Source of the DNA: Bacteroidales bacterium
Lineage (GTDB): Bacteria; Bacteroidota; Bacteroidia; Bacteroidales; F082
Length of the DNA: 64,000 nt
NCBI GenBank assembly: GCA_016291135.1
Contig: JAEFAE010000006.1
Coordinates: forward strand, 19,383 to 83,382
Direction of reading: 5' to 3'
In this document: positions 1-64,000 of the stretch, piece after piece
How the letters are laid out: the number at the start of each line of letters is the position of its first letter
Position numbering within the stretch: position 1 is the first letter of the stretch
The notes under the pieces: generated by a model
What the model was told of the DNA's origin: nothing
The model's input: the letters and a program-made list of their open reading frames with translations, nothing else
Database searches by the model: none
Program-made: the position numbers and the translations under genes

Positions 1-15
1 TAGGAGAACCAAAAG

Positions 16-234
16 ATGAAAAGAAAGGCAATGATATTTACAATGGTGGCAATGGTTGCTGTCATGCTGTTGGCAGGATGTCATCAAGGAGACGGTACGA
101 GACGCTCATCGAAAAAGGAAACAGAAATGTGTGTGCCAGATCCTATTGATACATCGGCGATGGACGAGGAGTTTTATAGGCGGATGCGGAGATTTGAGGC
201 GTTGCACCCTGAAAATGTGCCGTTGGATAGGTGA
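16..234 (+). CDS. Small putative lipoprotein
   Basis: ORF with signal peptide and lipobox-like MLLAGC; purine-rich sequence upstream of the ATG. Confidence 0.5.
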   Translation: MKRKAMIFTMVAMVAVMLLAGCHQGDGTRRSSKKETEMCVPDPIDTSAMDEEFYRRMRRFEALHPENVPLDR

Positions 235-304
235 GGGTTTGAAAATAATTATTATTTTTGCAACCGTCATTAAGTTAATGGGCGTTTAATTAATACTATT
301 CAAC

Positions 305-1621
305 ATGAAATTCTACGACAGGGAAAAGGAACTTGAAATTCTCCAAACCAATTGGGAACAGACCACAGATAGAGGTCGGCTAACGGTGCTTATTGGACGC
401 CGACGCATCGGGAAGACTACGGTGCTGAGAAAAAGCGCAGATGACGCTGGACAGCCCATGCTTTACCTCTATGTATCGAAAGACAACGAAAAGGTGTTGA
501 CCGGCAAATTCCAGGATGCCGCTGAGCAAGCACTTGGGCTGCAGATATTCGGTCGTTTGGAGACCTTCGCCCAATTTTTCGAACAGGTGTTGAAGTATGG
601 TCTGCAACACCATTTCACGTTGGTGTTTGACGAGTTTCAGAATTTTATCAAGGTGAACCCAGCCATCCCCGGCCATATTCAAGATCTCTGGGACCGCTAT
701 CACGAGGATGTGAAGGTGAACATGGTGGCTTGCGGCAGCATCTACAACATGATGCACAAGCTATTCGACAATGAGGACGAACCGCTCTATGGCCGTCAGG
801 ACTGCCGTATGAATATGCTGCCGTTCCGCATCAGCGTGCTGAAACAGATTCTCCACGACCACAACCCCCAATATACTTCGGAAGACTTGCTTTGCCTGTA
901 CATGCTGACCGGCGGCGTGGCCAAGTATGTGGCCTGGCTGATGAACGCCAAGGCGACCACCAAGGCGAAGATGCTCCGTTGGGTGACACAGGCCGGATCG
1001 CCCTACCTCACTGAAGGCACGGAGCTCATCATGTCGGAGTTTGGCAAGGACTACACCAACTACTTGAGCATCCTCCAATTGGTTGCTGCCGGCATGACAA
1101 AGCAGAGCGAGATTGACGGTGCTCTTGGAAAGAACACAGGGGCATTCCTTGACAATCTAGAGACAGAATACAGCTACCTCCATCACAAGCAGCCCATGTT
1201 CAGCAAGCCCAACGGGAGGAACTCGCGGTGGCAGTTGGACGACTGCTTCCTGCGGTTCTGGTTCCGCTTTATCCTACGCAACCAGGCACTGGTGGAGATG
1301 GAGCGCAACGACCTGCTGCTTGAGATTGTTGAGCGCGACTATGAGCGATACTCGGGCCTCGTGCTTGAACAGTACTTCCGTCAGAAATGGATGGAAGAGG
1401 AAAGGGTGACCGTGGTAGGCAACTATTGGGATCGCAACGGGTTGAACGAGATAGATATGATCGCCCTGAATGACATCGACAAGACAGCTGTGGTGGCAGA
1501 GATCAAACGTCAGAGGAAGAAATTCAATCCCAAGGAGTTTGCCGATAAGGTGTCAACTATTGAGAATGATCTGGCCAAATATGATGTTAAGCAGATAGGG
1601 TTGTCGATGGAAGATATGTGA
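305..1621 (+). CDS. AAA-family ATP-binding protein with C-terminal DUF234/PD-(D/E)XK nuclease-like domain
   Basis: N-term FYDREKELEIL, Walker A GRRRIGKTTVLRK, Walker B LVFDEFQ, C-term NEIDMIALND...VVAEIKRQ (D-x(n)-ExK pattern). Confidence 0.8.
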   Translation: MKFYDREKELEILQTNWEQTTDRGRLTVLIGRRRIGKTTVLRKSADDAGQPMLYLYVSKDNEKVLTGKFQDAAEQALGLQIFGRLETFAQFFEQVLKYGLQHHFTLVFDEFQNFIKVNPAIPGHIQDLWDRYHEDVKVNMVACGSIYNMMHKLFDNEDEPLYGRQDCRMNMLPFRISVLKQILHDHNPQYTSEDLLCLYMLTGGVAKYVAWLMNAKATTKAKMLRWVTQAGSPYLTEGTELIMSEFGKDYTNYLSILQLVAAGMTKQSEIDGALGKNTGAFLDNLETEYSYLHHKQPMFSKPNGRNSRWQLDDCFLRFWFRFILRNQALVEMERNDLLLEIVERDYERYSGLVLEQYFRQKWMEEERVTVVGNYWDRNGLNEIDMIALNDIDKTAVVAEIKRQRKKFNPKEFADKVSTIENDLAKYDVKQIGLSMEDM

Positions 1622-1656
1622 TGTCTGTATTGCAGAACCAGTATGGTGGGTGGCTG

Positions 1657-4600
1657 TTATTTCTGCTTCTTACTTAACGCCATGCTGGGGCTATTAAGCA
1701 ATATGAGTCCGGCCATGTCACCTAAGCGCTGGACCCTCTTAAAGTCGAGGTTGTGGTTGTAAACATAGCTCCTAACCCTTGCCCTAACAATGTTCAACAC
1801 CACTGGATTGTTTTTATGTTTAGAAATTATTTCCTGAAGATCACTGTCTTTTAGTGGTTCATAATAACTTTTGATGGTAAAGGTGATAACATCAGCGGCA
1901 GGTGTCTTTATTATTTCTTTAGACACCTTGTCGTAAATTTCGCTGATACCTGCAGTGCCAACAGAGGCTGATAGATTTGCGAACATATCGTAACAAAGCC
2001 TCAATAGCATCATATGGAGCAGATTCCTAATTTTATCTGTCAAGATCTGTTTGTCCATGTCAGATACGTTGTCATTTTGCTCAAGTATAGCATTCACTAT
2101 GGAATCACGATCTTTTTCAAGTAAGTTTGTAAAGAAAGACAAAACCCTGAAGGTTGAAAGATAAGCATCTGTCAACAAATCCGCTATCTGGTCTTTTCTT
2201 AAGATATCTCTTTGGTTTTTAATTACCTGGCCTATTATCCTGTTTGCTTTGATTGTGTCATTGATTTCGCGTAAATCTTTGTCCTTTTCAAAGTCTTCAT
2301 CGGTTGGGACAAACGTCTTTCCTGCTTCTGTCGCTCTTTCTTCCTCGTCACGTTCCTTTAACAATTTCTCTCGCTCTTTTCTGTGGTCCACGTCGATACG
2401 AAGGACATCCTTCTTTACTTCTTGAACAAAATCGGCAAGCTGTTTGTAAAGTTCGTCCCCTTGGTCAAGAGTAATGGGCGTTAAATTTTCAAACGGGAGC
2501 CAGCTAGCGAATTTTATTTCCTCGATAAGAGAAAGGTCTTTGTCAAGATATGCCATGAATACTAGGATATTGCCATTCTCTTCCTTGTATAGTTTTTCAC
2601 ATAGACACTTGATCTCTTTTTTCTTTTCGTCACCATCCAAAGATACAATATGTTTTGCAACAAGATAGAAATAGATGTATTTGTAAGTGAATGAGTAAAC
2701 TCCAGATTCTTTCTCGACTAAGAGTCGCGCATTGGACAAAATAGCAAGAAGTCTATCTTTTTCATAAGGCATATTCCATGTTTGGACATATTCATTATAG
2801 GATTGCACATACCCTTTTTCACCATCTACATCATAGTTATATCGGAATGAATCCTTTTTATTCTTATATAATGAATATGCCATTCCTGAAAGGAATTGGA
2901 TGATGCCGTCAAAGTTAGATTGGGGAACATTTTGCTTATGTAGAGCTGACATCAGCAAACTCTGATATAAGTTGGCATAAGAAGTGGGAGCTACGTTATA
3001 CGACTCAAGAGTTTCGTTCATTTCTTGAAGGAGAATCAACAAGAAAATAGGATTTGAGGGTAATAGCTGTTTCCCCAAGACATTAGAGAACTGCTCAAAG
3101 ATAATCTTTATCTTGTCCAATGCCTCATTGGTGTCGATACTGAATTTGTCCGCTCCAAGAAGAAGCCATCTTTCTATCAATTTGTTCCGTTTAAGATGGC
3201 CCAATTGATGTATCAAATATCTTTTGATTCTGTCATCTTTTCTGCTTTTCTGCAAAAGCCCTATTATCGAGTTGTCGGTATTAGAGGTGACTACTATGAA
3301 CTCATAATTCTCCAAAACGTTCTTAAAGGCTTCGGCGATGCCGTCCTGATTCAGTGGTGATCTGTCAATATTGTCAATAAAAACGCATCGCTTTGCTTTC
3401 TCAAACTGTAAAAATTGATCATAGTCTATCTTGTCGGCAACATATTGTTCTTTATATGCTTCTTTCAGAATGCCTCCGAGTTTTACGACTTTCACATTCT
3501 GACCTTTTACAAACAGTGGATATATTCCGTTTTGGTAGCATTGTCTAATCAGCATCTTTAACAATGAAGTTTTCCCGGACTGGGGATCGCCTTCGATGAA
3601 AATGACTTGGCCCTCGGAACAAGTATTCATTAGATTCTCTGCATCCACATATGTATACATCCTTTGATTATCCAAGCATGACATGGGTTCCAAATCTGGA
3701 TAGACATAAATATCATCTAATGTAAGGTTTTTCTTGACGGGATGTTGAATAGGTGCGTCAAGTCTTGACAAGAAATCATTGTGGGTGGGGGTAAACGACA
3801 AAGAGTGTTTTTTAAACATAATGGTCTGCGGTGTCAAATCGTCCTGATAGGAGGAACCGTCAGAATCCAGCACTATTTCAGAAGGGCTAAGCGTCATCTC
3901 CTCTGTTTCGTCATCAAGTACTGAGACCATAAACGACTGTTCTCTGCCTTGTTGTAGGGAATTGCTCTCTAGATAGAGTATTTTATCAATATTTTCCAGA
4001 TTTGAAATCACTTTTATGCCCCTTTGGTGTTCATGCCCGCACATCAGCACATTCGAGGTATGTTCAATGTGATCTTCAAAAGTCCTTTGATTGTTGTTGG
4101 CTGTTCGTGTAGAAAGCCAACCTGTTTTATGATGGAATACCGATATGACTACATCCTTTCTCGTGTCGTCAATGGCATTATTATATAAGAAGTAGTTTTC
4201 GGGAAGGAGAAGTGACTGTGGCTGCTCGTTGATAGTTGACATCAAAGCGGTGTTGTAACAATGGAATATCAGATTGCATCGGTCATTAACAGCAATGGTT
4301 TTTGAATAAGAAACGCATGGCGAAATAGGGAAGCCGTTAAGTTTTGCAACGAAATCCCAAAAGTCTTTCTGCGGTTTCAAACAGATTTGAATAAAATCCT
4401 CTTCTTCAACAACATCGCGATTCTTAATTGTATCGATGATAACGGGTCTAACCGGATCGTCTATATTGAAATTGATATCATGGTTACCTGGCACAAATAC
4501 GTAATCAAAACCATCGAGGGACGCCTCTTTCTGCAGCTCTGTTTTCAAATCATTAAAGAACTTTTCGGCTAAACTATAATTTGCAACTTTTCCTTTATCG

Positions 4601-4749
4601 ATGATGTCGCCTGAAACAACGACAACAACCTTGTTACAAGTGTTAATGATAGATTTGCAACTATGAGCAATGGCTATAGCGTTCTTAATAATAAAATCAT
4701 CAGCCGACGATATGTGCAGGTCTGACATTTGTATGATTCCTATTCTCAT
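1657..4749 (-). CDS. Calcineurin-like metallophosphoesterase fused to P-loop (STAND/NACHT-like) NTPase, about 1030 aa
   Basis: Start re-assigned from 4986 to the ATG at 4749 (MRIGIIQMSDLHISS). MPE motifs DLHIS, GDIIDKG, PGNHD, GHEHQRG; Walker A EGDPQSGKTSLL; Walker B RCVFIDNIDRS. Confidence 0.8.
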   Translation of the reverse strand: MRIGIIQMSDLHISSADDFIIKNAIAIAHSCKSIINTCNKVVVVVSGDIIDKGKVANYSLAEKFFNDLKTELQKEASLDGFDYVFVPGNHDINFNIDDPVRPVIIDTIKNRDVVEEEDFIQICLKPQKDFWDFVAKLNGFPISPCVSYSKTIAVNDRCNLIFHCYNTALMSTINEQPQSLLLPENYFLYNNAIDDTRKDVVISVFHHKTGWLSTRTANNNQRTFEDHIEHTSNVLMCGHEHQRGIKVISNLENIDKILYLESNSLQQGREQSFMVSVLDDETEEMTLSPSEIVLDSDGSSYQDDLTPQTIMFKKHSLSFTPTHNDFLSRLDAPIQHPVKKNLTLDDIYVYPDLEPMSCLDNQRMYTYVDAENLMNTCSEGQVIFIEGDPQSGKTSLLKMLIRQCYQNGIYPLFVKGQNVKVVKLGGILKEAYKEQYVADKIDYDQFLQFEKAKRCVFIDNIDRSPLNQDGIAEAFKNVLENYEFIVVTSNTDNSIIGLLQKSRKDDRIKRYLIHQLGHLKRNKLIERWLLLGADKFSIDTNEALDKIKIIFEQFSNVLGKQLLPSNPIFLLILLQEMNETLESYNVAPTSYANLYQSLLMSALHKQNVPQSNFDGIIQFLSGMAYSLYKNKKDSFRYNYDVDGEKGYVQSYNEYVQTWNMPYEKDRLLAILSNARLLVEKESGVYSFTYKYIYFYLVAKHIVSLDGDEKKKEIKCLCEKLYKEENGNILVFMAYLDKDLSLIEEIKFASWLPFENLTPITLDQGDELYKQLADFVQEVKKDVLRIDVDHRKEREKLLKERDEEERATEAGKTFVPTDEDFEKDKDLREINDTIKANRIIGQVIKNQRDILRKDQIADLLTDAYLSTFRVLSFFTNLLEKDRDSIVNAILEQNDNVSDMDKQILTDKIRNLLHMMLLRLCYDMFANLSASVGTAGISEIYDKVSKEIIKTPAADVITFTIKSYYEPLKDSDLQEIISKHKNNPVVLNIVRARVRSYVYNHNLDFKRVQRLGDMAGLILLNSPSMALSKKQK

Positions 4750-4806
4750 ATTTTGATTTTTATATAACTGATGCGCTTGAGGCTCTTTGAATTGGAGAAT
4801 ACAATG

Positions 4807-4814
4807 CAAAGTTA
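4807..4814 (-). promoter_or_regulatory. Putative Bacteroidota -7 box (TAACTTTG) for the MPE-NTPase gene
   Basis: CAAAGTTA on + strand, about 58 nt upstream of the minus-strand start at 4749. Confidence 0.45.
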
Positions 4815-4819
4815 TTACT

Positions 4820-5326
4820 ATGGACTGGATTAAAATCAAAGAAATGGCCGTAGTTGCAGTACTGGCTTTCATCATCGTTCTCATCGCCATGATGATAGAC
4901 CTCGCCAGCGGCATCAACAAAGCGAAACAACGTGGCGAAGTCAGGAGCTCATGGGGGCTTAAACGGACATTGAGCAAGTTCATCATGTACGAGGGCGGAA
5001 TGCTGATTGCCTTCGGGGTGGACGCACTGATCTACTTTTCAAGGCTTTTTGAGTTGTTCAGGTTGAGCGTCATCGACGGTGTCCCAGTGGTCACCTGTCT
5101 TGTCGGTATCTTCCTGCTCATTGTGGAGTTCAAGTCGATACGTGAGAAGTCCGACAAAAAGACGAAGAAGGATTTCTCGGAAGCAGGCGAAATCATAACG
5201 AAGCTGCTGGAGAGCAAGACCTTCAAGGACGCTTTCGTGAAGGCCATTGAGACGCAACAGCAGGCACAGGCGCATGGGGCGCATGATGATGAAGACATCA
5301 AGGGAATGACGGAGGAACTATCATGA
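4820..5326 (+). CDS. Phage holin family protein
   Basis: [37 protein letters not shown] pattern plus TM segments; ATG at 4820 preferred over the upstream TTG at 4787. Confidence 0.7.
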
Positions 5327-5520
5327 GCAAGGAACTGAGAAAAGTGCAGGTCGCCCGTGTTCCTGGCGACTCCAAGGACGGCGCGATCCATGTGAAGAAG
5401 TACGGCAGGAACGAGCCGTGCCCGTGCGGCAGCGGACTTAAAGTGAAGCAGTGCTGCTGCGGCAGGGAGAAGCAATACTTCTACATCAAGAAAAAAAGTA
5501 CAAACACAAAAACTGAATAA
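5323..5520 (+). CDS. SEC-C motif small zinc-binding protein (65 aa)
   Basis: [22 protein letters not shown] signature; 4-nt overlap with the upstream holin ORF. Confidence 0.75.
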
Positions 5521-5522
5521 CC

Positions 5523-6173
5523 ATGGCGAAAGTTGAAAAACTCATTCCCATCATCATCAAGTGGGAAGCCGGGATAGACCCGAACAAGGAGGAAAACGCC
5601 GGGCTGACGGCCAAGGAGCTGTTCGAGAAGGCGAGGAAAACAGGTTACGGCAACGACCCTGTTGACAGCGGTGGTGCTACGATGGTAGGTGTCACGCTCG
5701 ACACCTACAAGGCGTACCGCAAGAAAAAGAAGAAGTCAGTCCCGGCTATCAAGGAATTGAAGGCCATCACCTATGAGGAGTGGCTCGACATCCTGAAAAC
5801 GATGTTTTGGGATCGGATGCAGGCAGACCGCATCGAAAACCAGTCGATTGCCAACCTATGTGTCAACACGGTGTGGGGTACTGGCCCAGGATACATCAAG
5901 AAAATACAGGGTGTGCTCGGTGTCCGGCAGGACGGCATCGACGGTGACATCACCTTGGGGAAAATCAACGGCTGGAATCCGCAGTCGATGCTGTTCGACA
6001 AGCTGTGGGCGCGCCGCAAGAAATTTTTCGAGGATACCGTTGCGTCAAGCATAGCCGACTACGAACGCAAACTGGGTCGCAAGTCAACGCTTCAGGAGCA
6101 GCTGAAATACACCAAGAAACGCTTTTTGAAGGGCTGGCTCAACAGGCTTAACGACTTCAAGTTCGAGGAGTGA
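5523..6173 (+). CDS. Phage-type endolysin, GH108-like N-acetylmuramidase with C-terminal peptidoglycan-binding region
   Basis: N-term IIIKWEAG...DPVDSGGATMVGVTLDTY; C-term KKIQGVLGVRQDGIDGDITLGKING. Confidence 0.8.
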   Translation: MAKVEKLIPIIIKWEAGIDPNKEENAGLTAKELFEKARKTGYGNDPVDSGGATMVGVTLDTYKAYRKKKKKSVPAIKELKAITYEEWLDILKTMFWDRMQADRIENQSIANLCVNTVWGTGPGYIKKIQGVLGVRQDGIDGDITLGKINGWNPQSMLFDKLWARRKKFFEDTVASSIADYERKLGRKSTLQEQLKYTKKRFLKGWLNRLNDFKFEE

Positions 6174-6784
6174 TGGAGAAAGAACTGAAACACATACTCA
6201 CGTTTTTTCTGTCGGCGATCCTGCTGATGTTCGTCTCTGGTGTGCTCGGGGGCATTATCGGCTACAACAGGGGTAGCAGCCGTCCCATGCCGGAGCCTCT
6301 GTTGCCGGACACCGTGAAGATTTTCGACACGGACACCTGCTGGCTTTTACCGCCGGAGGATTCCGTGACGAAGAAGGAAGACAAGGTTGTGCAGGTGCCG
6401 CTCGACGATGTAGAGGTAGATTCCGTCGTTGATTCGGTTCGGGTCACTCTGCCGTTCGAGCAGCACTTCGCCAGCCTCGACAGCGTGGCTGACATTTGGT
6501 ATAGCGGCTATCAGGTAAGGATAGACAGCGTGGTCGTTTACCGTCACAGGACAACGGAAATAATCAATCAGCCGTACCCGTATGAGGTTTCGAGGATGCC
6601 GAAACTGACAGCAGATATTGGTGCCTCCGCGTTTTATTGCGACGGCAGGGTGAATCCTTGTCTTATCGGAGAAGTTCGCCTAAACCAGCCGAAAACAACC
6701 TTCTCCGTGTACGGAACGGTTGACCACGAAGGAAAGTGGTCTGTCGGGGTTGGCGTAAGCTACCGAATAACCATCGTGAAATGA
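6173..6784 (+). CDS. Single-TM membrane protein of the lysis cassette (spanin-like position)
   Basis: N-terminal TM then periplasmic region; TGATG overlap with the endolysin gene. Confidence 0.5.
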   Translation: MEKELKHILTFFLSAILLMFVSGVLGGIIGYNRGSSRPMPEPLLPDTVKIFDTDTCWLLPPEDSVTKKEDKVVQVPLDDVEVDSVVDSVRVTLPFEQHFASLDSVADIWYSGYQVRIDSVVVYRHRTTEIINQPYPYEVSRMPKLTADIGASAFYCDGRVNPCLIGEVRLNQPKTTFSVYGTVDHEGKWSVGVGVSYRITIVK

Positions 6785-6787
6785 CGG

Positions 6788-7252
6788 CTACTGGACGCGG
6801 ATGTAGATCTCGGTTCCTGCGTAGTTGCTGATTGTGGTCTCTGTGGTGTCTATCACGTAGTCCTTGGCGTTCAGGCCTGAACTCCAGTAGGTGGCGGTGT
6901 CGAAGGGTTCCTCACTTACATAGGCTGACAACAGCAGGTTGTTTTTGTCCAGGCTTTCGCGGATGGAGTAAGCCCAGCACCTTTGGTAGATGGTGTCAGA
7001 ACGGTGCCATACGGAGTCGAGGCCAAGACGGTCGGAGCCGTTGTAGGTAAGCATATTGGTGGGAGTGGTGAAGTCAATCGCATAGTAATACCGCTTGCTT
7101 GGATCGAATGAACTTTGCTTATAGCGTTCGTACCTGCGTCCAGTGAAGTCGAAAGTCCTTTGAACAGGTTCACTCTCCTTGGCACACGAGGCAAGGGCGA
7201 GGATGATTGAAGCGACAAGCGCGAGTGAGCGTAAAGACATAATTCCTTTCAT
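6788..7252 (-). CDS. Hypothetical lipoprotein
   Basis: Signal peptide and lipobox ILALASC; ATGA overlap with the integrase reading frame. Confidence 0.6.
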   Translation of the reverse strand: MKGIMSLRSLALVASIILALASCAKESEPVQRTFDFTGRRYERYKQSSFDPSKRYYYAIDFTTPTNMLTYNGSDRLGLDSVWHRSDTIYQRCWAYSIRESLDKNNLLLSAYVSEEPFDTATYWSSGLNAKDYVIDTTETTISNYAGTEIYIRVQ

Positions 7253-8395
7253 TTCGTTTTTTCTTTTTCCCCGTCGGCAACGGCGGGGTTTTTTATGAGT
7301 ATCGGTATCTTGGCCACGGCCTCCTGCTTCTTCCTGTCTATGATCTTGTTGGCGTATATCTGCGTCGTGGAAAGCTCGCGGTGGCCAAGGAGCTTCGAGG
7401 TTGTGTATATGTCAACCCCTAACGAAAGCATCATCACGGCGAACGTGTGGCGCGCGGAGTGGAATGTGAGTGGCTTGTTTATCCCGACGGACTGCGCCCA
7501 ACGCCTGATGGCTGGGTTGGTGCTTGCGTTGTAGTGGAACTTGCGGAACACCTTGTCGCCGTCGCACGTCCTCTCTCCCATGATCTGCCTCGCCTGTTCG
7601 TTGATGTCGAGGTATTCAATGTTCCTTAGTCTTGCGCTGCCGGAACACGATCCGAGTGAAGCCGTCCTCCTCAACGATTTCTCCCCATGTCAACGCTTCT
7701 ATGTCCGACTTGCGAAGACCCGTGAGGCAGCTGAACAGGAAGGCGCGCTTGAAGTCCTTGTTTAGCTTGGTTTCCGACAGCCTCTGCAGTTCCTCTATCG
7801 ACAGGTACTGCCTGACGCTTTCCGCGCGGCCAACGACACTAACGCCTATCGTGATGTCGGTGGCGAGCAGCCCTTCCTTTTGAGCCTCGTGCATGAAGGT
7901 TTTGAAGATGTTGCAGTACGAGTTGAGCGTTGTCCTCGAAAGCGTTTCGCCTTTGCGGTTCCTGTTTGGCGTTGTTGCGAGGTAGTCGAAGAATGCCTTC
8001 ACGTCTGCTGTGGTTGTCTGCTGTAGAATGAAGTAGTCGCCGAAAAACTCCTTTGCCCTTATTGCCACGTTGCGGTACATCTGCCGGGTGCCCATTGTCT
8101 TTTTTTCTACAAGGCTTTCTATGTATGCGGTGAGGAACGTCTTCTGACGCGAGGCGAATCCGTATGTCCCGTTCTGTATCTCGACTATGCGCCTTGCCTT
8201 GACTGCCTCTGCGAGGCGCAGGGTCTCTTTGTTACGCTGCTTCGCGTTTTTGTCACGCTCGGGAATCAGGTATAGCCGCAGGAACTCATACGACCGCCTG
8301 CCGTTGCAGTAGATGTCGAGGTAGAGGGAAACGCCGCCGTTCGACAGTTTCTTCTGCCTGATATGTACTGGCTCCTTGATTCTTGCGTTTTTCAT
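7249..8395 (-). pseudogene. Tyrosine recombinase/integrase, apparently frameshifted (ORFs 7616-8395 and 7249-7674)
   Basis: N-part carries the Arg motif TGLRKSDIEALTW; C-part carries HSARHTFAVMM and LGHRELSTTQIYA. The frame changes at ...RQRKTK|NIEYLDINEQ. Confidence 0.8.
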
Positions 8396-8554
8396 GGCTT
8401 CACGGTCTCGGGTAACAAACTGGCAACAAAAATTGTGTTATTCAAGTGGATTGATGTTAGCGGAAGTGCATTAAGTTCGGGTTTAGACCGGAACAGACGG
8501 GGCTGAAGTCGTGCTTTTTCATCCACTTTATTATATTTTATATGATTAACAGGT

Positions 8555-8562
8555 GCAAAGTT
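8555..8562 (-). promoter_or_regulatory. Putative -7 box (TAACTTTG) for the integrase
   Basis: CAAAGTTA in the + strand (gtgcaaagttagg), upstream of the integrase. Confidence 0.35.
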
Positions 8563-8656
8563 AGGCTTTTTTTGATTTAATACACCGATTTGTAAAAAGA
8601 ACTCGGTTTTTATCTCATTAATGACTTGGAATATCAGTAATCTTTTTTGGTTTTGC

Positions 8657-8685
8657 GAATTATACGTACAATTGTAGTATAATTC
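8657..8685. promoter_or_regulatory. Operator-like palindrome GAATTATAC-g-TACAATTGTA-GTATAATTC
   Basis: 9-bp perfect inverted repeat flanking a 10-bp perfect palindrome, upstream of the first HTH gene. Confidence 0.6.
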
Positions 8686-8710
8686 ATAGTCCGACACAAG
8701 GCCTCATCTT

Positions 8711-8745
8711 TGCCCACGATTTAACCGTCGTGGGCATTTTCTTTA
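8711..8745 (+). terminator. Leader hairpin/attenuator-like structure
   Basis: TGCCCACGA-tttaaccg-TCGTGGGCA followed by TTTTCTTT, between promoter region and HTH gene. Confidence 0.55.
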
Positions 8746-8785
8746 TCGGTACCGTAAGTATGGCCCGCGCCAAAACAAAAGTATC

Positions 8786-9163
8786 ATGTTAGACACCATC
8801 ACCTTTGACCAACTGCCCAAGGCCGTCGCCGACATCCTCGACGGCATCGCGGAGCTGAAGAGCATCTGCAACGACATCCGTGACAAGGACTCCGGAAAGG
8901 ATGTTTACCTCACCGTGGAGGAGCTTTGCGCCTACCACCCCGACCACCCCTCGCAACAGACCGTGCGCCGCTGGAAACGGCTCGGCTACTTCCCCTATTA
9001 CAAGGACGGGGAGACGCGCCGCGTGAAGTTCAAGAAATCGGAGATAGACGCTTGGATTGCCTCCAGCAGGCACATGTCACGCCATGAGCGGAACGCGCTG
9101 CACGATGCGCAGATCCTTGCCAGACGGCGACAAATGGAGATAGGAGGGCTTGACGATGAATGA
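8786..9163 (+). CDS. Helix-turn-helix/excisionase-like DNA-binding protein
   Basis: QTVRRWKRLGYFPYYKDGETRRVKFKKSEIDAWI MerR/Xis-like HTH. Confidence 0.75.
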   Translation: MLDTITFDQLPKAVADILDGIAELKSICNDIRDKDSGKDVYLTVEELCAYHPDHPSQQTVRRWKRLGYFPYYKDGETRRVKFKKSEIDAWIASSRHMSRHERNALHDAQILARRRQMEIGGLDDE

Positions 9164-9365
9164 AGACCTGAAGGGTTATCCCGTGCTGTTCGACTGGATA
9201 GAGCTGTCGGACCTGCTGCTGATGCTTCACCTGACCAAGAACACCCTGAAGGAGTGGTGCTCGGAGGGTGGGTTGAAATGCAGCCGCATCAAGAACAAGA
9301 CCTATTTCCTGCGCCAGGACATTGAGCGCTTCCTCTACAACCACTACCAAACCTACAAGCCATGA
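9150..9365 (+). CDS. Second small helix-turn-helix protein
   Basis: HLTKNTLKEWCSEGGLKCSRIKNKTYFLRQDIERFL; overlaps the neighbouring genes by a few nt (likely start 9156). Confidence 0.65.
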   Translation: MTMNEDLKGYPVLFDWIELSDLLLMLHLTKNTLKEWCSEGGLKCSRIKNKTYFLRQDIERFLYNHYQTYKP

Positions 9366-10024
9366 ACACCGACAAGAGCAACGCCCCGGCGATGTATTTC
9401 TGGGGCATACCCGACAGCTACGCCGTGAAGCCTTCGGCGCAATGCGACCTGAAGAGACTACCCGGCTTCAGCATCTTCAGGCGATCCATCACGAACAAAT
9501 ACCCCTACCAGGTGGTGAACCTGATCGATGTGTTTAACTACATCATCAGTGACTACGCCAAAGACCGCACCTGCGAATACCGCTCGATCAAGGACGAGCG
9601 GTACCGCCGACAGTACAAGTCGGACAAGTTCGACTACTGCACCTTCTCCGGCATCTTCACGGTGCGCATCGACAAGGCCATCATCCAGCACTCGGGCTAC
9701 CTCTGCCTCGACTTCGACCACCTGAAGGATGTGGAGGCCGTGTTTGAGCAGCTGAAGCAGGATCCTTATTTCGAGACGCTGCTGCTGTTTCGCAGTCCCT
9801 CGGGCGACGGTTTGAAGTGGGTGATCTCGTTCACGGACTCCTTCTATCGATACGGCAACGATGGGGAGTCGTTCGGGGAATACCAGGTGCGGTTTTTCGC
9901 TAGCCTCTACAACTACATCTTCAACCACTATGGCGTGGAGGTTGACCGCCACTGCCGCAACCTCTCCCGCGCCTGTTACCTGCCGCACGACGCGGAAGCC
10001 TACCTCAATCCCTCGCTGCTATGA
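9362..10024 (+). CDS. BT4734/BF3469-like (VirE N-terminal-type) primase-associated protein
   Basis: HSGYLCLDFDHLKDVE...LLLFRSPSGDGLKWVI...RNLSRACYLPHD. Confidence 0.7.
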   Translation: MNTDKSNAPAMYFWGIPDSYAVKPSAQCDLKRLPGFSIFRRSITNKYPYQVVNLIDVFNYIISDYAKDRTCEYRSIKDERYRRQYKSDKFDYCTFSGIFTVRIDKAIIQHSGYLCLDFDHLKDVEAVFEQLKQDPYFETLLLFRSPSGDGLKWVISFTDSFYRYGNDGESFGEYQVRFFASLYNYIFNHYGVEVDRHCRNLSRACYLPHDAEAYLNPSLL

Positions 10025-11787
10025 AGAAAGCCGTCTTCAATCCCGATGACTGGAATGCCGCCGTGGCTTCGTCGGCCAGGCACACGGATGTTGAAGCTTT
10101 GGTGTGTGCCGTTGAAGCCTCGGGCATCGACATCACGGCTGCCTATTCCGACTGGTTGGCCATCGGCTTCGCCTTAGTGTCGGAACTGGGCGAGGAAGGG
10201 CGACCGCTCTTCCATCGCCTCAGCCGCTTCTATCCGGGTTATGACATGGCCGTGGCCGACCGGCAATACACGGCCTGCTTGCGTGACGGGAGCCGAGAAA
10301 TCAGCATCGCCACGCTGTTTTATATCGCAAAACGTCATGGCGTTTCCTCATTTTCCTCAAGTTCCTCAACTGGTTGGGTTGAGGAACTTGAGGAAAACAA
10401 CAATGGTTGTTCTTGCGTTTCGACTGAAAATGATACTCCAAAGTCTTTGCCAACCTTTTCGCAATCAGTCCGTTTGGACCTTCCGGCCATCATGCAACGC
10501 ATTGTTTCCGATTCCGTTTCAGATGTGGACGCAGACATCCTAATCCTTGGCTCTCTTGCCGTTTTTTCGGCTTGTATCCCCAATGTTTTTGGCGTATATG
10601 ATCGCCGAGAAGTTTTTGCCAACCTCTTTCTTTTTGTCACTGCCCGTGCATCAGCAGGCAAGGGGCGTCTCTCATTGTGCCGTCATCTTGTGGCTCCGAT
10701 ACACCAGGCGTTACGTGACAAATATCACAGACAGATGAAGAAGTTTGAAGCCGCCCAAGCTGCTTTTGTTGCCAATCGTAAAAACGCCCTTGCTGTGCAG
10801 CCTAAGGAACCGCCGTTCCTCACTCTGTTTGTTCCTGCCAACAGCACGGCCACGGTGGTTTATCAAACGCTTGCCCAGAACAATGGTGTCGGTCTCCTGT
10901 TCGAGACCGAAGGCGATACCCTGGCCAATGCCTTCAACTCTGACCTTGGCAACTATTCAGACGGTTTTCGAAAGGCTTTCCATCATGAATCCATTTCCTA
11001 CCTCCGCAAGAAAGACCATGAATTCGTCGAGATTGTCAAACCTAAGTTCTCCGCTGTTCTTTCGGGTACGCCTCAGCAGATATTCAACCTCATTCCTGAT
11101 GCCGAAAACGGTCTTTTCAGCCGCTTCATTTTCTATACCATGCCTACTGAACTTGTCTGGCATGACATGTTCGCTTTCACGGGCGTTTCTACGGCTGATG
11201 AGCAGTTTAAGCAAATAGGCCGTGACTTCTATTCTTTTTTGAAGACGTTTTTCAAGAATCCAGTGCAGTTTACCCTTAGCCGGGTGCAGCAAGTCCAGTT
11301 CAACGCTTTCTTTGAGGCCACACAGCTTCGCTACGCTCGGTTCTTCGGTGATGACATCATTGCGTCTGTCCGCCGTCTTGGCCTTATTCTATTTAGGTTT
11401 GCGATGATTCTTTCGGTTTTGCGTCTCATCGATGAAAAGCCTTTTTCCTCTCAAAAGGTGCGGGAAGGGCTCGTGTGTGCGGATGCGGATTTCTCCACTG
11501 CTTTGGCAATGGTCAAAGTCCTGTTGGTTCATACAAGTTCTGTTTTTCAGGCTTTACCCCGAAAGCAGCCATCGTATAAAGCACTCAAAGGTAGCAAGCA
11601 GTTTGCCGATACTTCGCGGTCAAAGTTCTTTGAGGCTTTGCCAGCTTCGTTCAATCGTTCGACTTATCTCGCTATCGCCCAATCTTATGGCATCTCTGAC
11701 AAGACTGCTGAACGATATATTGCGGGGCTTTGCAAGTCAGGGCAGCTGGAGCATCCGGCCAACGGGCAATACAATAAATCTTCTTGA
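10021..11787 (+). CDS. PriCT-2/DUF3987-type replication protein
   Basis: N-term DWLAIGFALVSELGEEGRPLFHRLSRFYPGYD (PriCT-2-like); central ATPase-like region VTARASAGKGRLSLCRHLVAPIH, ETEGDTLANAF. Confidence 0.7.
   Translation: MKKAVFNPDDWNAAVASSARHTDVEALVCAVEASGIDITAAYSDWLAIGFALVSELGEEGRPLFHRLSRFYPGYDMAVADRQYTACLRDGSREISIATLFYIAKRHGVSSFSSSSSTGWVEELEENNNGCSCVSTENDTPKSLPTFSQSVRLDLPAIMQRIVSDSVSDVDADILILGSLAVFSACIPNVFGVYDRREVFANLFLFVTARASAGKGRLSLCRHLVAPIHQALRDKYHRQMKKFEAAQAAFVANRKNALAVQPKEPPFLTLFVPANSTATVVYQTLAQNNGVGLLFETEGDTLANAFNSDLGNYSDGFRKAFHHESISYLRKKDHEFVEIVKPKFSAVLSGTPQQIFNLIPDAENGLFSRFIFYTMPTELVWHDMFAFTGVSTADEQFKQIGRDFYSFLKTFFKNPVQFTLSRVQQVQFNAFFEATQLRYARFFGDDIIASVRRLGLILFRFAMILSVLRLIDEKPFSSQKVREGLVCADADFSTALAMVKVLLVHTSSVFQALPRKQPSYKALKGSKQFADTSRSKFFEALPASFNRSTYLAIAQSYGISDKTAERYIAGLCKSGQLEHPANGQYNKSS
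10351..10397. repeat. 20-bp perfect inverted repeat with 7-nt loop inside the DUF3987 gene
   Basis: TTTTCCTCAAGTTCCTCAAC-tggttgg-GTTGAGGAACTTGAGGAAAA. Confidence 0.9.
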
Positions 11788-12023
11788 TCATGGAAGCACT
11801 TATCCACATTGAAGCTTACACGGTGGCTGCTTACCGTGCCATCCGCCCCGCCATCGTGGCCACCAACATCGGCTACTTTGGCGTGAGTGGCCTGCTGATT
11901 TCGGCCAAGATCAAAACCAAGGATTATTCTTACCTTGTTGATGTCGTCAACCAAGCTGCTGAAGACGCTGGAGTTGAGCGCTCGGAATACAGCATTGTAT
12001 TAATGGAGATGCATAAAGCGTGA
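11784..12023 (+). CDS. Hypothetical 79-aa protein of the mobile element
   Basis: Overlaps the stop of the DUF3987 gene by 4 nt; coherent sequence. Confidence 0.5.
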   Translation: MIMEALIHIEAYTVAAYRAIRPAIVATNIGYFGVSGLLISAKIKTKDYSYLVDVVNQAAEDAGVERSEYSIVLMEMHKA

Positions 12024-12033
12024 GCTTTAGAAA

Positions 12034-12288
12034 TCAGTTTATTAAGGCCTCGGCATCGCTATCGATGTCTGGGGCTTTTTTGTTGAGGAGCAAGAGCAAT
12101 TGTCGGGATTCGTTGAGAATAGGCTCTCGCTCTTCGAGAATTTTAGCCGTTTCCCGGATGCAATTTTGCACGGTTTCGTCGGAGGGATCACCGTCAAGGA
12201 GCTTGTCGATAGCGGCCACTCTCTTGTCGATGTCGGCAATTTGCGCGTTCAATTGTTTCAGGCGTTGAATTATCAGTTTCTTGTCCAT
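12034..12288 (-). CDS. Small coiled-coil protein
   Basis: MDKKLIIQRLKQLNAQIADIDKRVAAIDKLL heptad-like; start moved from 12339 to 12288. Confidence 0.5.
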   Translation of the reverse strand: MDKKLIIQRLKQLNAQIADIDKRVAAIDKLLDGDPSDETVQNCIRETAKILEEREPILNESRQLLLLLNKKAPDIDSDAEALIN

Positions 12289-12614
12289 GACTTGATGGTT
12301 TTCTTGTGGCAAATAAAGAAGGCGCAGACTATGCCGCAACCATTGTCAAAAGGCTCTGGTAAACCCTACAAGTATGGAAACGACCAGCCCACGCCTATGG
12401 CGCAGGCCTTATCGTTCGGTCTCCACTTGTTGAAATTTACCAGATTTCTTTGACTAGGAAACGCGAGCGTAAAGCCTTATCGTTATGTCTTATATGGGTA
12501 CAAAAGTAAGACTTTTCTGTGAAAGGGAGAATTTTTGTGGTTTTTGGAGGGTTTTTGTGCGGGAAGGGTGTGAAAGTGAGCGGTTGTGAGCAGGTGGTGA
12601 GGTTGAGCGAGGGC

Positions 12615-12715
12615 GTGTCAACGTGTCAACGGGCGTGTCAACACGGGTGTTTGTTGTCGAAATAATTATCATGAGTGGCCATAAAAATGGGATTTGGTTG
12701 ACACATGGTTGACAC
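12615..12715. repeat. Iteron-like cluster: GTGTCAAC x3 direct and GTTGACAC x2 inverted
   Basis: GTGTCAAC near 12615, 12623 and 12635; GTTGACAC near 12697 and 12708. Confidence 0.75.
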
Positions 12716-12744
12716 GGGAGAGGGTGTTAAGGGGAAGAAAAATC

Positions 12745-12769
12745 CCTAATTGACTGGGAATCAATTAGG
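12745..12769. repeat. 9-bp perfect inverted repeat beside the tRNA 3' end
   Basis: CCTAATTGA-ctgggaa-TCAATTAGG. Confidence 0.7.
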
Positions 12770-12786
12770 AATGTGTGGATTGATTG

Positions 12787-12858
12787 TAGCCCCACTAGGA
12801 CTCGAACCTAGATTTAAAGTTTAGGAAACTTCCGTTCTATCCCTTGAACTATAGGGCC
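12787..12858 (-). tRNA. tRNA-Arg(CCT)
   Basis: Reverse complement folds as a cloverleaf: GGCCCTA acceptor, GTTC/GAAC D-stem, anticodon arm GAAGT TTCCTAA ACTTT, T-arm CTAGG TTCGAGT CCTAG. Confidence 0.92.
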
Positions 12859-12874
12859 GTCCGGCAAACGGCTG

Positions 12875-12882
12875 CAAAAATA
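12875..12882 (-). promoter_or_regulatory. Putative -7 box (TATTTTTG) of tRNA-Arg
   Basis: CAAAAATA 17 nt upstream of the tRNA 5' end. Confidence 0.5.
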
Positions 12883-12951
12883 CGTTTTTTCTGCTTCACT
12901 GCCAACAAATTCAAAAAATAGTCGTATTTTTATCGCTCAAATCTTTTTGCC

Positions 12952-15291
12952 ATGAATTGTCTGAAAAAACTCTTCATACTGCTGTTTTCCGTTTGCACCC
13001 TGATGGGGGTCGCCCAGGAAGGCGTAGGCATCGGCCAATGGCGGACCCACATGCCCTATCAGCAAGTCATTGATGTCGAGATCCTTGGCAGCAAGGTGTA
13101 TGCCGCCACCAATTACGAGCTCTTCGTCTATGACCGCGACGACAACAGCCTCTCCATCATGAACAAGATCAACAAGCTTTCCGACATCGGGATCGCCACC
13201 ATCCGTTGCAACCCCACGTTGGACCTCTTGCTGGTGGCCTATACCAATGCCAACATCGATCTGGTGGACGCCAACGGGCAGGTATACAACATGAGCGACA
13301 TCAAGGACAAGACCACCTTGGGCAACAAGACCATCAATAACGTCGTTTTCCGCGACGAGTTTGCCTATGTGGCCTGCGGATTCGGCATCGTGGTCTTCGA
13401 CTTGAAACGCCAGGAGGTCAAGGACACCTATTATATAGGTCAGAATGGCCAAGCGGTGGATGTCACCGATATCGCCTTCTACGACGGGAAGATCTACGCT
13501 TCCACCACAAGGGGGTTGTACTATGCCGACGCTGAGGGTGCCAACCTGGCCAATTACACCGCCTGGAGCCTCGACAGGACGCTCATACATCCCACGCTGA
13601 ATTACGATGAGATGGAGGCCTTCGGCGGGAAGCTCCTGCTCAACCACGACGGCTCGGTATACAACAGCGACACGCTTTTTGTCTATGACGGGAACCGTTG
13701 GAGCTACTTCGATCCTTCCTTTGTCACCGAGAAGCGGGAGCTGCGGGTCTGTGGCGATAAGCTGTTGTTGTCGTGCTACAGCAACGTCTATGTGTACGAT
13801 ACCGATCTTCAACGGGTGGATGTGGTGTATGAATGCGGTGGCGTCCTGTCGCCGAATGCTGTCACGGTGGATGTCGATGGCATGTATTGGATTGGTGACC
13901 AGATGCGGGGCATGATCCGCGCCAAGAACAGCTGGAACTACGAGGAGATCAGACCCAACGGTCCCTATAGCAAGAATGTGTTTGAGCTGAGCCATTGCGG
14001 AAAGCACGTGTGGATTGCCACCGGAGGTCACGACGCCAACTGGGCGCCGATATATGCCAAGAATGGGGTCTGCCATTTCGATGGCAATTGGTGGACCAAC
14101 TTGAACCGTCATACCGTTCCTGAGCTCCAGGACATGAACATTTTCGATTTCGTTTGTGCCGCCACCGATCCCTACGACACGGCCGTGACCTATGTGGGCA
14201 CTTGGGGGAGGGGCTTGTTGAAGTTCCGGAGCAACACGTTTGAGGCACGCTACGACAACACCAACAGCAGCCTCGAGGTATGGACCATGAACCAGGACCT
14301 GATCAACATCAGCGGCTTGGCTTTCGACAGCAAGGGAAACCTATGGGTGGCCAACACGGGTGCCAACAACCTGCTCTCCGTGATGGACCGCAACGGACAA
14401 TGGCGTTCCTACAACTTGGGTGGCGCCAACAGTGGCATCGACCTCTCCGTCCTCATGATCGACCATAACGACTACAAATGGATCCTCCGCCGTGCCGGCA
14501 ACGATGACAAGATCATCGTGTTCAACGACAACGGGACCCTCGACAACCCCGCCGATGACCAGGTCGTCTCGTTGCGATGCTCCGAAGGCCATGGCGGTCT
14601 GTCGGGTTCGGCAGTCAACTGCTTCGCCGTGGACCGCAACGGCTATGTCTGGGTGGGCACCGACAGCGGACCCTGCTATTTTGCCGACACGAAGAAGTTG
14701 TTCCAGTCGGGCAGTTACGACGCCAGCGTGGTTCTGGTGCCCCGTAACGACGGGACCGACCAGGTGGATGCGCTCTTCACCGGCATCCAGGTGTTGAGCA
14801 TCGCCGTCGATGGAAACAACAACAAGTGGTTCGGATTGGAATCGGGCGTGTATGAGATGTCGCCCGACTGCAAGACCCAGCTGCTCTATTTCAACACCCA
14901 CAACAGTCCCTTGTTCGACAACTCCGTCAAGACGATGACCATCAACGACGATGGGGAGGTCTTCTTCGGAACCGACCAGGGAGTGCTCTCCTATCGGGGT
15001 ACGGCCACGCCCGGAGGCGAGATCAACTCTGAGGTGACCGTGTATCCCAATCCCGTGCGCCCAGGCTTCAACGGCTATGTGGGCATCAAGGGCTTGGTGG
15101 AGGATGCCTTGGTCAAGATCGCCACGGTGGACGGCACCTTTGTGACCCAGCTGCTGGCCGAAGGCGGCCAGGCGGTTTGGGACTGCACCACCATCGACGG
15201 GCAAAAGGTCCAGCCGGGCATCTATCTGGTCTTTGTCAGCACCTTGCAGGGTACGGAACGTTATGTCGCCAAAATCCTTGTGGTGAATTGA
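12952..15291 (+). CDS. porZ: PorZ-like beta-propeller protein, T9SS component with C-terminal sorting-like domain
   Basis: N-term IGQWRTHMPYQQVIDVEILGSKVYAATNYELFVYDRDDNSL; C-term VTVYPNPVRPGFNGYVGIKG...GIYLVFVST. Confidence 0.75.
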   Translation: MNCLKKLFILLFSVCTLMGVAQEGVGIGQWRTHMPYQQVIDVEILGSKVYAATNYELFVYDRDDNSLSIMNKINKLSDIGIATIRCNPTLDLLLVAYTNANIDLVDANGQVYNMSDIKDKTTLGNKTINNVVFRDEFAYVACGFGIVVFDLKRQEVKDTYYIGQNGQAVDVTDIAFYDGKIYASTTRGLYYADAEGANLANYTAWSLDRTLIHPTLNYDEMEAFGGKLLLNHDGSVYNSDTLFVYDGNRWSYFDPSFVTEKRELRVCGDKLLLSCYSNVYVYDTDLQRVDVVYECGGVLSPNAVTVDVDGMYWIGDQMRGMIRAKNSWNYEEIRPNGPYSKNVFELSHCGKHVWIATGGHDANWAPIYAKNGVCHFDGNWWTNLNRHTVPELQDMNIFDFVCAATDPYDTAVTYVGTWGRGLLKFRSNTFEARYDNTNSSLEVWTMNQDLINISGLAFDSKGNLWVANTGANNLLSVMDRNGQWRSYNLGGANSGIDLSVLMIDHNDYKWILRRAGNDDKIIVFNDNGTLDNPADDQVVSLRCSEGHGGLSGSAVNCFAVDRNGYVWVGTDSGPCYFADTKKLFQSGSYDASVVLVPRNDGTDQVDALFTGIQVLSIAVDGNNNKWFGLESGVYEMSPDCKTQLLYFNTHNSPLFDNSVKTMTINDDGEVFFGTDQGVLSYRGTATPGGEINSEVTVYPNPVRPGFNGYVGIKGLVEDALVKIATVDGTFVTQLLAEGGQAVWDCTTIDGQKVQPGIYLVFVSTLQGTERYVAKILVVN

Positions 15292-16016
15292 TGGAAGACA
15301 AAGTCCAAGGGTTTGTCCTGCAATCCATCCGTTATGGCGATTCCAGCCTGGTGGTGAAGATCTACACCCAGCAGGTCGGGCTCCAGACCTATATGGTAAA
15401 AGGAGTGACCGGCCGCGCGGCGCACCATCGCGCCGCCCTCTTCCAACCCATGACCTTCCTCCGTTTCGTACAGAGCGGCCGGTCCCGTCCGAACAGCCTT
15501 TCCTACCTGAAAGAACCCGAGCTGCAATATGCCTACCAGTCGATTCCCATGGTGATGAACAAGAGCGCCATCCTGATCTATCTGTCTGAGCTGCTCTCGC
15601 ACACCCTGACCCAGACGGAACAGAACGAGGCCTTGTATGCGTTTGTCTTCCAGTCCGTGGTATGGCTCGACCTGGTGGAGTCGCATTATGCCAACTTTCC
15701 CTTGTATTTCACCTTGGAGCTGACCCGTTTCTTGGGCTTCTATCCCCATGTTCCCGAGCCGGGCCAGACCCTCTTCGACATGATGGAAGGCCGTTTTGTG
15801 TCCGTGGCGCCTCCGCATCCCTACTGGATGGAGCGGGAGCCAAGTGCCCTTGTGGCCCGTCTCCTGCAACGACCCATTGACGAGATGGCAACGGTTATAT
15901 TGAATGGAGAGCAACGGAATATGCTACTCGACGGCCTCTTAACATTCGTGCGACTGCATGCCCCCATGGTCAAGGGCTTGCAGTCGCACGAGATCTTGAA
16001 GGAAGTCCTTCGGTGA
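15291..16016 (+). CDS. recO: DNA repair protein RecO
   Basis: MEDKVQGFVLQSIRYGDSSLVVKIYTQQVGLQTYMVKGV; start at 15291 overlaps the porZ stop. Confidence 0.85.
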   Translation: MEDKVQGFVLQSIRYGDSSLVVKIYTQQVGLQTYMVKGVTGRAAHHRAALFQPMTFLRFVQSGRSRPNSLSYLKEPELQYAYQSIPMVMNKSAILIYLSELLSHTLTQTEQNEALYAFVFQSVVWLDLVESHYANFPLYFTLELTRFLGFYPHVPEPGQTLFDMMEGRFVSVAPPHPYWMEREPSALVARLLQRPIDEMATVILNGEQRNMLLDGLLTFVRLHAPMVKGLQSHEILKEVLR

Positions 16017-16931
16017 TTATCTCAGGCTGAACGTGGTTTGTCCCACGAGGTTGTCATTGTCGTCGTAGATGTCGACGAAATAGTAGCCCGGAAGCATCTC
16101 CCGGCCGGCCGGCTTGATGTAGTAGGCGCGGACGTCCTTCTCCTTGTTTTCGTAGTTGACGTGGATCTTCTCCGTGTACTGGAGCAACTCGCCTTGGTAC
16201 ATGAACGCATATTCATCGCCCATGCCTTTGGTAATGATACTCTTGGAGGGATCGGCAATACGGAGATAGAAGTTCTTTCCTCCGGCACTGACCAGGTCGT
16301 TCTGTCCGACGGTGAAGTCCACACGGATCCGTTCGGTACGGCCGGCCTTGTCGGTCACCGTCTCCTGGCTGCCACCTTTGAAACGCACCGGGTTGGCGCT
16401 GAGGTTGTAGATGCGGAGCACGGCGGCTTGGTTGACCTTGTTGGTCAGTTCCTCTTTCTGCCGTTGCAGGTTCTTGTTCTGCTTGCGCTCTTCCTGCACC
16501 TCCTCACGGATGCGCTCGTTCTCGGCCACCAGTTCCTGGTTGACGACATACAGCGAATCCAGCTGGTGTACATATTTCTGAGAGATGGCTTGCAGCTCCG
16601 TCACCTTTTTCTTGATGCGGTTATAGTCCCATTGGGTCTCCAACAGCTTCTTGATCTCTTCGGCGTCGGCCTGGATGATGCTGTCTTTCTCAGCCAGTTG
16701 GGTGCTGAGTTCACCATAGTTCTCCTTTAATTCGTTGTGGACGCGGAGCAGGCTGTCGACTTCGGCCTGGAAATCCGCCCGCTGTTGTTCCTTCTCTTTC
16801 TCCAAGGTGTTCAGGTTGCCTTTGATGGAGATGAGCCAGCAGGACAGTCCAATGATAATCAGTGCCAAAAGGCCGAGAATGGCATAGACCCAGCCTTTCG
16901 ATCTGGTGGAAGAAGTTCTTTCAGTGTTCAT
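16017..16931 (-). CDS. Single-TM coiled-coil protein, conserved hypothetical
   Basis: N-term TM, long coiled coil, C-terminal beta-rich domain. Confidence 0.65.
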   Translation of the reverse strand: MNTERTSSTRSKGWVYAILGLLALIIIGLSCWLISIKGNLNTLEKEKEQQRADFQAEVDSLLRVHNELKENYGELSTQLAEKDSIIQADAEEIKKLLETQWDYNRIKKKVTELQAISQKYVHQLDSLYVVNQELVAENERIREEVQEERKQNKNLQRQKEELTNKVNQAAVLRIYNLSANPVRFKGGSQETVTDKAGRTERIRVDFTVGQNDLVSAGGKNFYLRIADPSKSIITKGMGDEYAFMYQGELLQYTEKIHVNYENKEKDVRAYYIKPAGREMLPGYYFVDIYDDNDNLVGQTTFSLR

Positions 16932-16965
16932 TGAATCTTGTTTTTATACTATTAATTTCAATTTC

Positions 16966-17499
16966 CTATAGGGATGTTTCCTTTTGGTACACCGGTTCCA
17001 CCCGGGTCCGGGCGATGTTGATGGGCAGGTAATGCCCCACCGATTCGATATAGACGATCAGGCGTTTCTTGTTCTTGATCGGGGCCAGGCGTCCGATCAG
17101 GCCCATCATCTCGCCGCTGGTGATCCGCACCAGTTGGCCTTCGTGGAATTCAATCTGTTCTTGTTCCTGTTCCGTCCCCTCAAAGTCATCGCAGTATCTC
17201 TTGATGGCGTTGATCTGGTTTTCCGGCACCGTCACGGCTTTTCTCTCAAAACTCACGAACTTCGTCACACCCGGAATGGACAGGATCTCGTAATGGCTTT
17301 TATCATCCGCACGGACAAACAGGTAGGATTTGAACAACGGCTCCTCCACCTTCTTCAATCGGTCGCTCCATCGCTTCATCCTCGTGACCAGGGGAAGGTA
17401 GGCTTCATAGCCTTGTTCGACCAGTCGGGCATACACCTTCTTCTCGGCTCGGGAATGAAGATACAGCGCGTACCACGGAAGCTTGTCCGTTTTAGTCAT
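16966..17499 (-). CDS. UpxY/NusG-like transcription antiterminator
   Basis: WYALYLHSRAEKKVYARLVEQGYEAYLP...LFKSYLFVR and KOW-like EGQLVRITSGEMMGLIGRL. Confidence 0.8.
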   Translation of the reverse strand: MTKTDKLPWYALYLHSRAEKKVYARLVEQGYEAYLPLVTRMKRWSDRLKKVEEPLFKSYLFVRADDKSHYEILSIPGVTKFVSFERKAVTVPENQINAIKRYCDDFEGTEQEQEQIEFHEGQLVRITSGEMMGLIGRLAPIKNKKRLIVYIESVGHYLPINIARTRVEPVYQKETSL

Positions 17500-17505
17500 A
17501 ACGTT

Positions 17506-19998
17506 TTAATTGTCTTTTTGTTTTTTGCGTCTCGCTTTTTTCTTGCCATCGTCGTAGTCGGAGTAGTATCCTTCAGCCACATCGCCGTAGCTGCCGTACT
17601 TGCCTCCGCCATAGCTATAGCTGTATCCGTAGCCGTATCCATAGTGGTATTTGCCATAGCCATAGCCGCCTTCCTGGTGGACACCGTTGATCACGATGTT
17701 GACCTTCAGGCCGCGTTGCTCGATGTCTTGGATGATGCTGGCGAAGATGTTCTTGTCGGTGTGGCCTTGACGCACGATGTAGATGTTGGCGTCGGAGTAC
17801 TTCATCAGCAGGAAGGCATCGGTGACCAGTCCCAAGGGCGGGGTATCGATGATGATGTAGTCATAGCGTTTCTTCAGCTCCTCGAAGAGCTCGGCGCACT
17901 TGTCGGAAGCGATGAGCTCGGCCGGGTTGGGCGGGATGGGGCCCGAGGGGATGAGGTCGAGGCTTTCGATCTTACCTGTATTCTGGATCACCTCGTCGAG
18001 CGAGTTCTTGTTGCTGAGATAGGAACTCAAGCCGACGTTGTTCGTGAGGCCGAACTCCTGGAACAGCTTCGGCTTACGCATGTCGAAGCCGAGCAACAGG
18101 GTCTTCTTGCCGTAGAGCGCATAGATGGAGGCGATGTTGATGCTGTTGAAGGTCTTGCCTACACTCTGCATGTCGCCGGTGACCAGGATGGTGCTCTTGG
18201 GCTTGTTTTGCGTGATGAAGTCGATATTGGTACGTACCGAGCGGAAGGCTTCGGCCACGGGTGACTTGGGCTTGTTGATGACCACCAGCGGGTCTTTGCC
18301 GGAGCAAAGGCCGATCTGTCCGATGATGGGGAAGTTGGTGGCTTTCTCCACGTCTTTGCGCGTCTGGATCTTGAGGTTGAAGTAGTCCCTGAGGAAGAGG
18401 ATGAGGGCCGGGATCAGCAGGCCGATGATCAAGGCCAACAGCAGGTTCATGGCCCGACGAGGCGCCACCAAGGTGGCCCGTTTGGTGCTGGCATAGTCGA
18501 TGATCTCGTTGTCGGGAGTGTTGGAGGCCTTCAGGATCTGGGCCTCTGCGCGACGTTGCATTAGGTAGTTGTAGGTTTCCTCGCTCAACGAGAACTTACG
18601 CTCGTAGTTGATCAACATACGCTCCTTCTGAGGCAGGTTGCGAGCCTCGGCCTCGCTTTTGCGGATGCGGTTCTCAATGTCGCTGATGCCCATAGCCGTC
18701 TTCTCGACCAGGTTGTTGATGTTTTCGAGTAGGGTCCGCTTGGTCGTAACGATCTGTTCATCGATCTTGACGATCTGCGGGTGTTCCTCGGTCAGGGTGA
18801 GCAACAGGGAGGCTTTCTGCTGGTTGAGGTTGACCAGGTCTTGCACCAATTTGTTCAGCAAGGGGTCGCTGATACCCATGGCCGACGGAGCGGCGAGGTC
18901 GTTGGGGTTGTTGATGTTCTCCTGGATATACGACTGCAAGCGCTTGTAGTACTGTTGGTTGACCAGCATGTTGGCGTGCTCTTCCTCTAGGGTTTTCAGC
19001 GAGGCGATTACTTGGCTCGTTTGGGCATTAAGATTGGTCAAGTCGTGGGCGGACCGGAATTCCTGAAGATCGACCTCCGCCTTGTTCAGGGAACTCTCGG
19101 TCTCGGCCAGTTGTTCGTCGATGAATTGGATGGTATTCTCGGAGACGATATTCTTGCGTTCCAAGCCTCGGTTCACGTAAACATCCATCAATGTGTTCAC
19201 GAATTCGACCATCTTTTGGCGGTTCTCGCCCGTCATGCTGATGGATAGAATGGAGGCTTGCTTGCTAATAGGGGCCACGGAGAAATTGCGCATACGACGG
19301 GTCAGTGTCAGGTAGTCGTAGAAGCAGAATGACATTTTTTTGTCGTTGTGAATGTGAGGCTTGAACCGGGAATTCTTGCTGATCTTGAAGCGGTTATACC
19401 CGGTGTCAATCCATTCGTCAAACTTGTATTCACCATTAATCTCGATCTCTTCGGGTGTCTGTACAATGAACTGCTCGGTGGTATAGTCATATTCCGAGTG
19501 GTAGTCTGACTTGGCTTTGAGGGAGATCTGGTCGCCGTTGATGACGATGTTGTAGGTCAGGTTGACGGCCTGAGGCGCAGTGTGGTCGAATTCCACAGTG
19601 AAGGGCGTGCTCTTGTACAGCTCATGGGTGACAAGCCGGTTGTTTTCGAAGTAGCCCACTTCCAGGTCCATCTTCTTGACCACCTGTTCGCACAGCGAAT
19701 AGGATTTCAGGATGGCGATCTCGTTGTCGAGGTTCTGCGTGCTGCTGAACGAAGAACGCGTCATGATGGCCGTCGGGTCGAGACCGGAACGGTCGTCCTT
19801 GACCAGGACGGTGCCCGAAATCTGGTACTCCGGCGTCTTGAGACGGTTGTACAGCCATCCGCATCCTACCGCGACCGCGGCGGAGATCAGGAACAGGTAC
19901 CAGTAGTGCAGGAAAATATAGACGAGCGACTTGATGTCGATCGATTGTTCGTCGTTGTTTTGTGTGCGATATTTTGGGGTTTCGGAAGGGTTGCTCAT
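17506..19998 (-). CDS. Polysaccharide biosynthesis tyrosine autokinase (Wzc-like)
   Basis: Wzz domain, GDMQSVGKTFNSINIASIYAL, IIIDTPPLG, Tyr-rich C-terminus. Confidence 0.9.
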   Translation of the reverse strand: MSNPSETPKYRTQNNDEQSIDIKSLVYIFLHYWYLFLISAAVAVGCGWLYNRLKTPEYQISGTVLVKDDRSGLDPTAIMTRSSFSSTQNLDNEIAILKSYSLCEQVVKKMDLEVGYFENNRLVTHELYKSTPFTVEFDHTAPQAVNLTYNIVINGDQISLKAKSDYHSEYDYTTEQFIVQTPEEIEINGEYKFDEWIDTGYNRFKISKNSRFKPHIHNDKKMSFCFYDYLTLTRRMRNFSVAPISKQASILSISMTGENRQKMVEFVNTLMDVYVNRGLERKNIVSENTIQFIDEQLAETESSLNKAEVDLQEFRSAHDLTNLNAQTSQVIASLKTLEEEHANMLVNQQYYKRLQSYIQENINNPNDLAAPSAMGISDPLLNKLVQDLVNLNQQKASLLLTLTEEHPQIVKIDEQIVTTKRTLLENINNLVEKTAMGISDIENRIRKSEAEARNLPQKERMLINYERKFSLSEETYNYLMQRRAEAQILKASNTPDNEIIDYASTKRATLVAPRRAMNLLLALIIGLLIPALILFLRDYFNLKIQTRKDVEKATNFPIIGQIGLCSGKDPLVVINKPKSPVAEAFRSVRTNIDFITQNKPKSTILVTGDMQSVGKTFNSINIASIYALYGKKTLLLGFDMRKPKLFQEFGLTNNVGLSSYLSNKNSLDEVIQNTGKIESLDLIPSGPIPPNPAELIASDKCAELFEELKKRYDYIIIDTPPLGLVTDAFLLMKYSDANIYIVRQGHTDKNIFASIIQDIEQRGLKVNIVINGVHQEGGYGYGKYHYGYGYGYSYSYGGGKYGSYGDVAEGYYSDYDDGKKKARRKKQKDN

Positions 19999-20011
19999 GG
20001 CTTGCGTTTTT

Positions 20012-20839
20012 TTAATCGTTTCCGGTGATTCGATAGACTAAGGTGTAGATGGTGACGCCTAACGACAGGATGGAGAAGACGGTCGAATACGGGAAGGTGG
20101 TGAAGCCCCAGCGCTTGAGTTTCAGCGGTTCGACATAGAGGATGTCGTTGGGTTTCAGGTAGTAATAGGGCGACGAAAGGATGTCGGCCTTCCCGAGGTT
20201 GAGGGTGATGATCTCCGAGCCGTTGTCGGTACGACGGATCAGCTTCACGTTGGAGGTCTTGGCAAAGCTCGACAGGTTGCCGGCCAGCGAAAGGGCCTCG
20301 AACAGGTTGATCTCCGACTGGTACACTCTATACTTGCCGGGTCTCTGGACCTCGCCGATGATGGTCAGGTCGAAGTTGGAGAGTTTCACCATCAGGGCGG
20401 TCTCCTTGACGTAGCGGCTCAGCTGTTCCTCCAGTTTGTACTTGGCCTGTTCTACCGTGAGATTCTTGACCTCCACCAGACCGATCAGGGGATAGTCGAT
20501 GTAGCCGTCTTTGTTAACGGTATAAGAATTCAGGTAGATGGAGGCGTCGGAACTCATGTAGTTGCTTCGGGCACCTTCACCGTTGAGGGCATCCGTGTTC
20601 TTCTCATCGATGATGTTGATGGCACGGATGTAAAGATTGTCGCCTGGTTGGATCTTATAGCTCAGGCTCCGTTCGTTTTGGTATTCGATGGAGGTGGTGT
20701 TGTTGACCATTTGCGCGTCCTTGAGGAGCAGCATCTTCTTGTGCGATACACAGGAGGAAAATGTCAGGATCCCGAGAAGGGCAAGCAGCCCGAAGCTGCG
20801 AAACAATCTTTTCATGGTGTCTATTGCTTTTTTGTTCAT
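20012..20839 (-). CDS. Polysaccharide export lipoprotein (Wza-like)
   Basis: Lipobox SSC, YKIQPGDNLYIRA, SLBB-like GEVQRPGKYRV. Confidence 0.88.
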   Translation of the reverse strand: MNKKAIDTMKRLFRSFGLLALLGILTFSSCVSHKKMLLLKDAQMVNNTTSIEYQNERSLSYKIQPGDNLYIRAINIIDEKNTDALNGEGARSNYMSSDASIYLNSYTVNKDGYIDYPLIGLVEVKNLTVEQAKYKLEEQLSRYVKETALMVKLSNFDLTIIGEVQRPGKYRVYQSEINLFEALSLAGNLSSFAKTSNVKLIRRTDNGSEIITLNLGKADILSSPYYYLKPNDILYVEPLKLKRWGFTTFPYSTVFSILSLGVTIYTLVYRITGND

Positions 20840-21303
20840 TGCTGGTTGATGATGGCGATCTTTTTGATGCCCTCCAAGGGCGTGATGGGCATCCGGTTTT
20901 CAAGCTGGAACATATAAGTGCCGGCTTCGCTCAGGCTCAGTTCGCTGTTGATGGGCAGGTTGAAGGTATAGCCGCCTTCTTTCAAATCCGACTTCCACTG
21001 TCCGTCCGCATCCTTCAGGCGGAAATGGTAGTTCTTTGCACGGAGGGGGTTGCCGTTGGCGTCGAATACCGTGAAGACCACGGTGAGGTGGTCGTAGGCG
21101 TATGAGGGGGCGAAGGTGACCTCCATGTTCAGGTTGTAGGTGGTCGGGCGCTTGAGTTCCACTTGTTTGGTGATGAAGTCGAAACGTTCCCAACCGCTGG
21201 CGGTAAAGGTCCTCGACAACAGGGCGTTCCCGTCTGTGTTGGAATGGCAGGAGGCCAATCCGAGGACTACCAACAGACAAAGACTGTACAAAATTTTTCT
21301 CAT
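20836..21303 (-). CDS. GldH-like lipoprotein
   Basis: Lipobox GLASC; YDHLTVVFTVFDANGNPLRAKNYHFRLKDADGQWKSD and FQLENRMPITPLEGIKKIAI resemble GldH. Confidence 0.5.
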   Translation of the reverse strand: MRKILYSLCLLVVLGLASCHSNTDGNALLSRTFTASGWERFDFITKQVELKRPTTYNLNMEVTFAPSYAYDHLTVVFTVFDANGNPLRAKNYHFRLKDADGQWKSDLKEGGYTFNLPINSELSLSEAGTYMFQLENRMPITPLEGIKKIAIINQQ

Positions 21304-21445
21304 AGCCGATATTTAGCAGGCAAAGATACACTATTTTATTCAATAGTCCGTATCCATTCCCTATTTTTTTAGCAACAAAAAAAATCTTTGGAAACAACCC
21401 TTTCCAATTGCAACATTTCGTTACTTTTGCAGTTGAGATACCATC

Positions 21446-23278
21446 ATGAAAACAGTCAACCGGAATTTAGCGAAAAGGCAGTACGTCGTCATCGGCATTT
21501 TTGTCGTGATTGGCGTGGTTTATCTATTGAAACTCTTTTCGTTACAGGTGCTCGACAAGTCGCTGAAACAGTCGGCTGACAACAACGTGTTGCGTTTTGT
21601 GACCCAGTACCCCGCTCGTGGCAAGGTGTTCGATCGCAACGGGGAGCTGCTGGTGTACAACGAGGCGGTCTATGACTTGATGGTGGTGCCTGGACAGGTG
21701 AAAGACATCGATACGCTTGAGTTCTGCCGCTTGCTCGGCCTCGAACCGGAGGTCTTTACGGAGCGGCTGGTCAAGGCGCGCAAGTATTCGCGGGTCAAGG
21801 CCTCGATCTTTATGTCGCAGATTCCCAAGGAAGACTATGCCCATATCGGAGAAATCCTCTACCGTTACCCTGGCTTTTATTTCCAGACCCGAACGCTCCG
21901 GCACTATCCCATGGCCATTGCCGCCCATACGCTGGGCGATATCGGCGAGGTGGACCAGGCCCAACTGGAACGCGATCCCTACTACAAGATGGGCGACTAT
22001 GTGGGCAAGTCGGGCATCGAGAAATACTATGAGAAGGAGCTTCGCGGCAAGAAAGGCCTGAAGGTGGTCATGGTCGACGTGCACAACCGCGAGAAAGGCA
22101 GTTACCTCGACGGGCTGCTCGACACGCTCCCTTCGCCCGGCAAGGATCTCTACCTTGGCCTCGATGCGGAGCTCCAAGCCTACGGAGAAAAGCTCATGCA
22201 TGGGAAGATCGGCTCCATCGTCGCCATCGAGCCCAAGACGGGGCAGATCCTGGCCTTCGTGTCCAGCCCGTCGTACGACCCCAATCTCCTGGTGGGACGT
22301 GCCCGAGGCACCAACTTTGCCGCCCTGCTCAACGATCCGGACAAGCCCTTGATCAACCGGGCGGTCAGCGGCACCTATCCTCCGGGATCCACCTTCAAGA
22401 TGGTGAACGGCCTCATCGCCCTCCAGAGTGGCAGCATCACCCCCGCCACCCGGTTCCATTGCAACGGCCCGGGCACCACGCCGATCAAATGCACCCACCA
22501 CCATGGTGGATCGCCCGACCTGGCCAATGCCATCGAGAACTCGTGCAACCCCTATTTCTACGAGGCGTTCAAGACCACCATCAACAACCCGAAGTTCGGA
22601 AACATCAAGAAAGGGTTTGAGTATTGGCGCGACATGACCTGGAAACTGGGACTGGGACATAAATTCGATACCGACATTCCTTCGGAGCTGGCAGGCAACA
22701 TCCCCACCCGGGAGTTCTACGACAAGATCTATCGCGGGAGCTGGAATTCAGTGACCATCCGGTCGTTGGGCATCGGACAGGGGGAGATCCTGCTTACCCC
22801 GTTGCAGCTGGCCAACATAGCAGCCACCATCGCCAACGAAGGCTACTACTATCCCCCGCACCTCATCCGTGCCTTCGGCGACTCCACTGCCATTCCCGAA
22901 AAAATGACAACCCGCATCGAGACAGGCATCGAACGCCGCCATTTCAAGGTGATCAAGGCAGGGATGCAGAGTGTGTTTGAGGGCTCCCATGGCACGGCGC
23001 GCAGCTCGAAGATTCCGGGCATTACGGCAGGCGGCAAGACAGGTACGGCCCAAAACCCCCACGGCGACAACCACTCCATCTTCATCGCTTTCGCTCCCGT
23101 GGAGGATCCCCAGATCGCCCTCTCGATCATCATCGAAAACGGCGGTTATGGGTCCACTTGGGCGGCGCCGATCGCCTCCCTGATGATGGAGAAGTACATC
23201 CGGGGCAGCACCGAGCGGACGGCTGTGGAGAAACGCATGATGGACGGTGTGATCAATTATTCGAGGAAAAAGAAATGA
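21446..23278 (+). CDS. mrdA: Penicillin-binding protein 2
   Basis: PBP dimerization domain, SGTYPPGSTFKM active site, GGKTGTAQNPHG. Confidence 0.93.
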   Translation: MKTVNRNLAKRQYVVIGIFVVIGVVYLLKLFSLQVLDKSLKQSADNNVLRFVTQYPARGKVFDRNGELLVYNEAVYDLMVVPGQVKDIDTLEFCRLLGLEPEVFTERLVKARKYSRVKASIFMSQIPKEDYAHIGEILYRYPGFYFQTRTLRHYPMAIAAHTLGDIGEVDQAQLERDPYYKMGDYVGKSGIEKYYEKELRGKKGLKVVMVDVHNREKGSYLDGLLDTLPSPGKDLYLGLDAELQAYGEKLMHGKIGSIVAIEPKTGQILAFVSSPSYDPNLLVGRARGTNFAALLNDPDKPLINRAVSGTYPPGSTFKMVNGLIALQSGSITPATRFHCNGPGTTPIKCTHHHGGSPDLANAIENSCNPYFYEAFKTTINNPKFGNIKKGFEYWRDMTWKLGLGHKFDTDIPSELAGNIPTREFYDKIYRGSWNSVTIRSLGIGQGEILLTPLQLANIAATIANEGYYYPPHLIRAFGDSTAIPEKMTTRIETGIERRHFKVIKAGMQSVFEGSHGTARSSKIPGITAGGKTGTAQNPHGDNHSIFIAFAPVEDPQIALSIIIENGGYGSTWAAPIASLMMEKYIRGSTERTAVEKRMMDGVINYSRKKK

Positions 23279-24546
23279 CCGACAGAAACAGTATCATAGG
23301 AAAAGTGGATTGGCCCCTGCTGCTGATGTATTTCGCGCTGGTGCTGATAGGATGGTGCAACATCTACTCCGCCGGTTTGAGCGAAGGGAGCCATCCCATC
23401 TACGACATGAGCCAGTTCTCGGGCAAGCAGATGATCTGGATCGGTGTCTCCCTGTTGCTGGGATTCATCATCCTGTTGCTGGACGCCAAGTTCTTCGACG
23501 CCTTCGCCATCTGGATCTATGTCATCGTGGTTTTCCTGCTCGTGGTGGTGTTGGTCTATGGCAAGGCCACCAAGGGCGCCACGTCTTGGATCAACCTGGG
23601 AGGCGGTTTCAAGCTGCAACCCTCCGAGTTTGCCAAGTTGGGTACGGCGCTTGCGTTGTCGAGCTATCTTGGCCGTTACGACGTCGACCTGAAAAACCGT
23701 CGGACCCGACTGATCAGCTATGCCATCATTCTGGTGCCGGCCGCCTTGGTGCTCCTGCAAAACGATACGGGATCGGCCCTGGTGTTCGCTTCCTTCATCT
23801 TTGTTCTCTATCGTGAAGGCATGCCGGGGGCCGGTGCGCTCATGCTGATTGCGGTTGGACTGGTGGCGGTGTTTGTGCTCACCTTGCTATGGACGCCCAA
23901 GGTGATGGTCATTGTATTGGGAGGGCTTTTGGCCCTGACCTTGGCCTATTACCTGCTCAACAAGAAGAAAGGCCTGTGGACCATGGTGGCGGTGTTTGTC
24001 GCTTTCAGCGCCTTCGTCTTTGTGGTCGACTTTGCCTTTTACCACATCCTCGAGGATCACCAACGCATCCGTATCGAGGTGTTGTTGGGCCTGAAGGAAG
24101 ACCTGAAAGGGGCCGGATACAACCTGCACCAGTCGAAGATCGCCATCGGATCGGGCGGCTTCTGGGGGAAAGGCTTCCTGCAAGGCACCCAAACCAAATA
24201 CGATTTCGTTCCTGAACAGCATACCGACTTCATTTTCTGCACCATCGGCGAGGAGGGAGGTTTCAAGGGCTCCCTGGTCGTGCTGTTGCTCTATATCGGC
24301 ATGCTGGTGCGTATCATCCGGATGGCGGAGCGTCAACGGTCCGACTTCAGCCGGGTGTACGGCTATGCCATCGCGGGGATCCTCTTCGTGCATGTGGCGA
24401 TCAACATCGGCATGACCATCGGTCTGGTCCCGGTCATCGGCATCCCCTTGCCCTTCTTGAGTTACGGAGGGTCCAGCATGTTGGCGTTCTCGATCATGTT
24501 GGCGATCTTTGTCAAGCAAGATGCCAACCGACTGAACGTCCTTTAA
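23275..24546 (+). CDS. rodA: Rod shape-determining protein RodA
   Basis: SEDS family, GIPLPFLSYGGSSMLA; ATGA overlap with mrdA. Confidence 0.92.
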   Translation: MTDRNSIIGKVDWPLLLMYFALVLIGWCNIYSAGLSEGSHPIYDMSQFSGKQMIWIGVSLLLGFIILLLDAKFFDAFAIWIYVIVVFLLVVVLVYGKATKGATSWINLGGGFKLQPSEFAKLGTALALSSYLGRYDVDLKNRRTRLISYAIILVPAALVLLQNDTGSALVFASFIFVLYREGMPGAGALMLIAVGLVAVFVLTLLWTPKVMVIVLGGLLALTLAYYLLNKKKGLWTMVAVFVAFSAFVFVVDFAFYHILEDHQRIRIEVLLGLKEDLKGAGYNLHQSKIAIGSGGFWGKGFLQGTQTKYDFVPEQHTDFIFCTIGEEGGFKGSLVVLLLYIGMLVRIIRMAERQRSDFSRVYGYAIAGILFVHVAINIGMTIGLVPVIGIPLPFLSYGGSSMLAFSIMLAIFVKQDANRLNVL

Positions 24547-24595
24547 ACAAATTATTCGTATATTTGCACCCTTGAACCCTTTTATTGTCGATAAT

Positions 24596-26155
24596 ATGAA
24601 TTTTAACAATCTGAAATACAGTATTTTAGCATTTTTCCTATTCGTCATTTTGACGGTTCCCGCCCAGGTTGCCAAGCCGGTCCATCCTTCGGAACCCGAT
24701 TCGGTGTATGTGGTGGATACGATCGAAATCCTGCCGGATAGTCTGGAACTGTACGAGGAGCAGCGGCAAGCCGATTTCCAGGAAGCCCGCGATGTGTTGG
24801 GTGAGTCGGAGGTGATGAAGATGTTCGAGGCCTTGGAAGGCATTCCCTATTTCGGGGAGGACCATCTGGAAATCGATGCCAAGGCCATGAATGTGTATGG
24901 CTACGACTATGGTGAGATTCCGGTGTTTGAAGACAGCATCTACGCCCAGCGCATCGACCAGCTGGCCAGCCAGACGACGATACCGCTGGTGTACAACGCC
25001 CATGTGAAGCCTTTCATTGAGCTCTATGCCGTGCGCCGCCGTTCCTTGATGGGCAGGATGTTGGGCTTGTCGTACGTGTATTTCCCGCTCTTTGAGGAGT
25101 TGCTCGACAAGTATAACATGCCGGTGGAGCTGAAATACCTCGCTGTGGTGGAGTCGGCCCTGAATCCGGTGGCTGGGTCTTGGGCGGGCGCCAAAGGCCT
25201 ATGGCAATTCATGTATGGCACGGGAAGGCAATATGGCTTGCAGACCAACTCCCTCGTGGACGAACGCTTCGATCCCCTCAAGGAGACGGAGGCGGCCTGC
25301 CAATTCATGCTCGACCTCTACAATCGGTACAAAGACTGGTTTCTGGTGCTGGCCGCCTACAACTCGGGTCCTGGCACCGTCAACAAGGCCATCGTCCGTG
25401 CGGGTGGCGTGATGGACTACTGGGCGATCTGGCCCTACCTTCCCCGCGAGACCCAGGGCTATGTGCCCGCCTTCATCGCCGTCAACTATGTGATGAGCTA
25501 CGCTTCGGCCCACAACCTCTATCCGATCGATCCCGGCCTGTTGATGAGTGGTACCGACACCGTCACGGTGCACGATGCCCTCAGCTTCGACCAGCTCACC
25601 GAGACCCTGGGCGTCTCGATGCGCGACGTGAAGTTCTTCAACCCCCAATACACCAAGGAGATCATCCCCGCCAACGACACCACGCCCTATATCCTCCGGC
25701 TTCCCACGCAGTATGCGCTCCAGTTTGTGGAGAAGGAGCAGGAGATCTATGCCTACAAGACGAAAGCCTCTGCCGAGAAGGAGAAGATCGTGGAGCAGGT
25801 GGCCAAGGTGAGCGACCGCACGGTGCATACCGTCAAGAAAGGGGAGACGCTTTCGTCCATTGCCGGCAAGTATCATGTCACGGTGTCCAACCTCAAGAAA
25901 TGGAACAGCTTGCGCAGCAACACGCTCCGCGTGGGTCAGCGGCTGACCATCTATTCCTCGGGAGGCCCGATGGCCAGCGGTGGCAATTCGTCGGCCGTGG
26001 GATCTTCTGCGCCGAAATACTATACGGTGAAGGCGGGCGACACGCTGGCCTCCATCGCCAAGAAATACCACACCACGGTGTCCAACCTCAAGAAGTGGAA
26101 CAAGCTGAAGTCGGACAAGATCAAGGTAAAACAGCGCTTACGCGTTTCGAAATAA
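24596..26155 (+). CDS. MltD-like lytic transglycosylase with LysM repeats
   Basis: SLT motif ESALNPVAGSWAGAKGLWQFMYGTGRQYGL, two LysM domains. Confidence 0.9.
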   Translation: MNFNNLKYSILAFFLFVILTVPAQVAKPVHPSEPDSVYVVDTIEILPDSLELYEEQRQADFQEARDVLGESEVMKMFEALEGIPYFGEDHLEIDAKAMNVYGYDYGEIPVFEDSIYAQRIDQLASQTTIPLVYNAHVKPFIELYAVRRRSLMGRMLGLSYVYFPLFEELLDKYNMPVELKYLAVVESALNPVAGSWAGAKGLWQFMYGTGRQYGLQTNSLVDERFDPLKETEAACQFMLDLYNRYKDWFLVLAAYNSGPGTVNKAIVRAGGVMDYWAIWPYLPRETQGYVPAFIAVNYVMSYASAHNLYPIDPGLLMSGTDTVTVHDALSFDQLTETLGVSMRDVKFFNPQYTKEIIPANDTTPYILRLPTQYALQFVEKEQEIYAYKTKASAEKEKIVEQVAKVSDRTVHTVKKGETLSSIAGKYHVTVSNLKKWNSLRSNTLRVGQRLTIYSSGGPMASGGNSSAVGSSAPKYYTVKAGDTLASIAKKYHTTVSNLKKWNKLKSDKIKVKQRLRVSK

Positions 26156-26204
26156 TAAATGGGGCGGTTCCTTCGTTCCGTAATTACTACCAAACCTTAT
26201 CAAC

Positions 26205-27203
26205 ATGAAACAACATCGCATACTGGCATGGGCCCTGTTTCTCGCTGTCATGGCCGCATTGCCTTCGTGCGAACGAACACAAACAGCGAAGAAAGACCGT
26301 TCTGCAGGCGGCACCTCGGAGATCCTGGTAGTCACGCAGAACGAAGAGCAATGGGAAGGAATGATCGGCGACAGCATCCGCGCCTTCTTCCTGCAACCGC
26401 AATATGGCCTTCCGCAGCCGGAGCCTCTCAACAAGCTTACGCATATCAACGTGAGCGGCTTCTCCGACATGTTCAAGCGGCACAAGAGCCTGCTTTTGGT
26501 GGAGATCGACCCATCCCTCGACAAGCCCATCGTGGAAACCGGCGAGGATCTCTGGGCCGCTCCGCAACGGGTGTATAAGATCATTGCCCCCGACCGTACG
26601 TCGTGGTGCGAGACGTTCAACACCTACAAGGACGCCTACAAGGTGATGTACGACAAGGTGGAACGCGACCGTATCATGTCGGTGCTCCGTCCTTCGACCG
26701 ACAACAAGATCGTCGAGCGCATCAAGGAGAAGATGGGCTTTGGCCTGACCATCCCCTCGGGCTTCTACATCGCCAAGGACGAGCCGGACTTCATGTGGCT
26801 GCGCAAGGAACTGCCCAAGAACAGCTTCGGCATCTTCATCTACACCACGCCTTACAAAGATACCTTGCAGCTTGAGCTGAACAGTCTGGTCTCGGTGCGC
26901 AACCGGCTCTTGCAGGAGCATGTGCCCGGACCGGCGGACGGGTCGTTCATGACGACCGAACGGGAGTTCGTGCCGCCCGTCGTCAACTACATCTCCACCT
27001 ATCCTACGGGATTTGCGGCGGAGATGCGTGGCATGTGGTGCCTGGTGGGCGACTACATGGCAGGCCCCTTCGTCTCCTATACCTTCCCGGATGAGAAGAC
27101 GGGCAACCTTGTGACCCTGGAGGGGTATGTCTATTACCCCAACCACGACAAGCGCGACGACCTCCTTCAGCTGCAGTCGATCCTGTATAGCATCCAGTAT
27201 TAG
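26205..27203 (+). CDS. DUF4837-type lipoprotein
   Basis: Lipobox LPSC; EILVVTQNEEQWEGMIGDSIRAFF. Confidence 0.65.
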   Translation: MKQHRILAWALFLAVMAALPSCERTQTAKKDRSAGGTSEILVVTQNEEQWEGMIGDSIRAFFLQPQYGLPQPEPLNKLTHINVSGFSDMFKRHKSLLLVEIDPSLDKPIVETGEDLWAAPQRVYKIIAPDRTSWCETFNTYKDAYKVMYDKVERDRIMSVLRPSTDNKIVERIKEKMGFGLTIPSGFYIAKDEPDFMWLRKELPKNSFGIFIYTTPYKDTLQLELNSLVSVRNRLLQEHVPGPADGSFMTTEREFVPPVVNYISTYPTGFAAEMRGMWCLVGDYMAGPFVSYTFPDEKTGNLVTLEGYVYYPNHDKRDDLLQLQSILYSIQY

Positions 27204-27220
27204 GAAACCGTATCGGCTCC

Positions 27221-27655
27221 ATGGCGGATCTCCAATGGTTTAAAACCCGAACCCGCGAAGGGAGGGCCGAGGTCTTCGACCCCCTTCGGAGAAAGTATTG
27301 TGCCCTCACCCCCGAGGAGGAGGTGCGGCAGAAGGTGCTCTTCTTGCTGGTGCAGCATTTGGAGGTGCCGGCGGGCTTGTTGGCCGTGGAGTATTCCGTC
27401 AAGGTCAATGGGCTCGACAAGCGTTGCGATGCGGTGGTGTTCGGCCGTGACGGCGCTCCCCTGATGATCGTGGAGTGCAAGGCAGCCAGCGTTACCCTCT
27501 CCCAGGCTACCTTGGAGCAGGCGGTCCGGTATTATGCGGCGCTTCATCCCAAGTACCTGTTGCTTTACAATGGCGTACAATGCTATTGCTTCAAGGCTGA
27601 TGCCGGGACGCTTCATCCGATGGATCATCTTCCACGCTACCAGGAGATGGAATGA
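27221..27655 (+). CDS. Stand-alone HsdR N-terminal-like protein
   Basis: CDAVVFGRDGAPLMIVECKAASVTLSQATLEQAVRYYAALHPKYLLLYNG. Confidence 0.75.
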   Translation: MADLQWFKTRTREGRAEVFDPLRRKYCALTPEEEVRQKVLFLLVQHLEVPAGLLAVEYSVKVNGLDKRCDAVVFGRDGAPLMIVECKAASVTLSQATLEQAVRYYAALHPKYLLLYNGVQCYCFKADAGTLHPMDHLPRYQEME

Positions 27656-27690
27656 AAAAATGGCCGCCGACCCCGAGGGGCCGGCGGCCT
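27654..27690 (-). terminator. Terminator for nrdJ
   Basis: GGCCGCCG...CGGCGGCC stem with inner CCCC/GGGG; T-tract on minus strand. Confidence 0.7.
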
Positions 27691-27732
27691 GCCATTATGA
27701 AGATAAAAAAACAACTGTTTTCAGTGGGTGCG

Positions 27733-30537
27733 TCATCCGCATTTTGAATGGCCGCAGTTGGTGCACAACATGCAGCCGTCCTGGTAGATCAGCGTGCTCT
27801 GTCCGCATTCGGGGCAAACCTTGCCCACCATCTTCAAGCCGTCTGGTATGTATTTCTTGAGGGCGCGGACGATGCCGTTCTTCCAGGTGTTGATGTTTTC
27901 CTCCTCTACCGTCAGGTTTTGGATGAGTTCGATGACGTAGTTGATGGGCATGCCATGGCGCAGGATGCCCGAGATCAGTTTGGCGTAGTTCCAGTATTCC
28001 TTGTTGAACATGCGCGACAGTCCCTGGATGGTGACCGGATAGCCGCCTTTGTCGAGATACTGGAAGTCGTAGCGCGTCGCCTCTCCCTTGTTCTTTTCCT
28101 TGATGATCAGGCCCTTCTCCACAAATGGGGGCAGGAAGATCTCGTCGGCGTTGCCCAGGAAGATCTCATAGGGTTTGTCGTGCAGCTTGCCCACGAAGGC
28201 GATCCACTTCTCGTAGTTGTTCTGGAAGCGGACCACGTCACATTCGAGTTCCTTGGGCCGTTGGGGGGCCGAGTTCAGCTTGATGTCGCTGGGCCGGATG
28301 CCGAGGTCGGTTTCGGGTTTCTTTTCTTCCGGTTTCTTTTCGGCCTTTTTCTCGTCTTTGGCCACCAGCACGCCGTCGCGTGAGCCGTCGCGGTAGATCG
28401 TCATGCCCTTGCATCCGCATTCCCATGCCGTCATGTAGATCTGGCTGACCAGTTCTTCGGTGGTCTCCTTGGGGATGTTGACGGTGACGCTGATGGAGTG
28501 GTCCACCCATTTCTGCATGCTGCCCTGCATCTTCACCTTGCTTACCCAGTCGATGTCGTTGGCGGTCGCCATGTGGTAGGGCGACTTGGCGATGAGTTCC
28601 TTGAGCTTCTCGTCGTCGTAGTGCATCACCTCTTCCACGTTGTATCCATTTACCTGCAGCCAGGTGAGGAACTTGTGGTGGAACACATTGTACTCCTCGA
28701 AGGAGTTGCCCACGCTGTCGACAAAGGTGACGTGGACGTCCTTGTCGTTGGCGTTGACCTTGCGACGGCGTTTGTAGACCACCATGAACACGGGCTCGAT
28801 GCCCGAGGTGGTTTGGGTGCAGAGGCTCACCGACCCCGTCGGGGCGATGGTCAGCATGGCGATGTTGCGCCGTCCGACGCGGAGCATCTTTTGATAGAGG
28901 TCCTCGTCGATGGCCCTGAGGCGGTTGATGAAGGGGTTGTTTTCTTCCCGTTTGGCGTTATAGACGGGGAAGGCGCCGCGTTCCTCGGCCAGGTTGACGG
29001 AGGAACGGTAGGCCTCGTGGGCCAGCAGTTTCTGTACTTCGGTCGAGAAGGCGATGGCCTCGTCGGAGGCGTAGCGTTTGCCTAGGGCGGCCAGCATGTC
29101 GCCTTCGGCGGTGATGCCGATGCCGGTGCGGCGGCCTTGCAGGGTGCGGTCTTTGATGCTCTTCCAGAGGTTCAGCTCGATGCGTTTCACCTCGGCGTCC
29201 TCCGGGTCGGACTCGATCTTACGGATGATGGCTTCCACCTTTTCCTGTTCCAGATCGACGATGTCGTCCATCATGCGCTGGGCAATGCCCACGTGCTTGG
29301 CAAAGAGGCGGCTGTTGAACCGTGCCTCCGGGGTGAACGGATGATCGACGTAGCTGTAGAGGTTGATGGCCAGCAGGCGGCAACTGTCGTAGGGACAGAG
29401 CGGGATCTCGCCGCAAGGGTTGGTGCTCACCGTGCGGAAACCCAGGTCGGCGTAGCAGTCGGGGATGGATTCCCTTAGGATGGTATCCCAGAACAGCACG
29501 CCCGGCTCGGCAGACTGCCAGGCGTTGTGGATGATTTTGTTCCACAGGGCCCGGGCGTCCACTTCTTTGGTGAACTGGGGGTTCGGAGCATCGATGGGAT
29601 ACTGTTGGATGAAGGGCTTGCCTTCCTTGACGCATTGCATGAACTCGTCGGTGATCTTCACCGAGACGTTGGCGTTGGTGATCTTGCCTTGGGTCATCTT
29701 GGCGTCGATGAAGGCTTCCGAGTCGGGGTGTTTGATGCTGATGCTCAGCATCAAGGCGCCGCGACGTCCGTCTTGCGCCACCTCACGGGTGGAGTTGGAG
29801 TACCGCTCCATGAAAGGCACCACGCCGGTGGAGGTCAGCGCGCAGTTCTTGACCGGGCTGCCCGTGGGGCGCAGGTGCGACAGGTCGTGTCCCACGCCTC
29901 CCCGGCGCTTCATCAGCTGTACCTGCTCCTGGTCGATCTTCATGATGCCGCCGTAGGAGTCGGCGTTGCCTTTGTTGCCGATGACGAAGCAGTTCGACAG
30001 CGAGGAGATCTGGAAGTCGTTTCCGATGCCTGCCATGGGGCTGCCTTGCGGAACGATGTACTTGAAGTCCTTCAGCACCTCGAAGATCTCCTCCTCGGTG
30101 AGGGGGTTCGGGTATTTCCGCTCGATGCGGGCCACCTCGCGGGCGATGCGGTGATGCATCTCGTCGGGGGTGAGCTCGTAGATGTTGCCTTCGCTGTCCT
30201 TGAGGGCATATTTGTTGGCCCATACGTCGCCGGCCAATGCATCGCCATGGAAATAGGCTTTGGCAGCTGCCTTGACTTCGTCGATGGGATGGACATGATA
30301 TTCGGGGGTTGTGGGAGGAGCTTGGATGGCCGTTTCCGCCTGGGGATCGGGTGACTGGGCCTTTTCAACGAGTTGGACGTTCTCCTGTTCCGACAGTTTG
30401 CGTTCGCCAAAATCCACGTTTTGCCTGGCTTCCAGAATCTTGTCGTGACCCGGCTGGGTCGGCTGCTCCACCATTTCGAGCTCCAATGCGCTGAATAGGG
30501 TCTGCTCCTCTTCCAATGCCTGCCGTTTGTTTCTCAT
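27733..30537 (-). CDS. nrdJ: Adenosylcobalamin-dependent (class II) ribonucleotide reductase
   Basis: STNPCGEIPLCPYDSCRLLAINL; APTGSVSLCTQTTSGIEPVF; C-terminal zinc ribbon CPECGQ...CTNCGHSKCG. Confidence 0.92.
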   Translation of the reverse strand: MRNKRQALEEEQTLFSALELEMVEQPTQPGHDKILEARQNVDFGERKLSEQENVQLVEKAQSPDPQAETAIQAPPTTPEYHVHPIDEVKAAAKAYFHGDALAGDVWANKYALKDSEGNIYELTPDEMHHRIAREVARIERKYPNPLTEEEIFEVLKDFKYIVPQGSPMAGIGNDFQISSLSNCFVIGNKGNADSYGGIMKIDQEQVQLMKRRGGVGHDLSHLRPTGSPVKNCALTSTGVVPFMERYSNSTREVAQDGRRGALMLSISIKHPDSEAFIDAKMTQGKITNANVSVKITDEFMQCVKEGKPFIQQYPIDAPNPQFTKEVDARALWNKIIHNAWQSAEPGVLFWDTILRESIPDCYADLGFRTVSTNPCGEIPLCPYDSCRLLAINLYSYVDHPFTPEARFNSRLFAKHVGIAQRMMDDIVDLEQEKVEAIIRKIESDPEDAEVKRIELNLWKSIKDRTLQGRRTGIGITAEGDMLAALGKRYASDEAIAFSTEVQKLLAHEAYRSSVNLAEERGAFPVYNAKREENNPFINRLRAIDEDLYQKMLRVGRRNIAMLTIAPTGSVSLCTQTTSGIEPVFMVVYKRRRKVNANDKDVHVTFVDSVGNSFEEYNVFHHKFLTWLQVNGYNVEEVMHYDDEKLKELIAKSPYHMATANDIDWVSKVKMQGSMQKWVDHSISVTVNIPKETTEELVSQIYMTAWECGCKGMTIYRDGSRDGVLVAKDEKKAEKKPEEKKPETDLGIRPSDIKLNSAPQRPKELECDVVRFQNNYEKWIAFVGKLHDKPYEIFLGNADEIFLPPFVEKGLIIKEKNKGEATRYDFQYLDKGGYPVTIQGLSRMFNKEYWNYAKLISGILRHGMPINYVIELIQNLTVEEENINTWKNGIVRALKKYIPDGLKMVGKVCPECGQSTLIYQDGCMLCTNCGHSKCG

Positions 30538-30710
30538 ATCTCGCTGAAAATTAGTAAATTAAAACAAATGCAATTCCCGTTTTCCCCGTTTGGATTGCGA
30601 TTGCTAAATTAGCAAAGAGAACGGAAACGGAGCGCGTAAAACGAAAGAATGGAACAGGTTTTTTTCAACACCGGGTGTTGATAAATTTCGAGGCGTCCAT
30701 CCCCCGAGGA

Positions 30711-33700
30711 TCAAAAGTCGAGACTGAACGAGAGATAGTATTGCGGTTTCCGGTTCAGGACCCCGTCTTGTACGCCCCACGCCATGTCGCCGCGGACGAA
30801 ATAGCCGAACAGGGTGGTCCGCAGGCCAAATCCGAATCCAGCCACGATGGGTTCCCTGAGGCGGGTGACACTGAGGCTGAGGTTGCCGTCGGTGTAATGC
30901 GAGGTGTAGAGTGAGTTGCTCAGGTTGTACGGGTTCCAGCCCGTCCAGGCAGTTCCCACGTCGCCGAAAGCCACCACTTGGAAGTTCTTGATGAACTGCA
31001 TGTTGATCGGCTGGTTCAGCAGGTAGCTGAACACGGGGAGACGGAGCTCGCTGTTGAGTACCACGAAATTGTTGCCGTTACGGATGTTCTGCTGGAAACC
31101 CCGCAGGTTGGTGGCCAGGGTTTGGTAGGCATAGCCTCGGTCGTAGTCAATGGGGGTCCCGTTGTCGAATCGGGCCATGATCCAGTTGTCCACGCCTCCC
31201 ATGTAGTAGATCAGCTTGTTTTGTCCGAAAGAGCTGCTGCCTGCGATGCGGTTCGCCCAGATGAAGTTGCGGTGGATGCGGGTGTAGTGGCGGTAGTCGA
31301 ATCCTACCACAAACAGGTTGCGGGTGTCTTTTTTGATGGACTGGTAGTATTCGGCAAAGACCTTGCCTCGGGCACCCACATAGAGGTTGGTCTGCAGCTT
31401 CTTGGAGTTGTCGTAGACCAGCTCCCCACGCAACCCGGCGAGGTTCTCGAAGTGGCTGCGCTCCGCCAGGCTGTGGAAGTCGGTGGCCAGTCCGATCCGC
31501 TGGTCGTTGCGGAAGAGGGCCGTGCCCCGCACGCTGAAGGTCTCGCTGAACGGGTAGCTCAGCGTGTAGAACGCTTCGTTGGTGAAGGTGCGGAACAGCA
31601 CCGACTGGTAGTCTTCGGTGACATAGCGGTGGAAGGTCAGGCTCTTGTCGGTGCGTTGGCTCAGGTCGCGGAAGCGCAGGACATACTCGTTGTTGACCAG
31701 CGAGGTGTTGAGTTTCACGCCAAGGTCGATCCGGTAGTCTTCCATCAAGTCGGTCATCATCGTTCCCATGAACATGTTGAAACCGGAATTCAGGTAAACG
31801 GCGTTGCCTCCCCCCGTGAAGGGCTGGTAGCTGTAGTTCATGTAGCTGAAGTCGATCTGGCTGGTCAGTTCCTTGATGAACAGCTCCACATAGTAGTTTC
31901 GCGGCCGGAGGAGGGTGTCCTTGGCGGGTTTGGTTTGCTCCAGGCTGCGGATGGGCCCGATGGGGATGCGGTTGGCATAGCCGATGCTGTCGGTGGTGTC
32001 GCCGGGAAGGGGCTGGGGCGCCTTGCGACGTGGGACACGGTAGCTGTTCTTGAAGCGGTGCGTCGTGGTCTTCTCCGGGGCTTTCTTGGCTTCTTGCTGT
32101 TGTTGGAGCAGCCGCTTCTGGGCGTAGGGCCCCATCTGATGGAAGCCGGACTCCTGCGTCGCGTCGGTGTAGGGTGTCTGGTATACCTTGTGTCCGTTGC
32201 CGTCGGGAAACAGCATGACCAGCTTTCGCTCCCTCGGGTTGAAGGAGTAGTCGATCATGCTGGTGGCATAGTCGGTCAGGGGCCGGCTGACGGTGTAGTA
32301 CCGGTAATGGACGATGGTGTCGATGTGGCTCACCGCACTGTCGAACCGCGCCTCATAGAGGTTGTAGTAGCCGGTGGAGTCGTTCAGGTAAAACAGCCGG
32401 TGACCCGAAAACGACTGGGGCTGGATGCTGTTCGACAGTTGCTGTTGGGTGAGGTTGCGCAGCGTCTTTTCTTTGGCGACGTAGTCGTAGGCAAACAGGT
32501 TGAACTGCCTGCGTTGGGCCGGCGGGACGAGCTGTGTCTCAAGCGAGGTGTCGGTGCGGTTCGAGCTGAACACGATCTGCCGGTCGTCGTCGGTGAAGAC
32601 GGGGGAGCAGTCGGTGTAGTAGTCGTCGGTGATCTGCTCCAGGGTATGGGAGAACAAGTTGTAGACAAAGATGTCGGGCTTGCCGAAACGCGAGGCGGAG
32701 AGCACGATCTTCCGGTCTTTGTGCGCATATGAGAACGAGGTGATTTTTTGGAACTCGAAGAGGTTGTTCTTGGCGACTTTCTTGGTGCCCAGGTCGAGGT
32801 TGCACAGCAGTGCCTGCCCTTGCTCCTCTACGATAAACGACAGAATGCCTCCGGTGGGATGCCAGGCGAGCAGGGGGTAGGAGGTGTCGACCCAGGTGTC
32901 GGAACGGTAGCCGGTCTTGTAGACGCGTTCGCGCTTGCCGGTGCCCAGGTCTTCCACCCAGATGCCGATGAGCCCTTCGTCGTTGCTGACGTAGGCGATG
33001 CGTTTGCCGTCGGGGCTGACCTTGGGTTCGGTGAAGGTGCGGTATTTGCGGTAGCTGAGGGGCATGACCTGGCTGGGTGCCGAAGGCTTCAACGCCCGGT
33101 ACCGTTCTTCGTAAAAGGCGTACCATTGCTTGATGAGCTTCTTGTATTTCACCCCCGTGACATAGAGCAGCGCCTTCTTGACATTCTGTGAGTTTTCGGT
33201 GAGGGTCAGGATGTCGTTGAAGGCCTTGGTGCCGTATTTCTCCTCGATGAAGCCCCAGAACGAGTACCCGGCGATGACGGCGTCCTGGTCTCTTAACTGG
33301 TTGATTTTCTTGAACTCGCCCGAGAGGATGCCCCGTTGCAGGCGGTCTTCCTTCAGGCCGTCCCAGTCGTCGGTGAGGTAGGCGCAGAGCCCGTTTTGGA
33401 ACCATTCCGGCACGTCGAACCGATAGGAGTTGCGAAGCTGCGAGCCGACCGACACCCCGTTGATCACTTGGCTTAGCAACAGGTGGGCGATGCCTTCGCG
33501 GATCTGCTGCTCAAAGTGGACGTAGTTGCCGTCGAAGTAGAGAAACACCTTGGAGCCGATGATCTTGGTGACGCCGCCGGTGTTGCCGCTTTCCTCATCG
33601 TCGTTGTTGAGGTTGCTCTGTTTGAGGTCGCCGAGGCTGTTGAATACGAGGAACTGGATCTTGTTGCCGAAGTGGTTCCCGAATTTCTTCTCCATGATGG

Positions 33701-33938
33701 GGATCTCCCGTTTGGCGAACTGGGTCACATATTGCGCCAGTTCGATGCCTCCTTGGTAATAGTATACGTCGAAGCCTTCGGTGCTGTAATAGGACCAATG
33801 GAAGCTGCCCCACTGCACGCGGTTTTTGCCGAACTCCATGTTCATGCCATTGTAGAACTGGGCATGGGACGACAAGGCGGTCGCTGTCAACAGCAGCAAC
33901 AGTGTCAAGAAGCGTAACCGTCTTGTGAGCGACTTCAT
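30711..33938 (-). CDS. TolB-like beta-propeller and outer-membrane barrel protein
   Basis: SPDGKRIAYVSNDEG, VFTDDDRQIVFSSNRTD propeller repeats; C-term beta-barrel ending in aromatic FSLDF. Confidence 0.7.
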   Translation of the reverse strand: MKSLTRRLRFLTLLLLLTATALSSHAQFYNGMNMEFGKNRVQWGSFHWSYYSTEGFDVYYYQGGIELAQYVTQFAKREIPIMEKKFGNHFGNKIQFLVFNSLGDLKQSNLNNDDEESGNTGGVTKIIGSKVFLYFDGNYVHFEQQIREGIAHLLLSQVINGVSVGSQLRNSYRFDVPEWFQNGLCAYLTDDWDGLKEDRLQRGILSGEFKKINQLRDQDAVIAGYSFWGFIEEKYGTKAFNDILTLTENSQNVKKALLYVTGVKYKKLIKQWYAFYEERYRALKPSAPSQVMPLSYRKYRTFTEPKVSPDGKRIAYVSNDEGLIGIWVEDLGTGKRERVYKTGYRSDTWVDTSYPLLAWHPTGGILSFIVEEQGQALLCNLDLGTKKVAKNNLFEFQKITSFSYAHKDRKIVLSASRFGKPDIFVYNLFSHTLEQITDDYYTDCSPVFTDDDRQIVFSSNRTDTSLETQLVPPAQRRQFNLFAYDYVAKEKTLRNLTQQQLSNSIQPQSFSGHRLFYLNDSTGYYNLYEARFDSAVSHIDTIVHYRYYTVSRPLTDYATSMIDYSFNPRERKLVMLFPDGNGHKVYQTPYTDATQESGFHQMGPYAQKRLLQQQQEAKKAPEKTTTHRFKNSYRVPRRKAPQPLPGDTTDSIGYANRIPIGPIRSLEQTKPAKDTLLRPRNYYVELFIKELTSQIDFSYMNYSYQPFTGGGNAVYLNSGFNMFMGTMMTDLMEDYRIDLGVKLNTSLVNNEYVLRFRDLSQRTDKSLTFHRYVTEDYQSVLFRTFTNEAFYTLSYPFSETFSVRGTALFRNDQRIGLATDFHSLAERSHFENLAGLRGELVYDNSKKLQTNLYVGARGKVFAEYYQSIKKDTRNLFVVGFDYRHYTRIHRNFIWANRIAGSSSFGQNKLIYYMGGVDNWIMARFDNGTPIDYDRGYAYQTLATNLRGFQQNIRNGNNFVVLNSELRLPVFSYLLNQPINMQFIKNFQVVAFGDVGTAWTGWNPYNLSNSLYTSHYTDGNLSLSVTRLREPIVAGFGFGLRTTLFGYFVRGDMAWGVQDGVLNRKPQYYLSFSLDF

Positions 33939-33956
33939 TTTCCTGGGTTTGAACCT

Positions 33957-33986
33957 GCAAAAATAAGGATAATTCCGTATTTTTGC
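33957..33986. promoter_or_regulatory. Divergent back-to-back -7 boxes
   Basis: GCAAAAATA-aggataattccg-TATTTTTGC between divergent genes. Confidence 0.6.
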
Positions 33987-34014
33987 CCCAACTATTCATC
34001 AAATCAACCACGAT

Positions 34015-34659
34015 ATGCTTCAAATCAACGCTTTTGTCTTCAACCCCTTTGGCGAAAACACCTATCTTGTCCATGATGAAACCGGAGCGTGCGTCATCAT
34101 CGATCCGGGATGCGCTTCGGAGGGAGAAGAAGGGCAGTTGTTCGGCTTCATCGACCGGTATGGGCTGAAACCCCTGATGGTCGTCAACACCCACGGACAC
34201 GTGGACCATGTGGTGGGCAACAACGCGGTGAAACGGCGCTATGGCATCCCAGTGGCGGCCCATCCAGACACACATGCCGATATTGTCCAAGCCAAGCGCC
34301 AGGCGGTGTGGCTGGGTTTCCAGCCCGTCGGCGACATCGACCTTCCCGAGGTGGCCTTGGGCGACGATGAGGAAATCCATGTCGGCAAGGGCGTGCTGCA
34401 GGTGATTTGCACTCCGGGCCATGCCAAGGGGAGTATCAGCCTCTATGCCCCCGTCGAAGGCTGGGTCCTCACGGGTGATGCCCTCTTTTGCCGCAGCATC
34501 GGCCGCACCGACCTCCCCGGAGGCGACTACGACACGCTCCGCGAATCCATTCGGACCCGGCTGTTCACCTTGCCCGACGATACTGAGGTCTTTTCCGGCC
34601 ACGGCGAATCAACCACCATCGGTGAGGAAAAGGACTTCAATCCCTACGTGGCGTTGTAA
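34015..34659 (+). CDS. MBL-fold metallohydrolase
   Basis: NTHGHVDHVVG, CTPGHAKGSISLY, GDALFCRSIGRTDLPGGD. Confidence 0.9.
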   Translation: MLQINAFVFNPFGENTYLVHDETGACVIIDPGCASEGEEGQLFGFIDRYGLKPLMVVNTHGHVDHVVGNNAVKRRYGIPVAAHPDTHADIVQAKRQAVWLGFQPVGDIDLPEVALGDDEEIHVGKGVLQVICTPGHAKGSISLYAPVEGWVLTGDALFCRSIGRTDLPGGDYDTLRESIRTRLFTLPDDTEVFSGHGESTTIGEEKDFNPYVAL

Positions 34660-34768
34660 AACCTTTCAGACGGCGCTTTTTTTGTTGATTCATTCAAAAT
34701 AAAAACTTACTTTTGCGCCGCAAATAAGCATTGAATCTTCAAATCTTTAAATCCTTAAATATCGAATC

Positions 34769-36001
34769 ATGATCGAAAAAATCACGTCATCACAGCAGGC
34801 TATGGACCTCGAAGAGAAATACGGTGCCCATAACTATCACCCGCTGCCGGTCGTCCTCGCCAAGGGCAAGGGCGCCAAGGTTTGGGATGTCGAAGGCAAG
34901 GAATACTTCGACTTCTTGTCCGCTTACTCCGCAGTGAACCAAGGTCACTGCCACCCGGCCATCATCAAGGCCATGACCGATCAAGCCAATCGCCTCACCC
35001 TCAGCTCACGTGCCTTCTTCAACGATGCACTGGGCGTTTGGGAGAAGTATGTCACCGAGTACTTCGGCTACGACAAGGTGTTGCCGATGAACTCCGGTGC
35101 CGAAGCCGACGAGACGGGCCTGAAGCTCGCCCGCCGCTGGGGTGTGGTCAAGAAAGGCATCCCGAACGACAAGGTGAAGATCGTCTGCTGCGAAGGCAAC
35201 TTCCACGGCCGTACCATCACCATCATCACCATGAGCAACGACCCCGAGTCGTATGCCAACTATGGCCCGATGACGCCTGGTTTCATCCGTATCCCCTATA
35301 ACGATCCGGCAGCCCTCGAGAAGGTTCTCGACGAACAGGGTGACGAGATCGCCGGTTTCCTCTTGGAGCCCATCCAAGGCGAGGCGGGTGTGTATGTCCC
35401 CGATGACGGCTATCTGAAGAAGTGCTATGACATCTGCAAGAAACATAACGTGCTGTTCATGGCCGACGAGGTGCAGTGCGGTATCGCCCGTACGGGTAAG
35501 ATGCTGGCTTGCGACCACGAGGGCGTCCGTCCCGACATCCTCATCCTGGGCAAGGCCCTCGGTGGTGGCGTGGTTCCGGTTTCGGCAGTCCTCGCCGACG
35601 ACGACATCATGCTGAACATCAAGCCCGGTGAGCACGGCTCTACCTTCGGTGGCAACCCCATCGCCGCCCGCGTGTCCATCGCCGCCCTCCAGGTCATCAA
35701 AGACGAGCACCTGATGGAGAATGCCGACCGTCTTGGCAAGATCTTCCGCGAAGAGATCGGCAAGATCAAGAGCCCGATGATCGAGAAGGTGCGTGGCAAA
35801 GGCTTGCTCAACGCCGTGATCATCAAGCCCAAAGATGGCAAAGAGGCTTGGGATGTGTGCTTGAAGATGCGTGACCTCGGCCTGCTGGCCAAGCCCACCC
35901 ACCAGCACATCATCCGCTTCGCTCCGCCCTTGGTCATCACCGAGGCCGAACTCCGCGAAGCCATCGAGATCATCAAGAAGGCCATCGCCTCATTTGAATG
36001 A
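34769..36001 (+). CDS. rocD: Ornithine-oxo-acid transaminase
   Basis: Class III aminotransferase; [47 protein letters not shown]. Confidence 0.9.
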
Positions 36002-36018
36002 TCAAGCGATAATGAATG

Positions 36019-36049
36019 AAAAAGCCCGCCAAACCGACGGGCTTTTTTT
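36019..36049 (+). terminator. Rho-independent terminator after rocD
   Basis: AAAAAGCCCG-ccaaaccga-CGGGCTTTTTTT. Confidence 0.85.
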
Positions 36050-36050
36050 G

Positions 36051-36058
36051 TATCTTTG
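36051..36058 (+). promoter_or_regulatory. -7 box TATCTTTG of the HAD phosphatase gene
   Basis: Five nt upstream of the ATG at 36064. Confidence 0.6.
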
Positions 36059-36063
36059 CCGAC

Positions 36064-36705
36064 ATGAAAAAACTGGTTATTTTCGACTTGGACGGCACCC
36101 TGCTCGACACCATCGAGGATTTGGGTAATGCGGTCAATGATCTCCTGGAAAGACATGGGATGCCCCCTTACACAGTGGAACAATACCGCAAGATGGTGGG
36201 CCACGGCATCCGCAACCTAATCCGTAAAGCCTTCTCTCCGAGGGAGTTGGAGGATGCCTGTTTGGAGACGTACGTGGCGGAGTTCAAGACGTATTACCTG
36301 GCCCATATCGACGAACATACCCGTCCGTTCCCTGGTATCGTGGAACTGCTTAACGACTTGTATGCCAGAGGTGTTCAGTTGGCGGTCGTTTCCAACAAGG
36401 TGCAAGAAGGAACAGAGAAGCTCATTCGTGAGTTCTTTCCGGACATCGCTTTTGTCGCCATCTTTGGCAACCGGGTGGGCTATCCCATGAAACCGGCACC
36501 TGAGATCGTTGCCTCGGTGCTGGCCAAGGCCGGCTGTGCGCCTTCCGATGCCGTCATGGTGGGCGACTCCAACACCGACATGTTGACCGCCGCCAACGGA
36601 GGCATCGACGGCATCGCCGTCAGCTGGGGCAACCGCACCCGTGAACAGCTGGCAGGGAACCGGATCGTTGACACCGTGGAGGAACTGCGAGACGCTCTTT
36701 TGTGA
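36064..36705 (+). CDS. HAD-family phosphatase, phosphoglycolate phosphatase-like
   Basis: MKKLVIFDLDGTLLDT, VSNK, GDSNTDMLTAANGG. Confidence 0.88.
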   Translation: MKKLVIFDLDGTLLDTIEDLGNAVNDLLERHGMPPYTVEQYRKMVGHGIRNLIRKAFSPRELEDACLETYVAEFKTYYLAHIDEHTRPFPGIVELLNDLYARGVQLAVVSNKVQEGTEKLIREFFPDIAFVAIFGNRVGYPMKPAPEIVASVLAKAGCAPSDAVMVGDSNTDMLTAANGGIDGIAVSWGNRTREQLAGNRIVDTVEELRDALL

Positions 36706-36821
36706 AATTCATTATCTTTGCAAAAAGATCGGTCTTGAAGTCGGCTATGGCAATGTGGGTTTCGGCTATGTTTTTTGTTGCAGGCATACGAAATCTAAAA
36801 TCCAACCCTCGTTAGGCTGCA

Positions 36822-37175
36822 TCAAATGTTCTTCATTTCAGCAATATACCGTCTTACATGCTCCAATAAAGGCCCGAGGTCTTTGGTATAAGTTTCCCAA
36901 ATGAACAGTGGACTTGCAATATAATACCCATGGACTAGCACATTACGCATGTCTATGATGTTGCGCCACGGTACTTCTGAGTGTTTTTCTCGGAATTCCT
37001 TAGTTAGCATATTGGCGGCCTCACCGATAATCATAATATTGTACACCACTGCGTGAAAACACATCACATCATCTTTCATGTCCTCAAAAGCCTTGCCTTC
37101 AAGAAAAACCATCACATGATTTATGCTTTCTTCAATGTGAAACAGACGATCAATGTCCTTAGTTTGTTCTCTCAT
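36822..37175 (-). CDS. HepT-like HEPN domain protein (putative toxin)
   Basis: RNVLVHGYY (Rx4H) motif; partner of MNT gene. Confidence 0.85.
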   Translation of the reverse strand: MREQTKDIDRLFHIEESINHVMVFLEGKAFEDMKDDVMCFHAVVYNIMIIGEAANMLTKEFREKHSEVPWRNIIDMRNVLVHGYYIASPLFIWETYTKDLGPLLEHVRRYIAEMKNI

Positions 37176-37458
37176 ACACTAGTTTTTTATCACGGTTAGC
37201 GGACTCCACGGCAAAGGGTTTTAGCGTGCCTTCTTCCACGAGGTCAACATTACGGCCTAGACGCTCCTGCAAATCCCTCCAAATTTGGGCGTAAGTGAAT
37301 AATCCAATAGGGTTGCTGTGGTCAAACTCAACTAGAATATCCACATCACTATCGGGGGTGGCTTCGCCACGAGCAAACGACCCGAACAACCAAGCCTTTA
37401 AAACTGGCTGGGTCTTAAAATACTCGGCAATAGTGCTTATTAGGATCTGTTCGCTCAT
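37159..37458 (-). CDS. MNT-type minimal nucleotidyltransferase (putative antitoxin)
   Basis: LFGSFARGEATPDSDVDILVEFD. Confidence 0.88.
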   Translation of the reverse strand: MSEQILISTIAEYFKTQPVLKAWLFGSFARGEATPDSDVDILVEFDHSNPIGLFTYAQIWRDLQERLGRNVDLVEEGTLKPFAVESANRDKKLVYERTN

Positions 37459-37532
37459 GGTTGATTATGGTTTTGTTTTCCGCAAAGATAAATAAAAAAA
37501 CTAATATTAACCTGAAACCAAGAAAAACTATC

Positions 37533-38492
37533 TTATAATCCCGCCACCAATTCCTCAATACTCCCTCTCGCCTCTGTAATCCCCAGCTTCTTCCGAATCC
37601 CTGTCCGGCATTTCCCTACCATAGCAGAGGAGACCTTTAATATATCTGCCACTTCTTTTACGCTGAATGGCATCATGGAGAGAATACAAACTTTAAACTC
37701 GCTCTCTGTCAATGAAGGTTGATGGTCACGCAGACGTTGCGTCACCTCGGGATACACTTGATGATAGGCGTTGAAGATGGCTTCGTATGCGGTGCTGGCA
37801 TCCTTGCCGCAAACGCTGGATTTCACCTTGTTGAAGGTGTCTTGGTCGATGTCTTTTTTCTCCCCGATCGAGAAGACCTTGTAAATCATCATCGCCCGCT
37901 GGAAGAGGTTGTCGCGGTTGGTCTCGGCCAAGGACTCTGATTCTTTCTGCAACTGGGCGATGCTCAGATTCATCTCGGCGATGGTGGCCCTTTTCTCGGA
38001 AGAACGATACAATAGAAACAGCACCAGCGCAACGGCTCCCACCAAACCCAAAAGAACGATATTGAGGATTCTCCTGCGACGCAAGAACACGCTGATCATG
38101 TTTTCAGTCTGGTCCAAGTTGCCATGTAAAGCAGCAATGGTCGTCTGTACCTTTTCCATCAGCCTGAGGTCCTCGCTCTCCCTGGCGGTGACAATGGCTT
38201 CGTCCAAGGCTTTCATGGCGGAATCATAATCGTTCTGCTGCCAGTATACACAGCCGCTGTATAACGCCGCCAAGGTTTTCATCTCCGCGTCATCGGAGAG
38301 GTTGAAATAGCGTCGTGCCTGGAAGATGGAGGTGTCTTGAGAGATGTCCTCGCCGCGGTCGTATTTGCTTTCGATCTCCCGTACGAGCCGCTCCATGGCG
38401 TCCATGTCAGACTTCACGTTACAGGCCGCCAACAACGCAATGAGCGCGAAGGCAATAAAGCATCTTGATCGGTAAAGGAATCCAAGCATCAT
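37533..38492 (-). CDS. Membrane-anchored regulator with TM and C-terminal HTH
   Basis: N-term lipobox-like AAC, TPR-like region, TM, VKEVADILKVSSAMVGKCRTGIRKKLGI HTH. Confidence 0.65.
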   Translation of the reverse strand: MMLGFLYRSRCFIAFALIALLAACNVKSDMDAMERLVREIESKYDRGEDISQDTSIFQARRYFNLSDDAEMKTLAALYSGCVYWQQNDYDSAMKALDEAIVTARESEDLRLMEKVQTTIAALHGNLDQTENMISVFLRRRRILNIVLLGLVGAVALVLFLLYRSSEKRATIAEMNLSIAQLQKESESLAETNRDNLFQRAMMIYKVFSIGEKKDIDQDTFNKVKSSVCGKDASTAYEAIFNAYHQVYPEVTQRLRDHQPSLTESEFKVCILSMMPFSVKEVADILKVSSAMVGKCRTGIRKKLGITEARGSIEELVAGL

Positions 38493-38580
38493 TATTAATA
38501 ATCAACGCAAAAATAGTCGTTTTATTTTTGATAGACAATGATTAGTCAAGTTGGATTGCCGCGTCCCTTCGCGAAGCGTA

Positions 38581-40845
38581 TCATTGACCGCCTTTTTCTC
38601 CGGCGGTTTGCGCTTCGTTTTCTAGTTCGACATTGCCGAAACGTAAGGTGAATCCCGCGCAGAGGTAGGTGCTGTTGCTCCGGCTGGAATAGCTGCCGCT
38701 CGAGATCGGGTTGGTGTAGGTGTTGCTGTAACGCATCAGGCCAAAGAGGTCGTAGCCGTTGACAAACACCGACAGCTTGTGGTTGAAGAAATCGGTACGC
38801 ATTCCACAATCAATGGCGTAGTTGGCCCCGACTTGGTTGAACAAACGCTGCACCGGCGAGGAATAATGGCCCGAGGCATGGACCTCCAGCCGATCCCATA
38901 GCTTGGCCCAAGCGGTCAACTGAAGGCTGTACGACCATAGCGCGTTCTTTTCCCATTGATCCAATACCCCATAATGGGTCTCAAGATAGGAATCATACAC
39001 ATTGGCGTAAAATCGCAGGTTGAACATTCCGCTGGGACGGTACATCATGTTGAACTCGCCACCCGCCATGTAAGAACGTCCTACGTTGACAGGCCTCGAG
39101 AAGAGGACCACCCGTCCATAATGCTCATGAAATCCCGACTCGTTGATACTGGTGATCTCGTTTTTCTTGCTTTTGTAATAGCCCGTCAACCCCACCGACC
39201 CAAAGTCATTCCAGTATTTGGTCCAGCTGGCCTCCAAGTTTTGCGTGTAAACGGGTTCCAGCGATGGATTGCCTGTGAGGTAGGTCTCGGTGTCGTAGAT
39301 GTTGAAAGGACTGAGCTGCTTTGCCGTGGGAGGGTTGACCCTTCTGGAATAACTTAACTTGAAATTGTGCATCGACGGGGTGCGATAGGAAAGGTGCAGC
39401 GAAGGTGTGATGTTGAAATAAGGATACGCTTGAAAATCAGTAATATACGGATAATCAGGCGTATCTGGATAAACGATGCTGGTTCGATAATAGTTCAGGT
39501 TGATGCCAGGCTGCATCGTGAAGTTGCCGAATCGATGCTGCACCATGAGATAACCGCCTAGTTTCTGGTCCCGGGTGCGATAGTGGTAGCTCATGATCGG
39601 ATCGCGCACGTAGGTGTCGCCAATCAAGGTGTCCACGTCGTTCCTCGTGAGGCTTGACTCCCAACTGCCGTTGAGCCCCATGCTGAATGACCCGTTCTTT
39701 GAGTAGGGGAGGTTGTAATCGATATTGGCCGATAAAGGAACATTTGACATGATGTAATCCATACGGAAAGCATCCTCTCGGGGCGAAGGCAGGGTATAGG
39801 TGGTGCGGTCCTCCAAAGGCACGGCATTGCGGTTCCAGTTGCCATTGGCGCGAACAGTCAAATGATGCCCTTCTTCATTGAACTTGTACTGGTAATACAA
39901 GCCGGAGCTGAAAAACAAGTAATTGGTATAGGAGTGGTTGACAAAGACGTATTGATAGGTGCCGGCTTGTTCCATGAACTCCGTCCGTTCCCTTTCGGTG
40001 GTGCCTTCTACCGGGCCAAACGAGTCCCAGCAGTTGAACCACAACGCAAAGGTGTTCTTCTCGTTGGGCGTATAGGTGGCGTTGAGAGAGCCTCCTGGAC
40101 TGTAGGTGAAGTACTTGTCATACCGGATGCTATGGGTCTGGCTTGTCGGGATGAACTGTCCGTTTTCATCTCTGATAAACAGGTTCCTGTCGTTTTCTGT
40201 TTTCGCTTCGCCGTGATAGAAATAGCTGCTGGCGAAGGCGTTCACGGTCCATCGGTCGTTTTTCCAGACGTAGGAGGCCCAGGGCATCACATAAGGTTGC
40301 GATGAGACGTTGGTGCCGAAGCACAGGAACTCATTCCGCTTGATCTTGCCACTCATCACGATGTTGATGATGCCGTCGGCGTCGGTGGCCCATTTGGCTG
40401 AGGGGTTGGTGATGACTTCGATGCGGTCGATGGCGTTGGCAGGCAGGGTCTGGATGTAAGCCTTCAGGTTTTCTTTTGTGAGATGGGAGGACTGGTCGTT
40501 GATCCAGATCTCCACGTTCGAAGCGCCGCGTAGCGTGATGTTGCCTTCCACGTCCACACTTACGCCGGGCGTGTTTTGCAAGGCATCGGAGGCTACGCCT
40601 GATTGTACGGTGGGGTCGTCGGAGACTTGATACAGGGTTTTCTCGCCCTCGACGGAGAAGAGCGGTCGTTCCGCGGTGACGGAAACGCCTTCCAGCAGTA
40701 GGGTGTCAACCGTCATCAGCAGGCTGTCGGTTTTTTGCTGGAGGCTGTCGGGCGCTGACTGTTTGGTTTCAGGGACTTCATTCTGGGCGATCACTCCTGA
40801 CAGGATGCAAAAAGTCATCAGGAAAAACAGGGTTGCTTTTTTCAT
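38581..40845 (-). CDS. TonB-dependent receptor-like outer-membrane beta-barrel protein
   Basis: Plug-like DALQNTPGVSVDVEGNITLRGASNVEIWINDQSS, barrel repeats. Confidence 0.85.
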   Translation of the reverse strand: MKKATLFFLMTFCILSGVIAQNEVPETKQSAPDSLQQKTDSLLMTVDTLLLEGVSVTAERPLFSVEGEKTLYQVSDDPTVQSGVASDALQNTPGVSVDVEGNITLRGASNVEIWINDQSSHLTKENLKAYIQTLPANAIDRIEVITNPSAKWATDADGIINIVMSGKIKRNEFLCFGTNVSSQPYVMPWASYVWKNDRWTVNAFASSYFYHGEAKTENDRNLFIRDENGQFIPTSQTHSIRYDKYFTYSPGGSLNATYTPNEKNTFALWFNCWDSFGPVEGTTERERTEFMEQAGTYQYVFVNHSYTNYLFFSSGLYYQYKFNEEGHHLTVRANGNWNRNAVPLEDRTTYTLPSPREDAFRMDYIMSNVPLSANIDYNLPYSKNGSFSMGLNGSWESSLTRNDVDTLIGDTYVRDPIMSYHYRTRDQKLGGYLMVQHRFGNFTMQPGINLNYYRTSIVYPDTPDYPYITDFQAYPYFNITPSLHLSYRTPSMHNFKLSYSRRVNPPTAKQLSPFNIYDTETYLTGNPSLEPVYTQNLEASWTKYWNDFGSVGLTGYYKSKKNEITSINESGFHEHYGRVVLFSRPVNVGRSYMAGGEFNMMYRPSGMFNLRFYANVYDSYLETHYGVLDQWEKNALWSYSLQLTAWAKLWDRLEVHASGHYSSPVQRLFNQVGANYAIDCGMRTDFFNHKLSVFVNGYDLFGLMRYSNTYTNPISSGSYSSRSNSTYLCAGFTLRFGNVELENEAQTAGEKGGQ

Positions 40846-40947
40846 GGCATGAACGATTGATTTCTCATGCCGGCAAAAGTATAAGGAAAAAACCTTGTTT
40901 TTTCAAGGGGGGTGTCCGAGTAGAGACATTTCCTTGAATAGAAATAG

Positions 40948-40972
40948 TAATATATTGATAATCAATATATTA
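40948..40972. promoter_or_regulatory. 25-bp perfect palindrome (operator-like)
   Basis: TAATATATTGAT-A-ATCAATATATTA, upstream of the TonB-type barrel gene. Confidence 0.6.
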
Positions 40973-41011
40973 TAAACACAATGGTAGTGTTGTTTTTGAA
41001 GAATGAAGCGA

Positions 41012-43567
41012 TTATTGCTTGGTCACTTGCCTTAAAATGCAGTTGCCATCGTTCTCAATGATGCGGATCACATACAATCCTGAAGGCAGTGGGTTGAGGT
41101 CAAGCGTTGCTGATGCCCCACTTTCCTGTCGGGATAGGACGACCTGTCCCCAAAGATTGTATACTTCAACGGCGTAGAGGTTTTCGTCGAGGATGGTTAC
41201 TTGTCCACTCGTGGGATTCGGATAGACCTTCACATGGGTTGCTTCCTCGGAAACCCCGGTCGGCGAATAATAGGCATGCAACTCAAATTCATCGGGATGG
41301 TCCTTCCGGTTGGCAGGGGCCGAGGTGCAGTCCAGCTGATAGTAGTAGGCGTAGACGCGATAGTAGTAGTCGTCTTCTTCGTACAACCGGGTGTCCTTAT
41401 AGTGGAGCGTCGAAGGATCCGTCCTTTTAAAGAACTGATAGGTTCCATCCATTCCCCGTTTCCGGTATATGACATATTCCGACAGGCAGTCGTCGGGATT
41501 CGGGGCTTCCCAATGCAATTCGATCTTCAAGTCGGGGGTAAGCACATAATCGAGGTTTTGGGGAGGATAGCAGGGCCCTACCGTTACGCAAGACTCGTTG
41601 GAGAACAAGCCGTTTTCTCCACCTTGATAGAGGACCGTGGCCTGGTAACAATGCCCTCCCAACGAGGCTTCTTCGTCCAGGAAGGTGGTTCCCGAGGGAA
41701 CGAGACGGAACAGCAAGCCGTCGCGATAGAGGTGGTATCCGTAACCAGGGTCGGGAACGCCCTCCCAGGTGAGCCTGACGTTGCCGTCTTCGTTGGTGGC
41801 CAACAGGTGGGTGGGTACGGCTTCAGGAAGGCTTTCGCCGCAACTGTTGTTGGTGGAGAAAAAGATTCCTGAGGGCAGTTCGTCCGAAGATCCCGAGAAG
41901 GAGTAAACCACATTTCCACCAGCGTCCTTGATGATGAAGACCATGGAGCTGACGGGTTCTTCAGGTGCATTCCAGCCAAAGCTGATGTTCCCGATAGGCA
42001 AAGCGGGTTGGTGCATCGACGGTGTGGCGTTGGTCATCGTGTATTGGTCGATTTCACGTCCATTGACGCCATAAACGGAGATGGAGCCACCCTGCCAACC
42101 TCCTGGATTCGTGGTGGTCGTCAAGAGGGTCCATGGGCAGGAGGGACCCACCGCCACGTCGTTCACGTAGGCATGCCGTCCGTGCCGTCCGTTGGCAACC
42201 ACATAGATCGAATACCGATAGTGGTCGTAGTAGGGGAGGCGCTCGTCGAACACTTCCATGGTCGCTCCGGGTGCCACATCCGTCAGGGTCATGATGACTT
42301 TGTTGTCGCGCAACAGCACCACCTCGTCCAAGGTACCTAGCGGGGTGCCGTCTTGGGTGGTGGTGGGGTTGGTCCACTGGATCTGGGTCTTGAGTTCGAC
42401 ATCGGAAACGGCCGCAGCGGTGAAGTTGGTCGGTGCCATCGGCGTGAGGTTATACACTTCGGCGGGAACGAAGTTGAACATGGCGTCGGCAGGGTGGGTG
42501 TAGGGCGCCTCGTCGATGATATACCAGCCGTCGGAACCGCCACCCCATCCCAAGTTGAAATGGAACAGGTCAAAGTCGTCGTACCCGTCGCATACGAAGG
42601 CGTGACAGCCATCGTCCTGGCAACCGCCGTAATACATCGGCCAACCCATGTCGAACTGTTCTTTGACCATTGTTTTCCAGGTTTCCAGGTCGTAGTCGTT
42701 GCGTTTCAGGAATTGGATCTGGTCCGTGTAGTTGAAGTATTGGTGCATGGCGCCGGGGATGGGACCCGAAGCGCCGCCGCTGCCGTCGGGGCCGTAACCC
42801 ATTTCGATGGTCACGCCGCAATGGAAACACAACGTGCCGACAGCTGTTTTCTCGGCCTCCGAGGCGTTGTTGTTGAGCACATTGGGCATGTGGTCCCAGT
42901 CGTAGGTCGTATTGCCGAAGTCGGCGCAAATCATTCCATAGTCCTCGTGATTGTAGCAGTGACTTCCGATGCCTTGGATGGGATAGGCCCAAAAACGCAT
43001 CAGTTGCGACATGGCGGTAGCCAGGCATCCCACAATGGCGTGTCCGCCCGACCCGTTAGGATCATCGGGACAGCAGTAGTTGTAGGGGTAGGTTTGGTTC
43101 CATTGGGTCTGGCAAAGATAATCCACGCCACGTCCTCCGTTGCGCGAAATCAGCCTGCCGTATTGAAGCAGCGACTCCCATTCGGCGGCGATCAAGGGTG
43201 TGGCTTGTACATTGCCCTTCTTGCGCAAGCCGCGGATGCTTTCGGCAATCCCCTCCAGATGGTCCGCCAACGCCGGAGGGATGTTGCTCCCATTGAAAAG
43301 CGATTCGTTGGAATAGCCGATCACGGGACGGTAGGCGTCGTCGGCGGCGATGATGACGAACCCGCGTTCACCGATGTTGTAAATGTAGAAGCTGTCGTCG
43401 AATCCGGTACGTACCTGTGTCAAGTAGATCGTTTGGCGTTCCATCGAAAAGCGTTGCTCGGCAAACTTGGTGGCGGCCAATTGAGCCGTCGACGGATCGA
43501 CCGGACCGGAAAACAACGATAGCGTGCTTCCGAAAAGCAGCAACAGGGTAAGGCAGCGGTGTTTCAT
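41012..43567 (-). CDS. C10 (streptopain-like) cysteine peptidase with T9SS sorting domain
   Basis: GGHAIVGCLATAMSQLMRFW; DDGCHAFVCDGYDDFDLFHFNLGWGGGSDGWY; C-term VKVYPNPTSGQVTI; start moved to 43567. Confidence 0.88.
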   Translation of the reverse strand: MKHRCLTLLLLFGSTLSLFSGPVDPSTAQLAATKFAEQRFSMERQTIYLTQVRTGFDDSFYIYNIGERGFVIIAADDAYRPVIGYSNESLFNGSNIPPALADHLEGIAESIRGLRKKGNVQATPLIAAEWESLLQYGRLISRNGGRGVDYLCQTQWNQTYPYNYCCPDDPNGSGGHAIVGCLATAMSQLMRFWAYPIQGIGSHCYNHEDYGMICADFGNTTYDWDHMPNVLNNNASEAEKTAVGTLCFHCGVTIEMGYGPDGSGGASGPIPGAMHQYFNYTDQIQFLKRNDYDLETWKTMVKEQFDMGWPMYYGGCQDDGCHAFVCDGYDDFDLFHFNLGWGGGSDGWYIIDEAPYTHPADAMFNFVPAEVYNLTPMAPTNFTAAAVSDVELKTQIQWTNPTTTQDGTPLGTLDEVVLLRDNKVIMTLTDVAPGATMEVFDERLPYYDHYRYSIYVVANGRHGRHAYVNDVAVGPSCPWTLLTTTTNPGGWQGGSISVYGVNGREIDQYTMTNATPSMHQPALPIGNISFGWNAPEEPVSSMVFIIKDAGGNVVYSFSGSSDELPSGIFFSTNNSCGESLPEAVPTHLLATNEDGNVRLTWEGVPDPGYGYHLYRDGLLFRLVPSGTTFLDEEASLGGHCYQATVLYQGGENGLFSNESCVTVGPCYPPQNLDYVLTPDLKIELHWEAPNPDDCLSEYVIYRKRGMDGTYQFFKRTDPSTLHYKDTRLYEEDDYYYRVYAYYYQLDCTSAPANRKDHPDEFELHAYYSPTGVSEEATHVKVYPNPTSGQVTILDENLYAVEVYNLWGQVVLSRQESGASATLDLNPLPSGLYVIRIIENDGNCILRQVTKQ

Positions 43568-43643
43568 CTTGAATTTTTTTTGATACAAACTACAAAGATA
43601 CGTTTTTTTCTTAACTTTGTCCCAAACTGAAACACTTAACACG

Positions 43644-44282
43644 ATGAAAAAACTTGCAATGCTCATTCTGGCGGTGGTCTCCTTGGTGACCGCCTCCTGC
43701 TGTGGCGACAAATGCACCGACCAAGCCGCTGGCAAGAACAACAACGAAACTGCTATGAATACCACGATGAACGACCTGCTCACGCGTCGTAGCGTGCGCA
43801 GCTACACCGACGAAGTGCCTCCCATGGAGGTGATTGAAGAGATCTGCAAGGCGGGTACCTACGCACCCACAGGCATGAACCGCCAGGCTCCCATCATCCT
43901 TGCCGTCACCAACCGTGAGGTGCGCGACAAGATGAGCCAACTCAACGCCGCCGTGTTTGGCATGGACAGCGACCCGTTCTACGGCGCCCCGGTGGTGCTG
44001 GTGGTGCTGGCCGATACCACCGCTGCCATGACCTGGAAAGAGGATGGCTCCTTGGTGATGGGCAACTTGTTGAACGCCTGCCACGCCAAAGGCCTGGGCT
44101 CCTGCTGGATCCATCGCGCCAAAGAGGTTTTCGAAACCGAAGAAGGCAAGGCCATCCTGCGTGATCTGGGCATCGATGACACCAAATACGTGGGCATTGG
44201 CAACTGCATCCTGGGATACACCGCCGGCGACTATCCGGAAGCCAGACCGCGTAAGGAAAACTACGTGTATTGGATTAAATAA
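43644..44282 (+). CDS. Nitroreductase family protein with lipoprotein-type signal
   Basis: LLTRRSVRSYTDEVPP, GTYAPTGMNRQAPIIL; lipobox TASCC. Confidence 0.85.
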   Translation: MKKLAMLILAVVSLVTASCCGDKCTDQAAGKNNNETAMNTTMNDLLTRRSVRSYTDEVPPMEVIEEICKAGTYAPTGMNRQAPIILAVTNREVRDKMSQLNAAVFGMDSDPFYGAPVVLVVLADTTAAMTWKEDGSLVMGNLLNACHAKGLGSCWIHRAKEVFETEEGKAILRDLGIDDTKYVGIGNCILGYTAGDYPEARPRKENYVYWIK

Positions 44283-44301
44283 GGAAGGTTCCCCAAAAAA
44301 G

Positions 44302-45318
44302 CTAAAGGACCCGGTGTTCCCGGAAAACGGTCTCCACTGCGTCCTCGTATTCCTTGAGCGCATTGATCTTCTTGATCTTGCGCCAGATGTCTTGTGGCTC
44401 GTCGAACGCGTGCATCAGGTACGACCACAGCTCCTTCATCCTTCCCAACACCTTGGGGCTGCCGCCGGCGTGGCGCAGGCGATCTTCGTAGAGGTCCACA
44501 ACGTAGGCGTAGAGCCTTGTGGCCTTGTCGTTGGGGACGTCATTGCGAGGAACGGCGCTTAGCGGAGCAGCGTCTGCCCCGAGCGAAGCGTGGGGGTGGC
44601 CACCCAACCCGGCACGAATCTCTTCCGCCAAAAACGGATTTGCCAGCAACCCTCTTCCCAACATGAACTCATTAACGGGTTTTACTACTTCGCTGATTCG
44701 TTCAAAACTTTCCACCGAAACGATGTCGCCGTTATAGACCAGCGGTGCCTTGATCGTGTGGATCAGTTCGGCGAAACGTGGCACGTCGGCTTCCCCTTTA
44801 TAGAGTTGCTTTCCGATGCGGGGATGGATGATCAGCTCACTTAACGGATATCGGTTGAACACCTCAATCACGGGGACAATCTCATCCGGACTGAAATAGC
44901 CCAACCGACATTTGATGCTGAATTTCAGGTCGATACGCTCAAATACGGTGCTGAGCATCGATTCGATCTTCTCGGGATAGGGAAGGAGTCCGCTGCCGCG
45001 TTTCTTGTTGGCGACCCTGGGAAAAGGGCATCCCATGTTTAGGTTGATCTCCTTATAACCCAACTCCTTGCATTGGGCAGCAAATCGTAGGATCTCCTCG
45101 CCGTCGGTGCTCAAGAGCTGCGGGGTCAAGGTCTCCACGTCGTTGCAGGCGGGGTCGATTTCTTCCACTTGCAGGTTCTTGGCATGATCCTTTTGGATGC
45201 CGGTGAAAAAAGGCGTGTAGTATTTGTCGATGCCGCCGAAATGCTTTTTGAAGACGTTTCGGAACGGAGCGTCGGTGATGCCTTGGAACGGGCCTAGGGA
45301 TAATCGGATCGTGTTCAT
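44302..45318 (-). CDS. tRNA-dihydrouridine synthase
   Basis: GPFQGITDAPFRNVF, INLNMGCPFPRVANKKRGSGLL, IHPRIGKQLYKG. Confidence 0.88.
   Translation of the reverse strand: MNTIRLSLGPFQGITDAPFRNVFKKHFGGIDKYYTPFFTGIQKDHAKNLQVEEIDPACNDVETLTPQLLSTDGEEILRFAAQCKELGYKEINLNMGCPFPRVANKKRGSGLLPYPEKIESMLSTVFERIDLKFSIKCRLGYFSPDEIVPVIEVFNRYPLSELIIHPRIGKQLYKGEADVPRFAELIHTIKAPLVYNGDIVSVESFERISEVVKPVNEFMLGRGLLANPFLAEEIRAGLGGHPHASLGADAAPLSAVPRNDVPNDKATRLYAYVVDLYEDRLRHAGGSPKVLGRMKELWSYLMHAFDEPQDIWRKIKKINALKEYEDAVETVFREHRVL
44536..44605. repeat. Interspersed repeat-like insertion within the dus gene
   Basis: gtcattgcgaggaacggcgcttagcggagcagcgtctgccccgagcgaagcg; encodes GGHPHASLGADAAPLSAVPRNDV. Confidence 0.6.
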
Positions 45319-45350
45319 GTTGGAGGGCTTCTTCTACCGATGGCGCATTC

Positions 45351-46952
45351 CTATCGGGATGTGCGCTTCCTGGGGCGTTTCAACGATCCGGCTACGGTCA
45401 ATACCAAGGTGACCAGCAGCAGTCCAAAGGTCATCCACATCGCGATTCGATAGAGATAGTCCCCGTGTCGTGTATAGAACGTCTTTTCGGTGTTGGCTTT
45501 CAAGGTGGCTTTGATGACGTCTTCCTTCCAGTATTCGGTGCTCTGGAGCACGTCGCCCCGTTGGTTGAAGAAGCCCGACTTGCCCGTGTTGGCCGAGCGG
45601 GCCACACACCGGCGGTTCTCGATGGCGCGCAGCTTGGAGAACTCGAAGTGCTGACGGTAGCCGGGGGTGTCGCCCCACCAACCGTCGTTGGTGATGACGA
45701 AGAGGAGGTCGGCGCCTTTGCGAGCGAACTCGCTCACATAGCCGCCGAAGGCCGACTCATAGCAGATCGGAACGCCGACGACATGGTTGCCGAAGCTCAT
45801 GTTATGCGAGGTGGCGTCCGTTTTCAGCGTGCCTCGGGCGATGCCCATGGTGATGCTGAAGTTCTTCAGGAAGCCCATCCATTCGGGGATGGCCTCCACG
45901 GCAGGCGTCAGCTTCGACTTGTTGCGGTGCTGTACGTTGACGGTGTCGATGAGCAGGGCGGAGTTGTGCGCGTAATAATACTTGTTTGAGTTGCCGATCT
46001 GTCGTGCCGGGAAGTCGTCTTCCATGCCCTTGGGCACCCATTCGTAGGTGGTGCCTCCGATGACGATGCAGGTCTGCGGATGCCTCTCCTCAAAACCCCC
46101 AAGGATCTGCAGCGCCCTCACGTCGTGCATGTCGTGGAGCCAGATGCCTTCTTGGATGGCCGACTCGGAGCTGACGACGAAGCGCGTGTCGGGGGTCACC
46201 AGCCGTTCGGCCAGATCGACGTTACGCTGGATGGTGGCGTCATAGTATTGTTTGTCGAACTGTTCGTTCCAGGGGTCGCAGTTTTGCTGGATCACGATGA
46301 CCTCGGTGTCCACCCCTTGGTCTTCATAGCGGTTGTAGGCGATCTTACTTCCTACGATGGGTAGTGCCAGCAAGGCGATGGCGGTGAGGGCGTTCCAGCG
46401 AATCGCTTTTTTGTCCTTCTCCCTTTCAGCTGAGGCGAGGTTGCTGATCAGGATGTTGACCAACAGGATCCAGAGGGTGCCGCCTGCCACGCCCGTCACC
46501 GAGTACCATTGCACCCAGGTAGTGGCGGTGGAGAACACGTTGCCGAGGCTGAGCCAGGGCCATTTGGCCGACCAGTAGTAATGCAGGAATTCGAAGGCCA
46601 TCCAGTAGGGGATGAGCAGGAAGTTGCCCCAGCGGTCGTTGTGCAGTTTCATCTTGGTGAAGTGGAAAGCCCAAAACACGATGGCCATGAACAGGGCGTT
46701 CAGGATCCACGCCAGAGTCGCTGCTGGGGTGGCGTTCCACACCCACCAGGTGGTCAGCACGTTCCACAGCAGGAAGGTGACGAAGGAGAGCCAGAACACG
46801 TTCCCTTTCTCTCCTTTACTAATCCTTTCTTCCACATAAAGCAGGGGCGCCAAGGCGATGAACGACAGTGCAGCCAAGCCTCTGACTGGCCATGCTGCCC
46901 ATAGTAGCAATCCGCTGGTCACTGCCAGCAACAGTTTATGGTATTTCTTCAT
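45351..46952 (-). CDS. lnt: Apolipoprotein N-acyltransferase
   Basis: Start moved to 46952 (MKKYHKLLLAVTSG); VGVPICYESAFGGYVSEFARKGADLLFVITNDGWWGDTPG. Confidence 0.9.
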   Translation of the reverse strand: MKKYHKLLLAVTSGLLLWAAWPVRGLAALSFIALAPLLYVEERISKGEKGNVFWLSFVTFLLWNVLTTWWVWNATPAATLAWILNALFMAIVFWAFHFTKMKLHNDRWGNFLLIPYWMAFEFLHYYWSAKWPWLSLGNVFSTATTWVQWYSVTGVAGGTLWILLVNILISNLASAEREKDKKAIRWNALTAIALLALPIVGSKIAYNRYEDQGVDTEVIVIQQNCDPWNEQFDKQYYDATIQRNVDLAERLVTPDTRFVVSSESAIQEGIWLHDMHDVRALQILGGFEERHPQTCIVIGGTTYEWVPKGMEDDFPARQIGNSNKYYYAHNSALLIDTVNVQHRNKSKLTPAVEAIPEWMGFLKNFSITMGIARGTLKTDATSHNMSFGNHVVGVPICYESAFGGYVSEFARKGADLLFVITNDGWWGDTPGYRQHFEFSKLRAIENRRCVARSANTGKSGFFNQRGDVLQSTEYWKEDVIKATLKANTEKTFYTRHGDYLYRIAMWMTFGLLLVTLVLTVAGSLKRPRKRTSR

Positions 46953-47000
46953 GATTCGGTAATAGACGAGCACAAAACGTGCAAAAATAGTAATAAAACA

Positions 47001-47029
47001 AAAAAGCCGAACAATCGTCCGGCTTTTTT
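47001..47029 (-). terminator. Bidirectional-type terminator downstream of tRNA-Phe
   Basis: AAAAAGCCG...CGGCTTTTT. Confidence 0.75.
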
Positions 47030-47033
47030 GTTG

Positions 47034-47106
<73 letters not shown>

Positions 47107-47212
47107 AGCGTTGTTTGCGGATGCAAAGATACAGCTTTTTTTGAAATCGACAATACTTTTTTTAAAAATTTCAGTTTTTTTTCGGATATTTGCACCCCGA
47201 AACAATCGCATC

Positions 47213-48508
47213 ATGAAGAAAGGCTCCCCTAATAAAGTGATATTGACAGCGCTGTTGGCCCTGTTGTGCGGCGGCGTCTTTGCCCAAGCCAACGTGGACT
47301 CCCCGTATTCCATGTTCGGGTTGGGCCAGGTCCGGAACAAGACCATGAACACCCGCCTCCAAGGCATGGGCGGCGTGTCGGCTGCCCAGTTCGGGAAGAA
47401 CATGGTCAATGCGGCCAACCCGGCTTCGTATGCCATGATCGACACGTTGACGTTCCTGTTCGATGCCGGCGTGTATGCCAAGGGGTCGACCTTCAGCACC
47501 TCGTCGCTGTCGGAGCGGGCCACCGCGGCCTCGTTCGACTATGTGGCCATGGGATGCGCCTTTACCAACTGGTGGAAGGTAGCCGTCGGTGCCCAACCCT
47601 ACAGCAGCGTCGGATACAACGTGGTTACCTCTTTCTACGATGACATGCTGGGCAACTACAACCAAACGTTCCAGGGGGCAGGCGGCCTGAACCAAGTGTT
47701 CCTGGGCAACGCGTTCCGTCTGGGCAAGCATTTTGCCGTCGGTGCCAACGCCAACTATGTGTTTGGCGACAGCAAGTCGACCACCACACTGAGTTTTCCC
47801 GACTCCACCTACCTCATCAGCTCGCGTCGCAGCCGCGACGTCATGATCAGCGCCTTCATGTTCGACTACGGTGTGATGTATCAGGGCAACGTGGCTCCTG
47901 AGTACCTTTTGAGTGCCGGCATCACCTACAACCAGAAGATCAACCTGAAGGGGACCCAAACCATCTACATCCGGTCGCTCGAAGGCAGCCAGGAAAACAC
48001 CACGGGGGCGGAGTACCTGATCGACACCATCTTCTACGACAAGAACAAGGATGCCCGTTTTGCCATGCCTCACGGTTTTGGGGTGGGTGTCAGCCTCCAG
48101 AAGCTAAACCGCTGGACCATCGGTGCCGACTTCGATTGGAACCAATGGAGCACCTTCCGCCGCAATGGGGTCAACGATTCCTTGCAGGATGCCTGGCGTG
48201 TGTCGGTGGGCGGGGAATACATCCCCACCTCCTCCTCGGTGTCGAACTACTGGACCAGGGTGTCGTACCGGATGGGCGCCTTCTATGAGCAAACCTACTT
48301 GAACATCCACGGACAATCTATTAATAAAATAGGTGTGACGGCTGGGATGTCCTTGCCTATGCCCCGTTCCCAGTCGAAAGCGGTGCTGGCATTGGAGATC
48401 GGAAAATGTGGCACGAAATCTGCTAACCTGATCCAGGAAAATTTCGTAAAGCTGTCGGCCGGCGTCTCCATCAACGAGCGTTGGTTCCTCAAGAGAAAAT
48501 ACAGATAA
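47213..48508 (+). CDS. Outer-membrane barrel protein, conserved hypothetical
   Basis: MKKGSPNKVILTALLALLCGGVFAQ signal; SPYSMFGLGQVRNKTMNTRLQGMGGVSAAQF. Confidence 0.7.
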   Translation: MKKGSPNKVILTALLALLCGGVFAQANVDSPYSMFGLGQVRNKTMNTRLQGMGGVSAAQFGKNMVNAANPASYAMIDTLTFLFDAGVYAKGSTFSTSSLSERATAASFDYVAMGCAFTNWWKVAVGAQPYSSVGYNVVTSFYDDMLGNYNQTFQGAGGLNQVFLGNAFRLGKHFAVGANANYVFGDSKSTTTLSFPDSTYLISSRRSRDVMISAFMFDYGVMYQGNVAPEYLLSAGITYNQKINLKGTQTIYIRSLEGSQENTTGAEYLIDTIFYDKNKDARFAMPHGFGVGVSLQKLNRWTIGADFDWNQWSTFRRNGVNDSLQDAWRVSVGGEYIPTSSSVSNYWTRVSYRMGAFYEQTYLNIHGQSINKIGVTAGMSLPMPRSQSKAVLALEIGKCGTKSANLIQENFVKLSAGVSINERWFLKRKYR

Positions 48509-48534
48509 AGTCAAACCATAAAAATTGAAATGAA

Positions 48535-49992
48535 ATGAAAACAAGAAGTTTAGTGATTCTGGCTGCCATCCTTGGCTTGGCTGGCAGTGTCTTCGCACAG
48601 GATCTTGCCACCCAGTCGAAGTACGGCGCTGACAGCGTCAACTGCGTGCAGAAGATCTCCATCTACCGTGAGGCCTACAAGCAATGGGAAGCCGCCAAGT
48701 TCGCTCCCGATGCCGTGAACAACGAAATGATCTCCGCCTGGCGTGAGGTGTTCCTGACCGGCCCGCGTGCCACCCAGTACACCTACACCAACGGTGAGAA
48801 GATTTTGGATTACCTCATCCGCCAGAACCCCAAGGACAAGGACGCTTACATCGACACGCTCTGCCTGTTGATGGACACCCGTGCCAAGTGCTTCCCGAAC
48901 GACCCCAAGACGGGTGCCTCTCAGGTGGCCAACATCATGGGTCGCAAGGGCCTCTTGATCTATACCTATAACAAGAACCGCTACGAAGAAGCCTACAACG
49001 TGCTGAAAGGTGCTGTTGCCTTGGATCCTTCGCAGCTGCAGGGCGCCTACATCGACGCTTACTTCAAGTCGACCATCGACATGGTCAACAACGGCAAGGA
49101 AGAGAAGATGACCATCATCAACGTCTATCAGGAGCTTTCCGAGGTGCTCGACGACAACATCAAGGTGCTCGCCGAGAACGAAGCCCAGCTGATGGAAGCA
49201 AAAGCCAATGCCGAGGAGTCTGCCGACAACGACGCCGTCGCCGGTTTCGACAAGCAGATCGAGAAGAATGAGAAGAACATCAACATCAACAAGGGTGTGA
49301 AGAACAACATCGACAACCTGTTCCAGCCCTACGCCTCGTGCGACGACCTGATCAAGGTGTTCACCGCCAAGATGGCTGAGACGCCGGACGACATCACCCT
49401 CCTGAAGCGTATCACCACCATCCTCGACAAGAAGGATTGCACCGACTCCAAGCTCTTCCTCGATGCCAGTAAGCAGCTCTATGAAATGGAGCCCAGCCCC
49501 GAAGCCGCCTACAACATCGGTGTGAAGCTCTTCAAGGACGGCAAGAACGGCGAGGCCGCCAAGTACTTCGAGCAGGCCACTTCCGCCTCGAACAACGACC
49601 GCGTGTACAGAGCCTACAGAAACCTGGCCTACTGCTACCTGAACATGGGTGCCTATGGCAAGTGCCGCGACGCCGCCCGTCGTGCCGCCGCCGTCGACCC
49701 GACCGCTGGTGAGCCTTACATCCTGATCGGCCAGGCATACGCAGGTTCAGCCGCCTCCTTCGCCGATAGCAAGTTCGGTGGCAAAGAGGTGTATTGGGTG
49801 GCTGTCGACAAGTGCAACAGGGCTGCCGCCATCGATCCTTCGGTTGCCGCTCGTGCCAACGGCTTGGCCGCCTCCTACAGATCGCACTTCCCCACCACGG
49901 AGAACATCTTCTTCAACGACTACGCGGAAGGACAGTCCTATACCGTGGGCGGATGGATCGGAGAAACGACGACCATCAGAGCCTCTAAGTAA
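48535..49992 (+). CDS. TPR-repeat secreted protein
   Basis: Signal peptide; YNIGVKLFKDGKNGEAAKYFEQAT, AYCYLNMGAYGKCRDAARRAAAVDP. Confidence 0.75.
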   Translation: MKTRSLVILAAILGLAGSVFAQDLATQSKYGADSVNCVQKISIYREAYKQWEAAKFAPDAVNNEMISAWREVFLTGPRATQYTYTNGEKILDYLIRQNPKDKDAYIDTLCLLMDTRAKCFPNDPKTGASQVANIMGRKGLLIYTYNKNRYEEAYNVLKGAVALDPSQLQGAYIDAYFKSTIDMVNNGKEEKMTIINVYQELSEVLDDNIKVLAENEAQLMEAKANAEESADNDAVAGFDKQIEKNEKNININKGVKNNIDNLFQPYASCDDLIKVFTAKMAETPDDITLLKRITTILDKKDCTDSKLFLDASKQLYEMEPSPEAAYNIGVKLFKDGKNGEAAKYFEQATSASNNDRVYRAYRNLAYCYLNMGAYGKCRDAARRAAAVDPTAGEPYILIGQAYAGSAASFADSKFGGKEVYWVAVDKCNRAAAIDPSVAARANGLAASYRSHFPTTENIFFNDYAEGQSYTVGGWIGETTTIRASK

Positions 49993-50003
49993 AACAGCAG
50001 CTT

Positions 50004-50573
50004 GTGGCGGTGAAATCGCACCTACGCAAACGACTGCGGATCTACAACATCACAGCCTTCGTGGCTGTGATGTTGTTTTCGTGTGGCAACCCCACTTCGG
50101 TGATCCAGCAAATGGCTTCGGACGACACGCTCTCGGGCGTGGTCGCCTACGACGTCGTGTTCTATCGGAGCGACTCGGGCATCGTCCAGGTGGAGCTGAT
50201 GGCGCCGATGATGGTGCGTCACGGCAGTGACACGGGCTATCTGGAGTTCCCCAAGGGATTCCATGCCTCGATCTTCGACCGTCATCATCGTGCGGTGTCG
50301 GAGATCAGCGCCGACTATGGGGTCAACCGCAACGAGGAGAAGCTGGTGGAAGCCGCCGGAAATGTCGTGGTGGAGAACCATCAGCGCAGCCAGAAGCTGA
50401 TGTCGGACAAGCTGTATTGGTATCAAAACACCAAGATGCTCTATACGCGGTCCAAGGTACGGATCATCATGCCCGACAAGGACATCTCCGGCGACAGCCT
50501 GGTGTCGTCAGAGAACTTCGAGGAATATACGATTTACAACGGCCAGGCGACTTTTGAGGTGGAGGACGAGTGA
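50004..50573 (+). CDS. lptC: LPS export periplasmic protein LptC (lipoprotein-like)
   Basis: GTG start; AVMLFSCG lipobox; GNVVVENHQRSQKLMSDKLYWYQNTKMLYT. Confidence 0.75.
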   Translation: MAVKSHLRKRLRIYNITAFVAVMLFSCGNPTSVIQQMASDDTLSGVVAYDVVFYRSDSGIVQVELMAPMMVRHGSDTGYLEFPKGFHASIFDRHHRAVSEISADYGVNRNEEKLVEAAGNVVVENHQRSQKLMSDKLYWYQNTKMLYTRSKVRIIMPDKDISGDSLVSSENFEEYTIYNGQATFEVEDE

Positions 50574-51853
50574 TGAACGATTGGATTGTTGTGGTGGTCA
50601 CCTTGTTTTTCTCGGCCCTCTGTTCGGGGCTCGAGATCGCTTTCAACAGCACCAACCGGCTGCAGCTGGAAGTCGACTTGAAGAAAAACAAGTTCTCGGC
50701 CAAGATCATGAGCCTGTTCTTCAGGAACCAGTCGCGTTTCATCACCTCGCTACTGATTGGCAACAACATCGCCAACGTGATCTACGGCATCGCCATCGCC
50801 AGGTTGCTGAGGCCGGTGGCCCTGTGGATCCTGCCTGCCTCGCTCGAGGTGGCATTCATGATCCTGCTGGTCCAGTCGGTCATCTCCACCCTGATCGTGC
50901 TGGTGGTGGCCGAGTTCCTTCCCAAGATCCTCTTCCGCCTCAACCCCAACGGCATCCTGTCGTTCTTCGCGTTCCCGACGGTGTGCTGCTACTACCTGCT
51001 GTATCCGTTGACGCTCATCTATTCGGGCATCGCGGCCTTGATCATCCGGGTGTTTTTCGGCATGCGGATGGACCAGCAGCAATACCGCATCAGCACGGTG
51101 GACTTCGACGACTACATTTCGGAATACGCCGACCCCCAGGAGTCCGACGAAGACGTGCAGCAGGAGATCCAGCTGTTTCAGAACGCCATGGACTTCCGTT
51201 CGGTGAAGCTCCGTGAGTGTATGGCACCACGCAACGAGATCGAGCCCGTCAGGCTCACCGACGACCTTCATGCGCTCAAGGACCGTTTCGAGGAGACCAA
51301 GCACTCCAAGCTGATTGTCTATTCGGACAACATCGACAACATCGTGGGCTACATCCATCTCAACGACGTGGTGGAGGCATTGGCACACCATCGCGAGGTG
51401 ACCGCTTCGGACCTGGTGCGGAAGATCGGCTTTTTCCCGGAGACCTATACGGCCGACCGGCTCCTGAAGCACTTCATCCAGGAGCATCAGGGGGTGGCCG
51501 TGGTGGTCGACGAGTTTGGCGGAACGGCTGGCATCGTCACGATGGAGGATGTCATCGAGGAGATCTTCGGTGAGATCGAGGACGAGTACGACGAGGAGGA
51601 AGAAACCGAGAAGGTGGTGAAGGAAGACACCTATGTGTTCTCCGCCCGACTGGAGATCGACTACCTCAACGAGACCTACAAGCTCGACCTTCCGGTGTCG
51701 GACGATTACGAAACCCTGGCAGGCATGGTCCTCCACTATTACGAGAACATCCCCGAAACAGGGGAGGAACTGACCATAGGGAACTATCGGATCAAGGTGC
51801 TGAAGGCCACCGATATGAAACTGGAAGAGGTTGAGTTAAAGCGGATTAGCTGA
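50570..51853 (+). CDS. CNNM/hemolysin family transporter with CBS domains
   Basis: DUF21 TMs, AFNSTNRLQLEVD, HQGVAVVVDEFGGTAGIVTMEDVIEEIFGEIEDEYD. Confidence 0.88.
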   Translation: MMNDWIVVVVTLFFSALCSGLEIAFNSTNRLQLEVDLKKNKFSAKIMSLFFRNQSRFITSLLIGNNIANVIYGIAIARLLRPVALWILPASLEVAFMILLVQSVISTLIVLVVAEFLPKILFRLNPNGILSFFAFPTVCCYYLLYPLTLIYSGIAALIIRVFFGMRMDQQQYRISTVDFDDYISEYADPQESDEDVQQEIQLFQNAMDFRSVKLRECMAPRNEIEPVRLTDDLHALKDRFEETKHSKLIVYSDNIDNIVGYIHLNDVVEALAHHREVTASDLVRKIGFFPETYTADRLLKHFIQEHQGVAVVVDEFGGTAGIVTMEDVIEEIFGEIEDEYDEEEETEKVVKEDTYVFSARLEIDYLNETYKLDLPVSDDYETLAGMVLHYYENIPETGEELTIGNYRIKVLKATDMKLEEVELKRIS

Positions 51854-51956
51854 AAGAAATAATAAAGTTTGCCAATTTGGTCGGAGATTGAATTCAATTT
51901 ACTAAATTTGCAGGCTCAAATTTTGAATATTTTATTGATAAAAGTAGATAAGCATT

Positions 51957-54080
51957 ATGGCAGCAATTGAAAAAATCAGAAAGCGCTCAGGATTGTTGAT
52001 TGCAATCATTGGTCTTGCCCTGTTGGCATTTGTCCTTCAAGATCTTTTCCAAAGCACCGGACGCCACCGCGAGTTCAACGTGGCCGTCGTGGATGGCGAG
52101 AAGATTCCCTACAAGGACTTTGAGGATCTGAGGACCAAGAACATGGAGAACATGCAGCGAAGCAATGGCAACAACCTTACTTCCGCGCAAACCTACAGCG
52201 TTTACAACAGCACGCTTGAGCAAATGATCAAAGACCATATCATGACCAAGGAGTATGATGCGCTTGGCATGAATGTCTCGTCAGAAGAACTTTACGACCA
52301 GTTTGTGGGCGAGGAGCCGCACCAGTGGGTGGTCCAGAACTTCAGCGACGGTAACGGCAACTTCAACCGTGAGATGGTGGAGAGCTATCTCCAGAACCTC
52401 GATAACTTCCCGGTGGAGACCCGCAACCAGTGGATCGACTTCGAGAACGCCATCAAGGAAAACCGTCTCGAGACCAAGTTCAACAACCTGGTGAAGGCCT
52501 CGTATTTCGTGCCCGCCAAGCTGGCCCAGAAATACTACGAGAACAAGAACGAAAAGGCTACGGCCGAGGTGATCGCCCTGCGTTATTCCACCATTCCGGA
52601 TTCGACCGTGGTGGTGACCGACCAGGACAAGAAGAATTTCTACGAGGAAAACAAGTACCGCTTCGAGACCGATGCGTCACGTGGTATCGAATACGTAGTG
52701 TTCGACATCAAGCCGTCGGCTGAGGACCGTCAGGACGCGCTCGAGTTCGTCGCCAACCTCAAGGAAGACTTCACCAACACCGACAACGTCGCCAGCTTCG
52801 TCAACGCCAACTCCGACGCCCGCTACGACAGCACTTGGATGGGTCGCAGCGATGTGCCTGCCGCCATCGAGAACGTGATCTTCGACAACGGCAACCAGCC
52901 TGGCTTTGTGTTTGGTCCTTACTTCGACAATGACGCCTACAACCTGGTGCGTATCGTCGACTTCCAGAACCGTGCCGACTCCCTGAAGGCCAGCCACATC
53001 CTCATCCCGTTTGCCGGTGCTTTCCGCAGCGAGGACACCATCACCACCAAGGAGCGTGCCCAAGCCATTGCCGACAGCCTCGCCAATGTGTTGAAGAAGA
53101 ACGTCAAGAAGCCTGAACTGTTTGCCGAGTTGGCTACCCAGTTCTCTTCCGACAAGGGTTCCGCCGAAAAGGGTGGCGACCTGGATTGGTTCACCGACGG
53201 CGTCATGGTGCCTACCTTCAACGAGTATGTGATGAACAACCCTGTGGGTCAGATCGGCGTGGTTGAGTCGCCTTTCGGCTTCCATGTCATCAAGGTGACG
53301 GGTAAGACCGAGATGCAGCCCAAGGCCCGCCTGGCCGTGTTGAAGCACGATGTGTCGTTCAGCACCAAGACCTACCAGGATGTGTTTGCCATCGCCAACA
53401 AGTTCGTCACCGAGAACCGCACCTACGACCAGTTCAACGCCGCTATCGAGGAGCAGGGTCTGACCAAGCGTAGCATGCCCAAGATGGGTGTGGCTACCTA
53501 CCAGATCACCGGTATCGACAACCCGCGTCAGATCGTCCGCTGGGCCTTCGACGACAAGACCAAGAAGGGCGATGTCTCTTCGATCTTCGAGATGGACGAC
53601 ATGTTTGTGGTGGCTGCCCTGACGGAAGTGGTTCCCGAAGGCTATGCCCCGCTCGAGATTGTCGCCGAACAGTCGAAGTATCAGATCCTCAACAAGAAGA
53701 AGGGTGAGATTGCCGTCGAGAAGATGAAGGCCTGTGGTACCGATTACGACCGCATGGTGAACGAACTCGGCGCCGAGAGAACCACCGTGACCGATGTGAA
53801 CCTCGAAGGCCGTGTGCTGAGCAACTACGGTGTCGAGTCCGACATCATCGGCACCATCCTCGGCATGAAGGAAGGTGAAGTGGCCGGTCCTGTGGCTGGC
53901 AACTCCAGCGCTTTCATCGTCAAGAACGTGAAGATCCAAGAGGCTCCCGCCACCACCGACTACAGCAACATCCTCCGCGAAAAGACTTCGCAATTCAACA
54001 ACCGCGTGTTGAACAACGGCGTGTACAATGCCTTGAGAAACACTGCCAAGATTGAAGACAACAGAGCCAACTTCTATTGA
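51957..54080 (+). CDS. PpiD/SurA-type peptidylprolyl isomerase
   Basis: N-term TM and SurA_N; rotamase region ASHILIPF...LFAELATQFSSDKGSAEKGGDLDWF. Confidence 0.88.
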   Translation: MAAIEKIRKRSGLLIAIIGLALLAFVLQDLFQSTGRHREFNVAVVDGEKIPYKDFEDLRTKNMENMQRSNGNNLTSAQTYSVYNSTLEQMIKDHIMTKEYDALGMNVSSEELYDQFVGEEPHQWVVQNFSDGNGNFNREMVESYLQNLDNFPVETRNQWIDFENAIKENRLETKFNNLVKASYFVPAKLAQKYYENKNEKATAEVIALRYSTIPDSTVVVTDQDKKNFYEENKYRFETDASRGIEYVVFDIKPSAEDRQDALEFVANLKEDFTNTDNVASFVNANSDARYDSTWMGRSDVPAAIENVIFDNGNQPGFVFGPYFDNDAYNLVRIVDFQNRADSLKASHILIPFAGAFRSEDTITTKERAQAIADSLANVLKKNVKKPELFAELATQFSSDKGSAEKGGDLDWFTDGVMVPTFNEYVMNNPVGQIGVVESPFGFHVIKVTGKTEMQPKARLAVLKHDVSFSTKTYQDVFAIANKFVTENRTYDQFNAAIEEQGLTKRSMPKMGVATYQITGIDNPRQIVRWAFDDKTKKGDVSSIFEMDDMFVVAALTEVVPEGYAPLEIVAEQSKYQILNKKKGEIAVEKMKACGTDYDRMVNELGAERTTVTDVNLEGRVLSNYGVESDIIGTILGMKEGEVAGPVAGNSSAFIVKNVKIQEAPATTDYSNILREKTSQFNNRVLNNGVYNALRNTAKIEDNRANFY

Positions 54081-54112
54081 TTGGAAGTCGGAAGACTGAA
54101 GTCGGAAGACAG

Positions 54113-54144
54113 AAGAAGGGATGGCCTCGGCCATCCCTTCTTTG
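54113..54144. terminator. Terminator hairpin
   Basis: AAGAAGGGATGGC-CTCG-GCCATCCCTTCTT followed by T-rich sequence. Confidence 0.8.
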
Positions 54145-54185
54145 TTTTGTGTGGTTGGTAACGTTCTGCTTTTGGCTTTCAACCA

Positions 54186-55790
54186 TCAGAAACCCATCCC
54201 GAACCAGTACCAGAACTGGTGTTCCATTTCCTTCCAGGTTTGTCGCGTGGTGGCGGCAAAGTCCTTGGTGTATTGGTTGAGCATCTTGGTGACTTCGTCT
54301 TTCTTGCCTTCGTTGAGGAGGGTCATCGCCTTTTTCTCGAGGGTAGGGATCTCTTCCAAGGCTTTCTCTTCGAAGCGGTTGGCGTTGCCCATCAGGACGG
54401 GTTTGGTGCGTCCCCACATCACGGTGGCGAGCTTGTTGGCACGGCGGTAGTCCCAGATCCAGGCCTCTTCGCGGTAGCGGAGCTGACCGCATTTGTCGAA
54501 GCCCTCGGGCAGGGTGGTGGAGCCGGAGAAGATCGGGATGCGTGGGCTCTGTCCTGGGTTGTCGCAAGCCATCCAGCAGATGGCGCCGATCTCGTCGGGC
54601 ACCCAGCTGCGGCATTGGATGATGTGATGGTAGCTGCTCCAGGCAACGGCCACGGTGCGTTGGAACTTCACGGTCTCGGGGGCCAGGAAGTTCAAGGTGT
54701 TCTGAAGGGTGCCGGTCATCCAGGGGTTGGCGATCGGGCTGATGACGGTGTCTTCCTTGACGCTGCCGTCGTCTTGGCGGCGTTTGGTCACCATCTTGAT
54801 GTTGCGGGTCATGTCCATGTCGGTGCCTTCGTAGGTGCTGCGGAAGAGCTCCATCACCTTGCGGACGTCGACGTTCTCGTCGGGTTTCACCGAGAAGGGC
54901 AGTTCGGGCATGTCGCGGTTGAGGTTTAGCGAGGGGGCCAGCTGGCTGAGGATGAAGAATTCGCGGTCGCTGTAGTTCTTGCCGCCTCCGTAGTCGGCGC
55001 GGAAGGCCTTCCAGAACACGAATTCGCCTTCGCCATCCCAGAGGCCGTATTTCTTGGCTACCTTCTCGCAGTTGTCGGAGCAGTAAAAGTCCTTGCTCTT
55101 GCGTTCGAGCTTGCCGATGCGGGCGATGTTGGCGCTGACGCCCACCTCGTCGTCGGGGACGCGCTTGGCCGCCCACACGCCGCCGATCTTGTCGGGGCCT
55201 TCGCCGAGGATCTCCATCTGCCAGACCTCGTTCTTGTCGGCGATGGTGATGCACTCGCCGCCGTCGCCGTAGCCGTAGTCCTTGACGAGCTGGCCGATGA
55301 GCTGGATGGCGTCGCGGGCGTTGTCGCAACGCATCAGGGCCACGCGCTCCAACTCTTCGATCAGGAACATGCCGTTCTTATTTACTAAGGTGTCGGGTCC
55401 TGAGAAGGTCGTCTCGCCGATGGCCAACTGCTTCTCGTTGAGGCAAGGGTAGGCCGTGTTGAGGTAGGCGTAGGTGTGTGCAACTTGGGGGATCTCGCCA
55501 GCGAGTTCCACCTTGCGGTTGTCGAAGGGGTCTTCGGTGTGCATGGTGCCTTTGTACACCTTGTGCATCTCGCCCTTCTCGTGGTCGGCGGCGGCTTCCC
55601 AACGCATCCAGGTGCGGTAGCGGCCGTCGCAGGTGTGCGAGGTGATGACGGAACCGTCGGTAGAGGCGTTCTTGCCCACCATGATGCTGGTGCAGCAGGC
55701 GCCTACATACATCTCGTGGTCCTCCTGGGCGTGGACGTTCATGCCGGCCAGCAGGAGGGCGGATAAGAGGAGTGATTTGAATTTGAACAT
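54186..55790 (-). CDS. C69 family dipeptidase
   Basis: ACCTSIMVGKNASTDGSVITSHTCDG. Confidence 0.88.
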   Translation of the reverse strand: MFKFKSLLLSALLLAGMNVHAQEDHEMYVGACCTSIMVGKNASTDGSVITSHTCDGRYRTWMRWEAAADHEKGEMHKVYKGTMHTEDPFDNRKVELAGEIPQVAHTYAYLNTAYPCLNEKQLAIGETTFSGPDTLVNKNGMFLIEELERVALMRCDNARDAIQLIGQLVKDYGYGDGGECITIADKNEVWQMEILGEGPDKIGGVWAAKRVPDDEVGVSANIARIGKLERKSKDFYCSDNCEKVAKKYGLWDGEGEFVFWKAFRADYGGGKNYSDREFFILSQLAPSLNLNRDMPELPFSVKPDENVDVRKVMELFRSTYEGTDMDMTRNIKMVTKRRQDDGSVKEDTVISPIANPWMTGTLQNTLNFLAPETVKFQRTVAVAWSSYHHIIQCRSWVPDEIGAICWMACDNPGQSPRIPIFSGSTTLPEGFDKCGQLRYREEAWIWDYRRANKLATVMWGRTKPVLMGNANRFEEKALEEIPTLEKKAMTLLNEGKKDEVTKMLNQYTKDFAATTRQTWKEMEHQFWYWFGMGF

Positions 55791-55921
55791 AATCGTCTTG
55801 GAATTAATGATTGTCCTTGTTTAGAATCCAAAAATAAGAAAGATATCTTTTGGAAAGAACAAACACTTGAAGTATTTTTGTATGTCCATTTTTTAGTAAA
55901 CAATCCATTTAAGTTGGGATC

Positions 55922-57529
55922 ATGCCGATGAAACGTATTTGCCTTTGCCTGTTTTCGCTCCTGTTGGTCTCCTGTCTTTTCGGAAACAACCGTGAAGACA
56001 AGATTCGTTTTTTGAAACAAGTGGTTTTCCCAGTCATTGAAACCCCTGCGGTGTTTGAGGCTGCGATTGATGAGCGGGACTATCTTGTCTTTGTTGAGCA
56101 TAGCGACAGCCTCCTCATCGAGGGACATTACATGAAACTGACGGAAACCATGTCCGATACGCTTCCGTTTCGGCTGGAGGCCAGGGGACGTAACGCACGG
56201 CTTTACTATAATGGAAAGAAGGAGACTTTTCGTCCACGCATTCGGTCGTTGGACGAGCGGGTTGCCGACGGTTATGCGCGTCTAAGTGTGCTGGGGACCG
56301 CTTTCTTCACGATCCATGTCCATGAAGTTCCCGCGTTTCAGGATTTTGAAAACAACCGCTATCGGAAGAACCTGTTCGTGGTTGACGAGATCAGCGACCT
56401 CTGTTATGCCCATGTCCCGGGCTTCTGGTCGGAGTTGGGCGATGAGACCGATGCCTTGGACAAGGTTTTCCAGATGGGACGGGCGATCACAGAGACTCCT
56501 TTGGATCTTCACCTCGATTTGTTTTTGCCCCAAAACGACACGTTGGAGAAACATCCCTTGGTCATGCTGATTCACGGAGGCGCCTTCTATTTCGGGTCGA
56601 AAGACGACGTGTCGATCACGGGGTGGTGCCGTCATCTCGCTTCGCTGGGTTATGTGGCGGCTTCCATCGACTATCGGATCGGCTTCCTTCCTTCGAGGGC
56701 CAGCATCGGACGTGCGGGGTATCGTGCCGTGCAGGATGCCCATGCCGCCATGCGTTATTTGGTCGCGCATCAGGACGAATACCGCATCGATACTTCCATG
56801 ATTTTCGTGGGGGGCGCCAGTGCGGGTGCCATCACGGCATTGAACCTGGCTTTCATGACCAACGAAACCCGGCCGGATTACACCCATGGCGACTTTTTGC
56901 GTGAGGAGCTGGGCGACATTGACACCTGTGGCAATGACATCAAGGCCGACTTCCATCTCCATGGCGTCGTCGACATGTGGGGTGCCATGCCCGACACGGC
57001 TTTCCTGCGCGACCGGAACATCCCTATCATCGCTTTTCATGGCGATGCCGACAACATTGTTCCTTACGACCATGACTATCCCTTTGGTCTCGCCAGTCCG
57101 TTGAACACCCTGTTGGCAGATAGGATGTACGGATCGTCGTGTATCGTGGACCGTGCCCTTAAATTAGGCCATCAGGCGCACCTGGTCACTTTCTCGGGAT
57201 ACAAGCACTCGCCGCACGTAGATCCTGGGACCAAGACATTGAACGACAATTTCTACGTCATTCAGGAAATGATGTCGGATTTCTTCCATGACATTGTGGT
57301 GCCTGACAGCCTCGAAGTCGTTGAGGTAAAGGAAAATGCCTGCTATTCCGTGGAGCCGGCCCCCTTGGCGGTCCGTTGGCAGGTGGAGGGAGGCGTCATC
57401 TTGTCTTCCAAGGGCAACAACGTTCGGGTGGCGTGGATCCACAATGCGCCGGAACGCTCCATCACGGTCTCTGCCGTCATGCCCTACGGTGTTGGGCTTA
57501 CCGATACTTTCTATGAGACGGATGATTAA
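55922..57529 (+). CDS. Alpha/beta hydrolase, carboxylesterase-like
   Basis: MLIHGGAFYFGSKDD, FVGGASAGAITAL, AFHGDADNIVPY. Confidence 0.8.
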   Translation: MPMKRICLCLFSLLLVSCLFGNNREDKIRFLKQVVFPVIETPAVFEAAIDERDYLVFVEHSDSLLIEGHYMKLTETMSDTLPFRLEARGRNARLYYNGKKETFRPRIRSLDERVADGYARLSVLGTAFFTIHVHEVPAFQDFENNRYRKNLFVVDEISDLCYAHVPGFWSELGDETDALDKVFQMGRAITETPLDLHLDLFLPQNDTLEKHPLVMLIHGGAFYFGSKDDVSITGWCRHLASLGYVAASIDYRIGFLPSRASIGRAGYRAVQDAHAAMRYLVAHQDEYRIDTSMIFVGGASAGAITALNLAFMTNETRPDYTHGDFLREELGDIDTCGNDIKADFHLHGVVDMWGAMPDTAFLRDRNIPIIAFHGDADNIVPYDHDYPFGLASPLNTLLADRMYGSSCIVDRALKLGHQAHLVTFSGYKHSPHVDPGTKTLNDNFYVIQEMMSDFFHDIVVPDSLEVVEVKENACYSVEPAPLAVRWQVEGGVILSSKGNNVRVAWIHNAPERSITVSAVMPYGVGLTDTFYETDD

Positions 57530-57591
57530 GGAGGGCGCTTTTCATGCGTTGTTTTTTCTGATAAAAGGACCTGTATATCCGAAAATAATCG

Positions 57592-57599
57592 TATCTTTG
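57592..57599 (+). promoter_or_regulatory. -7 box TATCTTTG, putative tnaA promoter
   Basis: Upstream of a leader of about 165 nt before tnaA. Confidence 0.45.
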
Positions 57600-57770
57600 A
57601 GCGATTTTTGAATGCGTCCCCATGTTTGTAACGATCGGGAAAGCGATTTACCTCAACGTCAAGGAGCGTGACCGTTTCTGAGCACCTGCTTGGAACAAGG
57701 CTTTTTATCGTTTTTCATCCTGGAAGAAAATCGTTAAATCGTTGAATTTTAAATCTTTAAATCATATATT

Positions 57771-59147
57771 ATGGAATTACCATTTGCAGAAGCGTGGAAA
57801 ATCAAGATGGTTGAACCCATCCGCAAATCCACCCGCGAACAACGCGAAAAGTGGCTCGAGGAAGCCCACCAGAACATCTTCATGCTGAAGAGCGACTATG
57901 TGTACATCGACCTGCTGACCGACTCCGGCACCGGCGCCATGAGCGACCGGCAGTGGAGTGCGATGATGATGGGCGACGAGAGCTACGGCGGCGCCCGCAG
58001 CTTCTACCACATGAAAGACACCATCACGGAGCTCACGGGCTTCAACTACGTCATCCCGACCCACCAGGGCCGCGCCGCCGAGAACGTGCTGTTCTCCTAC
58101 CTCGTGAAGCCGGGTATGGTGGTTCCGGGCAACGCCCATTTCGACACCACCAAGGGCCACATCGAGAGCCGCAAGGCCTTCGCCATCGACGTCACCGTCG
58201 CCGAGGCCTACGACACCCAGCTCGAGGTGCCTTTCAAGGGCAATGTCGATCTCGCCAAGCTGGAGAAGGTGCTGCAAGAGAACAAGGGCAATGTGCCGTT
58301 CATGGTCCTTACCGTCACCAACAACACCGTCGGTGGCCAGCCGGTGAGCATGAAGAACATCCGCGAGACCTGCGAGCTCTGCCACAAGTATGGCGTGCCG
58401 GTCAACGTGGACAGCGCCCGTTTCATCGAGAACGCCTACTTCATCAAGACCCGCGAGGAAGGCTACGCCGACAAGTCGCTGCGTGAGATTGCCCGCGAGA
58501 TGTTCAGCTACGCCGACTCCATGACGATGTCGGCCAAGAAGGACGGTCTGGTCAACATGGGCGGTTTCATCGCCACCAACAAGCAGGAGTGGTACGAAGG
58601 CGCCAAGCTGTTCTGCATCCCCTTCGAGGGCTTCCTGACCTACGGCGGTATGAACGGCCGCGACATGGACGCCTTGGCCGTCGGTCTGAAAGAGAACATC
58701 GAGTTCGAGATGGTCGAGACCCGTATCAAACAGGTGCAGTACCTGGCCGACAAGCTCGACCAGTACGGCATTCCTTACCAGCGTCCTGCCGGTGGCCATG
58801 CCATCTTCGTCGATGCCGACAAGGTGCTGACCAACATCCCGAAGGAAGAGTTCCCGGCCCAGACCTTGACCTGCGAGCTCTATCTCGAAGCCGGCATCCG
58901 CGCCTGCGAGATCGGCTACGTGTTGGCCGACCGCGACCCGGTCACCCGTGAGAACCGCTTCGGTGGCAACGACTTCGTGCGTCTGTGCATCCCGCGCCGT
59001 GTGTACACCAACAACCACATGGACGTGATCGCCGCCGCCCTGAAGAACGTGTATGACCGCCGCCACGAGATCAAACGTGGTCTGGAGATCACCTGGGAGG
59101 CCGAGCTGATGCGTCACTTCACCTGCCAGTTCAAGCGTTTGGGATGA
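57771..59147 (+). CDS. tnaA: Tryptophanase
   Basis: YIDLLTDSGTGAMSDRQWSAMMMGDESYGG, SMTMSAKKDGLVNMGG; C-term LMRHFTCQFKRLG. Confidence 0.88.
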   Translation: MELPFAEAWKIKMVEPIRKSTREQREKWLEEAHQNIFMLKSDYVYIDLLTDSGTGAMSDRQWSAMMMGDESYGGARSFYHMKDTITELTGFNYVIPTHQGRAAENVLFSYLVKPGMVVPGNAHFDTTKGHIESRKAFAIDVTVAEAYDTQLEVPFKGNVDLAKLEKVLQENKGNVPFMVLTVTNNTVGGQPVSMKNIRETCELCHKYGVPVNVDSARFIENAYFIKTREEGYADKSLREIAREMFSYADSMTMSAKKDGLVNMGGFIATNKQEWYEGAKLFCIPFEGFLTYGGMNGRDMDALAVGLKENIEFEMVETRIKQVQYLADKLDQYGIPYQRPAGGHAIFVDADKVLTNIPKEEFPAQTLTCELYLEAGIRACEIGYVLADRDPVTRENRFGGNDFVRLCIPRRVYTNNHMDVIAAALKNVYDRRHEIKRGLEITWEAELMRHFTCQFKRLG

Positions 59148-59171
59148 TTTTCCCGATCACGCTGTTGAAAT

Positions 59172-59206
59172 GTAGAGACGTTTTTCGGAACGTCTCTACT
59201 TTTTTT
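59172..59206 (+). terminator. Terminator after tnaA
   Basis: GTAGAGACGTT-tttcgg-AACGTCTCTAC then T-tract. Confidence 0.85.
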
Positions 59207-59208
59207 GT

Positions 59209-59216
59209 TATCTTTG
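59209..59216 (+). promoter_or_regulatory. -7 box TATCTTTG
   Basis: Four nt upstream of the ATG at 59221. Confidence 0.55.
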
Positions 59217-59220
59217 CGCC

Positions 59221-59790
59221 ATGACATCTGCTGCCATCGTAATCGGAATCCTGTATGTGCTGTCGCTGACCACCAGCGTGGTGCCGCTTGCCGTCGGCCT
59301 GGAGCCGAAAGGGGAGAGCAGGCCTGCGCGACAGCTCCTGGTGGCTTTGGTCTTTGCCGCCACCCAGGCGTTGATGGCCTTTGCCGGCTACCTGCTGGGC
59401 AAGGCGATCAGCTACCTTTTTGGCGATCTGCTCCCGTATCTGGTCTTTGCCATGATGCTCGTTGTGGCGGTCAAGATGATTGTCGATTCGATGAAGGTGC
59501 TGAAAGCCAAGCGGTTGTATTCGTTTACTTCCAACTGGGGCTACCTGCTGCTGGGGATCCTGTCTGCCATGAACACCTTCCTCTTGGGAATCTGCGGCGA
59601 GGGATACCTGCCTTTTGGCAACGGATTCTTCCTGGCCGTGGCGGCGGCGGGCTTCCTGTGGTCTTGGCTGTGGATCCGGGTGCCCTATGCTCCCAAGATG
59701 CTTCGCACCACAAGCTTCGTCGAGTTCTCGGGGGCGGTGTTCTTGGCGGTGATCGCCATCCTCTATCTGTTCACCGATTTGGTGAGGTGA
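59221..59790 (+). CDS. Polytopic membrane protein, hypothetical
   Basis: Six hydrophobic segments. Confidence 0.7.
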   Translation: MTSAAIVIGILYVLSLTTSVVPLAVGLEPKGESRPARQLLVALVFAATQALMAFAGYLLGKAISYLFGDLLPYLVFAMMLVVAVKMIVDSMKVLKAKRLYSFTSNWGYLLLGILSAMNTFLLGICGEGYLPFGNGFFLAVAAAGFLWSWLWIRVPYAPKMLRTTSFVEFSGAVFLAVIAILYLFTDLVR

Positions 59791-59869
59791 GCGGTGCGCA
59801 TTTGGTTTTTAGATAATAGTGAATCACCCTTGGCGGCACAGGCTAGCCCTGGGACCATACAAAAGGATC

Positions 59870-60877
59870 ATGAAAAAGTACATTGTATTAATCGGACTCG
59901 TTTTCTGGATGCTGGTGGGACGGGCACAGGCTCCAGCAGGTTATTATAGTTCGGCCGAGGGTTTGAGCGGCCAAGCCTTGAAGGAGGCCTTGCATGAAAT
60001 CATCGATGGGCATACCACCCATTCGTACGGCGATCTGTGGAACGCCTTCTGGAGCACCGACAACAAGGGCAATGGTGTTGTGTGGGACATGTATTCGGAC
60101 ATCCCGGGTGGCACCCCGCCCTATACGTTTTCAATGGGCGTGGACCAATGCGGCAGCGATGGCTGCAACAACACGGAGGGCACATGCTACAACCGTGAGC
60201 ACTCCTGGCCCCAGAGTTGGTTCAACAAGCAGAGCACCCCTCGCACGGATCTGCACCATATCTTTCCGACGGACTGCCAGGTCAACCACGACCGGGGCGA
60301 CCATCCCTACGGGGAGGTCCGGTCGGGTACCACCTTCCAAAACGGTTCCAAGTTGGGGACTTGCAAGACCCCGGGTTATACAGGGACTGTGTTCGAGCCC
60401 ATCGACGCGTACAAGGGTGACTTTGCCCGGGCCTATTTTTACATGAGCGTCCGTTACTATGGAGAAGATGCTGGCTGGAAGACGACCGACATGACCGACA
60501 AGTCGGAGATCAAGCCTTGGGCCATGGCCATGCTGCTTCGTTGGAACAAGTTGGATCCTGTGAGCCAAAAGGAGATTGACCGCAACAATGTGATTTACAA
60601 CGACTATCAGGATAACCGAAACCCCTTCATTGACCATCCGGAGTATGCCGACATGATCTGGGATCCCTCGTGGTCGGTCGACGAAGTCGCTCTTCCGGTA
60701 GCGGCGGAATGGATGGTTGTGTATGACTTGAGTGGACGAAAGTTGATTCAATCCAACGTCAGTAACGAGCAGGATGCCACGATGAAACTGAAAAACGAAT
60801 TGAAACGTGGTTGCTACCTGTTGATGTTGTTGGATGGAAATCGGGTGGTTGTACGCAGGAAATTGTTGGTAAATTAA
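59870..60877 (+). CDS. Endonuclease I family secreted nuclease with C-terminal sorting-like domain
   Basis: TCYNREHSWPQSWF...DLHHIFPTDCQVNHDRGDHPYGEV; start moved to 59870. Confidence 0.85.
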   Translation: MKKYIVLIGLVFWMLVGRAQAPAGYYSSAEGLSGQALKEALHEIIDGHTTHSYGDLWNAFWSTDNKGNGVVWDMYSDIPGGTPPYTFSMGVDQCGSDGCNNTEGTCYNREHSWPQSWFNKQSTPRTDLHHIFPTDCQVNHDRGDHPYGEVRSGTTFQNGSKLGTCKTPGYTGTVFEPIDAYKGDFARAYFYMSVRYYGEDAGWKTTDMTDKSEIKPWAMAMLLRWNKLDPVSQKEIDRNNVIYNDYQDNRNPFIDHPEYADMIWDPSWSVDEVALPVAAEWMVVYDLSGRKLIQSNVSNEQDATMKLKNELKRGCYLLMLLDGNRVVVRRKLLVN

Positions 60878-60924
60878 AAATAAATAGCTAATTTTGCGGG
60901 CAAATAAATTTGCTAAACCGCAAT

Positions 60925-63900
60925 ATGATGATAAGCTTCTTCCAATCTGGAAATCAGCGTGTTATAGCCGTTGATGCTGTATCAGAACTTTCTTCCGAAT
61001 CACTTTCCCGTTTGTCGTGGCTTTTCGGCAAGGCCACTTTGGTCAAGACCAAGACGGTCAAAGGCTATTTCATCGGCCCACGTCGTGAGATGATCACGCC
61101 ATGGAGCACCAACGCCGTCGAGATCGCCCAGAACATGGGTGTGGAGGGCATCGTCCGTATCGAGGAATTCCACGAAGTGGCGTCCAAAGACGCTGCATTC
61201 GACCCGATGTTGCAGGCGATGTACCACAACCTCGACCAAAAGGTGTTCACCGTGAACCGTAAGCCCGAACCCTTGCGCCATATCGACGACATCCGTGCCT
61301 ACAACCAACAGGAGGGCCTCGCCTTGAGCGAAGAGGAGATCGTCTATCTGGAGGGGATTGCCCAAAAGATCGGCCGCAAGCTGACCGACAGCGAGGTGTA
61401 CGGCTTTGCCCAGGTCAACTCGGAGCACTGCCGCCACAAGATCTTCAACGGCACGTTCATCATCGACGGGCAGAAGAAGGGGAGTTCCCTCTTTGCCTTG
61501 ATCAAGAGGACGTCCAAGGAGCATCCCAACAAGCTGGTCTCCGCCTACAAGGACAACGTGGCGTTCATCCTCGGTCCCAAGGTGGATCAGTTTGCCCCCA
61601 AGGGCCAGTGTGGACCGGACTATTTCCAAATCAAGCCGATCGACACCATCCTCTCGCTCAAAGCGGAGACACATAACTTCCCGACTACGGTGGAGCCTTT
61701 CAATGGTGCCGCTACCGGTACGGGAGGGGAGATCCGCGACCGTCTGGCCGGAGGCCAGGGCAGTCTGCCGCTGGCGGGCACCGCGGTCTACATGACTTCC
61801 TATCCCCGCACCGAGGACAACCGTCCGTGGGAGCAGGGTGCCGAGCCTCGCAAGTGGCTGTACCAGACCCCAGAGGAGATCCTCATCAAGGCCTCCAACG
61901 GCGCCTCCGACTTCGGAAACAAGTTCGGACAGCCCTTGATCAACGGCAGCGTGCTGACCTTCGAACACCAGGAGCAGCAGACCCTGGGCTACGACAAGGT
62001 GATCATGCTGGCGGGAGGCATCGGCTTTGCCAAGGCAGCCGATGCAAAGAAGCTGAAGCCGGAACCGGGCGACATCATCGTGGTGCTCGGCGGCGACAAC
62101 TACCGTATCGGCATGGGCGGCGGCGCCGTCTCCAGCGTGGATACAGGACAATACAGCAACGCCATCGAACTCAACGCCGTGCAGCGGGCCAACCCTGAGA
62201 TGCAGAAACGCGTCAGCAACGTCATCCGGGCCATGGCCGAGATGGGCAAGAACCCCATCCGCAGCATCCACGACCACGGGGCAGGCGGCCATCTGAACTG
62301 CCTGTCGGAGTTGATTGAAGACGCGGGCGGCGTGGTCTATGTGGACAACCTGCCTGTGGGCGACCCGACCCTCTCCGACAAGGAGATCATCGGCAACGAG
62401 TCGCAGGAGCGCATGGGACTGCTGGTGCGGAAGAAAGACCTGGAGCTGATCCGCAAGACCGCCGAACGCGAGCGTGCCCCGTATTACGAGGTAGGCGAGG
62501 TGACCGGCGACGAACGCCTGCGTTTTGTCCGCAAGGAAGGCGAGGCACCCATCGACCTGGCCCTCTCCGACTTCTTCGGAAGCGCCCCCAAGACGGTGCT
62601 TCACGATACCAGCAAGCCGTATCGTTTCAAGAAGATAAGCTATACCAAGAGAGACTTCCATAAATACCTGGAGCGCGTGCTGCAGCTGGAAGCCGTGGCC
62701 TGCAAGGACTGGTTGACCAACAAGGTGGACCGTTCCGTGACCGGCCGTGTGGCCCAGCAGCAGACCGTGGGTGAGATCCAGCTGCCTTTGAGCAACCTCG
62801 GCGTCAGCGCCCTCGACTACAACGGCGTGCGCGGCCTCGCCACGGCCTTGGGGCATGCCTCCATCCCGGCCTTGATCGACCCGGCCGCCGGTTCCCGGCT
62901 GGCCGTCTCCGAGGCCCTGACCAACCTGGTGTGGGCACCGATCGAAGGCCAACTCTCCGGGGTGTCGTTGAGCGCCAACTGGATGTGGCCTGCCAAGCAG
63001 GAAGGCGAGACGGCCCGCCTGTATGAGGCGGTGAAGGCCCTGAGCGACTATTGTGTCGCCTTGGGCGTCAACGTGCCTACCGGCAAGGACTCCCTGTCGA
63101 TGACCCAGAAATATCCCGACGGTGGCAAGGTGGTGGCCCCCGGCACCGTCATCGTCTCCGCCGCCGGCGAGGTGAGCAACCTCCGCAAGACCGTGCGTCC
63201 GGTGATGAAAGGCAACATGGCCACCGAGTTGCTTTACATCGACTTCTCCAAAGACGGCTTCGAGTTGGGTGGCAGCAGCTTCGCCCAGGCGGTCAACGCC
63301 ATCGGGCAGCACACCCCTAACGTGCAAAGCCCCGCTTATTTCAAGCGTGCTTTCAACGCACTGCAGCAGCTGATCGTCGAGGACCTCGTCCTGGCCGGCC
63401 ACGATATCTCGGCAGGCGGTCTGATCACCACCTTGCTGGAGATGAACTTCGCCAACACCGAATACGGCATGGAGATCGACCTCAAGGACTTCGACAAGGA
63501 AGACTTCACCTCGGTGCTGTTCTGTGAGAAGCCCTCGGTGGTGATCCAAGTGGCGAGCGACGGCGCTGCCCGCAAGCGGCTGCGTGCCCTCGGCGTCAGC
63601 TACAAGGTCATCGGCAGGCCGTGTGTCAAGCGTCAGCTGACGATCCGTCACGACGGGCACGACCATCTCTTCGATATCGACGCCCTGCGCGACGTCTGGT
63701 TCAAGTCTTCGTACCTGCTCGACCGCAAGCAGAGTGGGGAGCGCAAGGCCTTGGAGCGTTTCCAGAACTACAAGCGCCAGTACCTGCACTATAGCTTCGG
63801 CCATGACTTCACGGGCAAGGCCAAGGACCTCGGCATCCGCATGAACCGTCGCAGCAAGTCCGGCATCAACGCTGCCATCATCCGTGAGAAGGGCTGCCAG

Positions 63901-64000
63901 TGCGACCGTGAGATGGCCTACGCCCTCTACCTGGCCGGCTTCGATGTCAAGGACGTCACCATGACCGACCTGAGCAGCGGTCGTGAGGACCTCAGCGACG
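60925..64000 (+). CDS. purL: Phosphoribosylformylglycinamidine synthase, 3' truncated by the window
   Basis: Continuous + frame from ATG 60925; KAETHNFPTTVEPFNGAATGTGGEIRDRLAGGQGS; absent from the ORF track because it runs off the window. Confidence 0.9.
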   Translation, partial: MMISFFQSGNQRVIAVDAVSELSSESLSRLSWLFGKATLVKTKTVKGYFIGPRREMITPWSTNAVEIAQNMGVEGIVRIEEFHEVASKDAAFDPMLQAMYHNLDQKVFTVNRKPEPLRHIDDIRAYNQQEGLALSEEEIVYLEGIAQKIGRKLTDSEVYGFAQVNSEHCRHKIFNGTFIIDGQKKGSSLFALIKRTSKEHPNKLVSAYKDNVAFILGPKVDQFAPKGQCGPDYFQIKPIDTILSLKAETHNFPTTVEPFNGAATGTGGEIRDRLAGGQGSLPLAGTAVYMTSYPRTEDNRPWEQGAEPRKWLYQTPEEILIKASNGASDFGNKFGQPLINGSVLTFEHQEQQTLGYDKVIMLAGGIGFAKAADAKKLKPEPGDIIVVLGGDNYRIGMGGGAVSSVDTGQYSNAIELNAVQRANPEMQKRVSNVIRAMAEMGKNPIRSIHDHGAGGHLNCLSELIEDAGGVVYVDNLPVGDPTLSDKEIIGNESQERMGLLVRKKDLELIRKTAERERAPYYEVGEVTGDERLRFVRKEGEAPIDLALSDFFGSAPKTVLHDTSKPYRFKKISYTKRDFHKYLERVLQLEAVACKDWLTNKVDRSVTGRVAQQQTVGEIQLPLSNLGVSALDYNGVRGLATALGHASIPALIDPAAGSRLAVSEALTNLVWAPIEGQLSGVSLSANWMWPAKQEGETARLYEAVKALSDYCVALGVNVPTGKDSLSMTQKYPDGGKVVAPGTVIVSAAGEVSNLRKTVRPVMKGNMATELLYIDFSKDGFELGGSSFAQAVNAIGQHTPNVQSPAYFKRAFNALQQLIVEDLVLAGHDISAGGLITTLLEMNFANTEYGMEIDLKDFDKEDFTSVLFCEKPSVVIQVASDGAARKRLRALGVSYKVIGRPCVKRQLTIRHDGHDHLFDIDALRDVWFKSSYLLDRKQSGERKALERFQNYKRQYLHYSFGHDFTGKAKDLGIRMNRRSKSGINAAIIREKGCQCDREMAYALYLAGFDVKDVTMTDLSSGREDLSD

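Follow-up and report, generated by a model that had tools for sequence, protein, structure and literature searches.

A DS-8-like phosphoesterase–STAND protein, probably an anti-phage receptor, at the edge of a prophage remnant in a gut Bacteroidales genome

The window analyzed here, a stretch of 64,000 nucleotides from a Bacteroidales bacterium (GenBank assembly GCA_016291135.1, contig JAEFAE010000006.1, positions 19,383 to 83,382), contains a long gene on the minus strand that is flanked by an ATPase gene on one side and a prophage-type lysis cassette on the other. Its features are listed by position in the window; conservation counts refer to 44 full-length proteins from several phyla, aligned along their whole length.

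305–1621, plus strand: AAA_14/DUF234 ATPase (PADLOC PDC-S27, E 1e-42)
1657–4749, minus strand: whole gene, DS-8-like calcineurin-like phosphoesterase–STAND protein of 1030 amino acids (open frame and match to NCBIfam NF053861)
1660–2679, minus strand: all-helical C-terminal domain, residues 691–1030, proposed sensor (AlphaFold)
2680–3204, minus strand: helical and winged-helix-like STAND part, residues 516–690 (nSTAND_NTPase4 match at 652–697)
3205–3654, minus strand: P-loop NTPase core of the STAND/NACHT type, residues 366–515 (weak Pfam matches to AAA_14/nSTAND3; NLRs in Foldseek)
3370–3381, minus strand: Walker B, F457-I-D459-N (FIDN, 457–460); D459 in 44/44
3568–3591, minus strand: Walker A, G387-DPQSGKT394; G387 and G392 in 44/44, K393 in 42/44 (R in 2)
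3655–3834, minus strand: linker, residues 306–365, site of the exchange of the phosphoesterase with TIR or DUF4062 (homology of the relatives resumes at about residue 315–340)
3835–4749, minus strand: metallophosphoesterase (MPE) domain, residues 1–305, proposed effector (Pfam PF00149; Foldseek; replacement by TIR or DUF4062 in relatives)
4027–4038, minus strand: MPE motif V, G238-H239-E240-H241; G, H, and H in 44/44, E in 41/44
4129–4134, minus strand: MPE motif IV, H206-H207; 44/44
4477–4488, minus strand: MPE motif III, G88-N89-H90-D91; 44/44
4597–4611, minus strand: MPE motif II, G47-D48-IID (GDIID, 47–51); G47 and D48 in 44/44
4714–4722, minus strand: MPE motif I, D10-L-H12; H12 in 44/44, D10 in 42/44 with two gaps
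4787–6784, plus strand: cassette of holin, GH108 muramidase, and DUF6808
7249–8395, minus strand: tyrosine integrase with arm and SAM-like domains, in two overlapping ORFs (frameshift near 7616–7674)

The reading frame at 1657–4749 is a real gene and not a chance ORF. On the minus strand, 1030 codons run without a stop between the ATG at 4749 and the closing TAA at 1657. A preliminary description of this DNA had given a single ORF of 1030 amino acids with exactly these coordinates and had omitted the strand; a plus-strand reading contains many stops and yields no ORF. The minus-strand frame stays open further upstream, to an ATG at 4986 (1109 amino acids), but this start was dropped because the homologues begin at the position matching the ATG at 4749. 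Nearly all of them start with M[KR][IV]... exactly at residue 1, which makes 4749 the likely start. The full-length relatives examined share 17–46% identity with the window protein, and the motifs are beyond chance because they are invariant or near-invariant across the 44 full-length homologues.

No clear defense island surrounds the gene; its neighborhood holds what remains of a prophage or satellite. Beyond the 5′ end of the gene, the opposite strand carries the holin, the GH108 muramidase, and DUF6808; after these come the integrase, a pair of HTH proteins, and primase-like genes. The genomes of three further members of the genus (L117, L118, and L119) carry the holin–muramidase pair without a DS-8-like gene; there, the pair follows an ORF of 970–1000 amino acids starting with MITLYWDNT..., probably a prophage structural gene, which is absent from the window locus. 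Because these genomes carry that ORF there, the DS-8-like gene appears to lie at the edge of the remnant, in place of the ORF. The lysis cassette was ruled out as a partner, since genus members without a DS-8-like gene possess it; it is a prophage remnant and represents context rather than mechanism. The preliminary description had placed the gene in an integrative element beside lysis genes, which agrees with the holin, muramidase, integrase, and primase-like genes but not with the frameshift in the integrase. The split integrase is either a pseudogene or a draft-assembly error, so the element may be immobile if the frameshift is genuine. A search for the ends of the element detected no direct repeat of at least 17 bases and none linking the tRNA-Arg with the other flank, and no genome with an empty site was recovered.

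Two further observations concern the other flank. The ATPase gene at 305–1621 shares 81–86% DNA similarity with copies in two members of the genus, from about 65 bases before the ATG to the stop codon, in surroundings that are unrelated, a pattern suggestive of a mobile unit made up of one gene. Directly upstream of the window (L101:8988–15367), genes for a SPASM-type radical-SAM protein, a TonB-receptor-like protein, a C39-peptidase ABC exporter, and an HlyD-like fragment resemble, by their sequences, a ribosomal-peptide export cluster.

The N-terminal domain of the protein is a metallophosphoesterase (PF00149, Metallophos; 34.5 bits, cut-off 21.5) with a complete bimetal active site, in which D10, H12, D48, N89, H90, H207, H239, and H241 are all present and conserved. 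The metal motifs DLH, GDIID, GNHD, and GHEH, already noted as intact in the preliminary description, were all found, with the key residues in 41–44 of the 44 homologues. Since a sequence search of the PDB with the window protein returned nothing, the domains were compared by fold. The AlphaFold2 model of the full protein (40 aligned sequences) has a mean pLDDT of 83.5 and a pTM of 0.65. The Foldseek matches, tabulated without query coordinates, were allotted to domains by the identity of the matched proteins; whole-model TM-scores are low (0.13–0.30) because each match spans one domain only. The top single match is the model of YydD-YydB from B. subtilis (9a6c_B, E 5e-14). The N-terminal part matches SMPDL3A/B, GpdQ, purple acid phosphatase, and Rv0805 (E about 4e-7 to 7e-6). 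No Mre11/SbcD-type nuclease appears among the 50 Foldseek matches listed, which tentatively favors phosphodiesterase or phosphatase chemistry of the nucleotide type.

The central part of the protein has the features of a STAND NTPase. The Walker A (GDPQSGKTSLL) and Walker B (FIDNID) motifs of the preliminary description were recovered and are conserved in 42–44 of the 44 homologues. The Pfam P-loop families are all sub-threshold in the window protein, and nSTAND3 is above its cut-off in relatives; likewise, nSTAND_NTPase4 (PF24406) reaches 23.0 bits in the window protein, below the cut-off of 27, and exceeds it in most relatives scanned, including L005, L002, L009, and L013. In the AlphaFold model, the P-loop core is followed by a helical and winged-helix part as in NLRs, and the best Foldseek matches of the NTPase part are NLRC4 (E 4.7e-10), NLRP7 (5e-8), and NLRP3 (6e-8), with a probability of 1.00; overall, the NLR matches have E-values of 5e-10 to 1e-6 and whole-model TM-scores of only 0.2–0.3. 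On the basis of the model, the nearest structural relatives of the NTPase are the NACHT NLRs. The preliminary description had made its reading depend on a STAND fold and had suggested an AlphaFold and Foldseek analysis; the NLR/NACHT matches of the mid-part provide that fold, next to an N-terminus of the SMPDL3A/GpdQ/Rv0805 type.

The C-terminal domain was modeled with high confidence when residues 676–1030 were folded alone (pLDDT 91.0, pTM 0.88). It is all-helical, and the long helical region that had been described from the sequence is thus seen in the AlphaFold models. No match to the 676–1030 model was found by fold in the PDB at E ≤ 0.001. Its position and the analogy with other STAND proteins suggest that the domain may serve as the sensor.

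Exchange of the N-terminal domain is evident among the relatives of the window protein. A search of plasmid proteins recovered relatives annotated as TIR proteins, whose similarity to the window protein is restricted to the region from about residue 327 to the C-terminus. Pfam places TIR_2 at the N-terminus of L002, L007, L008, L009, and L013 and DUF4062 at that of L003, in each case on the same NTPase/C-terminal module. In a quick tree of this module, with some forks left open, the state of the N-terminus (MPE or TIR-like) changes at least three times. The phosphoesterase is read as an effector because exchange with TIR and DUF4062 on one switch module is typical of effector domains. A sequence analysis has likewise named the calcineurin-like phosphoesterase as one of the effectors that alternate with TIR at the N-terminus of STAND NTPases (PMC8195603). 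The exchange also provides a natural set of chimaeras for separating the trigger from the enzyme. In two homologues of the Prevotella type (L055:9758–13066 and L075:9764–13075), the phosphoesterase is preceded by an extra N-terminal segment of ~80 residues (IDIKGGNNQILPNA...QNIYYGDSAI), which is possibly an adaptor domain as in STAND conflict proteins.

The relationship to DS-8 shows in the sequence. The window protein matches the NCBIfam model NF053861 (DS8_antiphage) with 765.3 bits (E 8e-230), and positions 1–992 of the 994 in the model align co-linearly with residues 7–1013 of this single protein. DS-8, a system from the DefensePredictor study (Science 2026), is a single protein that combines an SMPDL3A-homologous metallophosphatase with a NACHT domain; phage defense by DS-8 in E. 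coli is abolished by either of two metallophosphatase mutations or by one mutation of the NACHT ATPase, and its authors left the substrate of the metallophosphatase unidentified (PMC13092281). Because the score of the window protein falls slightly short of the curated equivalog cut-off of NF053861 (790 bits), the protein is labeled “DS-8-like” rather than an equivalog. This cut-off is not a clade boundary: in a tree of the C-terminal module, the window protein groups with Prevotella histicola L043, L040, and L041 (SH-aLRT 100), and scores within this four-member clade straddle 790 bits, with L043 (903) above and L040 (715) and L041 (716) below it. NF053861 gave matches in 163 of the 393 genomes of the order; nearly all of them cover only a short, generic P-loop or MPE stretch, and they were left out of the set of relatives. 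A distant DNA search with L064 as query did not recover the DS-8 of E. coli itself. By sequence, the window protein is a divergent relative of DS-8 from gut Bacteroidales and belongs to a system type that has already been published.

The relatives are rare and widely scattered. A scan of bacterial genome contigs with the single sequence confirmed nothing, and an alignment-based scan of these contigs yielded 55 loci. Full-length relatives occur in Bacteroidota, Bacillota, Pseudomonadota, Gemmatimonadota, Chloroflexota, Ignavibacteriota, and others. The module is present in only 6 of the 396 Bacteroidota genomes, and the full protein is restricted to the window genome among the 173 genomes of its family, a distribution that is patchy even within the genus. 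Contrary to the mainly housekeeping contexts that the preliminary description had considered damaging to its proposal, the relatives are thus rare accessory genes. They are carried also on plasmids, where they lie near restriction-modification genes. Among 112 neighbors of 16 relatives, counted without a control set, subunits of type I restriction-modification systems are the commonest, followed by TraG, relaxase, and integrase. These restriction-modification and mobile-element neighbors are suggestive of a defense setting. On the Paenisporosarcina plasmid L005, the DS-8-like gene is followed, at a distance of about 3 kb, by a gene annotated as a Pycsar-system effector (12248–12787), and restriction-modification genes lie on the other side. 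The reading frame is broken at least once in several homologues (L056, L058, L065, L084, and L006, the last of these on a complete plasmid), hinting at frequent loss of a costly gene or at sequencing errors.

Most probably, the product of the gene is a DS-8-type STAND (NLR-like) receptor that acts against phages as a single protein, a reading to which we assign a probability of about 0.78. The layout of phosphoesterase effector, STAND switch, and C-terminal sensor, as first proposed in the preliminary description, is in line with the NLR and SMPDL3A/GpdQ/Rv0805 folds, the swaps with TIR and DUF4062, and DS-8 itself (PMC13092281), with the sensor as its presumptive part. The gene is real and intact, its product is probably functional as a DS-8-like immune protein, and an immune role of this particular copy is suggested by homology, rarity, and mobile context. 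Defense by the window copy, its trigger, the oligomerization, the substrate, and the cell arrest are all putative. In the resting state, the protein would be inactive with a nucleotide bound in the NACHT-like P-loop. The C-terminal helical domain would bind a phage-derived trigger or register a change induced by infection, and the resulting nucleotide exchange would lead to oligomerization and unlock the bimetal phosphoesterase. The active enzyme might then hydrolyze a phosphodiester or phosphate of the nucleotide type and halt phage propagation, for which the cell would probably pay a price. A more far-reaching version is less likely than not: the C-terminal domain (~690–1030) would be an undescribed phage sensor that STAND proteins of different phyla have in common, whether armed with MPE, TIR, or DUF4062, and the phosphoesterase would degrade a particular nucleotide signal or cofactor that is new to immunity.

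Three other explanations are each less likely than an immune receptor. STAND proteins act also in regulation, and the protein might be a signaling phosphodiesterase whose STAND switch serves a second-messenger, developmental, or stress response. Such a regulator is improbable in view of the very patchy occurrence of the full protein (1 of 173 genomes), its carriage on plasmids, the several broken copies, the restriction-modification and mobile-element neighbors, and the validated homologue DS-8 (PMC13092281). Slightly less probable still is a role in counter-defense, in which a phosphoesterase from the prophage remnant would degrade the cyclic-nucleotide alarm signals of CBASS- or Pycsar-type immunity to the benefit of the element. 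The adjoining lysis cassette and integrase and the resemblance of the fold to the cyclic nucleotide phosphodiesterases Rv0805 and SMPDL3A would fit this role, and a phosphoesterase with which a phage escapes bacterial immunity has been reported (PMC12287305). However, neither the NLR-like switch nor the large C-terminal domain would be needed by a constitutive decoy enzyme, the exchange with TIR fits an effector, and DS-8 protects cells (PMC13092281). Moreover, no relatives were found in 50,697 phage records, and viral contigs gave only nine matches (two near full length) compared to the 55 bacterial loci. It is very unlikely that the gene rode in with a now broken prophage or satellite and has since lost its function in the window genome: the integrase is frameshifted and structural genes are missing upstream of the holin, at the site of the 970–1000-residue ORF in relatives, but 1030 intact codons with all catalytic residues indicate that the gene was under selection until recently.

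The window protein can be compared with several known systems. With Avs, the window protein has the general effector–STAND–sensor layout in common; the Avs models in PADLOC gave no match to it even at E up to 1. The STAND conflict proteins described in PMC8195603 occur in bDLD/FGS or TRADD-N contexts, none of which was detected by Pfam in the window protein. The TIR-nSTAND relatives from plasmids of Vibrio parahaemolyticus (L007) and Lactococcus (L008) and from Pseudomonas fluvialis (L068) share the module from about window residue 315 at 20–25% identity but carry TIR_2 (in L068, a TIR-like match in PADLOC) where the window protein has its MPE. The PADLOC candidate family PDC-S60 (PDLC05050 and PDLC05051), which spans the MPE-, TIR-, and DUF4062-armed group, has the NTPase and C-terminal module in common with the window protein (184 bits, E 1e-54); the DUF4062-STAND protein L003 covers PDLC05050 over its full length (1132 bits), whereas the window protein has an MPE in place of DUF4062. 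DS-9A (NCBIfam NF053862) possesses a related metallophosphatase, to which residues 5–119 of the window protein show a weak match (37.9 bits), but it consists of two genes with a HAD phosphatase as partner (PMC13092281), and no such partner is present among the scanned genes adjoining the window gene.

The closest counterpart is DS-8, which likewise unites a metallophosphatase (SMPDL3A-like fold in the window protein), a NACHT-type NTPase, and a helical C-terminus in one polypeptide. In the tree of the C-terminal module, the Bacteroidales clade of the window protein stands apart from the highest-scoring proteins (L063 and L064; 1135–1203 bits), and TIR-bearing relatives branch between the two clades. 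With the window protein, the architecture of DS-8, so far validated in E. coli, reaches a divergent clade in gut Bacteroidales.
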